DNA from: Entrophospora sp. SA101
Lineage: Eukaryota > Glomeromycota > Glomeromycetes > Entrophosporales > Entrophosporaceae
Direction: 5' to 3'
DNA length: 64,000 nt
Assembly (NCBI GenBank): GCA_958430865.1
Contig: CAUDNR010004024.1
Span: forward strand, 1 to 64,000
Both the position numbers and the translations under genes were made by a program. Below the pieces are notes generated by a model. That model made no database searches. It was not told where the DNA came from and saw only the letters and a program-made list of their open reading frames with translations. Shown here piece after piece: positions 1 through 64,000 of the stretch (positions are counted from its first letter, which is position 1; each line of letters starts with the position of its first letter).

Positions 1-412
1 AATTGACACGTTCCGGCTCAGGCAGAAAACATAGCAACTGCTGAGAAAACGTTACCGGACGGGAAGTAAGAAAACTTGCCCTGCAGAGAGTTAAATAGCT
101 TGAACGCTATAAAACAGAGAAAGTAATCAAAGAATTACACAACTGTATACTGCCATAGGAAGGAATAAATCATATTATAACCAAATTAATAGATTTGTGT
201 GAGACGGAATATTTGATCTCACAGTACCAATTTCATTTTTAACATTATTATTAGAAGTTTGTTGAGAATTTTTAGTTTATCAGAATGTATGTTAAAAACA
301 AATAAAGAAAAGTCATCTACATATTGTCAAGGTTTAAGTGAGGATTAGAATTGATAAACAAAATACTCAGATGGGATTTGCCTCTCTTTTAGGTTTGCTT
401 GTCTTTCCACAT
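1..412. other. Intergenic, no gene seen
   Basis: AT-rich sequence with no supported coding region. The first ~80 bases are less AT-rich than the rest and may be the tail of something outside the window, but I recognise nothing in them. Confidence 0.5.
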
Positions 413-564
413 CAGAGTTGACAAATTTACTGGTCCATTGAGAATGATGGACTTTTGACTGGTCCATTGCCATTAATAAATACTAAATATAGTTGAAATG
501 GTATACTAATGGACCCAATGGATCACCAATAGACCACCAATAGACTACACATTTGCCAACTCTG
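413..564. mobile_element. hAT-type MITE (152 bp)
   Basis: Terminal inverted repeats begin cagagttgacaaattta at the left and end atttgccaactctg at the right. The flanks are an imperfect 8-bp target-site duplication, ttccacat (405-412) and ctccacat (565-572), 7 of 8 matching. The interior holds repeats of a ggtccattg motif in both orientations, so the element folds back. No coding capacity. TIR start and TSD length fit the hAT superfamily, which is inference. Confidence 0.7.
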
Positions 565-718
565 CTCCACATTCATATTAATCCAAAAATCATCAATATA
601 TCCACCAGTCTTTATACCTTCTATGCTATGAAAATCAGAAAATATGTATAAACAGTCAGCAAGCAACAAATATTGCAAGTTTCATGGAAGAACTTCAGTG
701 GAACCCCCACATCACAAC

Positions 719-903
719 CAGTGTTGTGACCCGAAACTCTGAGTTTAGGGAAAACCCGAAACAGAAACTAACAGAAATCACCTGAAACTAGTTTAGGTTA
801 GTAGTTTATGTTAGGTTTATGTTTATGTTTAGTTTTCTGCTTAGTGTAAGTTCATTTTCCGAAATGTTTTGGGAAGCCAAAAGAGTTTCTGGTCACAACA
901 CTG
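719..903. mobile_element. hAT-type MITE (185 bp) with perfect 8-bp TSD
   Basis: The 22-bp ends at 719-740 and 882-903 are inverted repeats with a single mismatch; both outer ends read cagtgttgtgacc inward. The element is bracketed by a perfect 8-bp direct repeat, atcacaac, at 711-718 and 904-911. CAG termini with 8-bp TSD fit a non-autonomous hAT element. It has no ORF. The good TIRs and perfect TSD suggest a fairly recent insertion. Confidence 0.85.
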
Positions 904-1391
904 ATCACAACTGCTGACAGGGTTGAACCATAGTCCATATGTGAGCAGAACCATTGTCTCCCACATTCCCTGAACAGCTACCATGACTTGAAAAAACAGC
1001 ATGATTTACGATAAGTATTAACATCCCAAAAAAAAAGAGAACCCATACCTTAAATTGTTTCAAAATCTTCTTAGCATCATTCTTTTTTTCTTCCAATCCC
1101 TGTCTCTTGGACCATGCAAATTGCCAGAAGATTGCTGTTGTGATTGTTGCCTTGTTCATAGGATGTTTAGCTCTGTGCCATGCTTCATGTTTTTGTTTTT
1201 TTTGACATAATTTTATTTATTATCAATTTATTTGTTTGTGATTTTTTTTTTTTTTTGGTATTTACTAATATCAATCTAATTTATTCATAGATGGAAATAT
1301 TAAATACCGTAATGATTGATGGTATGAAATTCCAGAAGAAAATCTGATTGGCTAAATTCAACCAGGGATAATACCCTGTAATGATCGATAT

Positions 1392-1637
1392 TATGACCTT
1401 TCCATGTTGAGAATAAATTGTGTATTATCTGATCTACCAAAAAGCATTTCACAGTCTTTGTTTGAAGGTCTGCCATTACCTGTTTGAAGTCTAGTAATAT
1501 GATGTTTTGGGAAGCAAATTAATCCAGTGAAAATAAAAGCATTAATTAATCAAACACCCCCCCTTTTGTATTTATTGTCCTTGCGCCATTTTAACACCTA
1601 ATATAATTCATTATCACCAGAAAAACAAATATTATTA
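1392..1637. repeat. Diverged direct repeat, copy A
   Basis: This segment can be aligned by eye, with gaps, to 2848-3118. Shared blocks include gagaataaattgtg, aaaagcattt, attaatccagtgaaaa, ccccttttgta and ccattttaacaccta in the same order and orientation. No ORF is conserved between the copies. I do not recognise the family; the original could be a decayed transposon. Confidence 0.65.
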
Positions 1638-2847
1638 TGACCTTTAAAATTCTAGAACTCAAGAACTAGTCAATATTTTAAATTTTAACTTCATTAATTG
1701 ACAGATTGAGTCTTTAGCTTCAATGTAATGGAAAGATTTTTTGAAAAAATGTTCACATAGCAAAAATCCTAACTAAATTACATGAATGTGCATTCAATAT
1801 AAATTATATATAATTTTTAATTCACGTTAAAAGATGTTAATTAGTAAAAATTTTTAAAAATCTCAATTGATATACATGAATATAAAAGTTTTCCTGGAAA
1901 AGAAAAAACAAAAATTTTTTACATACACAGATTTAATAAGATATAGTACATGATAAATACTTTTTTATAGCATTTTCTTTTAATAGATTTCTGTGTAAAA
2001 GATTTTCTAATTACCATTATCATATTTTGGATAACGAAATCCATTCATAGCATTTGGTTTTTCTCTTAGAGGTAGTGTTTCTAAATCCAAATAAAACACA
2101 TTTTAATAAGGCTTGAAATCATTGAATTAATGTTGGTGATAATAATAGGATTAGGCATAGCAATAAATAATGATGAATTAAATGTTAAAGGAGGAGAGGA
2201 TAGATAATAAAAAACAGTTGATGATAAGGAGGAGAATGGAATTCATAAAGAATGCATTACCATTTAATAGGGTTAATGATAATAATAATAATAACATAGG
2301 TAATGGTGATAATCTCCAAAGTTATTATTCTCTTCAATCACATGTCAAAGCATTGGGGATTTTAAACTATATTTAATAGAAATAATTTTAACTTGGAATT
2401 AACTGTAAGTATTTTTCACTTCAAATTCTTTGTATATAACAAGATGGGTGGCTTTTTTATCAAAAGGTGCACCAAATTTTTTTTTTGATTAATTTCTTAT
2501 GCTAAATTACCCAATAGTCCATACAAGATATTTAGGGCAAAGATATAAATTAATTCTTGGTTTGCTCTTCCTTTCTTTTTATGATAAGCAAATAAACTGG
2601 GGTGTTGTTTCTTTCTATTTTTTTTTTGTAGGTGCAAAATTGGTAAATACCACAAAGTGTGGCTTCTTGATAATTCAAGCACATTGCATATAAATATTTT
2701 TTTGATTTTTTTTTTTTCATTAATTATGAATTCCTGATACATCCCAGTTGTAGCAATCAATCTTGTTATCACAAATCTCGTTAATCACAACATTAACAAA
2801 TAATTAAATGATATTATAATTTACTTCAACAATCTTTAACAGATCCT

Positions 2848-3118
2848 TATGACCCCCATACCAAAGTATACGAGAATAAATTGTGCATTATCTGTGTGCT
2901 AAAAGCATTTTACACTTTTTGTTTTGAAGATTTGTCAACGATACCTTGATTACTGCCATTAACTGTTCGAAGCCTAGTATTAATCCAGTGAAAATACAAA
3001 AGCATCTAATTAATCAAAAAAAAACCCCCTTTTGTATCTATCAATGAGATTGTTTCACACACCATTTTAACACCTAAAGATGATTCATCATCACCAAAAA
3101 ATAATGTATAATATTAAT
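2848..3118. repeat. Diverged direct repeat, copy B
   Basis: Second copy of the segment at 1392-1637, same orientation, about 1.45 kb downstream. It is slightly longer because of small insertions. No coding potential is shared. Confidence 0.65.
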
Positions 3119-3397
3119 TCATTAATGATTACAACCCAATTCAGGATAAAGAATTCTTCGTGGTTATCATCTGATTTAAAGGTAACCACCCTGTATTATT
3201 GTCTTGAGAAATAACCATATTGTAAATAATTTTATACTCTTTTAAAATAGTAAAAAAATTTAATTGTAAACTTTCTAACACGTGCCATAAACTTTGATTT
3301 TGTCACCATGTCATTCTAATACTGCTGGTTTTTATTAGTGATTAAGATAAAATAACTTTTAATAAATAAATAATAAATAAATAAATTAAATAAATTA

Positions 3398-4849
3398 TCA
3401 GTGGATTTTTTTTCTTTTTTTAGTGTTATGTTCACATTTCTTTAGAATTAATTCTTTTAATTGTTGTCTTTTATCAATTTCATTTGTGATATGTTTTTCT
3501 TTTCCATCATTATCATTATCATTACTACCATCTTCATTAATATTATTTATATTAGATTTACTATTTGAAGAAATTATTTTTTCTGGTTCAATTTTTTCAC
3601 TATTATTAGTAGTTGTTGATGCTGAAAAATTAAAAAAATATTTAATATTTTTTAAATAATAAAAATAAAATATAATAAAACTATTAGTTATTTAATTAAT
3701 TACCTTGAGAATTAATAAAATTTTTTGTTGAAAAGTTTAATAAATTTAAAATATTCGAATCTCCTAATATATTTAATAGGTCTTTACTATTTTCATCACA
3801 AATATCATTACTAATATGATATTTTTCGATATTTGCTATTATAATCTAAATAATAATAAAATAATAAAATAAAAATTAAATGGTTTTTAAAATTGATTTT
3901 TTTAATAATCCACAATTATCAATTTATCAACTTACCTTTTCAATTTCTTTATTAGGATCAGATTTGTTATTATTTTTGCTGTTATTTTTGCTGTTATCTT
4001 TGTTATCAGAGAATGACAATGACGATGACGATGAATTGATTAGTTGATTAAATGAACAAATAACCATCATTTGAGGTAAAATAATATGATTATATAAAAT
4101 TGTTGATGCATCAATTATTGAAGATGTTGAACTTGACTTTAAATCCGATGTTGAGTTTGAGGATGAATCTGATTTTAAAGTTGAATTTAAATTTGGAGAT
4201 GAAGGAGGAGATGTTGATGTAATAGATTTACATTTAAATTTCCATGTCAAATCGATTAATCCGAAGTTTCTTATAGATTCTACACAAAGCTTTATTTTTT
4301 GGATTTGAATTTGAATTTGAATTTAGAATATTAAAACTCAAATTTAATCTCGATCTTAAAATTAAAATCTTAAAACCTTACTAAATCATTTTGCTTGTTT
4401 ATTTTATGTTTGACATCCAATTGTTGTCTTAAAAAAAATTCTGATAGAAACAAAATATATTCAAAAAAATTATCTTTATCAATTGAAATTTTTAATTCCT
4501 ATTGAAATTTAAATAAAAAATATAAATATAAAAAATTAATTATTGTTTGCTGTCATAATCTTATTAATCAATCAATCAATCAATCAATCAATTAATAATA
4601 AACACTTTCCTGAAACCTTTGTTTAATTTCATCAGAAAATAATTCCTCGAACCAAACATTTTTTAAATCAGTAAAAAGTATAATATACGAATTCTTTGTG
4701 AATACAGATTTTACAAGTAATACTACAATATCATCAGCAACCTTTTGTTCTTTATCTTCTATTAAATCATCAGTTTTAATATTTTTAGCTTTAATAAAAA
4801 TCCATGGAACTTGTTTAAGCATTTCATCGTGTTTTTTAGTAAACTTCAT
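3398..4849 (-). CDS. NEJ1: XLF/Nej1-like non-homologous end-joining factor
   Basis: Five exons join in frame: 4849-4604, 4498-4382, 4289-3936, 3845-3704, 3621-3398, giving 360 residues. The N-terminus resembles the XLF/Cernunnos head domain: a PW motif (PWIFIKAKN, about residues 15-23), then SYIILFTDLKNVWFEE, which aligns with the SDLQQVW segment of animal XLF, then a helix ending in FFLRQQL. The third exon has LTWKFKC and HIILPQMMVICSFNQL, matching the end of the head domain and start of the coiled coil. The rest is a low-complexity S/N/D-rich tail ending in a basic KKRKK stretch, reminiscent of the Ku-binding/NLS C-terminus of XLF. In the family it stimulates XRCC4/Lif1-ligase IV at double-strand breaks in the nucleus. 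The assignment rests on motif order because this family diverges strongly. Exon 1 donor (GTTTAT) is the least certain junction. Confidence 0.75.
4566..4592. repeat. (ATCA)n microsatellite
   Basis: About six copies of atca/caat within intron 1 of the XLF-like gene, just downstream of the exon 1 donor site on the minus strand. Confidence 0.9.
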
Positions 4850-6372
4850 TTTTTTTTTATTATATAGGAAAAAAAAATAACTTTGATCGAAAAAAAAGCG
4901 CGGCAATAATTAGTAATATATAGTATTTATAATTATAATATAATAATGTATTACCTTCCAAATTTGTAAAGTCTTAATAAAGTAACTTTTTTAAATTTTG
5001 TCACTCAAAATCGCAATATGCAGTTGGAACATTGCAATACTCGCAGTTTACCATAAAAAAACAATTATTCCCGAGTTTTAGTATCAATAACGAAAGAATT
5101 AGAAAAGTTGAACTAGATAATTATATCTTATAAGAAAATAAAAAACAAGACTACAGCAGGAGCTAAAAAAACTAAGTGGCAAGAAAAGAAAGAATATTTT
5201 ATTTATTTTTAATTGATTTATTATTTGTGTTATTAGAATTATTAAGAATAATTCTTGGACCATCGAAATAAGTTTTATTTAGCGATTCAAATTTCTTCTT
5301 TATCCATTATTTCTTGATTCTTAGGATTTATAACAATGATATTTTATTAATATACCTATTTTTTATTTATTTTACTGTCTTGCGATAATCAACATCATCA
5401 CTAATATCATCTTCATCATTAGAACACGGATTGTTCTTTCATTTTTCTTTGATAAAATAGGAATATTATCATCGTTTGTTCCTCAACATAATCTGTGGTA
5501 TTGACGGTTATTATCAGTTAGAATAAAAAGACCACGCATGTTATTATGAAGTCTTAATGATCTTTTTCATCACCACCATCAGTATCATCATTATAATAAC
5601 CCCTTTTCTTCACATCATTAAACAATTTAATATATTCAACCAGATAGGGCATTAGTTCATTAACCCAGATACTTTAACAAATATATAGGTTTAAATAAGG
5701 TGTTATCTACAAAGTTGGAATTTTCAACTTCTATGCAACTTTTGAGCAAAAAATCAGTAGTTCGTGCTAGTTAATCAAAAATATGAGCGCATAATTATAT
5801 AATTAATAAAGAAATGTAATTTTTCATTTTGAACATGTATTATTTAATATTAAGGTATATATATCATAAACAATGACTGTAAAAGGCAGTGCATAGTGTT
5901 GTTTGTTAAATTGGTTAATCTGTGATTTTATTAAATTAAATTTTTACATATCAATATAGTTACATTGGCTACCTTTAATGTAACATATGTGCCCGCACTC
6001 AATTTCACATAGTTGCTGAAATTTCGAATAACATAGTAAAGTTACCCAATATTATAACCTTTTTTTACTAAGCAAATCAAAAAAAAATTTCTATTACATT
6101 ATTTTTCATTGCAAAAATAAAGTTTTTGGGAAAGTCATTTTTGCTAAAAAAGGTCCCATATAATATAATATAAAGAAAACATTTGTTTCTTGGTACTTAA
6201 TTACAACAGGGTTAAATAATATGATGTTTTTATTTGTTTTATTCAACTTAAAGAAAAATATATAATGATTTAATTTATAAATATATAAATATTAATATAA
6301 TAATAATAATAAATAATAATAATAATAAATTAATAAATCAAAATTTTACAATCATCTTTTCATCAACATCTA
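4850..6372. other. Intergenic, no gene seen
   Basis: AT-rich stretch between two minus-strand genes. I saw no domain-bearing frame on either strand. Short trinucleotide-rich patches (atcatcatc at about 5390-5420 and 5560-5600) resemble the low-complexity coding of neighbouring genes but are not continuous frames. Confidence 0.5.
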
Positions 6373-9300
6373 TCATCCAATAAATTTTGAGATCAATAAG
6401 CCATGAATATTACTATCCTGATCTGATTTAGTTGATGAACAATTTAACAGTTCAGCTTTCTGAATTGATTCATCTAGTGGACGACTTGTATAGAATGATT
6501 CTGGGTGGTGTTTATAATTTTTTGTATCTAACAAGTATTTTTCTGAATTGATGATTTTTTGTCGCTTGGCTTCTGCTAATTTAATAATTTTTTTTTCTCT
6601 TTTAGATGAGTAATAATATTTTCCAAAACAATTATGAATTTCTTCAGCTGTTGGTCTATTTTCTGGATTACAATCCCAACATCTTTTCATCAATTCAGCA
6701 CAAAATTTAGGAGTATCATCAGTGATTTGAGGTCTAACTCCTTTTAAAATATCTAATATGAGATGATGATTATGTTCTTTATCATGAAAAGGTTTTTCCC
6801 CTGAAGTATGCTCCCATATTATCATTCCAAGGCTATAAATGTCAGATTCTTTTGTATATGATTTTTTTGATAATATTTCAGGTGCCAGATATGGAATGAC
6901 TCCATATATTTTATTTGGGTTATCTTTTTTAACTACTTGTTGACATAATCCTAAATCTCCTATTCGGCTATAATTAAGAGAGTATGAAAAAATATTACCA
7001 CTGTGCAAGTCATGATGAATGTAATTACTTTCATGAATTTTCTTTAATCTAGTTCATAAAAAAACATGCTATAATTATTTTACTACATATATATATATAA
7101 ACATTAATGAATTCATAAAAAACCTACCCTTCTGAAATCTTATATATTGAATAAATTTTATCTTCCCAAGTAATTTCTTTGAAATTTTTTAATAAATTAT
7201 TATGTAAATCTCCATTTGTGGCATAGTCAAATACCAATGAATAATTATTCTCATTTGGATCTTTAGTAACTCCATAACATTTGTTAACAAAACGTCCAAA
7301 TTTATCACTTGTTTTTAACTAAATTATTATGATTATATTCATTATTAGCATTTACATTAATAATAATAACTTTTATAATAGATCAATATTTACCTCTTTT
7401 AAAACATCTAAAATTTGATCATGGGAATTATATAATTTTTTTAATACAATCATCCTATTTTCAGTAATCCATATTGCTTTGTGTACTTCCCCAAAACCAC
7501 CTTTAGCCAAGTATTCAATGTTTTTAAATTCATTGAATGGAATCCATTTCATATAATTACTATTGCCTGCATTTTGTTTACATTCATCAAGAAATATAAC
7601 TATTTTTTTATTTCCAATTTTTTTTGCTTGACAACTATCACATAATACTCTTTCATCTATTTTGTAATGTATATTATCTAATTCATCACCTAATTTATGG
7701 ATTATTTCTGCTTTCCTATCTTCATTCTCTTCCTTTCCTAATTCTTCTGAAATCTTTTTTAGTTTGTTTAATGATTTATAAAATAAATCAGAATTATTTT
7801 TTTGCACATAATTTTTACAACCAGTACAATTTTCTAATATTTTCAATGTGTCAAGTAATTTGTTTGAATTAATTGGTTCATTTGATTCATTTAGTTTGGT
7901 GAGTAATTTACATAATGGGTTGAATATATTTTTCTCTTGACACCCATAACATAATGCTATTTTATTTATTTCAACATCTAATTCATTTAATTCATCACTT
8001 AATGTATGTATCATTTCTGCTTCCCTATCTTCATTTTCTTCCTTGTCTAATTCTTCCAAGTCCTTTTTTAGTTTGTTTAATGATTCATAAAATAAATCAA
8101 AATAATTTTTTTGTGCACATTCTTTACAACTGGTACAATCTTCTATTATTTTTAATGTGTCAAGTAATTTGTTTGAATTAATTGATTCATTTGATTTGTT
8201 TAGTTTGGTCAGTAATTCACATAATGGGTCAAATATATTCTCCTTTTGACACCCATCACATAATATTCCATTTATTTTAACATCTAATTCATTTAATTCA
8301 TCACCTAATTGATAAATTATTTCTGCTTTCCTATCTTCATTTTCTTCCTTGTCTAACTTTTCAGAAATCTTTTTTAGTTTATTTAATAATTTACAAAATG
8401 AATCAAACTTATTTCTTGGTACATATTTTTTACAACTGGTACAATTTTTTATTATTTTTAATGTGTCAAGTAATTGGTTTGAATTAATTGATTCATTTGA
8501 CTCATTTAGTTTGGTGAGTAATTCATTTAATGAGTTGAAAATTTTTTTTTCTTGACAACTATCACATAATACTGTTTTATTTATTCCAGCATCTAATTTA
8601 TTTAATTCATCACTTAATTTATGGATTATTTCTGCTTTCCTATTTTCATTTTCTTCCTTGTCTAATTCTTCCAAGTCCTTTTTTAGTTTGTTTAATGATT
8701 CATAAAATAAATCAAAATAATGTATTTTTGTATATCTTTTACAACTGGTACAATCTTCTATTATTTTTAATGTGTCAAATAATTTGTTTGAATTAATTGG
8801 TTCATTTGATTCATTTAGTTTGGTCAGTAATTCATATATATTCTTCTTTTGACACCCATAACATAATCTTAATCTATTTATTTTAACATCTAATTTATTT
8901 GATTCATTGCCTAATTTATGGATTATTTCTGCTTTCCTAACTTCATTTTCTTCCTTGTCTAATTCTTCTGAAATCTTTTTAAGTTCATTTAATGATTCAT
9001 AAAATAAATAATAATAATTATATATTTGTCCACAACTGGTACAATCTTCTATTATTTTTAATGTGTCCAGTGATTTGTTTGAAATAATTGATTCATTTGA
9101 TTCATTTAGTTTGGTGAGTAATTCATATAATGGATTTAATATATTCTTCTTTTGAAACCTATAACATAATCCTAATCTATTTATTTTAACATCTAATTTA
9201 TTTGATTCATCACCTAATTTATGGATTATTTCTGCTTTCCTATCTTCATTTTCTTCCTTTTCTAATTCTTCTGAAATCTTTTTTAGTTCATTTAATGATT

Positions 9301-10075
9301 CATAAAATAAATAATAATAATTATATCTTCCTTGTGCACAACTGGTACAATCTTTTATTATTTTTAATGTGTGAAGTGATTTGTTTGAAATAATTGATTT
9401 GTTTGATTCATTTAGTTTGATGAGTAATTCATATAATGGATTTAATATATTCTTCTTTAGACACCCATAACATAATCTTAATCTATTTATTTTAACATCT
9501 AATTTATTTGATTCATCACTTAATCGATGGATTATTTCTACTTTCCTATCTTCATTCTCTTCCTTTCCTAATTCTTCTGAAATCTTTTTTAGTTTGTTTA
9601 ATGATTTATAAAATAAATCAGAATTATTTTTTTGCACATAATTTTTACAACCAGTACAATTTTCTAATATTTTCAATGTGTCAAGTAATTTGTTTGAAAT
9701 AATTGATGCATTTGATTCATTTAGTTTGGTGAGTAATTCATATAATGGATTGAATGTATTCTTCTTTTGACACCCACAACATAATATTGTTTTATTTATT
9801 TCAACATCTAATTTATTTAATTCATCACTTAATTTATGGATAATTTCTGCTTTCCTATCTTCATTTTCTTCCTTGTCTAATTCTTCTGAAATCTTTTTTA
9901 GTTCATTTAATGATTCATAAAATGTACCAAAATAATTTTTTTGTATATTTACTTTACAATTGATACAATTTTCTATTATTTTTAACGTGTTGAGTAATTT
10001 GTTTGAATTAATAAGTTCATTTAATTCATTTAGCTTGGTGAGTAATTCATTCAATGAGTTGAAAATTTCACTCAT
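6373..10075 (-). CDS. Protein kinase with eight N-terminal CxxC tandem repeats
   Basis: Three exons join in frame: 10075-7394, 7318-7128, 7048-6373; 1182 residues. Residues 1 to ~805 are eight tandem units of about 100 residues. Each has a helix-rich ELLTKLNESNE segment, a first Cys pair (CTSC or CTGC), a LKKISEELDKEENEDRKAE coil and, in most units, a second Cys pair (CYGC, CDSC). Four cysteines per unit could bind a metal, which is inference. The C-terminal third is a kinase domain: glycine loop AKGGFGEV, lysine in VLKKL, catalytic loop IHHDLHSGN (HHD for HRD), DLG for DFG, then YLAPEIL and SDIYSLGMIIWE. Residues for catalysis are present, so it is probably active, likely Ser/Thr. It belongs to the large kinase family expanded in Glomeromycotina. 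Its substrate is unknown. The repeat number and length are unusual. Confidence 0.88.
7711..7868 (-). repeat. Identical intragenic block (repeat unit 8)
   Basis: These 158 bases are identical, base for base by eye, to 9541-9698, while other units of the same gene differ at many sites. The two lie in repeat units 8 and 2 of the kinase gene, about 1.8 kb apart. Confidence 0.9.
9541..9698 (-). repeat. Identical intragenic block (repeat unit 2)
   Basis: Partner of 7711-7868. Identity stops abruptly at both edges, as expected for a gene-conversion tract or a recent unit duplication. Confidence 0.9.
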
Positions 10076-11814
10076 TTTACAAAATAATAATCACAAAAAT
10101 TACAGTGAATTCAATAGGGGTAAAATAATTTTACGCATACAGTCACAGCAGATGAACGGGATACATAATAATAATAAGAAAAGTTTATTTACTTTGCCAC
10201 AACGGATTTTTATATGTTTTTATATGTGAACCGAAGCCCAATAAAAGAAAAAGAATAATTCATAATGCACGTGCAGTCAAAAAATGAGAACTAATTCCTT
10301 AGAACCTTTACTCCTTGTAGAATCTCCCGTAAGATTAATTGAATGTTATTTAATGCATTCTCTTCAAAAGGAAAAGATTTTCAAGGAAAAAATTTTATAA
10401 TAAAATCGTATAACTTTATTTGAATCACAGAAAAAAAAACTATGGAAACTTTTTTACTCTAACTTGTTTGGTTATTGAGCCTATACGTTTCAAAGCTTAA
10501 CAGTATTTTTAGCATTTTGGATGATTAACAATTATTAATAAAGGCGTGAAAATAAAATTCTAATTTTGAAATAGAACATTTTTTGTCCGATATAAATATT
10601 TCGAAATCTTGACAACTATTTATTAGTCTTGGAAATCTTATTTATTTTTGTCATACGCGCTAACCTAAAAAGGAAATCTCCGACAGTCCGTTTTATAAAC
10701 TATGCAATATGCAAATTGCAATTTGCTATTTTATTATTTACAGATTGCAAATTGCAAAGGTTTGTTTCTGAACTTTTGGTAAACTGAATTTTCGAGGAAG
10801 AGTGAGAGCAAAATTTTGAATACAAAACATTGTGGTGAACAAATTTTTTTTTGTTGACACAATTCGTCAAAATGATGATCATCAAAAACTTTCTCTTTTT
10901 TTTGAAAAATGTAAATAATAATAATGATACATTCGTTTATAAATTTTAATCATGTTCATTGATTGTTGTTGGCAATTAAAAAACCATTGATTTTGTTCTT
11001 TTCTGCTTATTAATGATTAATAAAATAATATGGCGATAATTTTTTTCCCTAGATTGTTGTTAATTATTAATTAATATAATAAAAAAAATAGTGCAGGTTG
11101 TAATTTCTTTTCTGCGATTCTGAAAATTATTTTGATCGTGTCACATATTTACGAAAACAGGTTTACGTCGTGTGACTTTACAAGAAGCATGTTAATGTTA
11201 AATATGTATTAACAAAAAATAAGAAAATATCGGAAGAAAATTTTTTTTTAAAAAACAGTCGAAGCCTCCTTGGAAATTTCAATTAGCGCTATTGTTATGA
11301 GAACAATGACATTACATTTTGCAAATATCAAGAAAGAACTTCCGGTCTTCTTTTTTTAGATAAAATGAAATTTCTACTATGCTAAATAATGTGTAGTGGG
11401 GAAGAAAAAAAACCAATCAATTTAAGATTTGAGAAAGCCTCTTATCTCCTATTTACACAGAACCAATCATCTTAAAAAATCCTGAATCCAAAAAAATTAT
11501 CTTTGTTACCATCAACAATTGAAATTCGTGAATGGCTTTTGATCAAAGGTAAAATTTTGGCTAATCGTGAAAAATAAAAAAAAAAGAATTAGCTGATTCA
11601 TTTTTTTTTAATAACAATAAACAATAAAGATTGATTGTTTATTTAATGATAACAAAAATAAAGGTTGATTTTTCAATGATAATGAAAATAAAGATCAATT
11701 GTTTTTTTTATTAAAAATAAAAAAAATAAAGATTAATTGTTTTGTCACAAGAAATAAATAAATAAGTCTGCCATCTTAACCTTTTGTTTTTTTTTATGTT
11801 TATTAAAAACAACA
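10076..11814. other. Intergenic, no gene seen
   Basis: AT-rich region upstream of the repeat kinase and of the Helitron fragment. It would hold the kinase promoter. I see no conserved frame and no clear inverted repeats. Confidence 0.5.
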
Positions 11815-12162
11815 GATGTTGATGTTGATAATGAACAAATTCGGGTTGCCTTTTCTGTTCACTCTGCCATTGTTGATGCTGTCCTCTCCAAGCAGAAGAT
11901 TAATATACAGAATGCTTTTGGTCTAACAGTCCACAAGACACAAGGGTTAACCTTGCCAAGTACGTCTGTCTGCCTTGACCAACAGATATTTGCTCCTGGA
12001 CAGGCTTATGTTGCTCTCAACCATTGTGCCAAATGGGAAGATCTCAGAATTAACTCTCTTTCAAGGGAGGCATTCATGGTTGATCAATTGATGGTTGGGG
12101 AGTATGCTTGGCTGGAAGAAATTGCTGCCAAATCATTGCCTATTAACAACAATTCACAATAA
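11815..12162 (+). pseudogene. C-terminal fragment of a PIF1-like Helitron helicase
   Basis: The open frame carries the last helicase motifs of PIF1/RecD-type enzymes: GLTVHKTQGLTL (motif V region) and AYVALNHCAKWEDLRI (motif VI region, usually AYVALSR, here NH in place of SR). It ends at TAA. The upstream parts (Walker A and B, Rep nuclease, HUH motif) are absent from the window, so only about 115 residues of a protein normally over 1000 long remain. A Helitron-type 3' terminus lies 165-200 bp downstream on the same strand, which supports a Helitron origin over a host PIF1 gene. Confidence 0.8.
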
Positions 12163-12325
12163 TAAAATGAACATTTGTCTTTATCTTTTTTTTTTTATAA
12201 AATCATTATTATTATTATTATATACATAAACACACAAAAAAAAAATTATTTAATTTTTTTTTTCTGATGTTTTACATGTATTATGTGGACATAATAAATA
12301 AATAACTTAACATTAATATAATAAT

Positions 12326-12361
12326 TGGGCAATGTTAGTCGCCCACAGATGCAATTGCTAG
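12326..12361 (+). mobile_element. Helitron-like 3' terminus (hairpin plus CTAG)
   Basis: A hairpin with stem tgggc (12326-12330) and gccca (12341-12345) and a 10-base loop is followed 12 bp later by ctag (12358-12361) and then T. Helitrons end in a short hairpin about 10-12 bp before CTRR and insert before T. It lies downstream of the helicase fragment in the expected orientation. The 5' TC end was not identified. Confidence 0.6.
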
Positions 12362-12534
12362 TTATTTGTATTAAAATAAAAATAATTTTTTCTTTTGCCA
12401 TTCGTAAATAATTCCAAGTCATGTGCCCATTAATTTATCATTGGTCGAAATTATGCATAAATTATAACAATTACGATCTAAAAAAAATTTTTTTTTTAGA
12501 GAAAATTAATTGTTAAATTTTTTAATTTTAAAAA

Positions 12535-14579
12535 ATGGCAATGATTGAAGAAATTAGACAAGAATTAAACAATGCAAAAAAAGAGCATGAGAAGGCGGAG
12601 AAGAAGCTGGAAGAATGGGAGGTGAAGTTGAATGAGTTAGAGAAGAAGCTGGACAACGAAGAATATAAGAACAAAGAACAGAAGGAGAGGTGGGAAGGAC
12701 AAATAAAGAGATTGATCGAAGAAAAGGAGAGGTTGGCAAAGAATGTGCAAGACTGGAAGAAGCAGGTGGAGGAATGGGGAAAGGCATTAAGAGAATTTGG
12801 TGGAGGGGAACGTAATGAACAAATTGTGTAAAAAAATATAAAAAAATTATTTTCCATTCATTCCATTTCATTTATTTATTTACAAACTTTTGCTTGGTTT
12901 CTTGTTCATTCACTTTTCATTGTTGCTTTTGATTGACATTTTATCTGATTAGGAAAAAGAAAATTAGAAGATGAGGAAATTGGTGGTCGAAAGAAAGGGA
13001 AACAAACATGTATATTATATATACTTCTTGTGGCATTGGCTAGTAATCCTGTTTTATTCTATAAAACTTACTTTTTTCAAATATCTGACTTTTTGATATT
13101 AAAGATCCTGAAGAATCAGAAGAAGGTCGTGATAGTCTTGCTGTTATATCAGATGAAAGGTTGAAATGGATCACTAAACTTATAGAAAGTAACCAAATTA
13201 CCCTTTTGCATAGTCCTCCATCATCAGGAAAGAGTACCCTTGGACAACTTCTTCAAGACTTTTTTGAAAATTGTGGTAATGATAGTATATACATTACTCT
13301 TGCTGGTATATCTGGTAAAGCAGAAATACATGATGAAAACCTATTTGACAAATTTTGGAAAAATGAAGTTCATTATACTTTGACAGAAATCAGTAAATGG
13401 GAAAAGACTATTTATGCATTCATTGATGAGATACAGATTATATATAATGATGGTACACCATTCTTTTGGGGTACTCTGAAGGCACTTTTATCAAGACATC
13501 AAAATATTCATATAATTTTGCTTGGAACATACCAACCAAGTCATTATCATCTAGCAACACCTATTCAAATTAGCAATACACTTGGTCTGAATGCTCTACT
13601 TCTAACATGGGATGAAACCAAATGGCTTATAATGAACTATATTCAGAGACATGCTATTTTAGGTAGCCCAAGTTTCAACATTCCTGAACAAGTTCAGGAA
13701 GCAATCTTTAGTCTCACTGGTGGACATCCTGGTTTGTGTCGATTCATTTTATCCATATTACGCACACAATTTCATGAAAATGGAAAAACAGTGGAAATGC
13801 TACAATATCTTGCTTCAACATGTTTATGAGATAGTGTAATAACAACCACACATGCTTTTTACTGGCTTCATGATTGTAAACTAACTGAGGAAGAATCTAA
13901 ATTTATTCGTGGAAAGCTACTTAATCAACCTAATGTTCCCTTTTCTGCTAACTATGCTTCAAATCCTATTGTTGAGAAATTTGTTAAGATAGGCCTTTTC
14001 TCTGTGACTGACTCTAATCAACTACAATTTTCTGCACCCATAATGTGAGTTATTCTGTGTCATTACCTATTCACTGCTCCTTTAAATGTTGAATCATCAC
14101 CTACAAAAACCTTTGAACATATGAGTCCATCTAATTTTCAGAATTCATTTGAAAGGGGATATGGTGATAATTCATATTTATATGAGAGAAGTTGGCAAAT
14201 GGAATAGTACCGTTCTGCTATAACTGTAATTCCAATGAACACATCAATAAGTGCTGATGTTGGTGCAGTGTTTGGCTCTGCAGGATTTTTGGATTTCTAT
14301 GTTGATGGAGAACTTTGTTGGGGAATTGAGCTGACTCATGAGGGCACTTGTTTAAAAGAACATGCAAAACAATTTGAAGAAGGTGGCAAGTATGCTGATA
14401 TCCCATTAAAACAATGGGCTGTTCTTGATTTTCAACATTATTCAAAAAAAGTAAAAAAACTTGTCCCAAATTTCTGGTATGTATTCTACTCAGATGATTA
14501 CAAAAGTGTTGCTATAAAGCGTGATAAGTTGGATGATATAACACTTTATTTGCAAGGTGATAATGTTAACAAGTACTGA
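12535..14579 (+). pseudogene. Crinkler-like coiled coil/NTPase/nuclease gene, interrupted by three stops
   Basis: Exon 1 (from 12535) encodes a ~97-residue coiled coil (EKAEKKLEEWEVKLNELEKK). A short basic exon follows (about 12963-13010), then a long exon from 13105. That exon has a P-loop (SPPSSGKST), a Walker B-like YAFIDEIQ and a STAND/AAA-like NTPase body, then a PD-(D/E)xK-type nuclease region (GFLDFYVDGE, then WGIELTHEG). This NTPase-plus-nuclease layout is that of Crinkler-type effector-like proteins, abundant in these fungi. The frame carries stops at 13827 (TGA), 14046 (TGA) and 14205 (TAG) without any frameshift; each could arise by one transition. No LFLAK-type header is visible. 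Most likely a recent pseudogene; sequencing error at three sites is the alternative. Confidence 0.75.
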
Positions 14580-15548
14580 TAGATACAAGAAGAAATTGTA
14601 TGTTAACAGAATTATATATGGATTTTAATTATTGCATCACAAATAATAAAAAAGTAGTTTATTTTGATATTACAAACCTTTGTTTTTCTTGTGCAATATT
14701 AAACATGTTTCATCCAAATCCAAGAAGGGTAAAAAAAACTTTGATTTCTTTGTTAATCATCTTTCTCCAGAAACATTTTCATTGGGTTCAGATTAGAGTT
14801 GTCTTTCGAAACTCTAGGACATTTTCTAAACTATTCCTAAATTTGAATAATTCTAAACTCATGAGTTTTGGAAGGTAACTCTAGTTATTATTGTAAAAAT
14901 TAAATGCATAACTTGTAAAGTTGTTTATTAATGGACTGTGCACCAATTGTTCCAATATCAGCACAATGTTGATGTAATAAACCAGGTTATAATCGATTTG
15001 TCTTGTTGAGAAAAATGTTCAATTTCTTCCCGATAGATAGTCTTAATCAAAGGACCATTCATTGAATTTGCAAAATGTTGTCTTACGGTTTGATAGCACG
15101 AGACACTGTTGTTCTATTAACATTAAAATATTCGATATATTCAAAATCTCAGTTTAATGCGGAATTTTATAATAATAACACAATATTATTTATTTTAATC
15201 CCCAAACAAATAATTGCTAAAAAATGAAATTCTATTATCTCTGTGACTTCTTTTTCTTTTCTTAACAACTTTGTTCTTTAACTCCCGTAATCCTTCTCGT
15301 CGATGGTCAGTAAAGGATTTTTATAAAGTTTTTTTGTCTCTTAAAAAATTTATAATTTCTTAATTTACATATTTCTACAAAGAATAAAAGAGAACCTTAA
15401 TCAATTCATCGTTTTCTTCGATTGGAAGAATTCTTTTGTTCATGAATTTTGCTATTTAAGATTCTGTCCATTGATCTTGATCATCATTGCTATATATAAA
15501 AAAAATTTAAAATTCGATCTTTGTAAATTTTTGATAATTATAATAAAA
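14580..15548. other. Intergenic with a small fold-back
   Basis: No gene seen. A 90-bp fold-back at 14794-14883 begins tagagttg and ends with a similar inverted sequence; it resembles the hAT-type MITE ends near position 413 but lacks a convincing target-site duplication. Confidence 0.45.
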
Positions 15549-17693
15549 ATGTTTAGCAATGCATTTCCAAGAGTTATGCACCAGACGAAGATTTTAAATA
15601 GAAACTTTAAGTTTGATAAAAATCATTTGGATAGATTTATCATCAAAAGAGGATTCGCGTTTACAACAAATATACCAGATAAAGTTCAAATATCATTAAT
15701 TCAAGTTGAGAAGAAAATAGGTAAAATAAGTTTGATTATTACTCATAACACAACTATAGCTAGGAACATAATTATAAGTATAATTTTTATTGATTAGAAA
15801 TAAATCTGGAAGAAAATGTTTCGAAAACATTGCAACATTTAGGTTTTGCAACAACAGGAATAAAACAAACAGTTGGCTCTACATATGGGTTAGCAGAATA
15901 ACTATTTCGTGATATTTAAATTTCTGTCAAGGAATTTCATTTTTTAATTTTATGTTATTTTTAAAAGAGGAAATTATAAATTGAATTGGATTCAACCTCC
16001 TAGGAATGTTTTAGTAGTAAAAAAACCAATGACTAAAGCCACAACTGAAGCTTTGATGGGAATAGTAATGTTGTTCTTTTTCTTTTTTTTTTGCAATTAG
16101 TTTACCTTTTTTTCATTTCTCATCATTTATTATTTGATCTTTTTATTAATGCTTTTTTAGGTGGTTAAATAAAAGGTATCCAAGTATCAATGTTATACTT
16201 GAGCCTGATGTAGCAAAAGATTTTGAAAAGGAATTGCCATTTGTATATGTTATACCTCCAGGTAAGAAGAATCTTTTTTTTTTTTGGAGAAAATCCATGT
16301 TATATTTATATTTATATGTTCTTTATTATAGGAAGGAAAGATGAATATACAAGAGCTGTAGATTTTGTTGTTACATTAGGTGGAGATGGGACAATTCTAC
16401 ATGTTTCATCATTATTTAATCATTGTGTACCACCAATTATTTCATTTTCAATGGGAACTTTGGGGTTTTTATTACCATTTCGTATATTATTATTCCTATG
16501 ATCATTATGATTAATTATTTATTATTAATTGACTTTTATTTTAGAAAAAAGTTTTTTACTAAATTATTAATGTTCTCTAATATTTATTTTATTATACACA
16601 ATAATAATAGATATAAAAGATTACCAAACAGCATTAAATGATGTGATTAGAGGTGATGTGTCGTTATTGTTACGTATGAGACTTGCTTGTTCAGTATGGG
16701 CTAAAAATGGAACAAGAATCAAAAGAACCAGTGGATTAGAAATTGGTTAGTTTTATCACTTGTTAATTGGTGATCAAGTAATTAAAAAGTTTTTTTTTAA
16801 TAATAATAACATAAATATTTCAATTATTTCAATTAATTTGTTAATTTGTTATTAGGTGATATGCAAGCAATGAATGAAGTAAATTTACATCGAGGACGGT
16901 ATCCACATTTAACTAATATCGAATGCTTTGTTGATGGACAATACTTGACTAACGCTGTTGTAAATATATATATCATTTATTATTTCATTTTATTTCAAAA
17001 AATCTTCTTTTAAAAAATAAATGAAAAAAATCAAATTTTTTTATTTCTTAAAAGGCAGATGGATTGATCGTTGCTACACCAACTGGTTCAACTGCATATT
17101 CTTTATCAGCTGGTAATTAATATCGATTCTCCCTAAAAACAAATAAATGATGATGATGATGGTGATGATGATGATGATAACAGCATATTGCTATTATTTA
17201 GGTGGACCGATAATACATCCTTCGGTACAAAATATTTTACTAACGCCAATATGTCCAAGATCTTTATCTTTTAGAACTATAATATTACCACCAACATCCA
17301 AAATTCAAATGAGGGTTAGTAATGAATTCTCTTGATTTTTTCAACTAATTATTAAATTGGTATATTTTTTTAAAAAAATTGAACTTAAAATAAAAAAAGA
17401 TAGGAGAAGAAAGTAGAGCACCAACTGAGGTGACTGTAGACGCCACAGAAATTTGTTTGTTAAATAATAGAGAATATTTGGAAGTATGTTGAATATAAAA
17501 AAGAAATCCATCAATTATTTATTCATTCAATCGATAAATAAATCAATTAACAAAATCATTTTGATTGACGGTTAATTAGGTGCAAATGTCTCCATATCCA
17601 ATACCTTCTATAAATCGTGTTAATGAAGGTGTAGATTGGGCAAAGGATATTAATGAGTTGTTAAAATGGAATCAAAATTTTGTCCACAAATAA
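15549..17693 (+). CDS. POS5: Mitochondrial NAD(H) kinase (Pos5-like)
   Basis: Eleven exons can be joined in frame from the ATG at 15549 to TAA at 17691-17693. It phosphorylates NAD(H) to NADP(H) using ATP. Diagnostic motifs are VTLGGDGTILH (the GGDGT nucleotide-binding signature), SMGTLGFLLPF, NEVNLHRGRYPHLTN, and [21 protein letters not shown], followed by the beta-sandwich segment TPICPRSLSFRTI. The start (WIQPPRNVLVVKKP) and the last exon (WAKDINELLKWNQNF) match yeast Pos5 more than Utr1-type enzymes. The first ~40 residues are rich in R, K, F and N with few acids, fitting a mitochondrial presequence. Exon 10 has a purine-rich acceptor (AAAAAG) before ATAGGAGAA. No break was seen; apparently functional. 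Confidence 0.9.
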
Positions 17694-17992
17694 AGATAAA
17701 AATATTTTACAATTATAAAAAAAAAACTGTCATTTTTTAAATAATATAAGTGTGATTTCTTTTATAAAACCAGCATTTGTTTAGATTTTTTTTTTTCACC
17801 TTATGAATTAAATCAATTGCAACATAAAACTTCAATGGATAAATTAAATGAATAACTAAAGTAATGTAGACAAATCATTTAGTTATACCAAGTCATCAAA
17901 AAATAGACCTTTGTCCACATACTTAATTTTTACATCATGCATAAAATATAATGTTGATAATTATTATTTTTGTACCTGATATTTTGAAATCA

Positions 17993-18035
17993 ATCAATCA
18001 ATCAATCAATCAATAAGTCAGTCAGTCAGTCAGTT
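17993..18035. repeat. Compound tetranucleotide microsatellite
   Basis: Six or more copies of atca change directly into four copies of gtca. It lies between the NAD kinase and the decayed zinc-finger gene. It could be polymorphic between isolates. Confidence 0.9.
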
Positions 18036-18071
18036 AATTAGTCAAAGCATAGTTACATAATATAAACTAGA

Positions 18072-19420
18072 TCAAGAAAATAATTTATAATAAACATTAT
18101 TATTAAAGCAAATCTTTATGACTATATTGATGTCTCTTAAGCCCAGGTCTGGTAACAAATCTTTTGCCACATCACATTCAAAATTTTTAATTCCAAGATG
18201 ACTGTTCATATGTGTTAGTAATACTAATACTGATTTACGATAAATGTGATTTGGTACATCTCGAATGTTCATACTTGGAAATATTTTTTTTCATGAATTT
18301 TACGCGTCTTTGTAATGAATCATCATGAATGAAACATCCATATTCGCGTTTTCCAGTAAGAGTTATATTTTTTAAGATTGGCTTTATTTTTGATGCAAGC
18401 AAAATCTTTGTTGCCATCATTAATTTTATCGTCGATTTCTGGATATATTACACTTTAAATCTTTTGTTCTATGACTAATTATTATGCGACTTTTTAAATC
18501 ACGTTTATGATCCATATGACTTAGTGCATCCTAGATATTCGCACTTAGAATCTTCAATTGTGAATCATACTATGATCTTCAAGTAAACTTCTAAACGCAA
18601 AAGTTCATCATCATCTTAATCTGAACTATTATAAATAATTATTACCAACTATAATGGCAGGAATTAGACATATTAACAGTAGTAGGAGTAGCAACAGTAT
18701 TACTTTGATCAAATACCATCAGGTCATTATCACCATCATCAATTCTATCACCAATTTCTGGATATTTGCACTTTAAATTTTTTATTCCATAGTGAGTTAT
18801 TGTGTGGAGTAGTGATCCACCTTTACGGGAATATACCTTAGCGCATCCTGGATATTCGCACTTAATTCTTTTCCATGGTGAATCATATTATGATGTTCAA
18901 GTAAACTTCTAAAGGATAAGTCTTCAATTTGACCTGTGATATTATGACTGTCATCATTATTATTGCTGTTTTTGTTGTAAGTGTTGTTAGTGGCAATAAG
19001 AGTAGCAACTGGAGAAGAACAAGTATTACTGCTATATATTTCTTAATATTTAACATCAGGCTATTTTCGTCACTACCACTGTCATAACTATCATACCAAC
19101 CATCATTATTTTCATGACCATCACTGTCATTACTATTTTCACTATTGCTGTCATCATTGTCATCACTATCACTGTCATCATCATCGATTTCATTATCATT
19201 ACCATTAACACCAATACTGCTATCACTAGCTTCATCATCAAGAATACCTACCATTACTACCATCATTGTCTTTACAGCCAACTTTGGTGTCGATATCTTT
19301 ATCACTGTCATTGTTATTATCACTGATGTATTTCTATCTTCATTATAATCATTGTGATTTTTTTCATTTTACCAGCATCCATTATTTACATGCCAATAAA
19401 AATATTAACAATTAGTGAAG
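18072..19420 (-). pseudogene. Decayed C2H2 zinc-finger paralogue
   Basis: Read on the minus strand this is a broken relative of the gene at 19759-21375. The acidic start (DDDDSDSDDNDDSNSENSND) followed by LMLNIKKY parallels DDLMLNQNILKKY in the intact gene. Further down come TYPLEVYLNII-like and KCKYPEIGDRIDD-like remnants, and near 18130-18280 a finger remnant with HLGIKNFECD. Frameshifts and stops separate the pieces, and finger cysteines are lost. It is head-to-head with the intact copy, about 0.35 kb apart, so the pair is an inverted duplication. Confidence 0.7.
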
Positions 19421-19758
19421 AAATAAAAATATAATTGATTACATATTTTTATTACAATTATTTGTTGTTTTCATTATTAATGACTGATTGACCCCGTGCG
19501 CGCGCGATTATCCAATTATATCCCATTATCATTATATGTGATATCTCATATTCTCTTGTTTCAATCATCTTCAAAATAATGGAAATTAATCTAAACCTAC
19601 ATATAAAATTTTCAAAAAAAATCAAAAAATATCCAAGCATTAGAAACTTTCTAAAAGGTATTTCAAAGAAGTATTAATTGATTCATGTTCGTTACGCGTT
19701 TATTTTATTTTTTATTTGTTTATTTATTAAAAAAATTGATATTTCCGTTGTTATATAA

Positions 19759-21375
19759 GATGTTGATAAAATTAATAAAATCTTGGAAAAATATCATGAT
19801 GATAATAATGACGACGGTGATGATGATTATAATGATTATTATGACGATGAAGATGATGATTATGACGATGATAGTGATGATGGCATTAGTGATGAAGTTA
19901 GTGGTTGTGATTATGATAACGACAATGAGAGTGATGATGACCTTATGTTAAATCAAAATATTCTCAAGAAATACAGTATTGTCACTAGTAACGAGCCCTC
20001 ATCTTCTATTGCTACTCCTACTACAACAATTAATACATATCCTGCAAATTCTTATAGTAACAACAACGACAACTACTACTACAGCAATAATAGCAATAAT
20101 AATAATAATATCGCAGATCAAAATAACAATGTAATTTTTTGTCAAATCCCAGGTTGTGGTAAGACTTTCGAGTCTATGCAAAAACTTAAAGCTCATAGCA
20201 AAATACACGGCGAAAAAAATTTTAAATGTGAATATCCAGAATGCGGTAAATCATTTCATAGTAAATGGTACTTGGTCCAACACACAAACTCTGTTCATTT
20301 TAAAATAAAAAATATAAAGTGTGAATATCCAGGATGTGAACAAGCATTTAATAAAAAATACAATTTGTTACAACACATCAAAATTGTACATCTTGGAATA
20401 AAAAGCATGTGCGAATATCCAGGATGCGGACAAACATTTACTCGAAAATACAGTTTACTGAAACACACAAAATCTCAACATGAAATAAAAAATTTTAATT
20501 GTGAATATCCAGGATGTGGCAAAACATACGCATGTAAAGATGCTTTACAAAATCATACGATAAGTGGCCATCTTGAAATAAAAGATTTAAAATGTAATTA
20601 TCCACAAATTGGTGACGAAAATGTTAATGGCAATGACTTGATGATGTTGAATCAAAACGTTACTATTGCTACTAACAACACTAACAATAATTACAACAAC
20701 TGTAATACCATAGATCAAAGTAATCATCTAGAAATAGAAGATTTAAACCGTAAATATCTAGAAATTGGCAATGAAAGTACTCATGAAAATGACTTGATGA
20801 TGTTGAATCAAAACGTTGCTGTTGCTATTAACAACACCAACAATAATTACAACAACTATAATACCATAGATCAAAGTAGTCATAGTGTTGTTGTTGCTAC
20901 TAACAACAATAACAACAACAACTACAACAATTATAATACCATAGATCAAAGTAGTAATCCTGAGATAAAAGATTTAAATAAATATTCAAAAATTGGTAAT
21001 GAAAATCTTCATGACAATGACCTGATGATGTTGAATCAAAATATTGCTGTTGCTACTAACAACAATAACAACAATGATACCATGGATCAAAGTAATTCCG
21101 TATATGCTTGCACATTTCCTGGTTGTTGCAAGTCTTTCAGGTCTAGAAAATCGTTTAGCCAACATGGTGTAATTCATGGTGAAAGAAAATTTAGGTGCGA
21201 TTATGCTGGATGTACAAGAAGTTTTTATCGTAAAGATATTTTATTACAACACATAAGAGCTCACCTTGGAATCAGAAATTACAAATGTGATACAGATGGA
21301 TGTGAAAAGAAATTTAGTCGTAAATTTGCTCTTGACAAGCATAAAACTGGAGTGCATAAAAATCTGTCTACATAA
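19759..21375 (+). CDS. C2H2 zinc-finger protein, eight fingers, Asn-rich spacer
   Basis: The frame opens after a TAA at 19756. An extremely acidic D/E/Y-rich N-terminus is followed by five C2H2 fingers (first CQIPGCGKTF, then four with CEYPGC-type starts), a long Asn-rich spacer and three more fingers (CTFPGC, CDYAGC, CDTDGC). The spacer has three diverged copies of a unit with NDLMMLNQN, poly-Asn and NTIDQS; they look like fingers that lost their Cys/His followed by spacer duplication. Likely a nuclear nucleic-acid-binding protein, perhaps TFIIIA-like in finger style; the target is unknown. The start is uncertain: the first in-frame ATG is at 19945. Upstream sequence may be a short 5' exon, with TATAAG just before 19760 as acceptor. 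Confidence 0.8.
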   Translation, partial: DVDKINKILEKYHDDNNDDGDDDYNDYYDDEDDDYDDDSDDGISDEVSGCDYDNDNESDDDLMLNQNILKKYSIVTSNEPSSSIATPTTTINTYPANSYSNNNDNYYYSNNSNNNNNIADQNNNVIFCQIPGCGKTFESMQKLKAHSKIHGEKNFKCEYPECGKSFHSKWYLVQHTNSVHFKIKNIKCEYPGCEQAFNKKYNLLQHIKIVHLGIKSMCEYPGCGQTFTRKYSLLKHTKSQHEIKNFNCEYPGCGKTYACKDALQNHTISGHLEIKDLKCNYPQIGDENVNGNDLMMLNQNVTIATNNTNNNYNNCNTIDQSNHLEIEDLNRKYLEIGNESTHENDLMMLNQNVAVAINNTNNNYNNYNTIDQSSHSVVVATNNNNNNNYNNYNTIDQSSNPEIKDLNKYSKIGNENLHDNDLMMLNQNIAVATNNNNNNDTMDQSNSVYACTFPGCCKSFRSRKSFSQHGVIHGERKFRCDYAGCTRSFYRKDILLQHIRAHLGIRNYKCDTDGCEKKFSRKFALDKHKTGVHKNLST

Positions 21376-21608
21376 TACATAATAACAAAGATTTTAGTAT
21401 AATGGCTTTGGATTTTTTAAAAGGATTACATTTATGATTTGTTCTCGTGTCCATAATATTTGCTAATTAATAATAATTGTTATATGAGCTCGTGAGGCAA
21501 CTATTAACAATAAAAAAAAATCATTATTGATCATCTTTTTTCCTATACACTATTAAATTAGTTTATTTTTTTTTGTGTTAAAATCCATCATGAATTAATT
21601 AAAAATAA

Positions 21609-23248
21609 TTAATCTTTCCTTATTAATTTATAAACTTCACATTCTCTTAATAAGTTAAGTTCTTTGTTTTTTTCTATAAAATTCAAATCATTTTCATAAG
21701 AATCATGACAATCATCTTTAAAACGATAATAACAATAAGGTTTATCATTAGCACTAATTCGTAATTGCAACTCATTAAAACTAAAATTAATTGCTTTAAA
21801 TTTTATATTGTCACGAGTAAAATCATAAGTCTTGTTACAATAAATTATTGCATTTTCATGATCTTTGACTCTACTTAATATCGAATCATTTATTCGGTTT
21901 TCATCAATCTTGAAAATAAAACTTTTGTTTGTTACAATAGAATATTCTTCGTCTGGATGTTTCTTTTCAATATTCCAGCCAACTGGATTATAGCCACCAA
22001 CTAATTCTCCTGTTTTTTTGATTTTCATAAGAGTCACAGTTTGTTCTGTATTGTAACATTTATCCTCAAAAACAGTTCTAGAAAATCCATCTCGAGTTCC
22101 TTGAAAAATTAATTTAAATTCATAAGGTAAATTATTTGGATCATTATATGGGTCTTTTTTTTGATCAACCCAGCTGGAAATTAAAAATTTCTTTTTTAAA
22201 TTCAATAACTCTCCTCCTTTTGTTCTTGGGCCTTTTTGAAGCATTAACCTTGGCTGCCATTTACCATTAAGATATGATCGAAGGATTTCTTTATAAATTT
22301 CTTTATCAAAAGAACTACTAAATGGCTTAATTTTATCATGAAAATCAGTTGATGAAATTTCCTCGAATCTTATTAATGGAATAACATCTTTCAATGTATT
22401 TTTCAACATGGCAAAATCCTCCTTCTCCCATTTGGAAATGTCCTTTTCTAATTCTTCATTTTGACCTATTCCCCATTGAATAACACAGTCCCAAATATCA
22501 ATCTCTTTTAATTCCATATTATCTTTTTCCAATACAGACATGAGCACAGATTTGTCAATATCTTTGAAATCATCAGATTTCAAAAATAACTGAGGATTGT
22601 CATGAATTAATTCATTAAAATAATCTTGAAGCAAATTGAATGATTGGTGATGTAATGAAAATTGATGAATGTAAATTAAATTCTGTTGAACCCATTCTTT
22701 TTTTTCAATGATCAAGTAATTTTGTAAATCTTCAATTAATTCATTAAAATCTAATTCATCACATGCTTCAAGAAGTTCAAGGATCTCTTCTGGTCCCAAA
22801 TTATCTATACTCATAACTCCAGAGTAAATATACCTTTTAAAAGAAAAACAAAAATTAATGTTTTTTTTTTTATAACCATTCATAATTAATTAATCAAAAT
22901 TAAACAATCTTACTTTAAAAGAATCTCAAATATATTTGGAAATATGTTTTCTTTTTGAAATAAAATAATGTTACCATCATCAGATTTTTTAATCCAATTA
23001 TTTGACAAAGCAGTTTTAAAATATGAAGATCTTGTTTGCAAAATTGCAGAATGAGCTTTGAAAATCTTCATATCCTGGCCTTTTCCAATTCTAATTTCTA
23101 TATCATAAAAATCGGATCCATTTAACAATTCTGTCAAGTCATTCACAAGTTTGCTAATATATCTTAATGGTAAGGCATCATTGTTAGAACCAATAAGGTT
23201 GTTAAATAATTTATCTATAATTCCTGAGGATGAAAATATTGTTGACAT
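21609..23248 (-). CDS. BTB-BACK-TLDc domain protein
   Basis: Two exons, 23248-22914 and 22833-21609, join in phase to give 519 residues. The N-terminal BTB/POZ domain has DFYDIEIRIG, then FKAHSAILQTRSSYFKTALS and FEILLKYIYSGV across the intron. A BACK-like helical segment follows (LLEACDELDFNELIEDLQNYL). The C-terminal TLDc domain begins near GKWQPRLMLQ and has FKLIFQGTRDGFS, LVGGYNPVGW and the YCYYRF end. BTB-BACK proteins are usually Cullin-3 adaptors; the fungal TLDc versions are a large expanded family whose partners are unknown. No break or missing segment seen. It is flanked by zinc-finger paralogues. Confidence 0.9.
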
Positions 23249-23956
23249 TTTGATGGAAACAATTTTTTAAAATAGTGAAAAAGAAGTGTTATTTTTTATT
23301 TTGCAAATCAATTTAATTTGGTGTATCATTTTTGTTTAAAAAAGGAATCGGTAAAACCTCGCCACGGTGGGTTTTTTGTTACAATTAATTTTGACAAGGC
23401 CCATAACCGATTAGTGTACTCATGAGTACACGTGAGTACTCGTGAGTTAATGTTACACGTATCAAAAATCAGAACATCATTATTTATGAATGAGTTTTTA
23501 TGTATTTATTTATTTAATAATATATTAATACAACAATCCAAAGTAACTTGTTGCAGACTCCTAAATTAATTTTTAAGTTTTCTTTTACAGAATTAAATCT
23601 TCCATTTTAATATTAAAAATGACAGGTGTATTTTTACAATTTTTCCTAATACTTCCCTATTAGAAATAACTGCTTCCTCCTCTTCCAGATCATTAATTTC
23701 AGTTACTGTTTCTTGGATTACTGCCTCTATAATTTGGTCATCAGTGAATTCTCTTACCGGTATTTAATCATCAATATGGATGAAATTTCCTGCATTTGAT
23801 GGATTTTCTAGGTTCAAGTTATTAATATTTTCTTGTAGCTAAAGCTCTGAGTCGATCCGAATGCAAAAGTGTACATATTGAATGTCTATATTCTCATTTT
23901 CAAATAGTAGTTTAAAGAAAAAATGACATTAATTTAATTTATTTTATTGTTCTTGT
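23249..23956. other. Intergenic with perfect palindrome
   Basis: No gene seen. The stretch includes the palindrome at 23414-23431 and an imperfect one (ccacggtgg) near 23362. Confidence 0.5.
23414..23431. promoter_or_regulatory. Perfect 18-bp palindrome with a second GAGTACTC palindrome
   Basis: GTGTACTCATGAGTACAC equals its own reverse complement. It is followed within 3 bp by gagtactc, also self-complementary. It lies 166-183 bp upstream of the BTB-BACK-TLDc start (minus strand), so a dimeric regulator site is possible; that function is inference. Confidence 0.4.
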
Positions 23957-24436
23957 ATGTATAATATATTGTTGGTTCCATATAAGTATCAAAAAAAAAC
24001 AGATGATTATTGTACTTGTAGTAATGAAGGTGAAGATGATAATGGAAATAACTTCAATGAAAAAGACAATGATCTAACAATGTCAAATCATGATATTACT
24101 ACAGCCATTGACATGTCTACTGACAATGATTACAATAACAGAGATAACAACAACTACAGTCACAATATCACAGATCAAAATGACAAAAACTTTAACAAAA
24201 TTCCAGGTTGCAATATAACCTTCATAAATAGAATTAATCCTGTTAAACATAGTAGAACTCATATTGGAAGATGCAAATATCTGGGATGTTCCAAAAATTT
24301 ATTCATATCATGATTCATTACAAAGACATATGACAGCTCATCTAGAAAAAAATATTTCAAATGTGGACATTCGGGATGCACCAAATCATTTGACCGTAAA
24401 TCAGCATTACAAGCACATATGAACCATTATCTTTGA
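23957..24436 (+). pseudogene. Decayed C2H2 zinc-finger paralogue, second copy
   Basis: An acidic and Asn-rich stretch (NYNNRDNNNYSHNITDQND) precedes a damaged finger (IPGCNITF ... VKHSRTH), which matches the layout of the first finger of 19759-21375. The frame stops at 24311. A later finger, CGHSGCTKSFDRKSALQAHMNH, follows in a shifted frame up to about 24436. Most fingers are missing. This is a third, truncated member of the local family. Confidence 0.7.
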
Positions 24437-24648
24437 ATTAAAAATTTGAAGCAAAAGATTGGTTATCAAGTCAATTATCGAACAAAATTACTTTTTTCTT
24501 ACATGTGTTTAATTAATTATTTGCTTGCAAAAATAATCCATGGGTAAATCGGAACAATGAAAAAATATCAAATTTTTTTTTATGTAATATAATCATAAAT
24601 TATAATTGTTTATTTATTTGCTTGATTACTAGTAAGAAAGAATATTAT

Positions 24649-26214
24649 TTAATAATCCAAAACACCAGTATCAGTACTAACTTGTTTTTCATCAGGCTCT
24701 TCTAGATTTATTTATTTATTTAGTCAAATTAAAAAAGTAAATAAAAATAATTAATCTGAAATTTACCTGTATCAAAATATTGATCTTTTTTTAAATAAAA
24801 AAATTAATTATTAAAAATTAATATTTAACATAATAAATTGTTAATTAATTAATATGATTAATTGATACCTTGGATTCCTTGTTCTTCAGTTTTTATATCA
24901 TCATACTCTTCATTAAAGTCCACGCTATTGTAGTCAAAATCAGGCTAAATAAATATATATTTATTTGTATAGATATAGTTTTTTTTAATAAAAATATTGA
25001 TCTAATAAACAAGAACAATATTTATTATCATAAACTACTAACATCATTTCCACTTAAGAATTTGTTTCTCATTATATCCACAAGTTCGTTTCTGAGTTGT
25101 TGTCTTTCTTCGTCAGATATTATGATTTGTTGGTCAGGCACTATGTTTGCTGTCTCTGTAGTTGTAGAGACGGTAGTATTATTGACAGTTATAGTTTCTG
25201 TAGCATTTAGAATTGTACCACCATCATTATCATTAGTATTATCTATAATTTTTTGGTTAAGATTTTCTTGGCTTCCGTTCAACTCCTTTTTCTCTTTTTC
25301 ACGTTCCTCTTTTTCACGCTTTTCTTCTTCTTCATATTCATCATCATCTTCTTCTTCCTGAAACTGCTCTTCTTGTATTATTTTTTCTTCAATTAATCTA
25401 TTTTGTATATAACTTAGATCTATTCATTAAAAAGAAAATCTTTAATTCCTATCTACAATGATAGTTATTAATAAAAATAATAACAATAACGATTTAATTA
25501 CCAATATTATATAGCATTCTATCTACTAAACTAATATTTTGATCAAAAGGTGGATATCTTTCATCATTTGGTATATATTTCCCAACATAATCTTCATATA
25601 GTAATGGTTCTCTCGATTCTATTGACTCATCACTAAGATATTCTGTATTATCAAGATTTTTAATCAGATACTGATATCGACGATTAAGTATTTTTTTGTT
25701 ACGACGATTTTTAGGCTCAAGATTTTTTGAAGCTAGTAATATTTGTTCTTGTCTCTGATCATTTTCTAATTGGCTTAAATACCAATTCACTTCATAATCA
25801 TCTATATATGTGTGTGTGTGTGTGTGTGTTATTAGTTAATATTATAATTTGTCAATTACAATTTACAAATTATAAATTCGCTATTAAAAAAAATAATTTT
25901 CATAATTTTTGATGTGTGCTATACAAATTTTTTTTTTCTAATTCAATAAATTAACTAACTTAAAAAAAAAGAATTTTAGCAACAAACACAAAGGTACTAC
26001 TTCTAAAGGTCTCAAACTTTGATAATAAATCTGCCGGCAAATATTTTCCCCATTTCGAAAGAAACAAAGCAGGATCTTCCAAAGTTTTGCGCATTATTTC
26101 AATTTTTTCATCATCGCTTGCTTCAACTTCACCAGGTCTTAAAGTTTTGAATTGTATATTGGATATATTTTCTTCAAGATATTTAGTAATTGTTTCTTTT
26201 GTATCTTGATCCAT
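24649..26214 (-). CDS. CCDC97/DUF2052-like spliceosome-associated protein
   Basis: Six exons join in frame on the minus strand from ATG at 26214 to TAA at 24649-24651. Recognisable blocks of the CCDC97/DUF2052 family are the N-terminal LEDPALFLSKWGKYLP, then NRRYQYLIKNLD, the EREP-like ESREPLLYEDYVGKYIP, and the acidic C-terminal block with LRNELVDIMRNKFLSGND followed by PDFDYNSVDFNEEYDD. The middle has a strongly charged E/K coiled-coil tract (EEEEKREKEEREKEKKE). In other eukaryotes CCDC97 associates with the SF3B part of U2 snRNP, so a nuclear splicing role is likely. Short last exons (18 and ~50 nt) make its C-terminus easy to misannotate. No break seen. Confidence 0.85.
25807..25830. repeat. 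(GT)n microsatellite
   Basis: About twelve GT units inside intron 1 of the CCDC97-like gene, close to its acceptor on the minus strand. Confidence 0.95.
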
Positions 26215-29213
26215 TTAAGATAATTTTATTTGTTCAATTCCATTACAAATCTTTTTTTGTCCAATGAAAAATAAAAATGGCTATATAGTACAACTCAAAA
26301 AACCTATCTATATATAGCTAGCTCCTTGCTGCCAAAACATCAGTTAAAAAAACATTGGGCGAGCAACAATTACAAACTCAATCTTCCCAATCAAGAAAAT
26401 TAACGGAAACGATAAATATTATTAAATGCTATAAGAATATTTCACAGTGAATTTGAAGGCAACTCGTACATAGTTGGAATGCCTTAGTCGAGTTTTTATA
26501 GACATTGCATTCTTTTAACTATGATATTTTTCAAATTATTAATATGAATGAACTTATAATTAATCATAAATTGTGAAGAGCAGTCATTATTGTTATCTGT
26601 TATATATATTATATAAAGTATATAGATTAAGTGCCATATCAATTTACGTTTTGATACTCAACTGTCATTCCCGTGTAATAGTAATAGTAGTGAGGGGTTC
26701 TCAAAAAAAAACTTTTAAAAATTTGTTACGCGAATTTTGAACCACAAGGAGGTTAGTTAGCTCCCTTAATCATGCATTTTCTGACCTAATGCGAAAAAAA
26801 AGGAAATTTGAGCACTATAAAAAAATACCTTACTCAATACATCCAATATTCATATTAAAGCATTCAATCACTTTTTTGACATAAAAAAATGCTAATAGTA
26901 TTAATATTTATTTTAAGAGGTAAGACTTAGTAATTATTTTTAGTCATAAATAATTTATTATATATATCTTCTACATCATCACCTTGAACTTTTATTAAGA
27001 TTTTTTTGTAATGAGTTCAAAAAAGGTTTTATTCTTTTACATTTTTCCTCTCTTTGGTGTCAGCAATCGTTTTCTCTACAACCATACTCTTTTATGTGTG
27101 ACAAAAGCATTTGCCATAGAATTAGTTTTTACTACAAGAGCAAGGAAATTTTATTCGAATATTTTTTAAAAGTCAAAAAAACCCATTTTAAACAACAATC
27201 AAATCCAAAAACCATCTTCAAAACTCTCTCACATTCACACTCTCACTCTAACAATTTTCAATCAACTCTTTAAACTTAAAATCTGTTTTCAAAAAACACT
27301 TGAATCATTTCAAAAAAAAATTTCGTCAACTTTGTTTTATTTGTTATAAATTTTCAATCAAACTCACATCAATTCCCATTGCAACCAGAATATTTTTTCT
27401 AATGTTAATATATATCAATGCCAGAAAATCAAAATCAAACAAAAGCTGATAATAATGAAAGAGATTCTCATTAAAAAAATAGTATATATATGGTTTTCAT
27501 GATTAAATATTTTAGAATTTTGATTAAATATTATTTTTTTTTTGTTAAACAAATGATATACCATATGCAGAATCATTTAAAAGTGCGGCTAAAGAAAAGC
27601 AAACAAAGATTTTAAAAAAAAGCAAGCAAAAAAAATCAAGTAAATATTACTTACCGCTATCTCTAGCATCCTATAATTTTTTTGAATTAATAATGCTTGA
27701 CACTTGTAATAAATTTTTTAAATATTAGAATATCCTTGTCCAACTTGCATGAGAAAAATCAACCATAGCCATTAAGATCTGATGCAGAAAAGCATACTAC
27801 AAAGATTTTCTACACATGATTAAAAAATCAGAGAGAAAGCAATAGTCCCTGACACTTTCAAGAAGCACAATTGAGAACAAGGACTTTGCCTTTTCTTCTT
27901 CCAGAACGTTCTCATAAAGCGAAGAATATTGGCATTGATACAAATGCTTAACATTCGCTGTTTAGGTCAATTGATAAAAGAACATTGGTGAATTTAGGAA
28001 CATTGCTTTTAATATTTAAAATGGTGCCACCAGAAATAGGACGGCTTGTCTTTTACATTCAAACTGATGGACTCTTTGTACAAGTTTCTTTACAAAAAGA
28101 AGTAAGTGAAAAGGTTGATGAAAATAATGATTATAAGCACATTCATTAATCTAGAAAATAATTATCTGTAGCTATGTGAGTGAAGAAGATAAAGTTATTA
28201 GATGTACTAATAATGAACATTATACTCTTGCAGGGTTCAAACATGCAAGATCAAAATGAGAGTCATGGTCCAAGAAGGTTTAGTAAATGTCACATTTGTC
28301 ACTAAATCATTTTAAGTATGTCTTCAAAAAGTGTTATTTTTTGGACATGATGGGTGGAATACAAACTAGGTATGCATGTTGTTTTATTTTGTTATGTTGC
28401 GTTTTTACTTGAAGAATAAACGTTAATCTTTGTATATTTTTAACAAAAGAAGTAGTTTCATTAAATTAGTTTCAAAGATCTGCTGCTATCAATGTTATGA
28501 GTATTGTGGATTGATCATCTTTGGTATGTTCTTGGATATTTTGGTCAAGTTCTTCAATTCTATGCAGAACGTCACTGGTGCTGTTTACGTTTAAAATCAC
28601 ATATCAACAAACAAAAGACGGGTATCTAATGTCATGATTGATAAAAAGCTTGTTACAATAGTCGCATTCAGAGGTGCGGAATTTTCATAAACATGCTGAG
28701 AAAACCTCCTAGTCTTAATAAAGAATTCAAGAGAACTATCAAAAAGGTGCACAGTGATCTTGATTGATGAAATATAACACCTCAAAATATGTTCAAATAT
28801 TATGAGCAGTTTTGATCAACAACAATGATTCTATGCTGTCAAAGCCAGCAAAAATCAGAATCTGGAATCGGGATGTTAATGCTGTAGAATCATGAGTGAC
28901 ATATTTTTATGAGACAGAAGAATTTAACATCTAGCATCCACGTTATTGGTGGGAAAGTTCAAACTTGTACCACAATAAGAATTATTGCACAACTGGTGGC
29001 GTAAACAAAAAAGCCTTGTTATAGAATTATTAAATTTAAAAATCAGGTTCAAAAACTAGTTTTTTAAATAATAATAAATCCCAAATTGGATTTATATTTG
29101 TGTACCTTCGTAGTTATGCAAAATCATGATATTGACACAAACAATCACAATTATTTTAGTATAAAATACACTTGATTTTCCTATTTTTCTCAAGAAAAAA
29201 AAAAACTAAAAAA
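26215..29213. other. 3-kb intergenic region, no supported gene
   Basis: Scattered short frames (for example near 28020-28150 +, PPEIGRLVFYIQTDGLFVQV) could be gene or transposon debris, but I recognise no domain and could not link them by plausible splicing. The proximal part should hold the divergent promoters of CCDC97-like and the lipase gene. Confidence 0.45.
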
Positions 29214-30987
29214 ATGGATAATTCAAACATATGGACAATATGTTTGGCTTCAGTTTTTTTTGTTGCAACAGTTTATTCTTTATTCATTTTCACAATGCCT
29301 ACATTAGAAGAATGTCAAACAAATTCAACAGCAGTAGTTGACATCACTTCTTCATTAAAGATCATCTCACATTCAAATTTAGTAAAGTATGTGGATACAA
29401 TTGAAGAATGTCCACCTCTATCGCCACGTGATGTTGAAAATTTGACAATTCATGATTTGAGAGCAGACGATATCACTTATATAATGGCATTAGGCGATAG
29501 TATCACAGCAGCATTTGCTGCAAAAGGTCAGCGCAACTGGGGTAAAAACGAGGAAGGAGAATCATTAACGAGATCAACTAATAAAAAACATAAAAAACAA
29601 ATTAAAAAGGAAAAGCAGCAACAACAGAAAATTTTTTTAAATAATAATAATGGTGATTACAATGAATCTTTACAAACATTTGATCATAGAGATTTATATG
29701 AGAATCGTGGCTTGAGTTTTGCAATTGGCGGTGATGAAAATGCAACTACCTTGGCAAGATTTTTGAATTATTATTCTAGAGATGGTTTGATTGGAGCATC
29801 TTTAGGAGATCATTTTGCTCATATATGTCAAGGCATTTAATTTATTTAATTTATTATTTTTATTATATATATTATTTTGCTTGTTAGTTGGATTAATTGA
29901 ATTAAATGATTTATTTATTTGTGATTAGGTTTGTTTTGTTTGCCATATCAATACAGACCTTCACAAGATCGTCTTAATGGTGCACAGTCTGGTGCAATGG
30001 CTGATAATCTTCGTAGACAAGTTAATTACCTTTTATTACAACTTAATCTTGAAAAAGCTCGTAAAGGATCAAGACATGTTGATGGAAAGTTTAAAGTAAT
30101 TAATTAATTCATAATAAATATATACAGTATATATATTCGTGTTTTTTTTTCTAATAATAATATTATACCATATATTAATAATTATAAATTATCAGTTTTT
30201 AAATTTATTTATTGGAAATAATGATTTGTGTCAAAGCTGTAATAATAAGAATACATCACCTGAAAAATTTGAAAAAAATATACGTGACACACTTGACAAC
30301 ATTATGAATAAAATACCAAATACAATAGTAAATATAATGGGCGTGTCCAATGTATCTCAAGTTTACGATGTAACGCGCGGACAAAAATATTGTAAATGGT
30401 ACGATGTTCCTTATATAAATTTTGAGTGTACTTGTGCATTTTCTCCAGGTAAATAAATATAATTATAAAAATTGTTATTATTATTATTATTATTTGAAAA
30501 AAGAATAATTAAAGCTTTTCTTTTTTTTTTTTTTTTTTTTAATAAAAAAAGGTGAAATTGGTGCTCGAAATCGAAAAATCATGGATGATTTAGCAGTAAA
30601 ATACAATAAAATTTTACAAAATGTAGTTGCTGATTATTCTAAAATAAAAAGAAATGATTTTGCTATTGTTCAGAATCGATTTGTTTTTAATTTAACCACT
30701 TTTCCAATTGATGGATTAAGTAACATTGACTGTTTTCATCCAAGGTAGGGTTTTTATTTTTATTATTATTTTTTTTTTTAATTTCAAAAGTTTCTTTTTT
30801 ACTCGCATTAAATTTATTAAAAATAATTTTAATGATTTTTACTAGTGAAAAAACTCATATATACCTCTCAAAAGTACTTTGGAATAGTTTGGTAGCACCG
30901 TTCAAAAAACATGAACCTGTTATTAGTTGGGATGGTGACATGAAAATTAGATGTTTTGGTGAAGATGATAGGATCATTACATATTAA
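29214..30987 (+). CDS. Phospholipase B1-like GDSL lipase, membrane-anchored
   Basis: Five exons from ATG 29214 to TAA 30985-30987. Residues ~5-25 are a hydrophobic segment (CLASVFFVATVYSLFIFTM), a signal anchor, so the catalytic part is probably in the secretory lumen or outside. The GDSL hydrolase blocks are ALGDSITAA (catalytic Ser), AMADN in the second exon, FIGNNDLC (Asn/Asp block III) and DCFHPS (catalytic Asp and His). This arrangement is that of phospholipase B1/GDSL lipases that remove acyl chains from phospholipids. A Lys/Gln-rich insertion after the Ser block (KKHKKQIKKEKQQQQK) is unusual. The first exon either ends at an uncommon GC donor (CAAG|GCATTT) or at GTCAAG six bases earlier; the former keeps two more residues. 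Confidence 0.85.
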
Positions 30988-31620
30988 AGGGAATTTATAC
31001 CTTGAAAAGCATTCAATTGCTTTCTTGTAATATTGAAGCTTAGTTTTTTTTTAACGAATTAGTTTCTATGATTCATTTATACGGGGTGTGCTGCAACAAA
31101 ACCAGACAAAGTGAACATTAATACCACGGATCAAAATTTAGCAAATTGGCCAAATTGTTTAATTGTAATAAAATCTCATATTTTATTGAATAAAATATAA
31201 AATTGACGAATAAATAAATCCACTCACCACTGTATTTTTTACAACACTACGGATAGAAATTTTATTCAAATAAAATATTTAAGCATCAATCGACAATTCA
31301 CCCAATTTATCAACCTCAAAACCTCAATGCCTTTTTCCTTACCCTCCTTATTAGAATCTAAGATTAATTTAATAAAAACATCTTTATAAATTGACAAATA
31401 ATTATTTCCAATCATGCCTTTATTTCGGAATTAAGATTAAGTTTGATTTGGCAATCTCATCATACTATATCCTACTTGTATGATGATACGCCAATGGATG
31501 TGATTCTTATCTTTTTTATAATCATTATTATTAATATTAAAATTACTTGTATTGTCATTGTTCACTGTTAAACAATTGCTAGTAAAAAAAATTAAAGCTC
31601 TTTAATATTTGGTCTTTGGA
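30988..31620. other. Intergenic with a dispersed repeat
   Basis: Contains a segment shared with the region near 59990 (listed separately). No gene seen. Confidence 0.5.
31083..31160. repeat. Dispersed repeat, copy 1 (also near 59987)
   Basis: Contains tgctgcaacaaaaccagaca and then aagtgaacatt, identical over more than 30 bases to 59989-60018, with a second shared block ggatcaaaatttag after a gap. It starts after TA like a Tc1/mariner end, but no matching second end was found. Confidence 0.7.
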
Positions 31621-31935
31621 TTAGCATCCCAACACTTTTCCATCATTCTTTACAAACTTGTCTGGTCTTAGGTTTTGGTTCCATATGTCCAAAATTAAAA
31701 AAGCATCATGTATGAGTTTTGTCATCAAATGATGATGCCCAGGAAATATTCCCCACATCACATCGGATTCTTTTGTTATTTCATCCTCCTTGAAGAACTT
31801 CTGGTGCGAGATATCCAAAAATTTATTTGATAATTTATCATCAATTGGGCCACATAATCCCAGATCTGTAATATAGCAGCCACTATCACAATGGATTAAA
31901 TCTTTTTCGTGTATGAAATATAATGATCTACATAA
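31621..31935 (-). pseudogene. Decayed protein kinase C-lobe
   Basis: On the minus strand the remnant shows IHEKDLIHCDSG (catalytic loop region), ITDLGLCGP (DFG region) and, in a shifted frame, YLAPEVLQGG followed by EITKESDV. The pieces lie in different frames and the N-lobe is missing. It clearly derives from the same kinase family as 6373-10075 and 41904-43383. Confidence 0.7.
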
Positions 31936-32708
31936 ATATCTACTTTGGTAGTTATTTAAACTTTAGTGATTTTCTGTAATTAGATTGAATTTTACTAGTT
32001 TGACAATTTAAAATAAAAATCGCTAAACCTCTTCAAAAGATTTATTCGCAGGATTTCGGAATTGTTTATACTATACCTTGATCTCCAAGATAAATTCTTT
32101 TTTGATCAGGCGTTTTTAATTGATGTTTCGCACAATTGATAGAAATATAATGTTGTAATAGTAACGTTTTTTTCGAACAGAAATGTGGACGGTGCCATAA
32201 AAACTTGATAGTTTTTTCACCAACTGATATTGTTTTGTTAGAAAGAATGAAAGATTATCTTCCACTTCTGAAACAAATGTAAACAAGGAAAATATAGATG
32301 GTAGAGGGTATACATGAACCTGAAATTAAGCCCCTAAAGCCGAACTATTTCAGCTTGAGATGATTTTTGAATTTTAGATTAAATACAATCAAACCAATTT
32401 CCCATCTTTTTTTTTTTGAGATGTTATAGACGATGATAAAAATATAATTGTCGTTGATGATAATGATAATGATGGCGACGAGGATAATAATTCAGAAATT
32501 GAAATGATAAACAATTCCAATATTCTTGGCTTGCTGGATTTCAAGGTCAAGCAAAAAATTGAATGTTAAAAAAGCAACTGACATAAACAAACGATACAAT
32601 TAGAAGCTTCTAAAAATCGAATGAGAGTTATATTAGGTGAAGCCGAAACCAATTTAATAACCCAGTGAAGATAAGCATTAACAACTCATAAATATATTTT
32701 TTTTAATG

Positions 32709-32975
32709 TACAGTGTGTTGCGAAAAAAATGGCACTGATGAAGAATAGCATATCTCAACAACTACAAAAGATAATCTAATAAAATTAAATAAAAAAAATT
32801 TGTTATGAATTACTATTACCATTTTTTTGTAAAGTTGATTCGCATCTTTTTTTTTTTAGATGTCACTAAATTTTTTGACTTCCACCAAAAAGTATTAGAC
32901 ATCTCAAAGGTAACAATTAAACAAAACCGTACATAATAATAACAAAAAAAAAAAAAAATACGGCCATTTCGCAAC
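32709..32975. mobile_element. Tc1/mariner end related to the element at 43616
   Basis: TA followed by cagtgtgttgcgaaaaaaat repeats the terminal inverted repeat of the 43616-44894 element exactly for 20 bases, then diverges. A possible degraded partner end (atttcgcaact near 32965) would make a ~265-bp non-autonomous copy. The left end is firm and the right end is doubtful. Confidence 0.5.
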
Positions 32976-32988
32976 TCAAGTTCTAGAG

Positions 32989-33297
32989 ATGATTATTTAT
33001 ATAAAATCCCATGCTTCCAAATTTTCTAGAATTTTATTAAATTCATTTATTTTCAAATTTAATAATGGAGCGTTGATCAAAGAAAATGTGTGCAAAACAT
33101 ATACTTGCTATCCCAAAAATATATTTCATAAAAATACATTCATTTCCTTAACAACAAATGGTATATACATTATTATTGCCGATTCTACCATCTATGAAAT
33201 GACTAGGAAATATTACCTGACCAAACAATTTTATTGCATTTTTGATCAAAAAGATTTAATTATCTTTCCTCACATGAACCACTTATGGTTCATTTGA
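32989..33297 (+). CDS. Hypothetical ORF, 102 codons
   Basis: An ATG-initiated frame with no recognisable domain, motif or signal. It sits in a degenerate AT-rich region just beyond a possible transposon end. Chance open frames of this size occur in such sequence, so it may not be a gene. Confidence 0.15.
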   Translation: MIIYIKSHASKFSRILLNSFIFKFNNGALIKENVCKTYTCYPKNIFHKNTFISLTTNGIYIIIADSTIYEMTRKYYLTKQFYCIFDQKDLIIFPHMNHLWFI

Positions 33298-33993
33298 TTT
33301 TGGATATTTGAAATTATTTTAAAGTTTATTCGAATAGAAATTCCAATTAGAAAAATAATTATACACAAACGTAAATAACTTTTTTATATGAAAAATCTCT
33401 CATTTCTACATCTCCAAGAGTAATCCCTTTTTTTTCGATATTCTTAAAAAAAAATGTATAGATGTTCTTTGGCATTGTTCCATAACGCAAAATAAAAATA
33501 CATTATTTTATAGTACTAACCATTTTTTGTCAATTAGTCCTCGCTGCCTCACTATTCATAGACAGATCGGATCGTCAATTAAAAATATTCGATCTGTAGA
33601 TCAAACAAATCGGCCTTTATGACAGATTCATGATGAATTTTATAATTTTTTCTTTTGTTTCTTACCAACGTCCATGTGATACATATCAAAATTATATCCA
33701 TCACAGTGTTTAATTCACATTTAAAACAGTTTTTGTGAATCTTTAAAAATTATCAACCAGCACCCTCGTAAAGTAATAACCATATGAAAACTTAAAAATA
33801 TTTCACCCTACTCGGTCGCCTCTTTTGAAACAATAAATAATAGAGAAAAAGTGACACCATTATAACTTTATTATTATATAGAGAATTCCATCCAATATAA
33901 AATATTTATTAGGATACATTTGGTAACACGAATTTGTTTCATTACTATTATTACTATTATTATTACTAATCAATTTCATGAGAATATTTTTTA

Positions 33994-34850
33994 ATGAATT
34001 TTTTTACAAGGATCACAATAAAAAATAGTTGTTTCATTCATTCTTCAAATTCATTTCTAATTTTAAGTAATATAAATAGTAGTCATATTAGCAATAACAC
34101 AAGATTTCAACAGTATTTTCATTATAATAACTACAATAATAATAATTTATCATCATTTTCAATATCATCGATTATTAGAACAATAACTACAACGAATGTC
34201 ATAATGTCAAGTAAAAGCCATCCACTTATTGATAAACATGCACCAAAAAATCTTGTTTTAAAAAATCAAGAGGGCGAAAGTGTTGAATTGAATTCTTATA
34301 TTGGAAATCAAAAACCTTGTATTATATTTTTTTATCCTCAAGATGAAACTTATGGTTGTACTCGAGAGGTAATTTATTAAATTTTTTTTTTCATATTTCA
34401 ATCAAGTCAATTATGATTTATTTAATTTTCAAATTGCTGCTGCTGCTGTTGTTGTTGTTGTAGGTATGTAGTTTTCGTGACTCCTATGATCAATTTTCAG
34501 AAGCAGGAGCAACTGTATTTGGTATTTCCTCAGATACAGTAGAGAAACATAAAAATTTTGCAAAGAAACAAAATTTACAATTCTCTTTATTATCTGACCC
34601 AAATGGTGAAGCAAGAAGGGCATTTGAGGTAATTAATTAGCATTTATTTATTTATTTTTATTTGTTTATTTTTATTGTACATGACATGTTTGTAAATTTT
34701 TTTTTCTAGGTTCCAAAAACTTTAGGATTATTACCTGGCCGTGCAACATTTTTAATTGATAAAGAGGGTATTATCAAAGATGTTTATAATTCTCAATTAG
34801 ATTTTCAAGGTCATGCCAACAAGTCACTTGAATTTATCAAAAGTCAATAA
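33994..34850 (+). CDS. Peroxiredoxin of the PrxQ/BCP class
   Basis: Three exons (33994-34368, 34464-34628, 34710-34850) give 226 residues. The thioredoxin-fold core starts near DKHAPKNLVLKNQEGESV. The active site reads FFYPQDETYGCTREVCSFRD: the peroxidatic Cys in GCT and a second Cys five residues later, the resolving position typical of PrxQ/BCP enzymes. Then follow GISSDTVEKHKNFAKK, LLSDPNGEARRAFEVPK and GRATFLIDKEGI. It reduces H2O2 and organic peroxides with thioredoxin as donor. The first ~68 residues are Ser/Asn/Ile-rich with few acids and precede an internal Met (MSSKSHPLID), so mitochondrial and cytosolic forms from two starts are possible (inference). A CTG/TTG repeat forms the end of intron 1. 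Confidence 0.9.
34436..34460. repeat. CTG/TTG trinucleotide repeat at an intron acceptor
   Basis: Runs of gctgctgctgctgttgttg end directly at the tag acceptor of peroxiredoxin intron 1. They act as the polypyrimidine-like tract there. Confidence 0.8.
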
Positions 34851-36289
34851 TTAAAAAAAATTGTAATTTTTGATTAAATACATTTATATTATTATATTGT
34901 ATTTCTTTGCTATTATAATAAATAATAAACTTTTTGAATTAGGATTATAGTATGCTTTTTAAACTGTATAATAGCCTTTTGCTGTCTTGGAAAATTTGAT
35001 AACTGTTTAAACCGTACACAAAGTTTACCCTTATTTTATAATTACACTTTGATGATCAAAGTATGGTATAGTTGTTTGCCAAAATTGTTTCTGGGAAAAA
35101 ATTAATTACGACAATAATTGGGGCTTTTCAATATTAATATTATTTATTAATAACGTGTTAACGGATTACAAGTTAGCTTATTATTATTATTATTATTTTA
35201 TTTTATTATAGGATTTGGTGTTACAATGTTTTAATTGCGTCCGACTCGATTATTTATTTATATGACTCAATTGCGTTAAAAGTCACCTGATTGAGTCAAG
35301 TGATCGACCTACACCAAGTTTCCAGATGCTGGTAATTTTATTAACATGCAAGAGAACACGATTTTTTAAAAATTATGATTTTAAAAAAGAAACAAATTAT
35401 ATTTTATTTAATTTTATTAATATTTGCTATTTTAACTTACCAATCTGGATGATATACTAATAATAATAATAAATAATACATTGACAAAAAATTTGAGCCA
35501 ATGTCAAAAAATTAATTATCATTTTTTTACATGCTATTTGTATCAAGTGGTTTTACTTTCATCGAGTGTTTTAACTTACGTCAAGTGGTTTTTTTATTAT
35601 ATCAAGGGTTTTTACTTGCATAAATCGTCAAAATAATAGCCTTGGTCAGAAATGTTAAAAAGTTGTGTCATACATCGATCATTGGTAGGAAGTTTTTTTC
35701 TGACGCGATTTGCAAGTTTACGTCGAGCCCCATAATATCATGTAATTATAATTTTATGCTCCAGAAAGTTCAGCAAATATGTTTAGTAATTCGCGGGGGG
35801 AAATTTCATATAAATGATCGGTAAAAAAAATCTACGCCACCTCTAAAGTTTTTTATAAAGAAAAATTTTTTAAATTAATGACATGCAAATAGAAAATTAT
35901 TATCTAATTCATTTATTATTTATTCAATATTAAACATTTGGTATATAGTTTATTTGGCAATATTTGTGATATTTTGTTCAAGAACTATGATTGAATTTTC
36001 AATCAATCAATAATCAGGGATCATAAAATCATCTAAAGCAGATTCAAAGAACTATTTGTTCCAAGAATTATTTGTATCTCTAACTCAGGAAATAAAACAG
36101 GTAGTTTATATAGTCATTAAGAAAATAAACCAATTTCTTATAATAAAATCAAAAAATAAAATCAAATTTAATAAAAAAAAAAGTCTATCTATATATTATA
36201 TCATATAAAAAATTATATTTACAATAATAAAAAAATGAAGAAAAACTAGTAAAATAAAAAATAAAGAAAGAAGTTAAAGAAAATTTTAT
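34851..36289. other. Intergenic between convergent genes
   Basis: Lies between the 3' ends of the peroxiredoxin (+) and ALG9 (-). Near 35538-35620 about four imperfect ~20-bp units of the form tcaagtggttttactt occur in tandem. No gene seen. Confidence 0.5.
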
Positions 36290-39200
36290 TTACATCTTGC
36301 TAAGAATAAAATTATACCATTCCCTGAAAAATCCTACTACATTTTCTTTTTTACCGTTAGTAATTTCTGATGGTTTAGAATTTGGTTGATCTATATTTTA
36401 TATTTATATAATTTTAGTAAAAAAAATTAATACTTGTAAAAAAATAAATAAATTAATTACACGCACCTTCTTCAGCAATTCTCTTCAATAAACAATATTC
36501 TCCCCATTTCAAATCACCCAAATTATCAACTGTATTTTGTGAAATTAATTTAGCTGGGACATAGCTTAGAATCGTTTTAAGCCTTTTCGTTATAAAAGAA
36601 GGAAAATAAAAAGATCTAGAGATTCTATTTGAATTTTTTGCATCTAAGAAAGGCATGCATATCACTTTACTCCACTGATCAGTTCTCTCGACATAATTCG
36701 GTTCATTTTCTGAAACTTGATCATCAACAGAACGATCAGCATTATAATCAATAATATAACCACAATTTTGTATAGGAACCTACCAAAAATCAAGATATTT
36801 ACATTAATTATCTCATAATTAAAACCATTCAATTCATAAAAATAATGATTTTACTTACATAACGATCTGTCTCTTCCAAATTCCTGTCATTAAACCCTTC
36901 TTGGATCTTCCATGTACCATCACGAGAGTTATTATATCTCGTGATGCCATCATCGTCAACAGTATAACTTTCCAAAAAGTATTTGGGTAGTTGTCCTTTA
37001 AAATCAGACTTCAAAAACCTTAATCGAACTCTATCTGGCAAGAAATAATGACTTGGAAATCTATACCATTCTTTTCCTAAACAAAGATTGATGGTTCCTT
37101 GATGATTAATAGGACCTTCTTCCGCTAAAACTTTAGGAATTTCATTATAATATAAATGCTTATAAATTTCCATAGGTGCATGATAATTTGTGTGCAAAGC
37201 ATAAGTTCTTGACAATGACATGGCACCAGTTATGATGAGAAAACAAATTGTCAAAGTATTCAAAATATACCTTTTGGTAAGCTGATTTTGTTTGCATGAT
37301 AATTAATAAATAAGTTAGTGAATAGTTTCTTTCGATGAAAGAAATCATATAAGTATATAATTAATTAATAAATACTTACAGCAATATATAAGTTGCCATT
37401 AGAGAAATACATTATCATGAGATCAATCCATCCCTTAATCAAAAATATTGATACCGAACCATTGAAACATATCAATGGATAGATTACATATAAAAATCTC
37501 TCTTCTTTATGAGGTTGTAATGTCAATAAAAGAAGCCAAAAATAAAGAGGTACAAGTCTAAAAAGTAGGAAAAGATAAGCAAATACGGGACCAGCTGTTG
37601 GAGATGTTGAACAAACACGGTCAGGATTAACAAGAAAAGTTATCATCTAATTGAATTTTATTGTGAAAAAAAAAAGATAACATTAGATTTCTTAACGGGT
37701 AGTATGCAAACATACTGATAAAATTTTTTTTACTCGCAACTTACCAATCCAGGTATACTAATAATCGCCACTATGAAAATTAAATTGAAATTCAAAAATC
37801 CGTTAATAAAATAATAACTCCAAGGTTCGGTTCCATAAAGGGTAGGTCCTCGATCTTTATCACCAAAAACATTATAGCTAATAATATTCCAAGGAACAAC
37901 AGTAAACTTTCGATAATAAAAGTAATCAAAGATTATAATAGGAACCTATTTTTGCCCCCCCCCAAAAAAAATTAAAATTAAATCCATGTCAATGAGTTTT
38001 AAATAAAAAAAAGTAATTAAAAAAATATCAACTTACTAATATAACAATTAAAGAAAAAACGAAACAAAATAATATGCGAATAAATCGATGCAATTTATCT
38101 TTAAATGAATTAGTACGAAGTAAAATTTCTTCTATTGCTGGAATGATTCCAATGGCTGCGCCAAAGGGCCAAGCCAAAAGTGATCCAAGACCGATCCAAA
38201 AAATTGAATGATAAATTCTACGACCAGAACTAGATGTAACAGGTTTAAGAGCATAAGAATATGCTATCATAGTTGTGTACATTACAAAAGTTGATGGAAG
38301 ATAAGCTGACAGATATAAATAAAATACATGTAAAGATGTATGTGTGTACACGTGATTTAGTTATCAAATTATTATTGTTGTTTCTAATATTAGTAATATT
38401 ATTATTATTACTATATTAATATTTTAAGATGCTAAGTTTCTATAAATTACCTGTCGATGCATTCCACATCCCTACACTTAGCAATGAGAACAATAAGATA
38501 TCACGTCCAACACGTGTTCCAAGATGATTTTTAGCAGTACGATAAAATAATATTTCAGAAACTAAGCATGCAAGAGCAAATAATATTCTTATCGCATAAA
38601 AAACTTTAATCTATCAAATAAATATAAAATATAAATAAATATTCAAGATGTTATTTTAAAGGTAAAAAATATTTTTAAAATATAATTTTTGGTACCTTAT
38701 CATTATTAAATATATATCCAAAAACATTTGCTATAGTTGCATGCAATTTTATATAAGCCCAACTTCTGATTGCATATGTTGGTGAATATTCCCATGTTTG
38801 CATACCATAACCGTACTGTAAATAATGAGTCGGTTCCCAATAATTATAAACCTATAAGATAAAGAAAGATTAATAAATAAATAATATTTTTTTTATTAAA
38901 AAAATTTTTTTTCTCAATATTCTCTACATACTTCATCACAATCAGATACGTTTGAATATAAAGCAGCAGTTAGCCTTGCTATCACCAAACCAAAATAAAT
39001 AGCTTTGCTGTAAAATTTTTCATAAGTAGGGAGTCGTGCTCTACTTCTGATCAATTTATAAACATACGATAAATAACATATTTTCAAAGGTATGATTCCT
39101 TTATCTTAAAATAAATAAATGCTTACAATTTTGGTTTACGTGACTCCGGATCTTCTTTTGGCCTTCTGCGCAGATGTTTGGCTCTAGAAGTTCTTTGGGG

Positions 39201-39344
39201 ATTTGTACTACTGTTAGTGTTAATATCTTTTGTGGTTTTATTAATATTAGTTCTTTCAGGGAGTTCTCCGGAAGTAGAACTAGATTCAGATCTCACGTGT
39301 CGAGATCTTAAACTTGAAGTAGTTAATTCTTGTTCTTTAGACAT
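36290..39344 (-). CDS. ALG9: ALG9-like alpha-1,2-mannosyltransferase
   Basis: Ten exons can be joined in frame from ATG 39344 to TAA 36290-36292. It adds alpha-1,2-mannose to the dolichol-linked oligosaccharide in the ER lumen (GT22 family). After a basic cytosolic N-terminus (RAKHLRRRPKEDPESRK) comes the signature loop DCDEVYNYWEPTHYLQYG, then QTWEYSPTYAIRSWAYIKLH, both highly typical of ALG9. Several hydrophobic membrane segments follow, then the second family hallmark HKEERFLYVIYPLI. The C-terminal lumenal part has CLGKEWYRFPSHYFLP, also ALG9-like. WEPTHY and HKEER exclude the GPI mannosyltransferases PIG-B/GPI10 with fair confidence. No breaks seen. Confidence 0.92.
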
Positions 39345-39558
39345 CGTTTTTGATGATTATTGTTTTTAGAATGATTTGGAGTTTTATCATTTTTTTTTCA
39401 ATATCTCATTTATTTAATTAATTAATATTAAAAATGATTTAAAATAACTGGTTCTTTTTGATGCATGAATATGCGATCTACAAAATTGGTAACCTCTGTT
39501 GTACAAAAAAAAATTTTTTCTTCTTTGGCGACATATCATCTCATCATTTGCATCATTA
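39345..39558. other. Short spacer between ALG9 and SDR genes
   Basis: Spacer of about 200 bp. The ALG9 promoter must lie in or beyond this spacer, overlapping the 3' end of the SDR gene. Confidence 0.5.
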
Positions 39559-40848
39559 TTACAATGTAATGGGACCCCCAACAATTTTTTGAAACAATTT
39601 TCCAAAAATCCAAGAAAAAGTCAATTTCGTTCTAACAGGAAAAGTTGAAATAGCCCAAAACATTAAATATTGATAGAAAGGCCAGCCAATACAAAACGTG
39701 TCAGAATTCAACTGATTTCTAACGATTTTGGCCAAATCGTTAGGATCAGCAGCCCCATGAATTTTATTAGAAGGTACATCAGCTCGAAACATATTCGTGT
39801 CTATTGCTCCAGGTACTATCACAGATACTTTTACATTATCAAAAGATGCTATGTAACGAAGATCTTGTGAAAATGTCGTTAATGCTGATTTTGTTGCATT
39901 ATAATAACAGTTACCTGGCATACCGAAAAAGCCAACTACAGATGATGTTACTGTGATAGTTTTTTATTTATTTTTTATGATTAGTATATTTTTTTATTTT
40001 TAATTTCTAGTATTTTATTCATAGTGTATTTGTTTATTTTTTTTTTACCTGCAATTTGACCAAATTTTCTTCCTTTCATTCTTTTATAAACTGTCATTAT
40101 AGTAGCAATATTACCAGTGTAATTGACATCGATTATTCGTTGCCATCCATCTTCCCGTGAAATAGTATCAAAATTATCTCTAGTAGCACCTGCTTGAGCT
40201 ATATTGTTTTTTGAATATTATAAATAAATATAAAGAGACATGACGCAAATTACATAATTCCGTTTACATAGTAATAGTAATGGTTATATACCTGCATTTG
40301 AAAACAGCAATTCAATTGGATGGGAATCATCAAAGCTTTCTAAACTTTTTTTCAATTCTTCAATGTTTGAAATATCCACTTTCAATAAAACACAATTTGC
40401 ACCTTTTTCTTTGCAACGTTCTGCTACTTCATTTAATCGTACTATATATAGAACATTATTGTTGTTATTATTATTACTACTACTAATGCTAATATAATGT
40501 ACCTTCATTTCTACCCAATAAACCTAAAGTCACTCCAGGTGCCGCATATTCAACTGCAAAAGCAGCACCAATACCAGTGCTATAAATATTAAATATATCA
40601 AAACATTGGATATATATTTCTGAAAGAAAAAAATTTATATAATGAACAAACCTTGCGCCAGTAATAAGAACTACTTTTGGAGTTGGAATTTCTTGTCTTG
40701 ATTTATTACCAAATAAATTAATCAAATATTTACCAACATCCAAAATAAAAAAAATGATGTTCAAAGGCAAGACTATAAGTACATAGGCTAACACAGCAAC
40801 AATCGTTTGGATCAACGGTTGAAAAATTGGCGGAATTGTTAAATCCAT
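39559..40848 (-). CDS. Short-chain dehydrogenase/reductase with membrane anchor
   Basis: Five exons join in phase from ATG 40848 to TAA 39559-39561. The N-terminus holds a hydrophobic segment (TIVAVLAYVLIVLPLNIIFFI), then the Rossmann signature TGASTGIG split by intron 1. Further classical-SDR motifs are the acidic KVDIS segment, the NAG motif (LLFSNAG), the catalytic Ser in VTSSVVG and the active-site YNATK (YxxxK). It should be an NAD(P)(H)-dependent oxidoreductase on an intracellular membrane. The substrate is not evident; it resembles the broad DHRS/ketoreductase group, and a sphinganine or steroid-like lipid substrate is possible but unproven. All catalytic residues are present. Confidence 0.85.
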
Positions 40849-41274
40849 TATAATAATAGTAGTAACTTATCAGCCAATTTGGTTTTTTGGACCTTTTTTT
40901 CAAACATCTAATATTAATATGGGGTATGGACAATAGAAACACAACCAACGTCTCTGGGGACAAATTTGAGTTGATACTACCAATCCATTGCAAGGATTAA
41001 TTGTAGCTTAGAAACCATACTCACTTTGTTAATAAAGTTTAAAGAAATAAATCGTAACATACTAAAATAAGTCCTGATCAACAAAATAAAATTGTAATTG
41101 GTAACACTACACTATCAAAAATCTTTTATGTAATGTTACATTCTATTCTTTTTCTCCCACGAATTTTATGCCATATTTTTCGACTTGCCAGAATTGGATA
41201 AATTCATTTTAATTTAACTCATTTTTTTATAATATTAATGTAATGATAATGATATGCCATCATAAAGGGTCATA
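40849..41274. other. Intergenic, no gene seen
   Basis: Divergent promoter region upstream of the SDR gene (-). No conserved frame. Confidence 0.5.
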
Positions 41275-41560
41275 AACAGACTCTAAAGCTCAATCAGATG
41301 CCGAACCAAAAAAATTTGCAGAAGCATGCAAAGGAAATAACACTCCTAAAAATATTAGTGAATGGTACATCCATATAGAAAACTCACATCGCAATTTGGT
41401 TCCTGATCCTAATGATGATTATTTATTACTAATTTTTTTTTCTAAAGACCAGAAAAATTTTACTGAAATTATGTGCAAAAAGATTCCTTGTATCAATGAA
41501 ACTTGTAATGGTGAGACAAAATCAAAAGATTGGGCAGATGGGGGTGCTCATTTGATATAA
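41275..41560 (+). pseudogene. Unrecognised ORF remnant
   Basis: A frame without a start codon stays open for about 95 codons (TDSKAQSDAEPKKFAEACKG, then NNTPKNISEWYIHIENSHRN and a Cys-rich end) before a TAA. Its composition is protein-like, unlike flanking noise. I do not recognise it. It could be an exon of a lost gene. Confidence 0.3.
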
Positions 41561-41903
41561 GAAATGTGTTGTTACGTAGCTGAAGCTACTCTTGTGGTAA
41601 ATGTAAAACTAGTTTTTATGCTATCAGCTTCGAGGTTAATACCATAACATTTTTATTTGTTTTCCCAAACATAGATTAATTGATATAACTCAGGCTCTAC
41701 GAACCGGTTTATCATCAATTGATGGTTTAAGATAAACAAATGACAATATTGAATATCATTTCTTAGTAAGGCAGTTTTTAAATACCTAAACCAGTTGCAT
41801 CCTGATTTGTTAAATATTCAAGCAAGGATTTTTAAAAATCATGGACAAATTTTGATTCTATCACACATTTTGAATGTCATTTTTCTTGGTTTTTAATTGC
41901 ATC

Positions 41904-43383
41904 ATGACTCAATCCAATAATTTTGACCACATGTATAATGATGAATATTCAAATAAAAGAAAAAAGGAATATGGCACATGTTCAACTTGTAATAGATATA
42001 AAACTAATTGGGAATGGTGCCAACCCTGTGATTTGAAATTATTAACTGAAGGATGGACTAGTGGTAATGAAACCATAGATGGAATAATCAAAAGTACACA
42101 GCTTGAAGCAACAAATTATGACAATAATCATCACCTAGAATGGATTCCTTATTATGATATAAAAAATATTGAAAAGATAGGTGAAGGTGGATTTGCAACT
42201 ATATACAAAGCTACTTGGATAAATGGTAACAAATACACTGATTATATTGGAAGGCATTGTAAAGATAGGATTGTTGCATTGAAAAAATTACATAATTCTC
42301 AAAATACTTCAGAAGAATTTTTAAGTGAGGTAGTAATTTTATTTGAAAAAAAAATTCTATTAATTATTATTTTTCATAATTAAATATTTATTTTTTCTTT
42401 AGTTTAAAAATTATGTTATGTTTCATCATAATGTTCAGATAATTAAAATTATGGATTAACACAAGATCAAATTACAAAAGAGTATATATGTGTAATGCAA
42501 TATATTGAGGATGGGAGTCTTCAAAATTATATATCAAAAACATTTAAATATTTAAAATGGGAAAGTAAAATAGAAATCCTTCATAATATTATTAAAGGTT
42601 TAAAGCAAATTCATCAAAGAAATATCATTCATCATGATCTTCACAGTGGCAACATTCTACAACATGGTATTGTTTCATATATTTCAGATTTGGGATTATC
42701 AATTCCAGCTAATCAAACATCAACATCAAATGAAAATGGAATTAATGGAGTCTTGCCATATTTAGCTCCTGAAGTGTTAAATGGCAAACCATATACTATG
42801 GCATCAGATATATATAGTTTTGGCATATTGATGTCAGTAATTTCAACAGGACTACAACCTTTTACTAATTTTGCACATGATATAGGTCTTGCAATTAAAA
42901 TATGTGAAGGGATAAGACCAGGATTCTCTAACAACACCCCAAAATTTTATATTGAATTAGCATACAGATGCATGGATGCTGATCCAGATAAACGTCCATC
43001 TGCTGGAGAAATTGAATATATTACTTGGTCTTGGTATAAAGCGTTTCAAGATGATTTAATATATAATACTGAGAGTGAATATGATAATGAGTGTAATTAT
43101 TCTAAAGAACAGCTTGATGAATTAAGGGCAAATAGAAAAATACTTGACGAAATGGATAAGATTAGATTTGATCCTTCATCCAAATGCTGTTTATATCAGC
43201 AGATTATTAAAATTTACAAATCTTCCACAACCTGTAAATTCCAACAAAGTCACAATTATTAGTGATTATAATTGTAATTATTATTATTTATTAAATTTTT
43301 TTTAATTTGAGCTTAACATTTTCTATAATATTTTTTTAGATTCTCAACAGTTTGATTTAGATGCATTTAGTCAATTGCCCTAA
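41904..43383 (+). pseudogene. Protein kinase, frameshifted
   Basis: Exon 1 (41904-42329) has the family's N-terminal Cys cluster (YGTCSTCNRYKTNWEWCQPC), then the glycine loop IGEGGFATIYKA and lysine in VALKKL. The next exon starts near 42403 but the frame breaks around 42450, just before GLTQDQITKEY, where one base seems missing. The C-lobe is otherwise complete: IIHHDLHSGNIL, ISDLGLS, YLAPEVLNGKPYT, SDIYSFGI. A second frame break lies near 43165; the family C-terminus (LPQPVNSNKVTII) reappears in another frame and splices to a last exon ending DAFSQLP at 43383. Two small indels in one gene suggest a young pseudogene, or assembly errors. Confidence 0.75.
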
Positions 43384-43615
43384 TCAATATTATATAAAAA
43401 ACATTATGACAATACATCTCTTTCACTCGTTAAATATCAAAAGGACTTCAATTGTTATGCGTGATGGCAATTATTACATATACTGTATATGTATATGTTG
43501 TACGTGAAAATGAAATTATGTGAATTCGCAATTCACATATGTGAAATTCAAATTAGCCAATCAGAATTTCACCCCGCTCCATAATATTTCAATTTCAAAT
43601 TTCACATACAACATA
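43384..43615. other. Spacer left of the Tc1 element
   Basis: Has a short inverted motif (cacatatgtgaa near 43535) and repeated ttcacat words. No gene. Confidence 0.4.
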
Positions 43616-44894
43616 CAGTGTGTTGCGAAAAAAATTGTGCATAAATAAAAACGTAAATCTCAACAAGCACACATTGAAAATAAATAAAAATAGATTCATT
43701 TGAAAGTTCATTATTTACTTTATTAAATATAAAAAAATTAATACGAAATTCTATCCCCATTTTTTTGTAATATTAATTCACAACGATTTTTCATAGATTT
43801 AATTGAATTTTGTACTGTTTCATGGGGGATTTTATCCCATTCTTCAACCATAAATTGTTTCAACTCACTAGTATTTCTAGGCATTCTCTCTACATTATTT
43901 TTTACGATCTGCCACATATTTTCAATGGGATTCAGATCGGGACTGTTTGATGGCCAGTCTAAAACATGAATATTATTTTGGGATAAAAAGTCCTTTGCAA
44001 CACGCGAAGTGTGCTTAGGATCATTATCTTGTTGCAAACACCAGTTTCTACCATACAGTTTTTGAGCAACAGGAAGAAGCTGGGTTTGCAAAATACTCAC
44101 ATAAAAAGGACCATCCATTATTTCTGTAAAGCAAAACAAAGGGGTTTTGCCATTCAATGAAATTCCATTACCTTTTGTCGTGATTTTGGTAATCTTCTAA
44201 CTGGTCTTTCTCCATTTTTATACCATCTTGAAATTTTATTACGAAATAAATCAAAAGCAGTCTCATCTGTAAAGATGATATAGTCCCAGTTATCGTTCAA
44301 ATGAGCTGTGCCCATGTTTTTCGAGCATCTATATGACTACTGGTAAGCATTGGGGTGGAAAGTGGTATGGCACTATTATACCCCTTTTTTGCCATGTGTC
44401 GCCCAATATTAGTATGTGGAATAGATACATTATGTGTATCTTGAATTCGAAATGCAAGTTGACGTGTTGTAATTGCAGAATTATGGTGAACAAGTTGCCC
44501 AATTGAACGCGAAACAGTATGTGTAACCTTAGAACGACGGCCATTACCACCAATATGTTTAACAGTGCCTTTTTCTTTGAGTTTTTTGATGTTGTATTGA
44601 ATAGTACGAATGGAAATATTTTTTTTTGTATATATTTCTTTGGCAGTACGAATTCCATTTAGCCAGTAATGTAGAATTGTTTGACGTTGCGCCTCAAGTT
44701 CTTTATTGGGCATGTTTGCAAGGTTTTAAACGAAATAAACAATGAAGTAGGATAATTTCTTTTTTGTAAAGAGATTAAAAAAGGAAAAAATAAACATTTA
44801 TAAAAATGGCAATCATGTAAACAAATCTATTTTTTTTTATTTATTATAAAAATCAATTTTACAATTCACGCGCAATTTTTTTCGCAACACACTG
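43616..44894 (-). mobile_element. Complete but inactive Tc1/mariner element (1279 bp)
   Basis: Both ends read cagtgtgttgcgaaaaaaat inward, with about 25 bp of near-perfect terminal inverted repeat. The element is flanked by TA at 43614-43615 and 44895-44896, the standard Tc1/mariner target duplication. It carries one transposase gene on the minus strand, listed separately. A further copy of the same end is at 32709. Confidence 0.95.
43738..44713 (-). pseudogene. Tc1-type DD34E transposase, two frame breaks
   Basis: The N-terminal part (from 44713) has a paired-like HTH: IRTAKEIYTKKNISIRTIQY and a second helix-turn-helix with GGNGRRSKVT (GRPR-like box). The catalytic triad is all visible: IIFTDE (first Asp, near 44268), LQQDNDPKHTS (second Asp) and LNPIENMW (Glu), with 34 residues between the last two. 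The frame shifts near 44300, before the first catalytic block, and again near 44165, where about 7-8 bases are missing before LNGKTPL. So it cannot make transposase as it stands, though little sequence is lost. Confidence 0.9.
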
Positions 44895-44993
44895 TATATA
44901 TGTATATATTTTACTATTTTTTATTTATTTTTATCCTATATATTAAATTTTTATTGTTGTTATTAAATTAAATAAAATTTTTAGAAAAAAAAA

Positions 44994-47900
44994 TCATGAA
45001 CTATTAATAGATTTCACTTCCAATACAACATTTATCAACATACAAATTACATAAATTGAAATCAGATAATATCCCAAAGCTTTTGTCATTCGATAACCAT
45101 TATATGGCAAATAAATCATAACCGAACATAACCCTAATAATAATCCAATTGATGATATAAATAACGTTGCTTCAACTTCAATCTTACTTGGACTGCCTGT
45201 TTTAATTGCTACATAAGTAGCACTAATACCAACTCCAAGTAATATATCTATTAAATCAAATAAAAAATATAAATATTAATATACAAAATAATTATCAGTT
45301 GCTTCTTCTGCTAATTAACGACAATAAAGAATAAACTTACTCAACATAGGACCACCAAAACATGCGCTCATGGCCATCATAGGAAATCCCATTTTTGCAA
45401 TAGTAATATTTGCAACAAAATCTCCCAAACTATTTCCCTATTAAAAATTAAAACATTAGTAAATAAATATATGTTGTATGTGTTTATAATAATAATAAGA
45501 AATTACCATTGCAAAAATTGTTAACCCAAGTATAGCATCAGATAATCCCATTATTTGGCCTAAAGCCTAAATAAACAAAATTTATTTATCACCGTTATAA
45601 TATACAATATATTAAACCATGTTATCTATTTTTCTTTTCTTTTGCACTTACTTGAAGTAGACCTACAACTTCATTGGCCACAAGAAATATCCAGACAATT
45701 GCAACACCAAATCCCATAAAACAAAGTAATGAATGAAATCTTGGCGTTCTAAATTCACTTGTAAATAAGATGCAGAAGATAGATGCTAACAACCCAAAAA
45801 TGAAAGCATACAACACAATAATAACACTTGATTTGTCACCAGCTGTAAAAAAAATATTTTAAAGATATTTCAATTAGTATTCAAAAAAATATTAATTTCC
45901 ACATCAAAAAAACCCCAAAATTGGTTATTACCAAATAAAACGCTAGAAATAAAAATAGGAGCACATAGAAATTGTATGGCTGTCAACCATTTATTCCAAC
46001 CAACTTCATTTTCTTCTTCAAGTAGTTCATCAATAACTGAATCTAAATCTAAATCTAAACCTAAATGATTGTGTTGTTGTTGTTGTTGTTGTAATAATTT
46101 ATTTCTTTTTTCATTTTCATCAGATGCTAAAGCACTTGCTTCCACAACAGGTAGAGTTAACGTAAGCAAGAAAATTGCTGGCATGGCCATTAAAGCAGTT
46201 AATTTTGTAAAATATGATTTCTGTGAAAATCCTGTAAGCGATGGAAATAAAGTTGCTCGAGCCTTTGTCCAGAATGATGATCGTAGACACGTAAATGGAG
46301 ACATTTTAGGTAATGATGATGATTCTAAAACTAAAGGGGGCACTGGAGTAAAATCATCATTATTCTCTTCTTCTTGATGAGTTTTTGGTAATAAATCAAT
46401 TGTAGATGAATTTAATGAAGGTGACATATTCGAGACAACAACAGGTCCTTGATTTGGCGTTGGTGGAATTACCAAAAGACTTGGAACATTCAAATTGCTG
46501 CTACCTATTTCTCCCGAATTATTCGAATTATTATTAAATTTAGAAGAAGTTGAACCAGATGCGAAGAAATCCTCGTCTGTCGTTGATGGTATTTTGGGCG
46601 TTTGTATATTTATTTTTGGGGCATCATGAATATCGTTATTGCCGACATTATGACGACGACCAGTTGATCCACCAATAGTTTCTAAAGCTCTCTCCTCTCT
46701 TCCTATATTAGACCAATTTTTTCTTTCTGGATTACTAGATCTATTATCAAGTCTTTCCGGATGACGCTGGTGATGCTGACGATAATAATTGTTAGAATTA
46801 TTATGTCCAAATAAACCTAATGTGTTTACATTGCTATCTAGTTTAAGGGATTTGACAACATCTCGAAACTTTATGATTTTAAATAAATAATAAAAATGAT
46901 CTTTAATAGTTATAATATATTGGTATATTTATGTATGATTTATTTATATACACAATTTACCTCGATTGCACCAAATAACGAAGGTCTCATTCCCCGATGC
47001 AATGATTTTGTATTTTTATTTGAAATAATTTGATGATGGTGATGATGATGAAAATGCATAGTTTGATCTACTACATCATTTACAGATATGAACGAAGAAG
47101 GAGAATATTGTTCTTGTAGTTGAAAATCTCTGTTGTTGTTGCTAAATGAAGTTCTTCTTCCTCTACTACTATTACCATTGATAATAATATCAGCACCACT
47201 TCTATGTTCAACATCCGGTAGTAAAAGATCATTTTCATTGTATGTGTCGTAGCCATATGCATCTTGATTTTCTTGATAATTATTTATTTAAAACTATACA
47301 TTAATAATAAATCAAAAGTAACATCTCCTAAATATATTATTATTTGTTTGAGAAATATCTTACCACCAAAAACCTCTTCAATAGGCATGTTATTATCCAT
47401 ATCATCATAATCATAATCATCATCACCAATCTCACCGTTACTAATATCACGCCTCATCATTACAATAGAATCATCGTATTCCTCTCTAGCTCTTTGCTCT
47501 TGCCATTGTTTCTTTTTTTGATCTCTTACATACCAAGTTCCCACCACCACTACACTAACATAAATAAAATAAAAAATAACCAAAATGATGCTTTCCCATA
47601 AATAAATTTCCCCATCCAAAATAATTAAAAGTGTAAATAAGATTGAAATAGAGAAAAAGGTGATATCTCGTAGGAATGGGATTTTGTTAACACGAAATGG
47701 TGATATCACTGCCATAGATCCAGCTACCACAGAAGTAATAAAACTTGCAGCGCCAATAAGTTCACCGATTGCCAATGATCCAGATCCATGTGTCATAGCA
47801 CTGAAAGTACTAAAAACATCAGGCGAGCCATTTCCAAATGCCAAAAATGTTACGCCAGCCTTTGTTTTTATTATAACAAATATTTATTGTCAGTTTATTA

Positions 47901-48603
47901 AATATATATGTGTGTGTGTGTTATATATATATGAATTTTCTTAATTGCACAAAAATAACATTAATATTTACCATACTTTCAGATAAATTTAATTTTGAAG
48001 CAATTGTATTTAAATTTGGACAAAAAAAGTCAGAAGCAGCAACTCCTATGAAACCGAATAAAAACATGAGCCATAGAAACTATAAATCAAAATAATGGGT
48101 GAGCGAACGAATGAGTAATATTAAAGAATCATTAATATTTGCACATTTACCAAAGTCATTAATGCAAAAAGTTGCCAATGTTGTAAATCACAAAAGTAGT
48201 ATTCCAAGTAATTGAACAAACCGGGAGAATAATCTTTACAGTACTCGCGAACAAAAGTACATTGATCTGGATGTTTATAGATATCATCACACTGTGATTA
48301 AAAAATTCGGTTCTTAGATATAAAAACATTTTGAATTCAATTATTTGCACGTTGATTAAATTCTACAAGAATTTAAATAAAATTATAAATTAATGAACAT
48401 ACCTCTGAAATTAAAGTCAAAACATTGGAATTGAAGTAGTCAAGGTTTGTTAAACTTAAATTTGAAAGTGTTGATCTTTTTTGGAAAGGGGTTGTTTTAA
48501 TGTTTAAATTGTTTAAATGTTGTTTCCAAAAGAATCCAACACAATTGAAAAAGAGTAATAAATAAATCAACAAATAAAAAGTTTTGCGACTAACAACTGT
48601 CAT
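44994..48603 (-). CDS. CaCA-family cation/calcium exchanger (SLC8B1/NCLX-like)
   Basis: Multi-exon gene from ATG 48603 to TGA 44994-44996. The protein starts with a signal-anchor-like hydrophobic segment (FYLLIYLLLFFNCVGFFW) and a Cys-containing lumenal region. The alpha-1 repeat is GVTFLAFGNGSPDVFSTFSA (GNG-PD core), and the alpha-2 repeat is GLTIFAMGNSLGDFVANITI followed by FGGPMLNILLGVG. Between them lies a very long hydrophilic loop with poly-Asp, a His run, SSNPERKNW and a poly-Gln run (from the ttg repeat at 46073-46092). Such proteins exchange Ca2+ (or K+) against Na+ or H+ in organelle or plasma membranes. The alpha-repeat pattern is closest to NCLX/CCX-type members; which ion is counter-transported cannot be told. 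No break seen. Confidence 0.88.
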
Positions 48604-48966
48604 ATTAATAATAATCTGTCTATCTATCTATCTACCTTTAATATATATATACAATGTATTACACAAAAGATTAAATTACCGATTGCCGCCGATCGCACAT
48701 CGAAAATGAATTTTTCAAGTTCTTTGATTTGATCGTTTATAGTCTATTAGAAGTTTAAAATTTTTCTTTCCACCATGTGACATGAATCGGATAACTAATT
48801 GATCTTAATTATAACAAATGTAATATGATGGTAATAATAATAATAATAATAATAAAAAGCTTATGATTTCATACATAAATGAATCGAGAGAATTTTCAAA
48901 AAATTCAAATTCTTTGCCAAAAAATTCTTTGAAATAATCTAAATACAAGTAATTTTAACATTTACA
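48604..48966. other. Divergent promoter region
   Basis: Intergenic space shared by the cation exchanger (-) and the WOPR regulator (+). It has a (tcta)n patch near 48618 and an (aat)n run near 48835. Confidence 0.5.
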
Positions 48967-50710
48967 ATGGAAACCTTTCATGGTAAATATAAAGATATAA
49001 TATTATAATATCGTTATAATATTTTCATTTGTACTTTACGAAAAACAATCACATTTCCATCGTTCTTAGGCATAATCAATACAACTAAAGACGCGTTAAT
49101 CATCTTTGGTAAATACACAAAAAAGCCCCCAAAAATAAAAATTCATATTTAAATATTTCTTTTTACGCGCAACTTAATTTTTTTGTTTATTTGAGCAGAG
49201 GCATGCAGACAAGGAGTATTGTATAGAATAACACGTCGTTTAACAGATGAAGAAAAAAGATGCTTGCGTGTTGGATCGATGTAAATAATAAATTGATTGA
49301 TTGATTATTGATTGATTATTGATTGATTGATGATTGATTGATGATTTTGATGATGTTGATGATTTTGGCCACATATTTAATTATCTTTATTAAAACTATT
49401 AGTTATGTTTATGACGAATTTGAATCAAGGATCAAACGTTGGACTGACGGAAAGTATGTGTATTATCGTATTGGGGATTGATTGGATAATAAAAATCTAA
49501 AAATTCATTATTACGATCTATCATAATTATGGTCATGTAAAATGTATTCTCACTATATATTAATGTAAATAAAAATAGACAATGGTCGCCAAGTCGTATT
49601 CAGGGAGATTTCTTGGTGTATCATGAATTGTGTGCACGATTTCCTGATATAAAAAAATACGAAGATTTAGATGACATGATTAAGAAGCGAATAGAAATGG
49701 AAAATTTGAAATATTATATTTGTAATAAAGGAACATTCATACATCGCAAAGATGGACTATTCAAGAAAACTATTTCTGTAAAGACGGATGGTGGTCTAAA
49801 CCACATGGTTATTTATGAAAATAAAGGTAGTTAAATTGATAATTGAATTGTTTTTATATTTTATATTTTATTAATATTTTTATATTTTGCAGGAAATCAT
49901 GACAATCTCTATCCACCGAGTGCATATTTAGAATTATGCAATATAGAACCAAGTCAAGAATTAATTCTTAATGGAGCGTTACGCAAAAACAAAGACATGA
50001 TCTTAACTTTCGACCATCTACATTTGCCATTACAACCAAAACTTACAAAATTAGTTACCACCAAAACTACAATTCATAATAACAATAACGATATGGAAAT
50101 CATAGAAGAACAATCATTCAAGCAAGACCTTGAACATCATCTTCTTCATTTTAACGATGAGAATAACGACGAGAATAAATTACTTGGTTATCCATTTCCA
50201 TCATTTCCACAATTCCCATTTCTTCTTGAACCTAAATCATTCTTGCCAAATAACGATATTGAATCACCTGATGATACACCTTTAGTGACACCATTGATGA
50301 CTCCTAATGATGAATTACACACGAACCCCATTTTTTATCAAGAAAATAAAGTAGAAGATGTCACTGCTGCAATGTATATTACGAAAAGTGAAAAAATAGG
50401 ACAAATAAACAATGATGACGATGGAACTGCCATGTTGATGACGAAAATTAAAATCGATTATTCTTCATTCGGGGAAGGATCTTCCAATGATATTACTATT
50501 AATAACAACAATATTATTAATTGTAGCAATGATAATGGTTTGGAACCAATTATTACTCAAACTACAGTTGGCACAACATCAACAAATTATCTATTGTCGA
50601 CAAACAACAATATGCGATCATGTCAAGATTCTTTAGAAAATGAGACATTGTGCATCGACCCTGTTGATAATGATTGCTTTGAATTAATAGACTATTCTCG
50701 ATTACAATGA
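48967..50710 (+). CDS. Gti1/Pac2 family (WOPR) transcription regulator
   Basis: Six exons join in frame from ATG 48967; the first encodes only METFH plus one base. The WOPR first box reads METFHGIINTTKDALIIFEA then CRQGVLYRITRRLTDEEKR. The second box is IYVYDEFESRIKRWTDGKQW followed by SPSRIQGDFLVYHEL. The rest of WOPR-b (GLFKKTISVKTDGGLNHMVI) includes the KKTISV segment typical of the family. The C-terminal half is Asn/Asp/Thr-rich and disordered, as usual for these proteins. WOPR proteins (yeast Mit1, Candida Wor1, Fusarium Sge1, S. pombe Gti1) bind DNA and control morphological or host-associated switches. Its position opposite a cation exchanger has no evident meaning. Intact. Confidence 0.93.
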
Positions 50711-51965
50711 GGCGAATTATGGAGAGAAAAGAAGGATATTAATTAATATATAAATGACACAATATATAGCACAACTAATATAACATAATATTAATTATTC
50801 CATTTGCTAATGGAGGAGGGAGATATTATCATCAATATTTAATATATACTAATTTGTAAATAACTTATAAAAAAAAATATATATCAAATAACAAACTCTA
50901 GATTAATAGACTGATAGGTAAATTATTGCTTTAAAATAATAATTGATACTTTATTATAATACATGTGCATAATTTTTCCATGCTATTTGCCTTTTATTTG
51001 CATCTTTATTACAACGGACGTTTAATGATATTTACCAATAATAAATTACTTTGGCGATTGTGTTTGGGGTAAATCGGGATTTTACTCTAATATCTGCAGT
51101 GTGCTGCAGGAGAAGTCCTTCCATGCTCTCAAAGCTTCTTAGTTTTGTTAAATGTTTCTATGCATTAAATTTTAATAGTAGATTAAAACAATTACAAATT
51201 ATTTTTTTAAAAAAAATTAACGACAACGGACTTCCCAATGGCGGAAAATTTTCCATTACTTATTATCAATCTTGTTTTTGAACTTGTTTATTGTGATGAT
51301 GGTGTGATGATATTTGTGATATAAACTTCTTGATAATTTTTGAGTGATCATTAAGTTCAATCTTGGCAGCTTGATCTTGTCAAAATTTAATGGTGCATTT
51401 ATGCTTTTGATATAAATCTTTTTGGAGTCGGTTTTTGGCGGTTCTGGAGTTTTATTTTTTAAGGGTAATCGCGACTCAATAAAAATATTGTTGTTATAAA
51501 CATTATGTTTTAATATTTAACGTAATATTTATGTTCTGTTATTATTGTTGTTTATTTCTTTCACGAATTATAAAATGGCGCTTCTTGCCGTAGATGGATG
51601 ATCTTGAAAGAATTAACTCCCTAAAATTATTTAGTAACCCTAACTAGTTAATGTAAATCTTTATATATATATTATTTATTACATTAATATTGACAAGTTT
51701 AGTTTTAGGGCCTTAATTAACCTTAATCCACAATCTCTAATTACAACGTTTCACCTGAGAAAAACACTGCAAATTTCAATTAAAAATTCATTAACGCCCT
51801 CTTACTTTTTTTATATCAAATGTTTATAATCTATCTATCTACTATTTTTTCATGTTTATCTGTTTATATAATAATTAATATAATTAAAAAAAATTTTTAA
51901 TCGTTAATCGAAAAAAAAAAATAATAAATATCTGATAATTGAAATAAAATAAATAAAATATAAAT
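50711..51965. other. Intergenic, no gene seen
   Basis: About 1.25 kb holding the 3' end of the WOPR gene and the promoter of the VTC gene. The short frame at 51051-51281 has no domain support. No inverted repeats noted. Confidence 0.5.
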
Positions 51966-53485
51966 ATGAAATTTGGTCATCACTTAAAAACTTCTTTATA
52001 TCCAGAATGGACTTACTTTTATCTGGCATACGACGAGCTCAAGCATGAACTAAAAACTAGAACTCGTCTTGAGAATGGACAATGGTGCGAGGATGATGAG
52101 ACTGCATTTGTTGAACTTCTTGAAAAAGAATTAGACAAGGTCTATGAATTTCAGAAGGTAAAATCTGGAGAAATAAATAGGCGAATCCTACATTCAGAGA
52201 AAGAAATCAAAGATATCATCGAATTAGGCTCTGCTGCCAAAGAAGAAAATTATACTTTACTTGATACAGAATTGTCAATGATCATAGCTGATGTTCATGA
52301 CCTTGCTAAATTTACAAGATTAAATTATACTGGCTTTTTAAAAATTATTAAAAAACACGATGTAAGTCTTTATTACCATTAAAAAAAAACCCACCATCAT
52401 AATAAATATGTTATTTTAAAAATATTTACTTGTTTATTTTTTATTATAGAAACAAACAAGATGGGTGCTCAAACCCATGTTCATGGTTCGGCTAAATGCC
52501 AAACCTTTCTATAAAGAAAATTATGATGCGCTAATAGTAAAATTATCACGTCTTTATGATATAGTTCGTACTCGTGGGAATCCTACAAAGGGTGATTCTA
52601 GTGCTGGTGGTCAACAACAAAATTTTGTTCGTTCAACTACAAAATATTGGGTTCATCCAGACAACATAACAGAGATCAAATTAATCATTTTAAAGCATCT
52701 ACCCGTTCTAGTGTTCAATCTAGACAAGGATTTTGAAACATCAGATTCAGCCATCACCTCAATTTATTATGACAATGAAAACTTTGACCTCTATACTGGT
52801 AGATTGGAAAAATCCGAAGGTGCTGAAGCTATCAGATTAAGGTGGTATGGTGGAATGGATACCGAGGAAATTTTTGTTGAACGCAAAACCCACAGAGAAG
52901 ATTGGACTGGTGAAAAATCTGTGAAGGCGCGGTTTCGCATCAAGGAAAAACATGTAAATAAATATTCTCTCGGACAATACACGATGGAAAATGAGTTCGA
53001 GAAGATGAAGGCCAAGGGAAAAGGGGAAGATGAAATTACGAGTTTAGCCAGATTGGCTAATGAAGTCCAATATAGAATCATTACAAAAAAATTAAAACCG
53101 GGTACTGTATTTTTAATTATATTTTTTTTCCTCTCAGAAAAAAACTAATAAAAAAAAACCAAAATTTTTTTTAAAATAACAATAGTCGTCCGCACCTTTT
53201 ATAATCGTACGGCATTTCAATTACCCGGTGATGCTCGTGTTCGTATATCACTCGACACTGAGTTGACCATGGTTCGTGAAGATAATTTTGAAAATAATCC
53301 AAATTTACGTTCTGGAAATAATTGGCGAAGAATGGATATTGGTATTGATTATCCATTTTCACAATTACCTGACGGTGAAGTTGAATTGTTCCCTTACGCT
53401 GTACTGGAAGTCAAGTTACAAACTCAACATGGTCAAGAACCTCCAGAATGGGTTCAAGAATTAGTTCATAGTCATTTGGTAAATC

Positions 53486-53517
<32 letters not shown>

Positions 53518-54397
53518 GATAGAAAAATATCAAGAACTCTTTTTAAATATTTATTCAAAATAGGTTGAAGCTGTGCCCAAATTTTCTAAATTTATTCACG
53601 GAGTTGCAACTCTTATGGAAGATAGAAAAATTCAACTTTTTCCTTTCTGGCTTCCACAAATGGACATTGATATTCGCAAAAAACCAGAAAGACCTACTTC
53701 TTTCCAACTAAAGCGTCCTAGGTCAGCTTCTGATATGACCACAAGTGTAACAACTGAAGCATCAAGTACTCAAGTAGATGATGACGACAACATTGAAGTT
53801 TTAATTGATAGTAATCCAAGGAATGGTTATGAATTTAATGATAATGATGATGATAATGATAATGACAATGAAACAACAGCATTACTTCTAAATGATAATA
53901 AAAAACGCACCCAAAAATACAATGATTATGGATCACGTGAAGTACCAAATATTCTTGAAGAAGAGGAAGAAATACTAGCAACAATATCATCGGGTCGTCT
54001 TCCAAAATCACATCGTGGTAAGCCTATCGCAATACCAGTGCGCATTGAGCCAAAAGTATTTTTCGCAAACGAAAGGACATTCTTATCTTGGTTGCATTTT
54101 ACTATCCTTTTGGGTGGTATGGCACTGGGACTATTGAACTTTGGTGATGATGTTGCACAAATATCATCATTCCTGTTTACTGCTATTGCCATGATGATAA
54201 TGTTATATGCTCTTGGAACTTTCCTTTGGCGTGCGAGAATGATTAGGAGACGTAGTCCGGGACCTTATGAGGATCGTGTTGGACCTACTTTTATATGTGC
54301 AACTTTGATGGCCGCTATAATAACTAATTTCTGGCTTAAGTTTTCAAGTAATAGTGAGGATTTAGTTAAATTGTTGTTAAATAAATTAATTAATTAA
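51966..54397 (+). CDS. VTC4: VTC4-type vacuolar polyphosphate polymerase (SPX-VTC-DUF202)
   Basis: Four exons (51966-52361, 52450-53101, 53186-53478, 53564-54397) give 724 residues. The SPX domain (residues 1-~145) starts [15 protein letters not shown] and has the basic [18 protein letters not shown] inositol-pyrophosphate surface helix. The central TTM tunnel domain has [43 protein letters not shown] and AVLEVKLQT. The Arg, Lys and Glu residues that hold ATP and polyphosphate in yeast Vtc4 are all present, which separates it from the non-catalytic Vtc2/Vtc3. An acidic linker follows, then a three-helix DUF202/VTC1-like membrane domain ([20 protein letters not shown]). It makes polyphosphate from ATP and passes it into the vacuole, under SPX-sensed phosphate status. 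Confidence 0.93.
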
Positions 54398-54702
54398 TAA
54401 ACATTATTATCAATATTATATCACTATTTTTATTTAAAATCTATCCGAGACAATCTGTAATATTATAATCTTTTTTTTTATTCTTGTAGTTAGTTATACT
54501 AATAATGTTATATATAATAAATGCATAAATTTCATCACAAAATAAAATAAAGATTGTGTATTTGTTGATCTCTAGATATTTGATTATCAAAATAATCTTA
54601 TATTATTACTATCGTTTCAGATCCCTTCCTGATCAATATAAAAATATAATTTGAATTAAATTTTTTTTTTTAAACGTTTTCATATTCACGATTATTTAAA
54701 AA
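54398..54702. other. Spacer between VTC4 and V-ATPase B
   Basis: About 0.3 kb of AT-rich sequence. It holds the VTC4 3' UTR and the V-ATPase B promoter, with no other feature seen. Confidence 0.6.
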
Positions 54703-57176
<2,474 letters not shown>

Positions 57177-58233
57177 ATAAAATTTTAAAATGTGTGAATT
57201 ACTATTTATATTTATTAATTATTGAGTTCATGTATAAATAAAATATTTTTAATTATTATATCTATTTATTTAATTTTCAATTATTATGTTTTATACAGCT
57301 TACTTTATAGATGTTTTAATTATTGTCATTAATGTATGATATTATTATTATCATTTTTTTATATATTAGTAATATATAAATCAAAAAAGATTACAAGTCT
57401 AGAAATTACATAATTGAATTAATTGGGCAATAAACTTAGTATATAAATGTTTAATATGGTTATGATTATCATCAATTTTAACCTAAAGATGCACCTTATT
57501 CTAAGATAAAATAGAAAAAATTTTTATTTGTTAGGAATTTAAGCTTAGAAAGGGTAGATCAGAAATTTTTGAAAACTCATGTGACAAAAAGAATTGGGAT
57601 CTAGGACAAATTGTAATTGGCATTTAAATCGAGGGACATTCAGTATGGTATAACTCTTGCAGAATGTATGGTATGGTATTGTATAAGTGTTGTATACCAA
57701 TGCTTAAATCTAACATGCTTCCCTTCACACCCGCCAAAAAAGGATTTATACCATACCATACCATGTTCTGCAAGAGTTATACCATACTGAATCTCTCCCT
57801 ACTGATTTAAACCTTTCGCATCTTATAAAAAATAATCTAAATGGTCTCATTGTTTTTCTAAAAAGATTGCTGAAATTTTAAATAAAATATTTGGCAAAAT
57901 TTATATATCACTACATTTTATAATGAACATTTTTGGCATTGGAAGTCTTTTAAATGTTTAAGGTAAATTATTACTGGTTAATACAGCTATTTTGCACATT
58001 TTTATCCTGTTGGACACTTACTTGATCCTTCTGTAAGAAAAAAAAATTTTTATACATTTACAGAACAAAATTTCAAGTAGACTTATAAATGATATGAGGA
58101 AACTTATGCATTATGAAAATACAGTAATTAAAATATAAAGCAGTAAAAAATGTCAAACTATTTGTATTTATTTTTAGCAATTATGTACAGTATATACAAT
58201 TTTGTAACAATAAATACCAGAATTTGTTCACAT
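57177..58233. other. Intergenic, carries a fold-back MITE
   Basis: Contains the 3' UTR of V-ATPase B and the MITE at 57641-57789. Otherwise no gene. Confidence 0.5.
57641..57789. mobile_element. Fold-back MITE, ~150 bp
   Basis: The left arm starts cagtatggtataactcttgc; the right arm ends gcaagagttataccatactg, an exact inverse over 20 bases. The match continues past a short mismatch with reiterated atggt/accat units, so nearly 40 bp of each arm can pair. The repeat extends at least 3 bases outward (att/aat). No clear target-site duplication was found, so the superfamily is open. Confidence 0.75.
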
Positions 58234-58935
58234 TTAGATTTTAAAGCTACTTGTCTGGTACAAGTCAGTAGTAAAATTGTTGACTGTAATTGCAGGGGGG
58301 ATTACTGGTGCATATCCAGGTGGGATGGGAAATGTCAGGTCCCAAAATACTTCACTTATGGGAATATTTATCTGAAAATTTGGCAAGTTTGGTGCATTGC
58401 AAGGAGCAGGTTCATTGATAGGATCTCTTGAATGTTTTATAACATTTCCAAAATCCCATTCTTGTTTTTCCATTCCTTGACGATAAAGTTTTGCCTAACA
58501 TTTAAAAGAACAGACTAATTAGATATGAAAAGATACAATGCTTAACTTGGTATTATTGAATGATATACCATCATTGTTCTATAAAAATAACCAGTTCTAG
58601 GTTCTCGAATCCCTGATCTTGGATCTAAATTTTGATACTTATAACAGCACAAACATATTGTAGACACATCCAAGTCAAGCACCTTTCTTTCAAATGACCA
58701 ACATTTTGGCTCACTGCTACCTTGCACACTATCCGTGCATGTGGATTTCCCTACATAAACCATAATAATGAAAATCACATATAAAACAAAATACAATAAA
58801 ACATAAATCTCAACATACATCTACATCACTGGGAGGATGAGGTACTATGATTGAATTAACAGGTCTTGAAACAAGTGCTGTGTTTGGATATACGGCAACA
58901 TCAGGAGCTATTTCAAACCCACCTCCATTATGTTT

Positions 58936-59462
58936 AAGTGAACTATCCCTTAAATGGTTAATTGGCTATTGATAGCTGATAAAATTTTTCTGATATAAAA
59001 AATTTTTTCTGAAGGCATCACTTTCTAATACGAAAATGATCTTTGAGATTCAGCTGGTTAATCTATAAATAAAAATCCAGTTGTTGTCCTTGTGGTTTTT
59101 GTAAAATCCTCTTTAAAAGTTGGTTGATTGACTGTTTTTACTTTGCTGATTGTTAAATTGACCAATAAGAATGATCAAAACTTTAATTTGTGTTACCATT
59201 AATGAATACTCTGACTGTTTAAGAGATATAAAAAGACTACAGTGAACCCTTGTTTCAATGAAGTATAATTAAATTTTTGATACAATGAATTTTTAAAAAC
59301 ATTGTTACACATTATGAAAACATATAAAAATTCGTTGAAACGTGATTAGTAACCTTGTTTCAATGAATGTTGAATAAAATTTTCTTATATGTCCAGCCAC
59401 TTTGTTGAAACAAGGGCAGACTATACTAGATTATTGAAAATTCAATAACAAGAAGTGAACTA
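58936..59462. mobile_element. ~507-bp insertion flanked by 10-bp direct repeats
   Basis: The 10-mer aagtgaacta occurs at 58936-58945 and 59453-59462, exactly at the two edges of a segment that splits the coding frame of the Uma2-like gene. Leaving out 58946-59452 and one 10-mer rejoins the two coding parts in frame. That is what a target-site duplication does. I see no clear terminal inverted repeats of the outer insertion, so its class is unknown; an unusual intron is the alternative. Confidence 0.5.
59240..59423. mobile_element. Pogo/Tc1-type MITE (184 bp) nested in the insertion
   Basis: The left end cagtgaacccttgtttcaat and the right end (reverse complement tagtctgcccttgtttcaac) form an imperfect inverted repeat and are flanked by TA at 59238-59239 and 59424-59425. 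An internal copy of the accttgtttcaatgaatg motif lies near 59352. No ORF. TA duplication and end sequence fit pogo/Tc1-type elements. Confidence 0.7.
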
Positions 59463-59986
59463 GAATAGATTCCCTCATGAGATTGTCCTAATGCTAGCAT
59501 GGGAGGGTCATAAATAACTCCTCTGTTAGGAACTTTGAAAAACTTTTGAAGCAGATTAACAATAGCCTCATGTACATTTGTTGCCATATCAATTATATAT
59601 ACACTACCAGTTTTATTGTCAGAATTTAACTTGAAATAGAATTTATATCCCTCTGAACCATAGTTGTTAAGAAAAGTGTTATAATTTTTGATTGTTATAT
59701 TTGAGCCAATTTGGAATGGCAAACTGCATTCCATACAAAGTTCACATTAGCTGGTACTTAAGTAATAAGTTAATAAATACACCTATACACTACCTGCTTA
59801 CTGCTAATGGCTTTTTTGGTAATTTTGGATAATTATGTAGAGTTTCGTCAATTCTATCCAAAATCCTTGCCCACCAAATTTCATTTTAAAGTACATGCAT
59901 GAGACATTTTCAAGAGAAAACTTTTTTTTAAAAAAAAAAAGTAAAAAAAAATTTGTGAAATCATTATTGGACTGTTTAATATGGGG

Positions 59987-60060
59987 CATGCTGCAACAAA
60001 ACCAGACAAAGTGAACATTGGCATTACCAATGATTTCAGGGATCAAAATTTAGTCATTAT
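59987..60060. repeat. Dispersed repeat, copy 2 (also at 31083)
   Basis: Shares tgctgcaacaaaaccagaca and aagtgaacatt with 31083-31160 plus a later ggatcaaaatttag block. It lies between the broken Uma2-like gene and the first ORF of the UGA-Trp segment, about 140 bp upstream of the ATG at 60157. The 13-mer gacaaagtgaaca inside it recurs at 63729-63741. Confidence 0.75.
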
Positions 60061-60156
60061 TATCACAATTATAATGTGATCACATTTTAACAGTTTTATA
60101 ATGTCCCATTGTTATCTTAAATGATATACAGAACTACCCCTATATAAAATAATAAT

Positions 60157-60423
60157 ATGAAACTCATTTACATCAGATCTACAATGAAACCCAAGAATTA
60201 TAGCACTATTAGAAGTATTTTGAAGGAAGAACAAGGTGAAAAAATTGCTCTTTACATTTTCAAAATAAATGATACTCAGACACTGGAAGCTTATCTAAGA
60301 AAAGAAAGGATTACTTATGAAATTTACCAAGAAGAAAGAAAAATAATAAATCTTGGAAAAAGAAAGCATCATGATGATGCATTATTACCTAATAAAAAGC
60401 AAAAATCCTTAAAAGGAAAATAA
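60157..60423 (+). CDS. Small basic hypothetical protein
   Basis: An 88-residue frame ending in TAA. It is Lys/Glu-rich with a helical middle (EGEKIALYIFKINDTQTLEA-like composition) and a basic C-terminal cluster (GKRKHHDD ... NKKQKSLKGK) that could be a nuclear localisation or nucleic-acid-binding tail. It contains no Trp, so it gives no information on the TGA question. An A/T box ctatataaaa ends 8 bases before the ATG. It lies tail-to-tail with the minus-strand block beside it, 60 bp away. I do not recognise it. Confidence 0.5.
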   Translation: MKLIYIRSTMKPKNYSTIRSILKEEQGEKIALYIFKINDTQTLEAYLRKERITYEIYQEERKIINLGKRKHHDDALLPNKKQKSLKGK

Positions 60424-60483
60424 CTACTATTTTTTTTGATAGTTGGAATGAATTTCAATTTATACAAAGGGAAGTTTCCTCAA

Positions 60484-61092
60484 TTACTTTTTTATTTTCA
60501 ATCAAGATCATCTTTTAGTCTCTTTGACTTCAATTTGAGCAGTTAATTGACCATTCTGTTGATCTTTTAATTTCCTGTTTTCCTTTTCTAGTTGCTTAAT
60601 TTTTTCTTCTAAACTCTTTATCTTATTCAATAATTCCTGTTTTTGCTTTTTACTTCACTCTTCTGATTTTTCCTGAAACTTGGCTACTTCTTCTCTTTCA
60701 ATGTTCAACTCCTCCTTGGCAGTTTTCAATTTCCTTTCAAGTTCTTTGGTTTCCTTTGCTAAACGAGATTTGATAGTTTGGGAAGTTCCCTCCTCTGCAG
60801 AAAGTGTTCTAAATTTTCCATCTTTCAATAGATTACAATAACAACCTCTCCTATTTCTTTGTAATCTGCCACAAAGTTCACAATAAGAAAGATTATTGTT
60901 TTCAAAATCTTTTTTACAATTATCACAGATGGAAGCAATATCAGCACAATCTCCATTGTTATCATATGCCATTATTTCATGGGTAGCAGGAGTGAAAGTA
61001 ATGTCTTCTCCATAATGAACATATAATGGGCAATAATTGCAACTCGCTATGCTATCCTTTGCTATTTTTAAAATTCTGTATTCTAATTTCAT
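60484..61092 (-). CDS. Cys-pair plus coiled-coil protein, TGA read as Trp
   Basis: 202 residues from ATG 61092 to TAA 60484-60486, open only if TGA codons at 60655-60657, 60508-60510 and 60502-60504 (residues 146, 195, 197) are sense. There is no TGG in the gene. The N-terminal half has spaced Cys pairs, C18/C21 (CNYC), C56/C59 (CDNC), C71/C74 (CELC) and C84/C86 (CYC), suggesting zinc binding. The C-terminal half is a long charged coiled coil (LAKETKELERKLKTAKEELN). Under the standard code it would stop at 145 residues, in the middle of the coil. The ATG is 2 nt after the stop of the upstream gene. Function unknown; a structural or nucleic-acid-associated role is a guess. Confidence 0.65.
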
Positions 61093-61094
61093 AG

Positions 61095-61742
61095 TTATTT
61101 ATTGTTTTGTAAAATATAAGTGTTGAACTTTTCTTTAACATTTTCTTTGATTGTATTAACTTTTTCTTTAAATTTTTTAACTCTTTCCTTAACTTTTGTT
61201 TTGGCTTTGTTTTCTAATTTTCGTAATTGTTTTACTCTGTCTACTTTTTGGTTCTTCTCTAACTCTTGAATTTTTAATTTCAAATTGGTTATAATAGTGT
61301 CCTTTGACATTCCTAATAAGAAAAGATTTCTATCATGATATTCTTTGGACTTGTCTAGTGCTTTCAAGTTCATTTCAACTTCCATGTCTACTCTTTCTTC
61401 TAAATTCTCTATTATGTTATCTTTTTCTTCTACTCTTGCTTCAAATTCCTTAATTTTTTCAAGCAATTCATTCCTCTCTTTCTCTAAACTAGATGTTAGT
61501 GGCTGTAGACTTCTAACTTCTTTATCAGCTTTTACTCATCAATTCATTGCATTTTTATGCATGTAAATAAGGTGAACAAAACTTTTTCTAAATTCTTTTT
61601 CTTCTAAGTGTTTTAATGCATAAGGGTGAAGTCAAAAATAATCTATAACTGCTCTTATCTCTGTTTCATCTGGATTTCGGTTTAAACTACCAATTAGTTC
61701 TCTTATTTCCTTTTCAGTTAAAATTATTTCTTGGTTTGTCAT
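61095..61742 (-). CDS. Coiled-coil protein, TGA read as Trp
   Basis: 215 residues from ATG 61742 to TAA 61095-61097. The frame crosses three TGA codons (61632-61634, and two adjacent ones at 61539-61541 and 61536-61538; residues 37, 68, 69) and contains no TGG. Residues ~1-70 form a compact segment (TEKEIRELIGSLNRNPDETE); from ~80 onward it is coiled coil (EARVEEKDNIIENLEERVDM) turning very Lys-rich (KTKVKERVKKFKEKVNTIKE). Under the standard code the start and first 69 residues would be lost and no nearby ATG would replace them. It is followed at 2 nt by the Cys-pair gene. Not recognised; perhaps a DNA-binding or scaffold partner of its neighbours. Confidence 0.65.
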
Positions 61743-61926
61743 TATTCTTTTAATATACTTATATCCTTTTTATGAGTGCATATTAAGTATATAAATTATT
61801 TTAGTACTTTTTTTACTTTAAAACTAACAATATTTGTCAAAAAATCAAACTTATTAAACTTAATGACAATAAAGGACAAATTAACAAGTGTGATAAAGTC
61901 ATGGAAGTGATTTTATTTTGAATATT

Positions 61927-63693
61927 TTATTTGTTGCAAATATAGAATGGTTTTGGGCAAGTAATATCTTTGAATTCATCTCTAACAAATGGACGAATAT
62001 TCTGGTAAAGATATTCTTGCCTTTTGTAATCCAAAGGAGGTGGCATTAACACTAAAATAGATAGAGCTTTAATTTCTTCAAAAATATCTGCTTTCTTGGT
62101 TTTCAACAAATTGAACTCAACAGAAGGTCCATTAGCAACTTCTTGAACTTTCACTGTACCAAGATTAGATGCTTCAAAAAGAAAATGTTGATATCTTTGC
62201 AAGCCATTTAGCTTCTTAAAATAAATTCCCAAAATAGACTTGATATCTAAGTATTGAAAACCTTTTCCACCTCCATAACACTGAGCTTTATTTAATCCTG
62301 TTGGACTAGACTTTTTTATCACCTCAACCACATGGTCCAGACAATCTACTCTTGTTTTCCTATAGAGTTTTTTAATCAATCCAAAACTACCATCACATTT
62401 GAATTTGGTATGTCCTGGAATCATGAAATTCAATTCAACACTTTCATAATATCCACAAATTACTAAATATAAATAAAATCAAATAGTCACATTATTTTTA
62501 TTTTGTCCACCAGCATTATCGCAAGTAATCTTTAAATATTTTTCACCCTTATTTAATTTCTTAATTCCATCAAAGATCATACTAAGAGTGCCATTAGGAC
62601 CTTTTCCTATGATTTCATTTTCATTAAGAACATAATTAATTTGCTCCTTTATTGCTTCATCTTGAATACCAAATAAATGAACCTTATATGGACTAAGATA
62701 ATAGATTTTACTTACTTGTTGATCCAAATGTGGTACATGAACATTTTGAGCTCAATCATAACTATAATGAGCAGTAGCATCAATACTGCAATACTGTGTT
62801 TTACCCTTTGAATAATTTTGATTAATTAATTTTCTTTGTTCTTCTGCTAATTTGGTATTTTTATTATAATAATTTCTTTCTAATTTGGCTTTGGACAGAT
62901 GTTCTTTAAATCTTTTGAGCAAATCTTTAGCTTCTTCTTCTTGGCGAGCATTATAATGTAAACCATCTCTAAAATGTTGACAAGTATCACACAAATCAGT
63001 CCTTGAACTCATAATTTGAATCTCTGGTGTCAATTGATGTCATAATTTTCTGAAAGCAGCATATTTTAAGGATTTCAAATGACTATCTTCTTCCAGACCG
63101 GCTAGAAAATCTCTATATACTGATTTACAACTCATTTCTGCTGGTAAAAAGATAACTGATTGAGTTATTCTATTGATACTTCTTCCTGGACTTGGTAATC
63201 CATGGACTTCTGCATAATTTTCTAGAAAATTCTTTACTACTTCAGCAGCATTTTTATCAATCACCATTTTAGTTTTCCATTGAGGCATCTTCTTTATATT
63301 GCCATGAACTCTTGCTAGAAGACCATTGTTTATCAGATGATTTCCGATGTTTTCAAAATAAGTTCTGCCAATTCCTAACATATTGAGGTAAGTTTCTTGA
63401 CAAAGAGGTGTATTGTGATCTCAGTGATAGAAAGTTCTTTTATTAGATCTAGTTTTCTTTTTAAGGCGCCTACTGGTGCCTATTGTTCCACCATCCATTG
63501 CTTTAAGTTGGGCCATCAAAAATATGTCTTGTTCTAATTTAGTGAGAGCTTGAAAGGATTCCCTTAATTCTGCAAATTGCTCTTTGGGAATTCTTGAAGA
63601 GCAACCACATTTACAACCTTTTTCTAAAAAATAAATTGCTTTTCAATATTCATTAGAACCATTGCATTTATTACCCTTGCAAATATTTTTCAT
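61927..63693 (-). CDS. DUF7869/DDE-transposase-like protein, TGA read as Trp
   Basis: 588 residues from ATG 63693 to TAA 61927-61929, with no frameshift. Five TGA codons lie in frame at 63643, 63421, 63040, 62752 and 62479 (residues 17, 91, 218, 314, 405); one TGG occurs. The N-terminus has C5, C10 and C27/C29/C31. Later blocks match the pattern of DUF7869-type, transposase-like proteins: IGRTYFENIGNHLINNGLLA, RVHGN, TDLCDTC, IDATAHYSYD, CDNAGGQNKNN (residues 391-401) and GHTKFKCDG (427-435). Asp305, Asp313, Asp392, His428 and Asp434 are candidate RNase H-like site residues (inference). Residue 314 directly precedes AQNVHVP, where relatives as I recall them carry an aromatic. Under the standard code it would be shattered into six pieces. 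Confidence 0.7.
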
Positions 63694-64000
63694 ATACACT
63701 TATCCCTATATATAATTTTATAATTTTTTGTTCACTTTGTCATTTTAATATTACACATAAATATTAAGAAAAAAAAAGACAATCCTTAATGATTTTGCCC
63801 ATAAATGTTTTTCCATTTGCATTATTATTCTAATAGCTCTTTTTCAATTAAAAAGAAAGAATTAGTAAACATTCACTCACTTAACTCTTTATAAGTATAA
63901 GTAACAATAACTTAATCCTTTGCTCTCTTCATCACTGAATATTAAAAAAAAGTGTGCATCTAACAATGATGAATTATTTAACAAACTGATCACATGAAAT
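63694..64000. other. Upstream region of the transposase-like gene
   Basis: AT-rich. Minus-strand tatatataggg lies 10-24 nt upstream of the ATG at 63693, and the 13-mer gacaaagtgaaca (63729-63741) sits ~36 nt upstream. No further frame is supported before the window ends. Confidence 0.5.

Follow-up and report, generated by a model that had tools for sequence, protein, structure and literature searches.

Can genes that are readable only when UGA specifies tryptophan (Trp) reside in fungal DNA as genuine genes, or are such frames the remains of decayed ones? This question was raised by a 64,000-nucleotide stretch of the Entrophospora sp. SA101 assembly (contig CAUDNR010004024.1; hereafter, the window), for which the initial annotation had proposed three adjacent UGA=Trp genes and had named an endobacterium and a mobile element among their possible sources.

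Results

When the window was re-read with translation table 4, ORF1 (61927..63693, minus strand, 588 codons), ORF2 (61095..61742, minus strand, 215 codons), and ORF3 (60484..61092, minus strand, 202 codons) were indeed unbroken over 1005 codons, each being terminated by TAA. In-frame TGA occurs 11 times (5 + 3 + 3), at codons 17, 91, 218, 314, and 405 of ORF1, codons 37, 68, and 69 of ORF2, and codons 146, 195, and 197 of ORF3, next to a single TGG (ORF1 codon 139). Neither TAA nor TAG occurs in frame, while chance alone would give ∼71 TAA/TAG and 21 TGA at this base composition. The remainder of the window appears to follow the standard code, as had been annotated: seven of its ORFs together contain 26 TGG and 0 TGA. 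The 215-residue ORF2 product is coiled-coil-like; that of ORF3 (202 residues), which begins 2 nt past the ORF2 stop in the window copy, has a Cys-rich N-terminus and a coiled-coil-like C-terminus.

The 588-residue ORF1 product is a DUF7869 transposase-like protein. It matches Pfam PF25273 (DUF7869) with 68.3 bits (curated cut-off, 26), has the DDE/RNase H catalytic fold, and shares conserved motifs with DUF7869 proteins. Judged from its sequence, the block is a copy of a multi-gene DDE (DUF7869) DNA transposon family with ORF1 as the putative transposase. The coordinates given initially cover the genes, but the whole element is larger: it spans 59977..63741 on the minus strand (ends approximate by a few bases) and comprises the three UGA=Trp genes plus one more ORF. 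Homology to other copies begins at 59975-59984 and ends at ∼63737-63752, with little similarity outside. The left terminus (TATGGGGCATGCTGCAACAAAACCAGACAAAGTGAAC, 59980..60016, plus strand) is identical in 18 loci with differing flanks, counted after identical segments had been removed. A 34-bp part of it recurs at 1076 sites (≤3 mismatches, gene-less pieces included) in the 101-Mb assembly, compared with 0 sites for the reversed control. The right terminus (GTTCACTTTGTC, 63730..63741, minus strand) is a 12-bp inverted match to 60005-60016, the inner part of the left end, and this match sits 18 bp inside the left end. The right end is less certain because in 16 of the 27 copies bearing the motif, similarity to some other copy runs on outward (alignments of 38-351 bp, and of 1460 bp for one pair). 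By eye, an 8-bp repeat, TTTAATAT, a candidate target-site duplication, flanks the window copy; it is absent from the two further copies whose ends were both read.

The additional gene, ORF4 (60157..60423, plus strand), is convergent with the other three and encodes 88 residues with a basic C-terminus. It contains no Trp codon, and its reading is identical in both codes. ORF4 is kept in other copies, with a median dN/dS of 0.11 (76 pairs from 13 loci, overlapping loci included), and family searches assigned it to no known family.

Searching the assembly from which the window stems (101.3 Mb, 2123 contigs) with ORF1 in code 4 gave at least 78 matches, for which 74 of 1618 first-look candidates were scored. 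ORF2 gave 33 matches and ORF3 gave 155 (∼150 listed; 150 of 408 candidates scored). ORF1-ORF3 occur together, with order and strand kept, on several contigs (e.g., C1359, C1657, and C1539). The distance from the ORF2 stop to the ORF3 start is 1-6 nt in 21 of 23 loci, an operon-like spacing that fits bacterial translation better than scanning; GTG starts were found at two, near-identical, loci of this junction set. With dispersed copies, a defined left end, and differing flanks, the family is distributed like a DNA transposon. The near-identical copies L020, L021, L022, and L027 are possibly segmental duplicates, which is why recent transposition is not claimed.

If UGA stands for Trp, TGA should exchange with TGG across copies, and other stops should be lacking at the same positions. 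The codons at the Trp columns of ORF1 were tabulated for the best 30 copies (L001-L030) of the 78 listed matches. The five columns, 150 cells in total, contained TGA 87 times, TGG 56 times, and neither TAG nor TAA. At columns 218 and 314, TGA was present in 30 of 30 copies each, whereas the others were mixed: TGG 23 and TGA 7 at column 91; TGG 19, TGA 10, and one other codon at column 139, where the window copy has TGG; and TGG 14, TGA 10, and six other codons at column 405. Because TGG decaying through G-to-A changes would produce TAG as readily as TGA, the complete lack of TAG in these columns speaks against decay. Outside of the five columns, the same 16,985 ORF1 codons contained 17 TAA, 14 TGA, and 2 TAG.

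Homologues using the standard code carry a nearly invariant Trp at ORF1 columns 218 and 314, so that Cys or selenocysteine as the meaning of TGA is ruled out. The genome itself has two DUF7869 genes written in the standard code (one covered in part only); these encode this residue by TGG at both columns and contain 15 TGG and 0 TGA altogether. The expectation that TGA sits where an aromatic residue belongs was thus borne out for several sites; it failed for ORF1 codon 17, where the 27 covering copies have CAA (17), GAA (7), AAA (1), TGG (1), and TGA (1, the window copy). TGA at codon 17 is private to the window copy and not a common Trp.

For ORF3, codons were counted in 23 non-overlapping loci of at least 40% identity. 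Codon 146 was TGA in 21 of them, TGG in one, and TAA in one; codon 195 was TGA in 11 loci, TGG in 3, and CGA in 2; codon 197 was TGA in all 15 loci covering it. In ORF2, codon 37 was TGA in 6 of 6 loci of at least 60% identity, codon 68 in 4 of 5 (TCA in one), and codon 69 in 3 of 5 (Tyr in two). When the threshold was lowered to 40% identity, codon 37 was TGA in nine loci and GAA in three, codon 68 was TGA in 6 of 11, and codon 69 was TGA in 6 of 11, the remaining five encoding Tyr. None of the three ORF2 codons was TGG in any locus counted, and ORF2 codon 22 is a mixture of CGA and TGA across copies. Exchange of TGA and TGG without other stops is thus evident for ORF1, mostly for ORF3, and more weakly for ORF2. 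UGA stands for Trp in this transposon family, as had been claimed.

The copies differ from each other at a Ks of ∼0.42, and across 427 pairs, near-identical copies among them, ORF1 in code 4 has a median dN/dS of 0.16. The copies thus evolved as genes in which UGA means Trp, and purifying selection acted on them as read in that code. Among 16 single-frame copies, drawn from 26 after removal of four near-duplicates, dN/dS was 0.17 for shared changes and 0.39 for singletons. This difference suggests long selection followed by relaxation, as would be expected if copies were not expressed after insertion. In 17 of the 30 best ORF1 copies, TGA is the sole in-frame stop within the matched part; the other 13 also contain TAA or TAG. 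Eight of the 30 (L001, L002, L003, L005, L006, L007, L008, and L010) cover nearly the full length in a single frame and are free of TAA and TAG.

Elsewhere in the window lie genes for C2H2, TLDc/BACK, kinase, and VTC proteins. Among named sequences, those most similar to the TLDc/BACK protein are from Glomeromycotina (26-39% identity); metagenome proteins reach 66%. The L022 contig carries an exon for a fatty-acid hydroxylase. For the window and the L022 contigs, which have fungal neighbors, a contaminant contig is unlikely. The flanks upstream of the 30 copies have a GC of 0.27 and a median longest code-4 frame of 142 aa per 1.3 kb, compared with 145 aa in the window and 195-276 aa in three contigs of Mollicutes-related endobacteria (MRE). 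The flanks of the 30 copies therefore look fungal-like, and the family is dispersed, with its defined left end, in fungal-type DNA of the standard code.

A translation system reading UGA as Trp exists in the same sample, as indicated by three mollicute-type 16S genes (C1138, C293, and C923; assigned by eye), UGA-rich gatB and rpoB, and tRNA(UCA) on the endobacterial-type contigs C792 and C1735. Used as a query, the C792 tRNA matched C792 twice, C1735 (UCA), and C2028 (CCA); the tRNAs of C1735 and C2028 have their 3′ CCA encoded in the bacterial manner. On fungal DNA, no tRNA(UCA) was recognized by pattern searches or by the C792 query, these searches being insensitive. The first pattern misses the C792 tRNA by one loop base, which makes its negative result weak, and of 32 pattern sites, the five checked with ARAGORN yielded one tRNA-Leu and nothing else. 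As to a tRNA-Trp(UCA) on the same contig, a search for which had been suggested at the outset, ARAGORN found no tRNA in the whole window, and a scan of 11 element loci found none either. No COX1 match was found in the assembly, from which the mitochondrial genome is thus seemingly absent.

A comparison with endobacterial contigs, also suggested at the outset, gave no hit: seven contigs were assigned to MRE (C792, C293, C923, C1799, C1735, C2028, and C1138; ∼0.64 Mb), and none of the listed ORF or terminus matches (for the terminus, 100 of the 1076 sites) lies on them, one or two ORF matches being all that would be expected there at genome-wide density. Codon usage, with Trp excluded, was scored per codon; the element (−0.044 to −0.003) falls between MRE genes (−0.004 to 0.151) and fungal genes (−0.148 to 0.029), slightly on the fungal side, and leaves the affiliation undecided. 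A codon-usage correlation favoring MRE (0.86 versus 0.78) was rejected, its signal having vanished once Trp was excluded.

The descent of ORF1 was inferred from a maximum-likelihood tree of 50 DUF7869 proteins. One clade of 26 rows (100/99) unites the own-genome copies with proteins labeled Ambispora, Geosiphon, Diversispora, and Gigaspora, with metagenome proteins, and with P0036, a protein labeled Candidatus Moeniiplasma; the 26 rows were picked by closeness, and UGA use was seen in DNA solely for the copies of the own genome. Its sister clade (14 rows, 100/94) contains proteins from Rhizophagus and Gigaspora and the own genome's standard-code genes. P0036, which lacks the N-terminal part and is 53% identical over 55% of ORF1, groups with one Ambispora protein and two short proteins from metagenomes in a lineage that is sister to the multi-copy branch. 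Relatives are present in other fungal assemblies, one of them on a 1.19-Mb contig labeled Geosiphon; scans of GTDB contigs and of IMG/VR retrieved no relative. Column 314 is skipped in 13 of 17 deposited fungal proteins of the UGA clade, whereas 5 of 6 standard-code proteins have Trp there (the sixth does not reach the column). This pattern is only suggestive of UGA use in other fungi because the same proteins have gaps elsewhere, too. The simplest path through the tree would lead from a fungal transposon into MRE and from there into fungal nuclei, the single MRE protein providing thin support for it.

Discussion

On balance, we lean toward the explanation that the block belongs to a UGA=Trp DDE (DUF7869) transposon with hundreds of nuclear copies in a Glomeromycotina-type fungus, the protein of which would come from a compartment using UGA=Trp, likeliest the MRE. 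Of the sources named initially, the endobacterium and the mobile element both hold up: the block is a dispersed transposon copy, and the assembly contains MRE that use the code. As the nucleus appears to read UGA as a stop, nuclear copies should not give full-length ORF1-ORF3; as the family was nevertheless selected as UGA=Trp genes while residing in nuclear-type DNA, we infer that translation takes place elsewhere. The MRE are most likely that compartment: code, tRNA, and one relative are present there, and the spacing of ORF2 and ORF3 fits.

In the reading favored here, a fungal DDE transposon would have entered the endobacteria of this fungus or those of its ancestors, taken on the code used there, and returned to nuclei in recoded form. 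There, its copies, being unable to make full-length protein, would have been moved in trans by a transposase made in the UGA=Trp compartment (the MRE being likeliest) and acting on nuclear DNA. Least secure in this account are the bacterial step and the way in which protein or DNA would reach the nucleus. Against the bacterial step stand the seven MRE contigs without a listed match, the GTDB contig scans without a relative, the single known MRE-labeled relative, the necessity that a bacterial transposase reach the nucleus, and the undecided codon usage. A more far-reaching scenario, in which the element was recoded in code-4 endobacteria and reseeded repeatedly into nuclei across Glomeromycotina by bacterium-made transposase, is proposed tentatively, as a possibility we would not insist on.

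The element might instead be decoded by the fungus itself, i.e., nuclear transposon mRNA would be read in the cytosol, at a specific time or place, by a suppressor tRNA or through modified termination. About a thousand left ends within nuclear-type DNA, a codon usage that is not clearly bacterial, and the readability of ORF4 in the standard code all agree with this notion. We nevertheless deem it unlikely, considering that TGA is fully avoided in the standard-code relatives (15 TGG) and the seven window ORFs (26 TGG), and that no tRNA(UCA) was recognized on fungal DNA by the (insensitive) pattern searches. Moreover, with five UGA in the window's ORF1 and two consecutive ones in ORF2, hardly any product could be expected from leaky read-through. 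Fungal mitochondria commonly use UGA=Trp, and transfers from mitochondrion to nucleus are common as well; a mitochondrial plasmid or element, of which the nuclear copies would be transfers, is still an improbable source, as a transposon-like left end at 18 differing flanks is unlike random organelle transfer and, fungi apart, the closest organism-labeled relative with UGA=Trp is bacterial. The three-gene cassette and accessory proteins of no known family would suit a virus or another extrachromosomal element with its own code or tRNA, but neither an IMG/VR match nor a notable match to a viral family was obtained, and the 11 element loci scanned contain no tRNA, which renders this origin quite improbable.

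That the block and its copies are an ordinary pseudogene family, derived from a standard-code transposase by decay of TGG or CGA (CpG decay included) to TGA, is barely conceivable. It would account for TAA or TAG in 13 of the 30 best copies, for CGA at ORF3 codon 195 in two loci, and for the mix of CGA and TGA at ORF2 codon 22, but not for 87 TGA versus 0 TAG/TAA in the 150 Trp-column cells, for two columns with TGA in 30 of 30 copies, or for a dN/dS of 0.16, which is not near 1; by the ORF1 codon counts and dN/dS, it is rejected for the family. It is also very improbable that bacterial DNA was mis-joined to fungal contigs. MRE contigs are present in the assembly, and the available text of two reports describes MRE contamination of Glomeromycotina assemblies (PMC10507103; PMC11423566). 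Nonetheless, many separate loci have fungal-like flanks, relatives occur in other fungal assemblies (among them the 1.19-Mb Geosiphon-labeled contig), and 1076 left ends far exceed what mis-joining would produce from MRE genomes, for which sizes of 0.3-1.0 Mb are given in the available text of PMC11423566.

If the explanation favored here is true, an intracellular bacterium and its host can exchange mobile elements, which are kept working by the protein of the other side; such an element could give genetic access to the endobacteria of mycorrhizal fungi, about which little is known. If the repeated reseeding is true as well, a standard-code nucleus is full of a transposon that it cannot translate by itself. 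If the cytosol decodes UGA for the element, the code of a fungal nucleus would have changed in part, which is equally unexpected. A UGA-coded transposon would also explain broken gene models in such fungal genomes, and UGA-containing frames there should not simply be taken for contamination or pseudogenes.

Compared with known systems, ORF1 has the same domain and conserved motifs as the DUF7869 (PF25273) proteins of fungi and animals; in these relatives, however, the conserved Trp is encoded by TGG, whereas in the element, either TGA or TGG encodes it, and ORF2-ORF4 are present in addition. P0036 of Candidatus Moeniiplasma glomeromycotorum resembles ORF1 in having Trp at columns 314 and 405 and in belonging to the same clade; it differs in its missing N-terminal part and in being one protein on a 124.8-kb contig, for which no multi-copy element was seen. 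To the Mariner/Tc1 transposases (Mos1 and SETMAR) and the retroviral integrases, ORF1 is similar by fold alone (∼10% sequence identity), and it has extra N- and C-terminal parts and is accompanied by accessory genes. Genes of mitoviruses, the replicator of which uses UGA=Trp, occur as nuclear copies, but those are fragments of RNA viruses, whereas the element described here is a DNA transposon that has termini and is present hundreds of times. Traffic between fungi and MRE, which likewise involves a host and code-4 bacteria, has been published; as far as the available text of the two reports goes, it consists of fungal genes transferred into MRE and of MRE contigs contaminating fungal assemblies (PMC10507103; PMC11423566), while in the present case, a code-4 element is found many times in fungal DNA. 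In the open-access literature searched, no report was found of a transposon with UGA=Trp that had multiplied in a nucleus of the standard code. The transposase family is already known; what is new, to our knowledge, is the mismatch between its code and that of the genome in which it resides.

Gene content and copies of the element

Beside the three ORFs in which UGA is read as tryptophan, the DUF7869 transposon carries a fourth conserved reading frame, ORF4 (window positions 60157-60423, plus strand), which encodes 88 amino acids without a single Trp codon and is oriented convergently to ORF1-ORF3. Within the same element copies, ORF4 was more conserved than ORF2, and also more conserved than ORF3 over its first half. 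In the Entrophospora sp. SA101 assembly (GCA_958430865.1), at least 155 matches to ORF3-like genes were found, which exceeds the number of ORF2 matches, and among the matches listed, identity extended down to low values. Judging from this surplus and this range of identities, several UGA-coded element families may share ORF3. A single locus on contig C86 (L043) contained two overlapping pieces of ORF1 sequence, and this overlap suggests that one element was inserted into or near another.

Endobacterial contigs and rRNA genes

Contigs of Mollicutes-related endobacteria (MRE) were present within the fungal assembly (C792, C293, C923, C1138, C1799, C1735, and C2028). As three different 16S genes were present, these MRE probably comprise several kinds. 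In one of these genes (L061; C1138:11600-13300), the usual anti-Shine-Dalgarno tail is, as judged by eye, apparently absent; the other two have it. The tRNA genes of C792 form two clusters, inverted relative to each other, at 30-36 kb and 131-136 kb, and a second copy of the region encoding the UGA-reading tRNA(UCA), 90% identical, lies at position 32142. This arrangement would reflect either a duplication or the joining of two endobacterial genomes. An 18S-type rRNA gene (L064; C1738:23800-25650) is perhaps a decayed rDNA copy; it carries G-to-A and C-to-T changes relative to a motif that we take to be universal.
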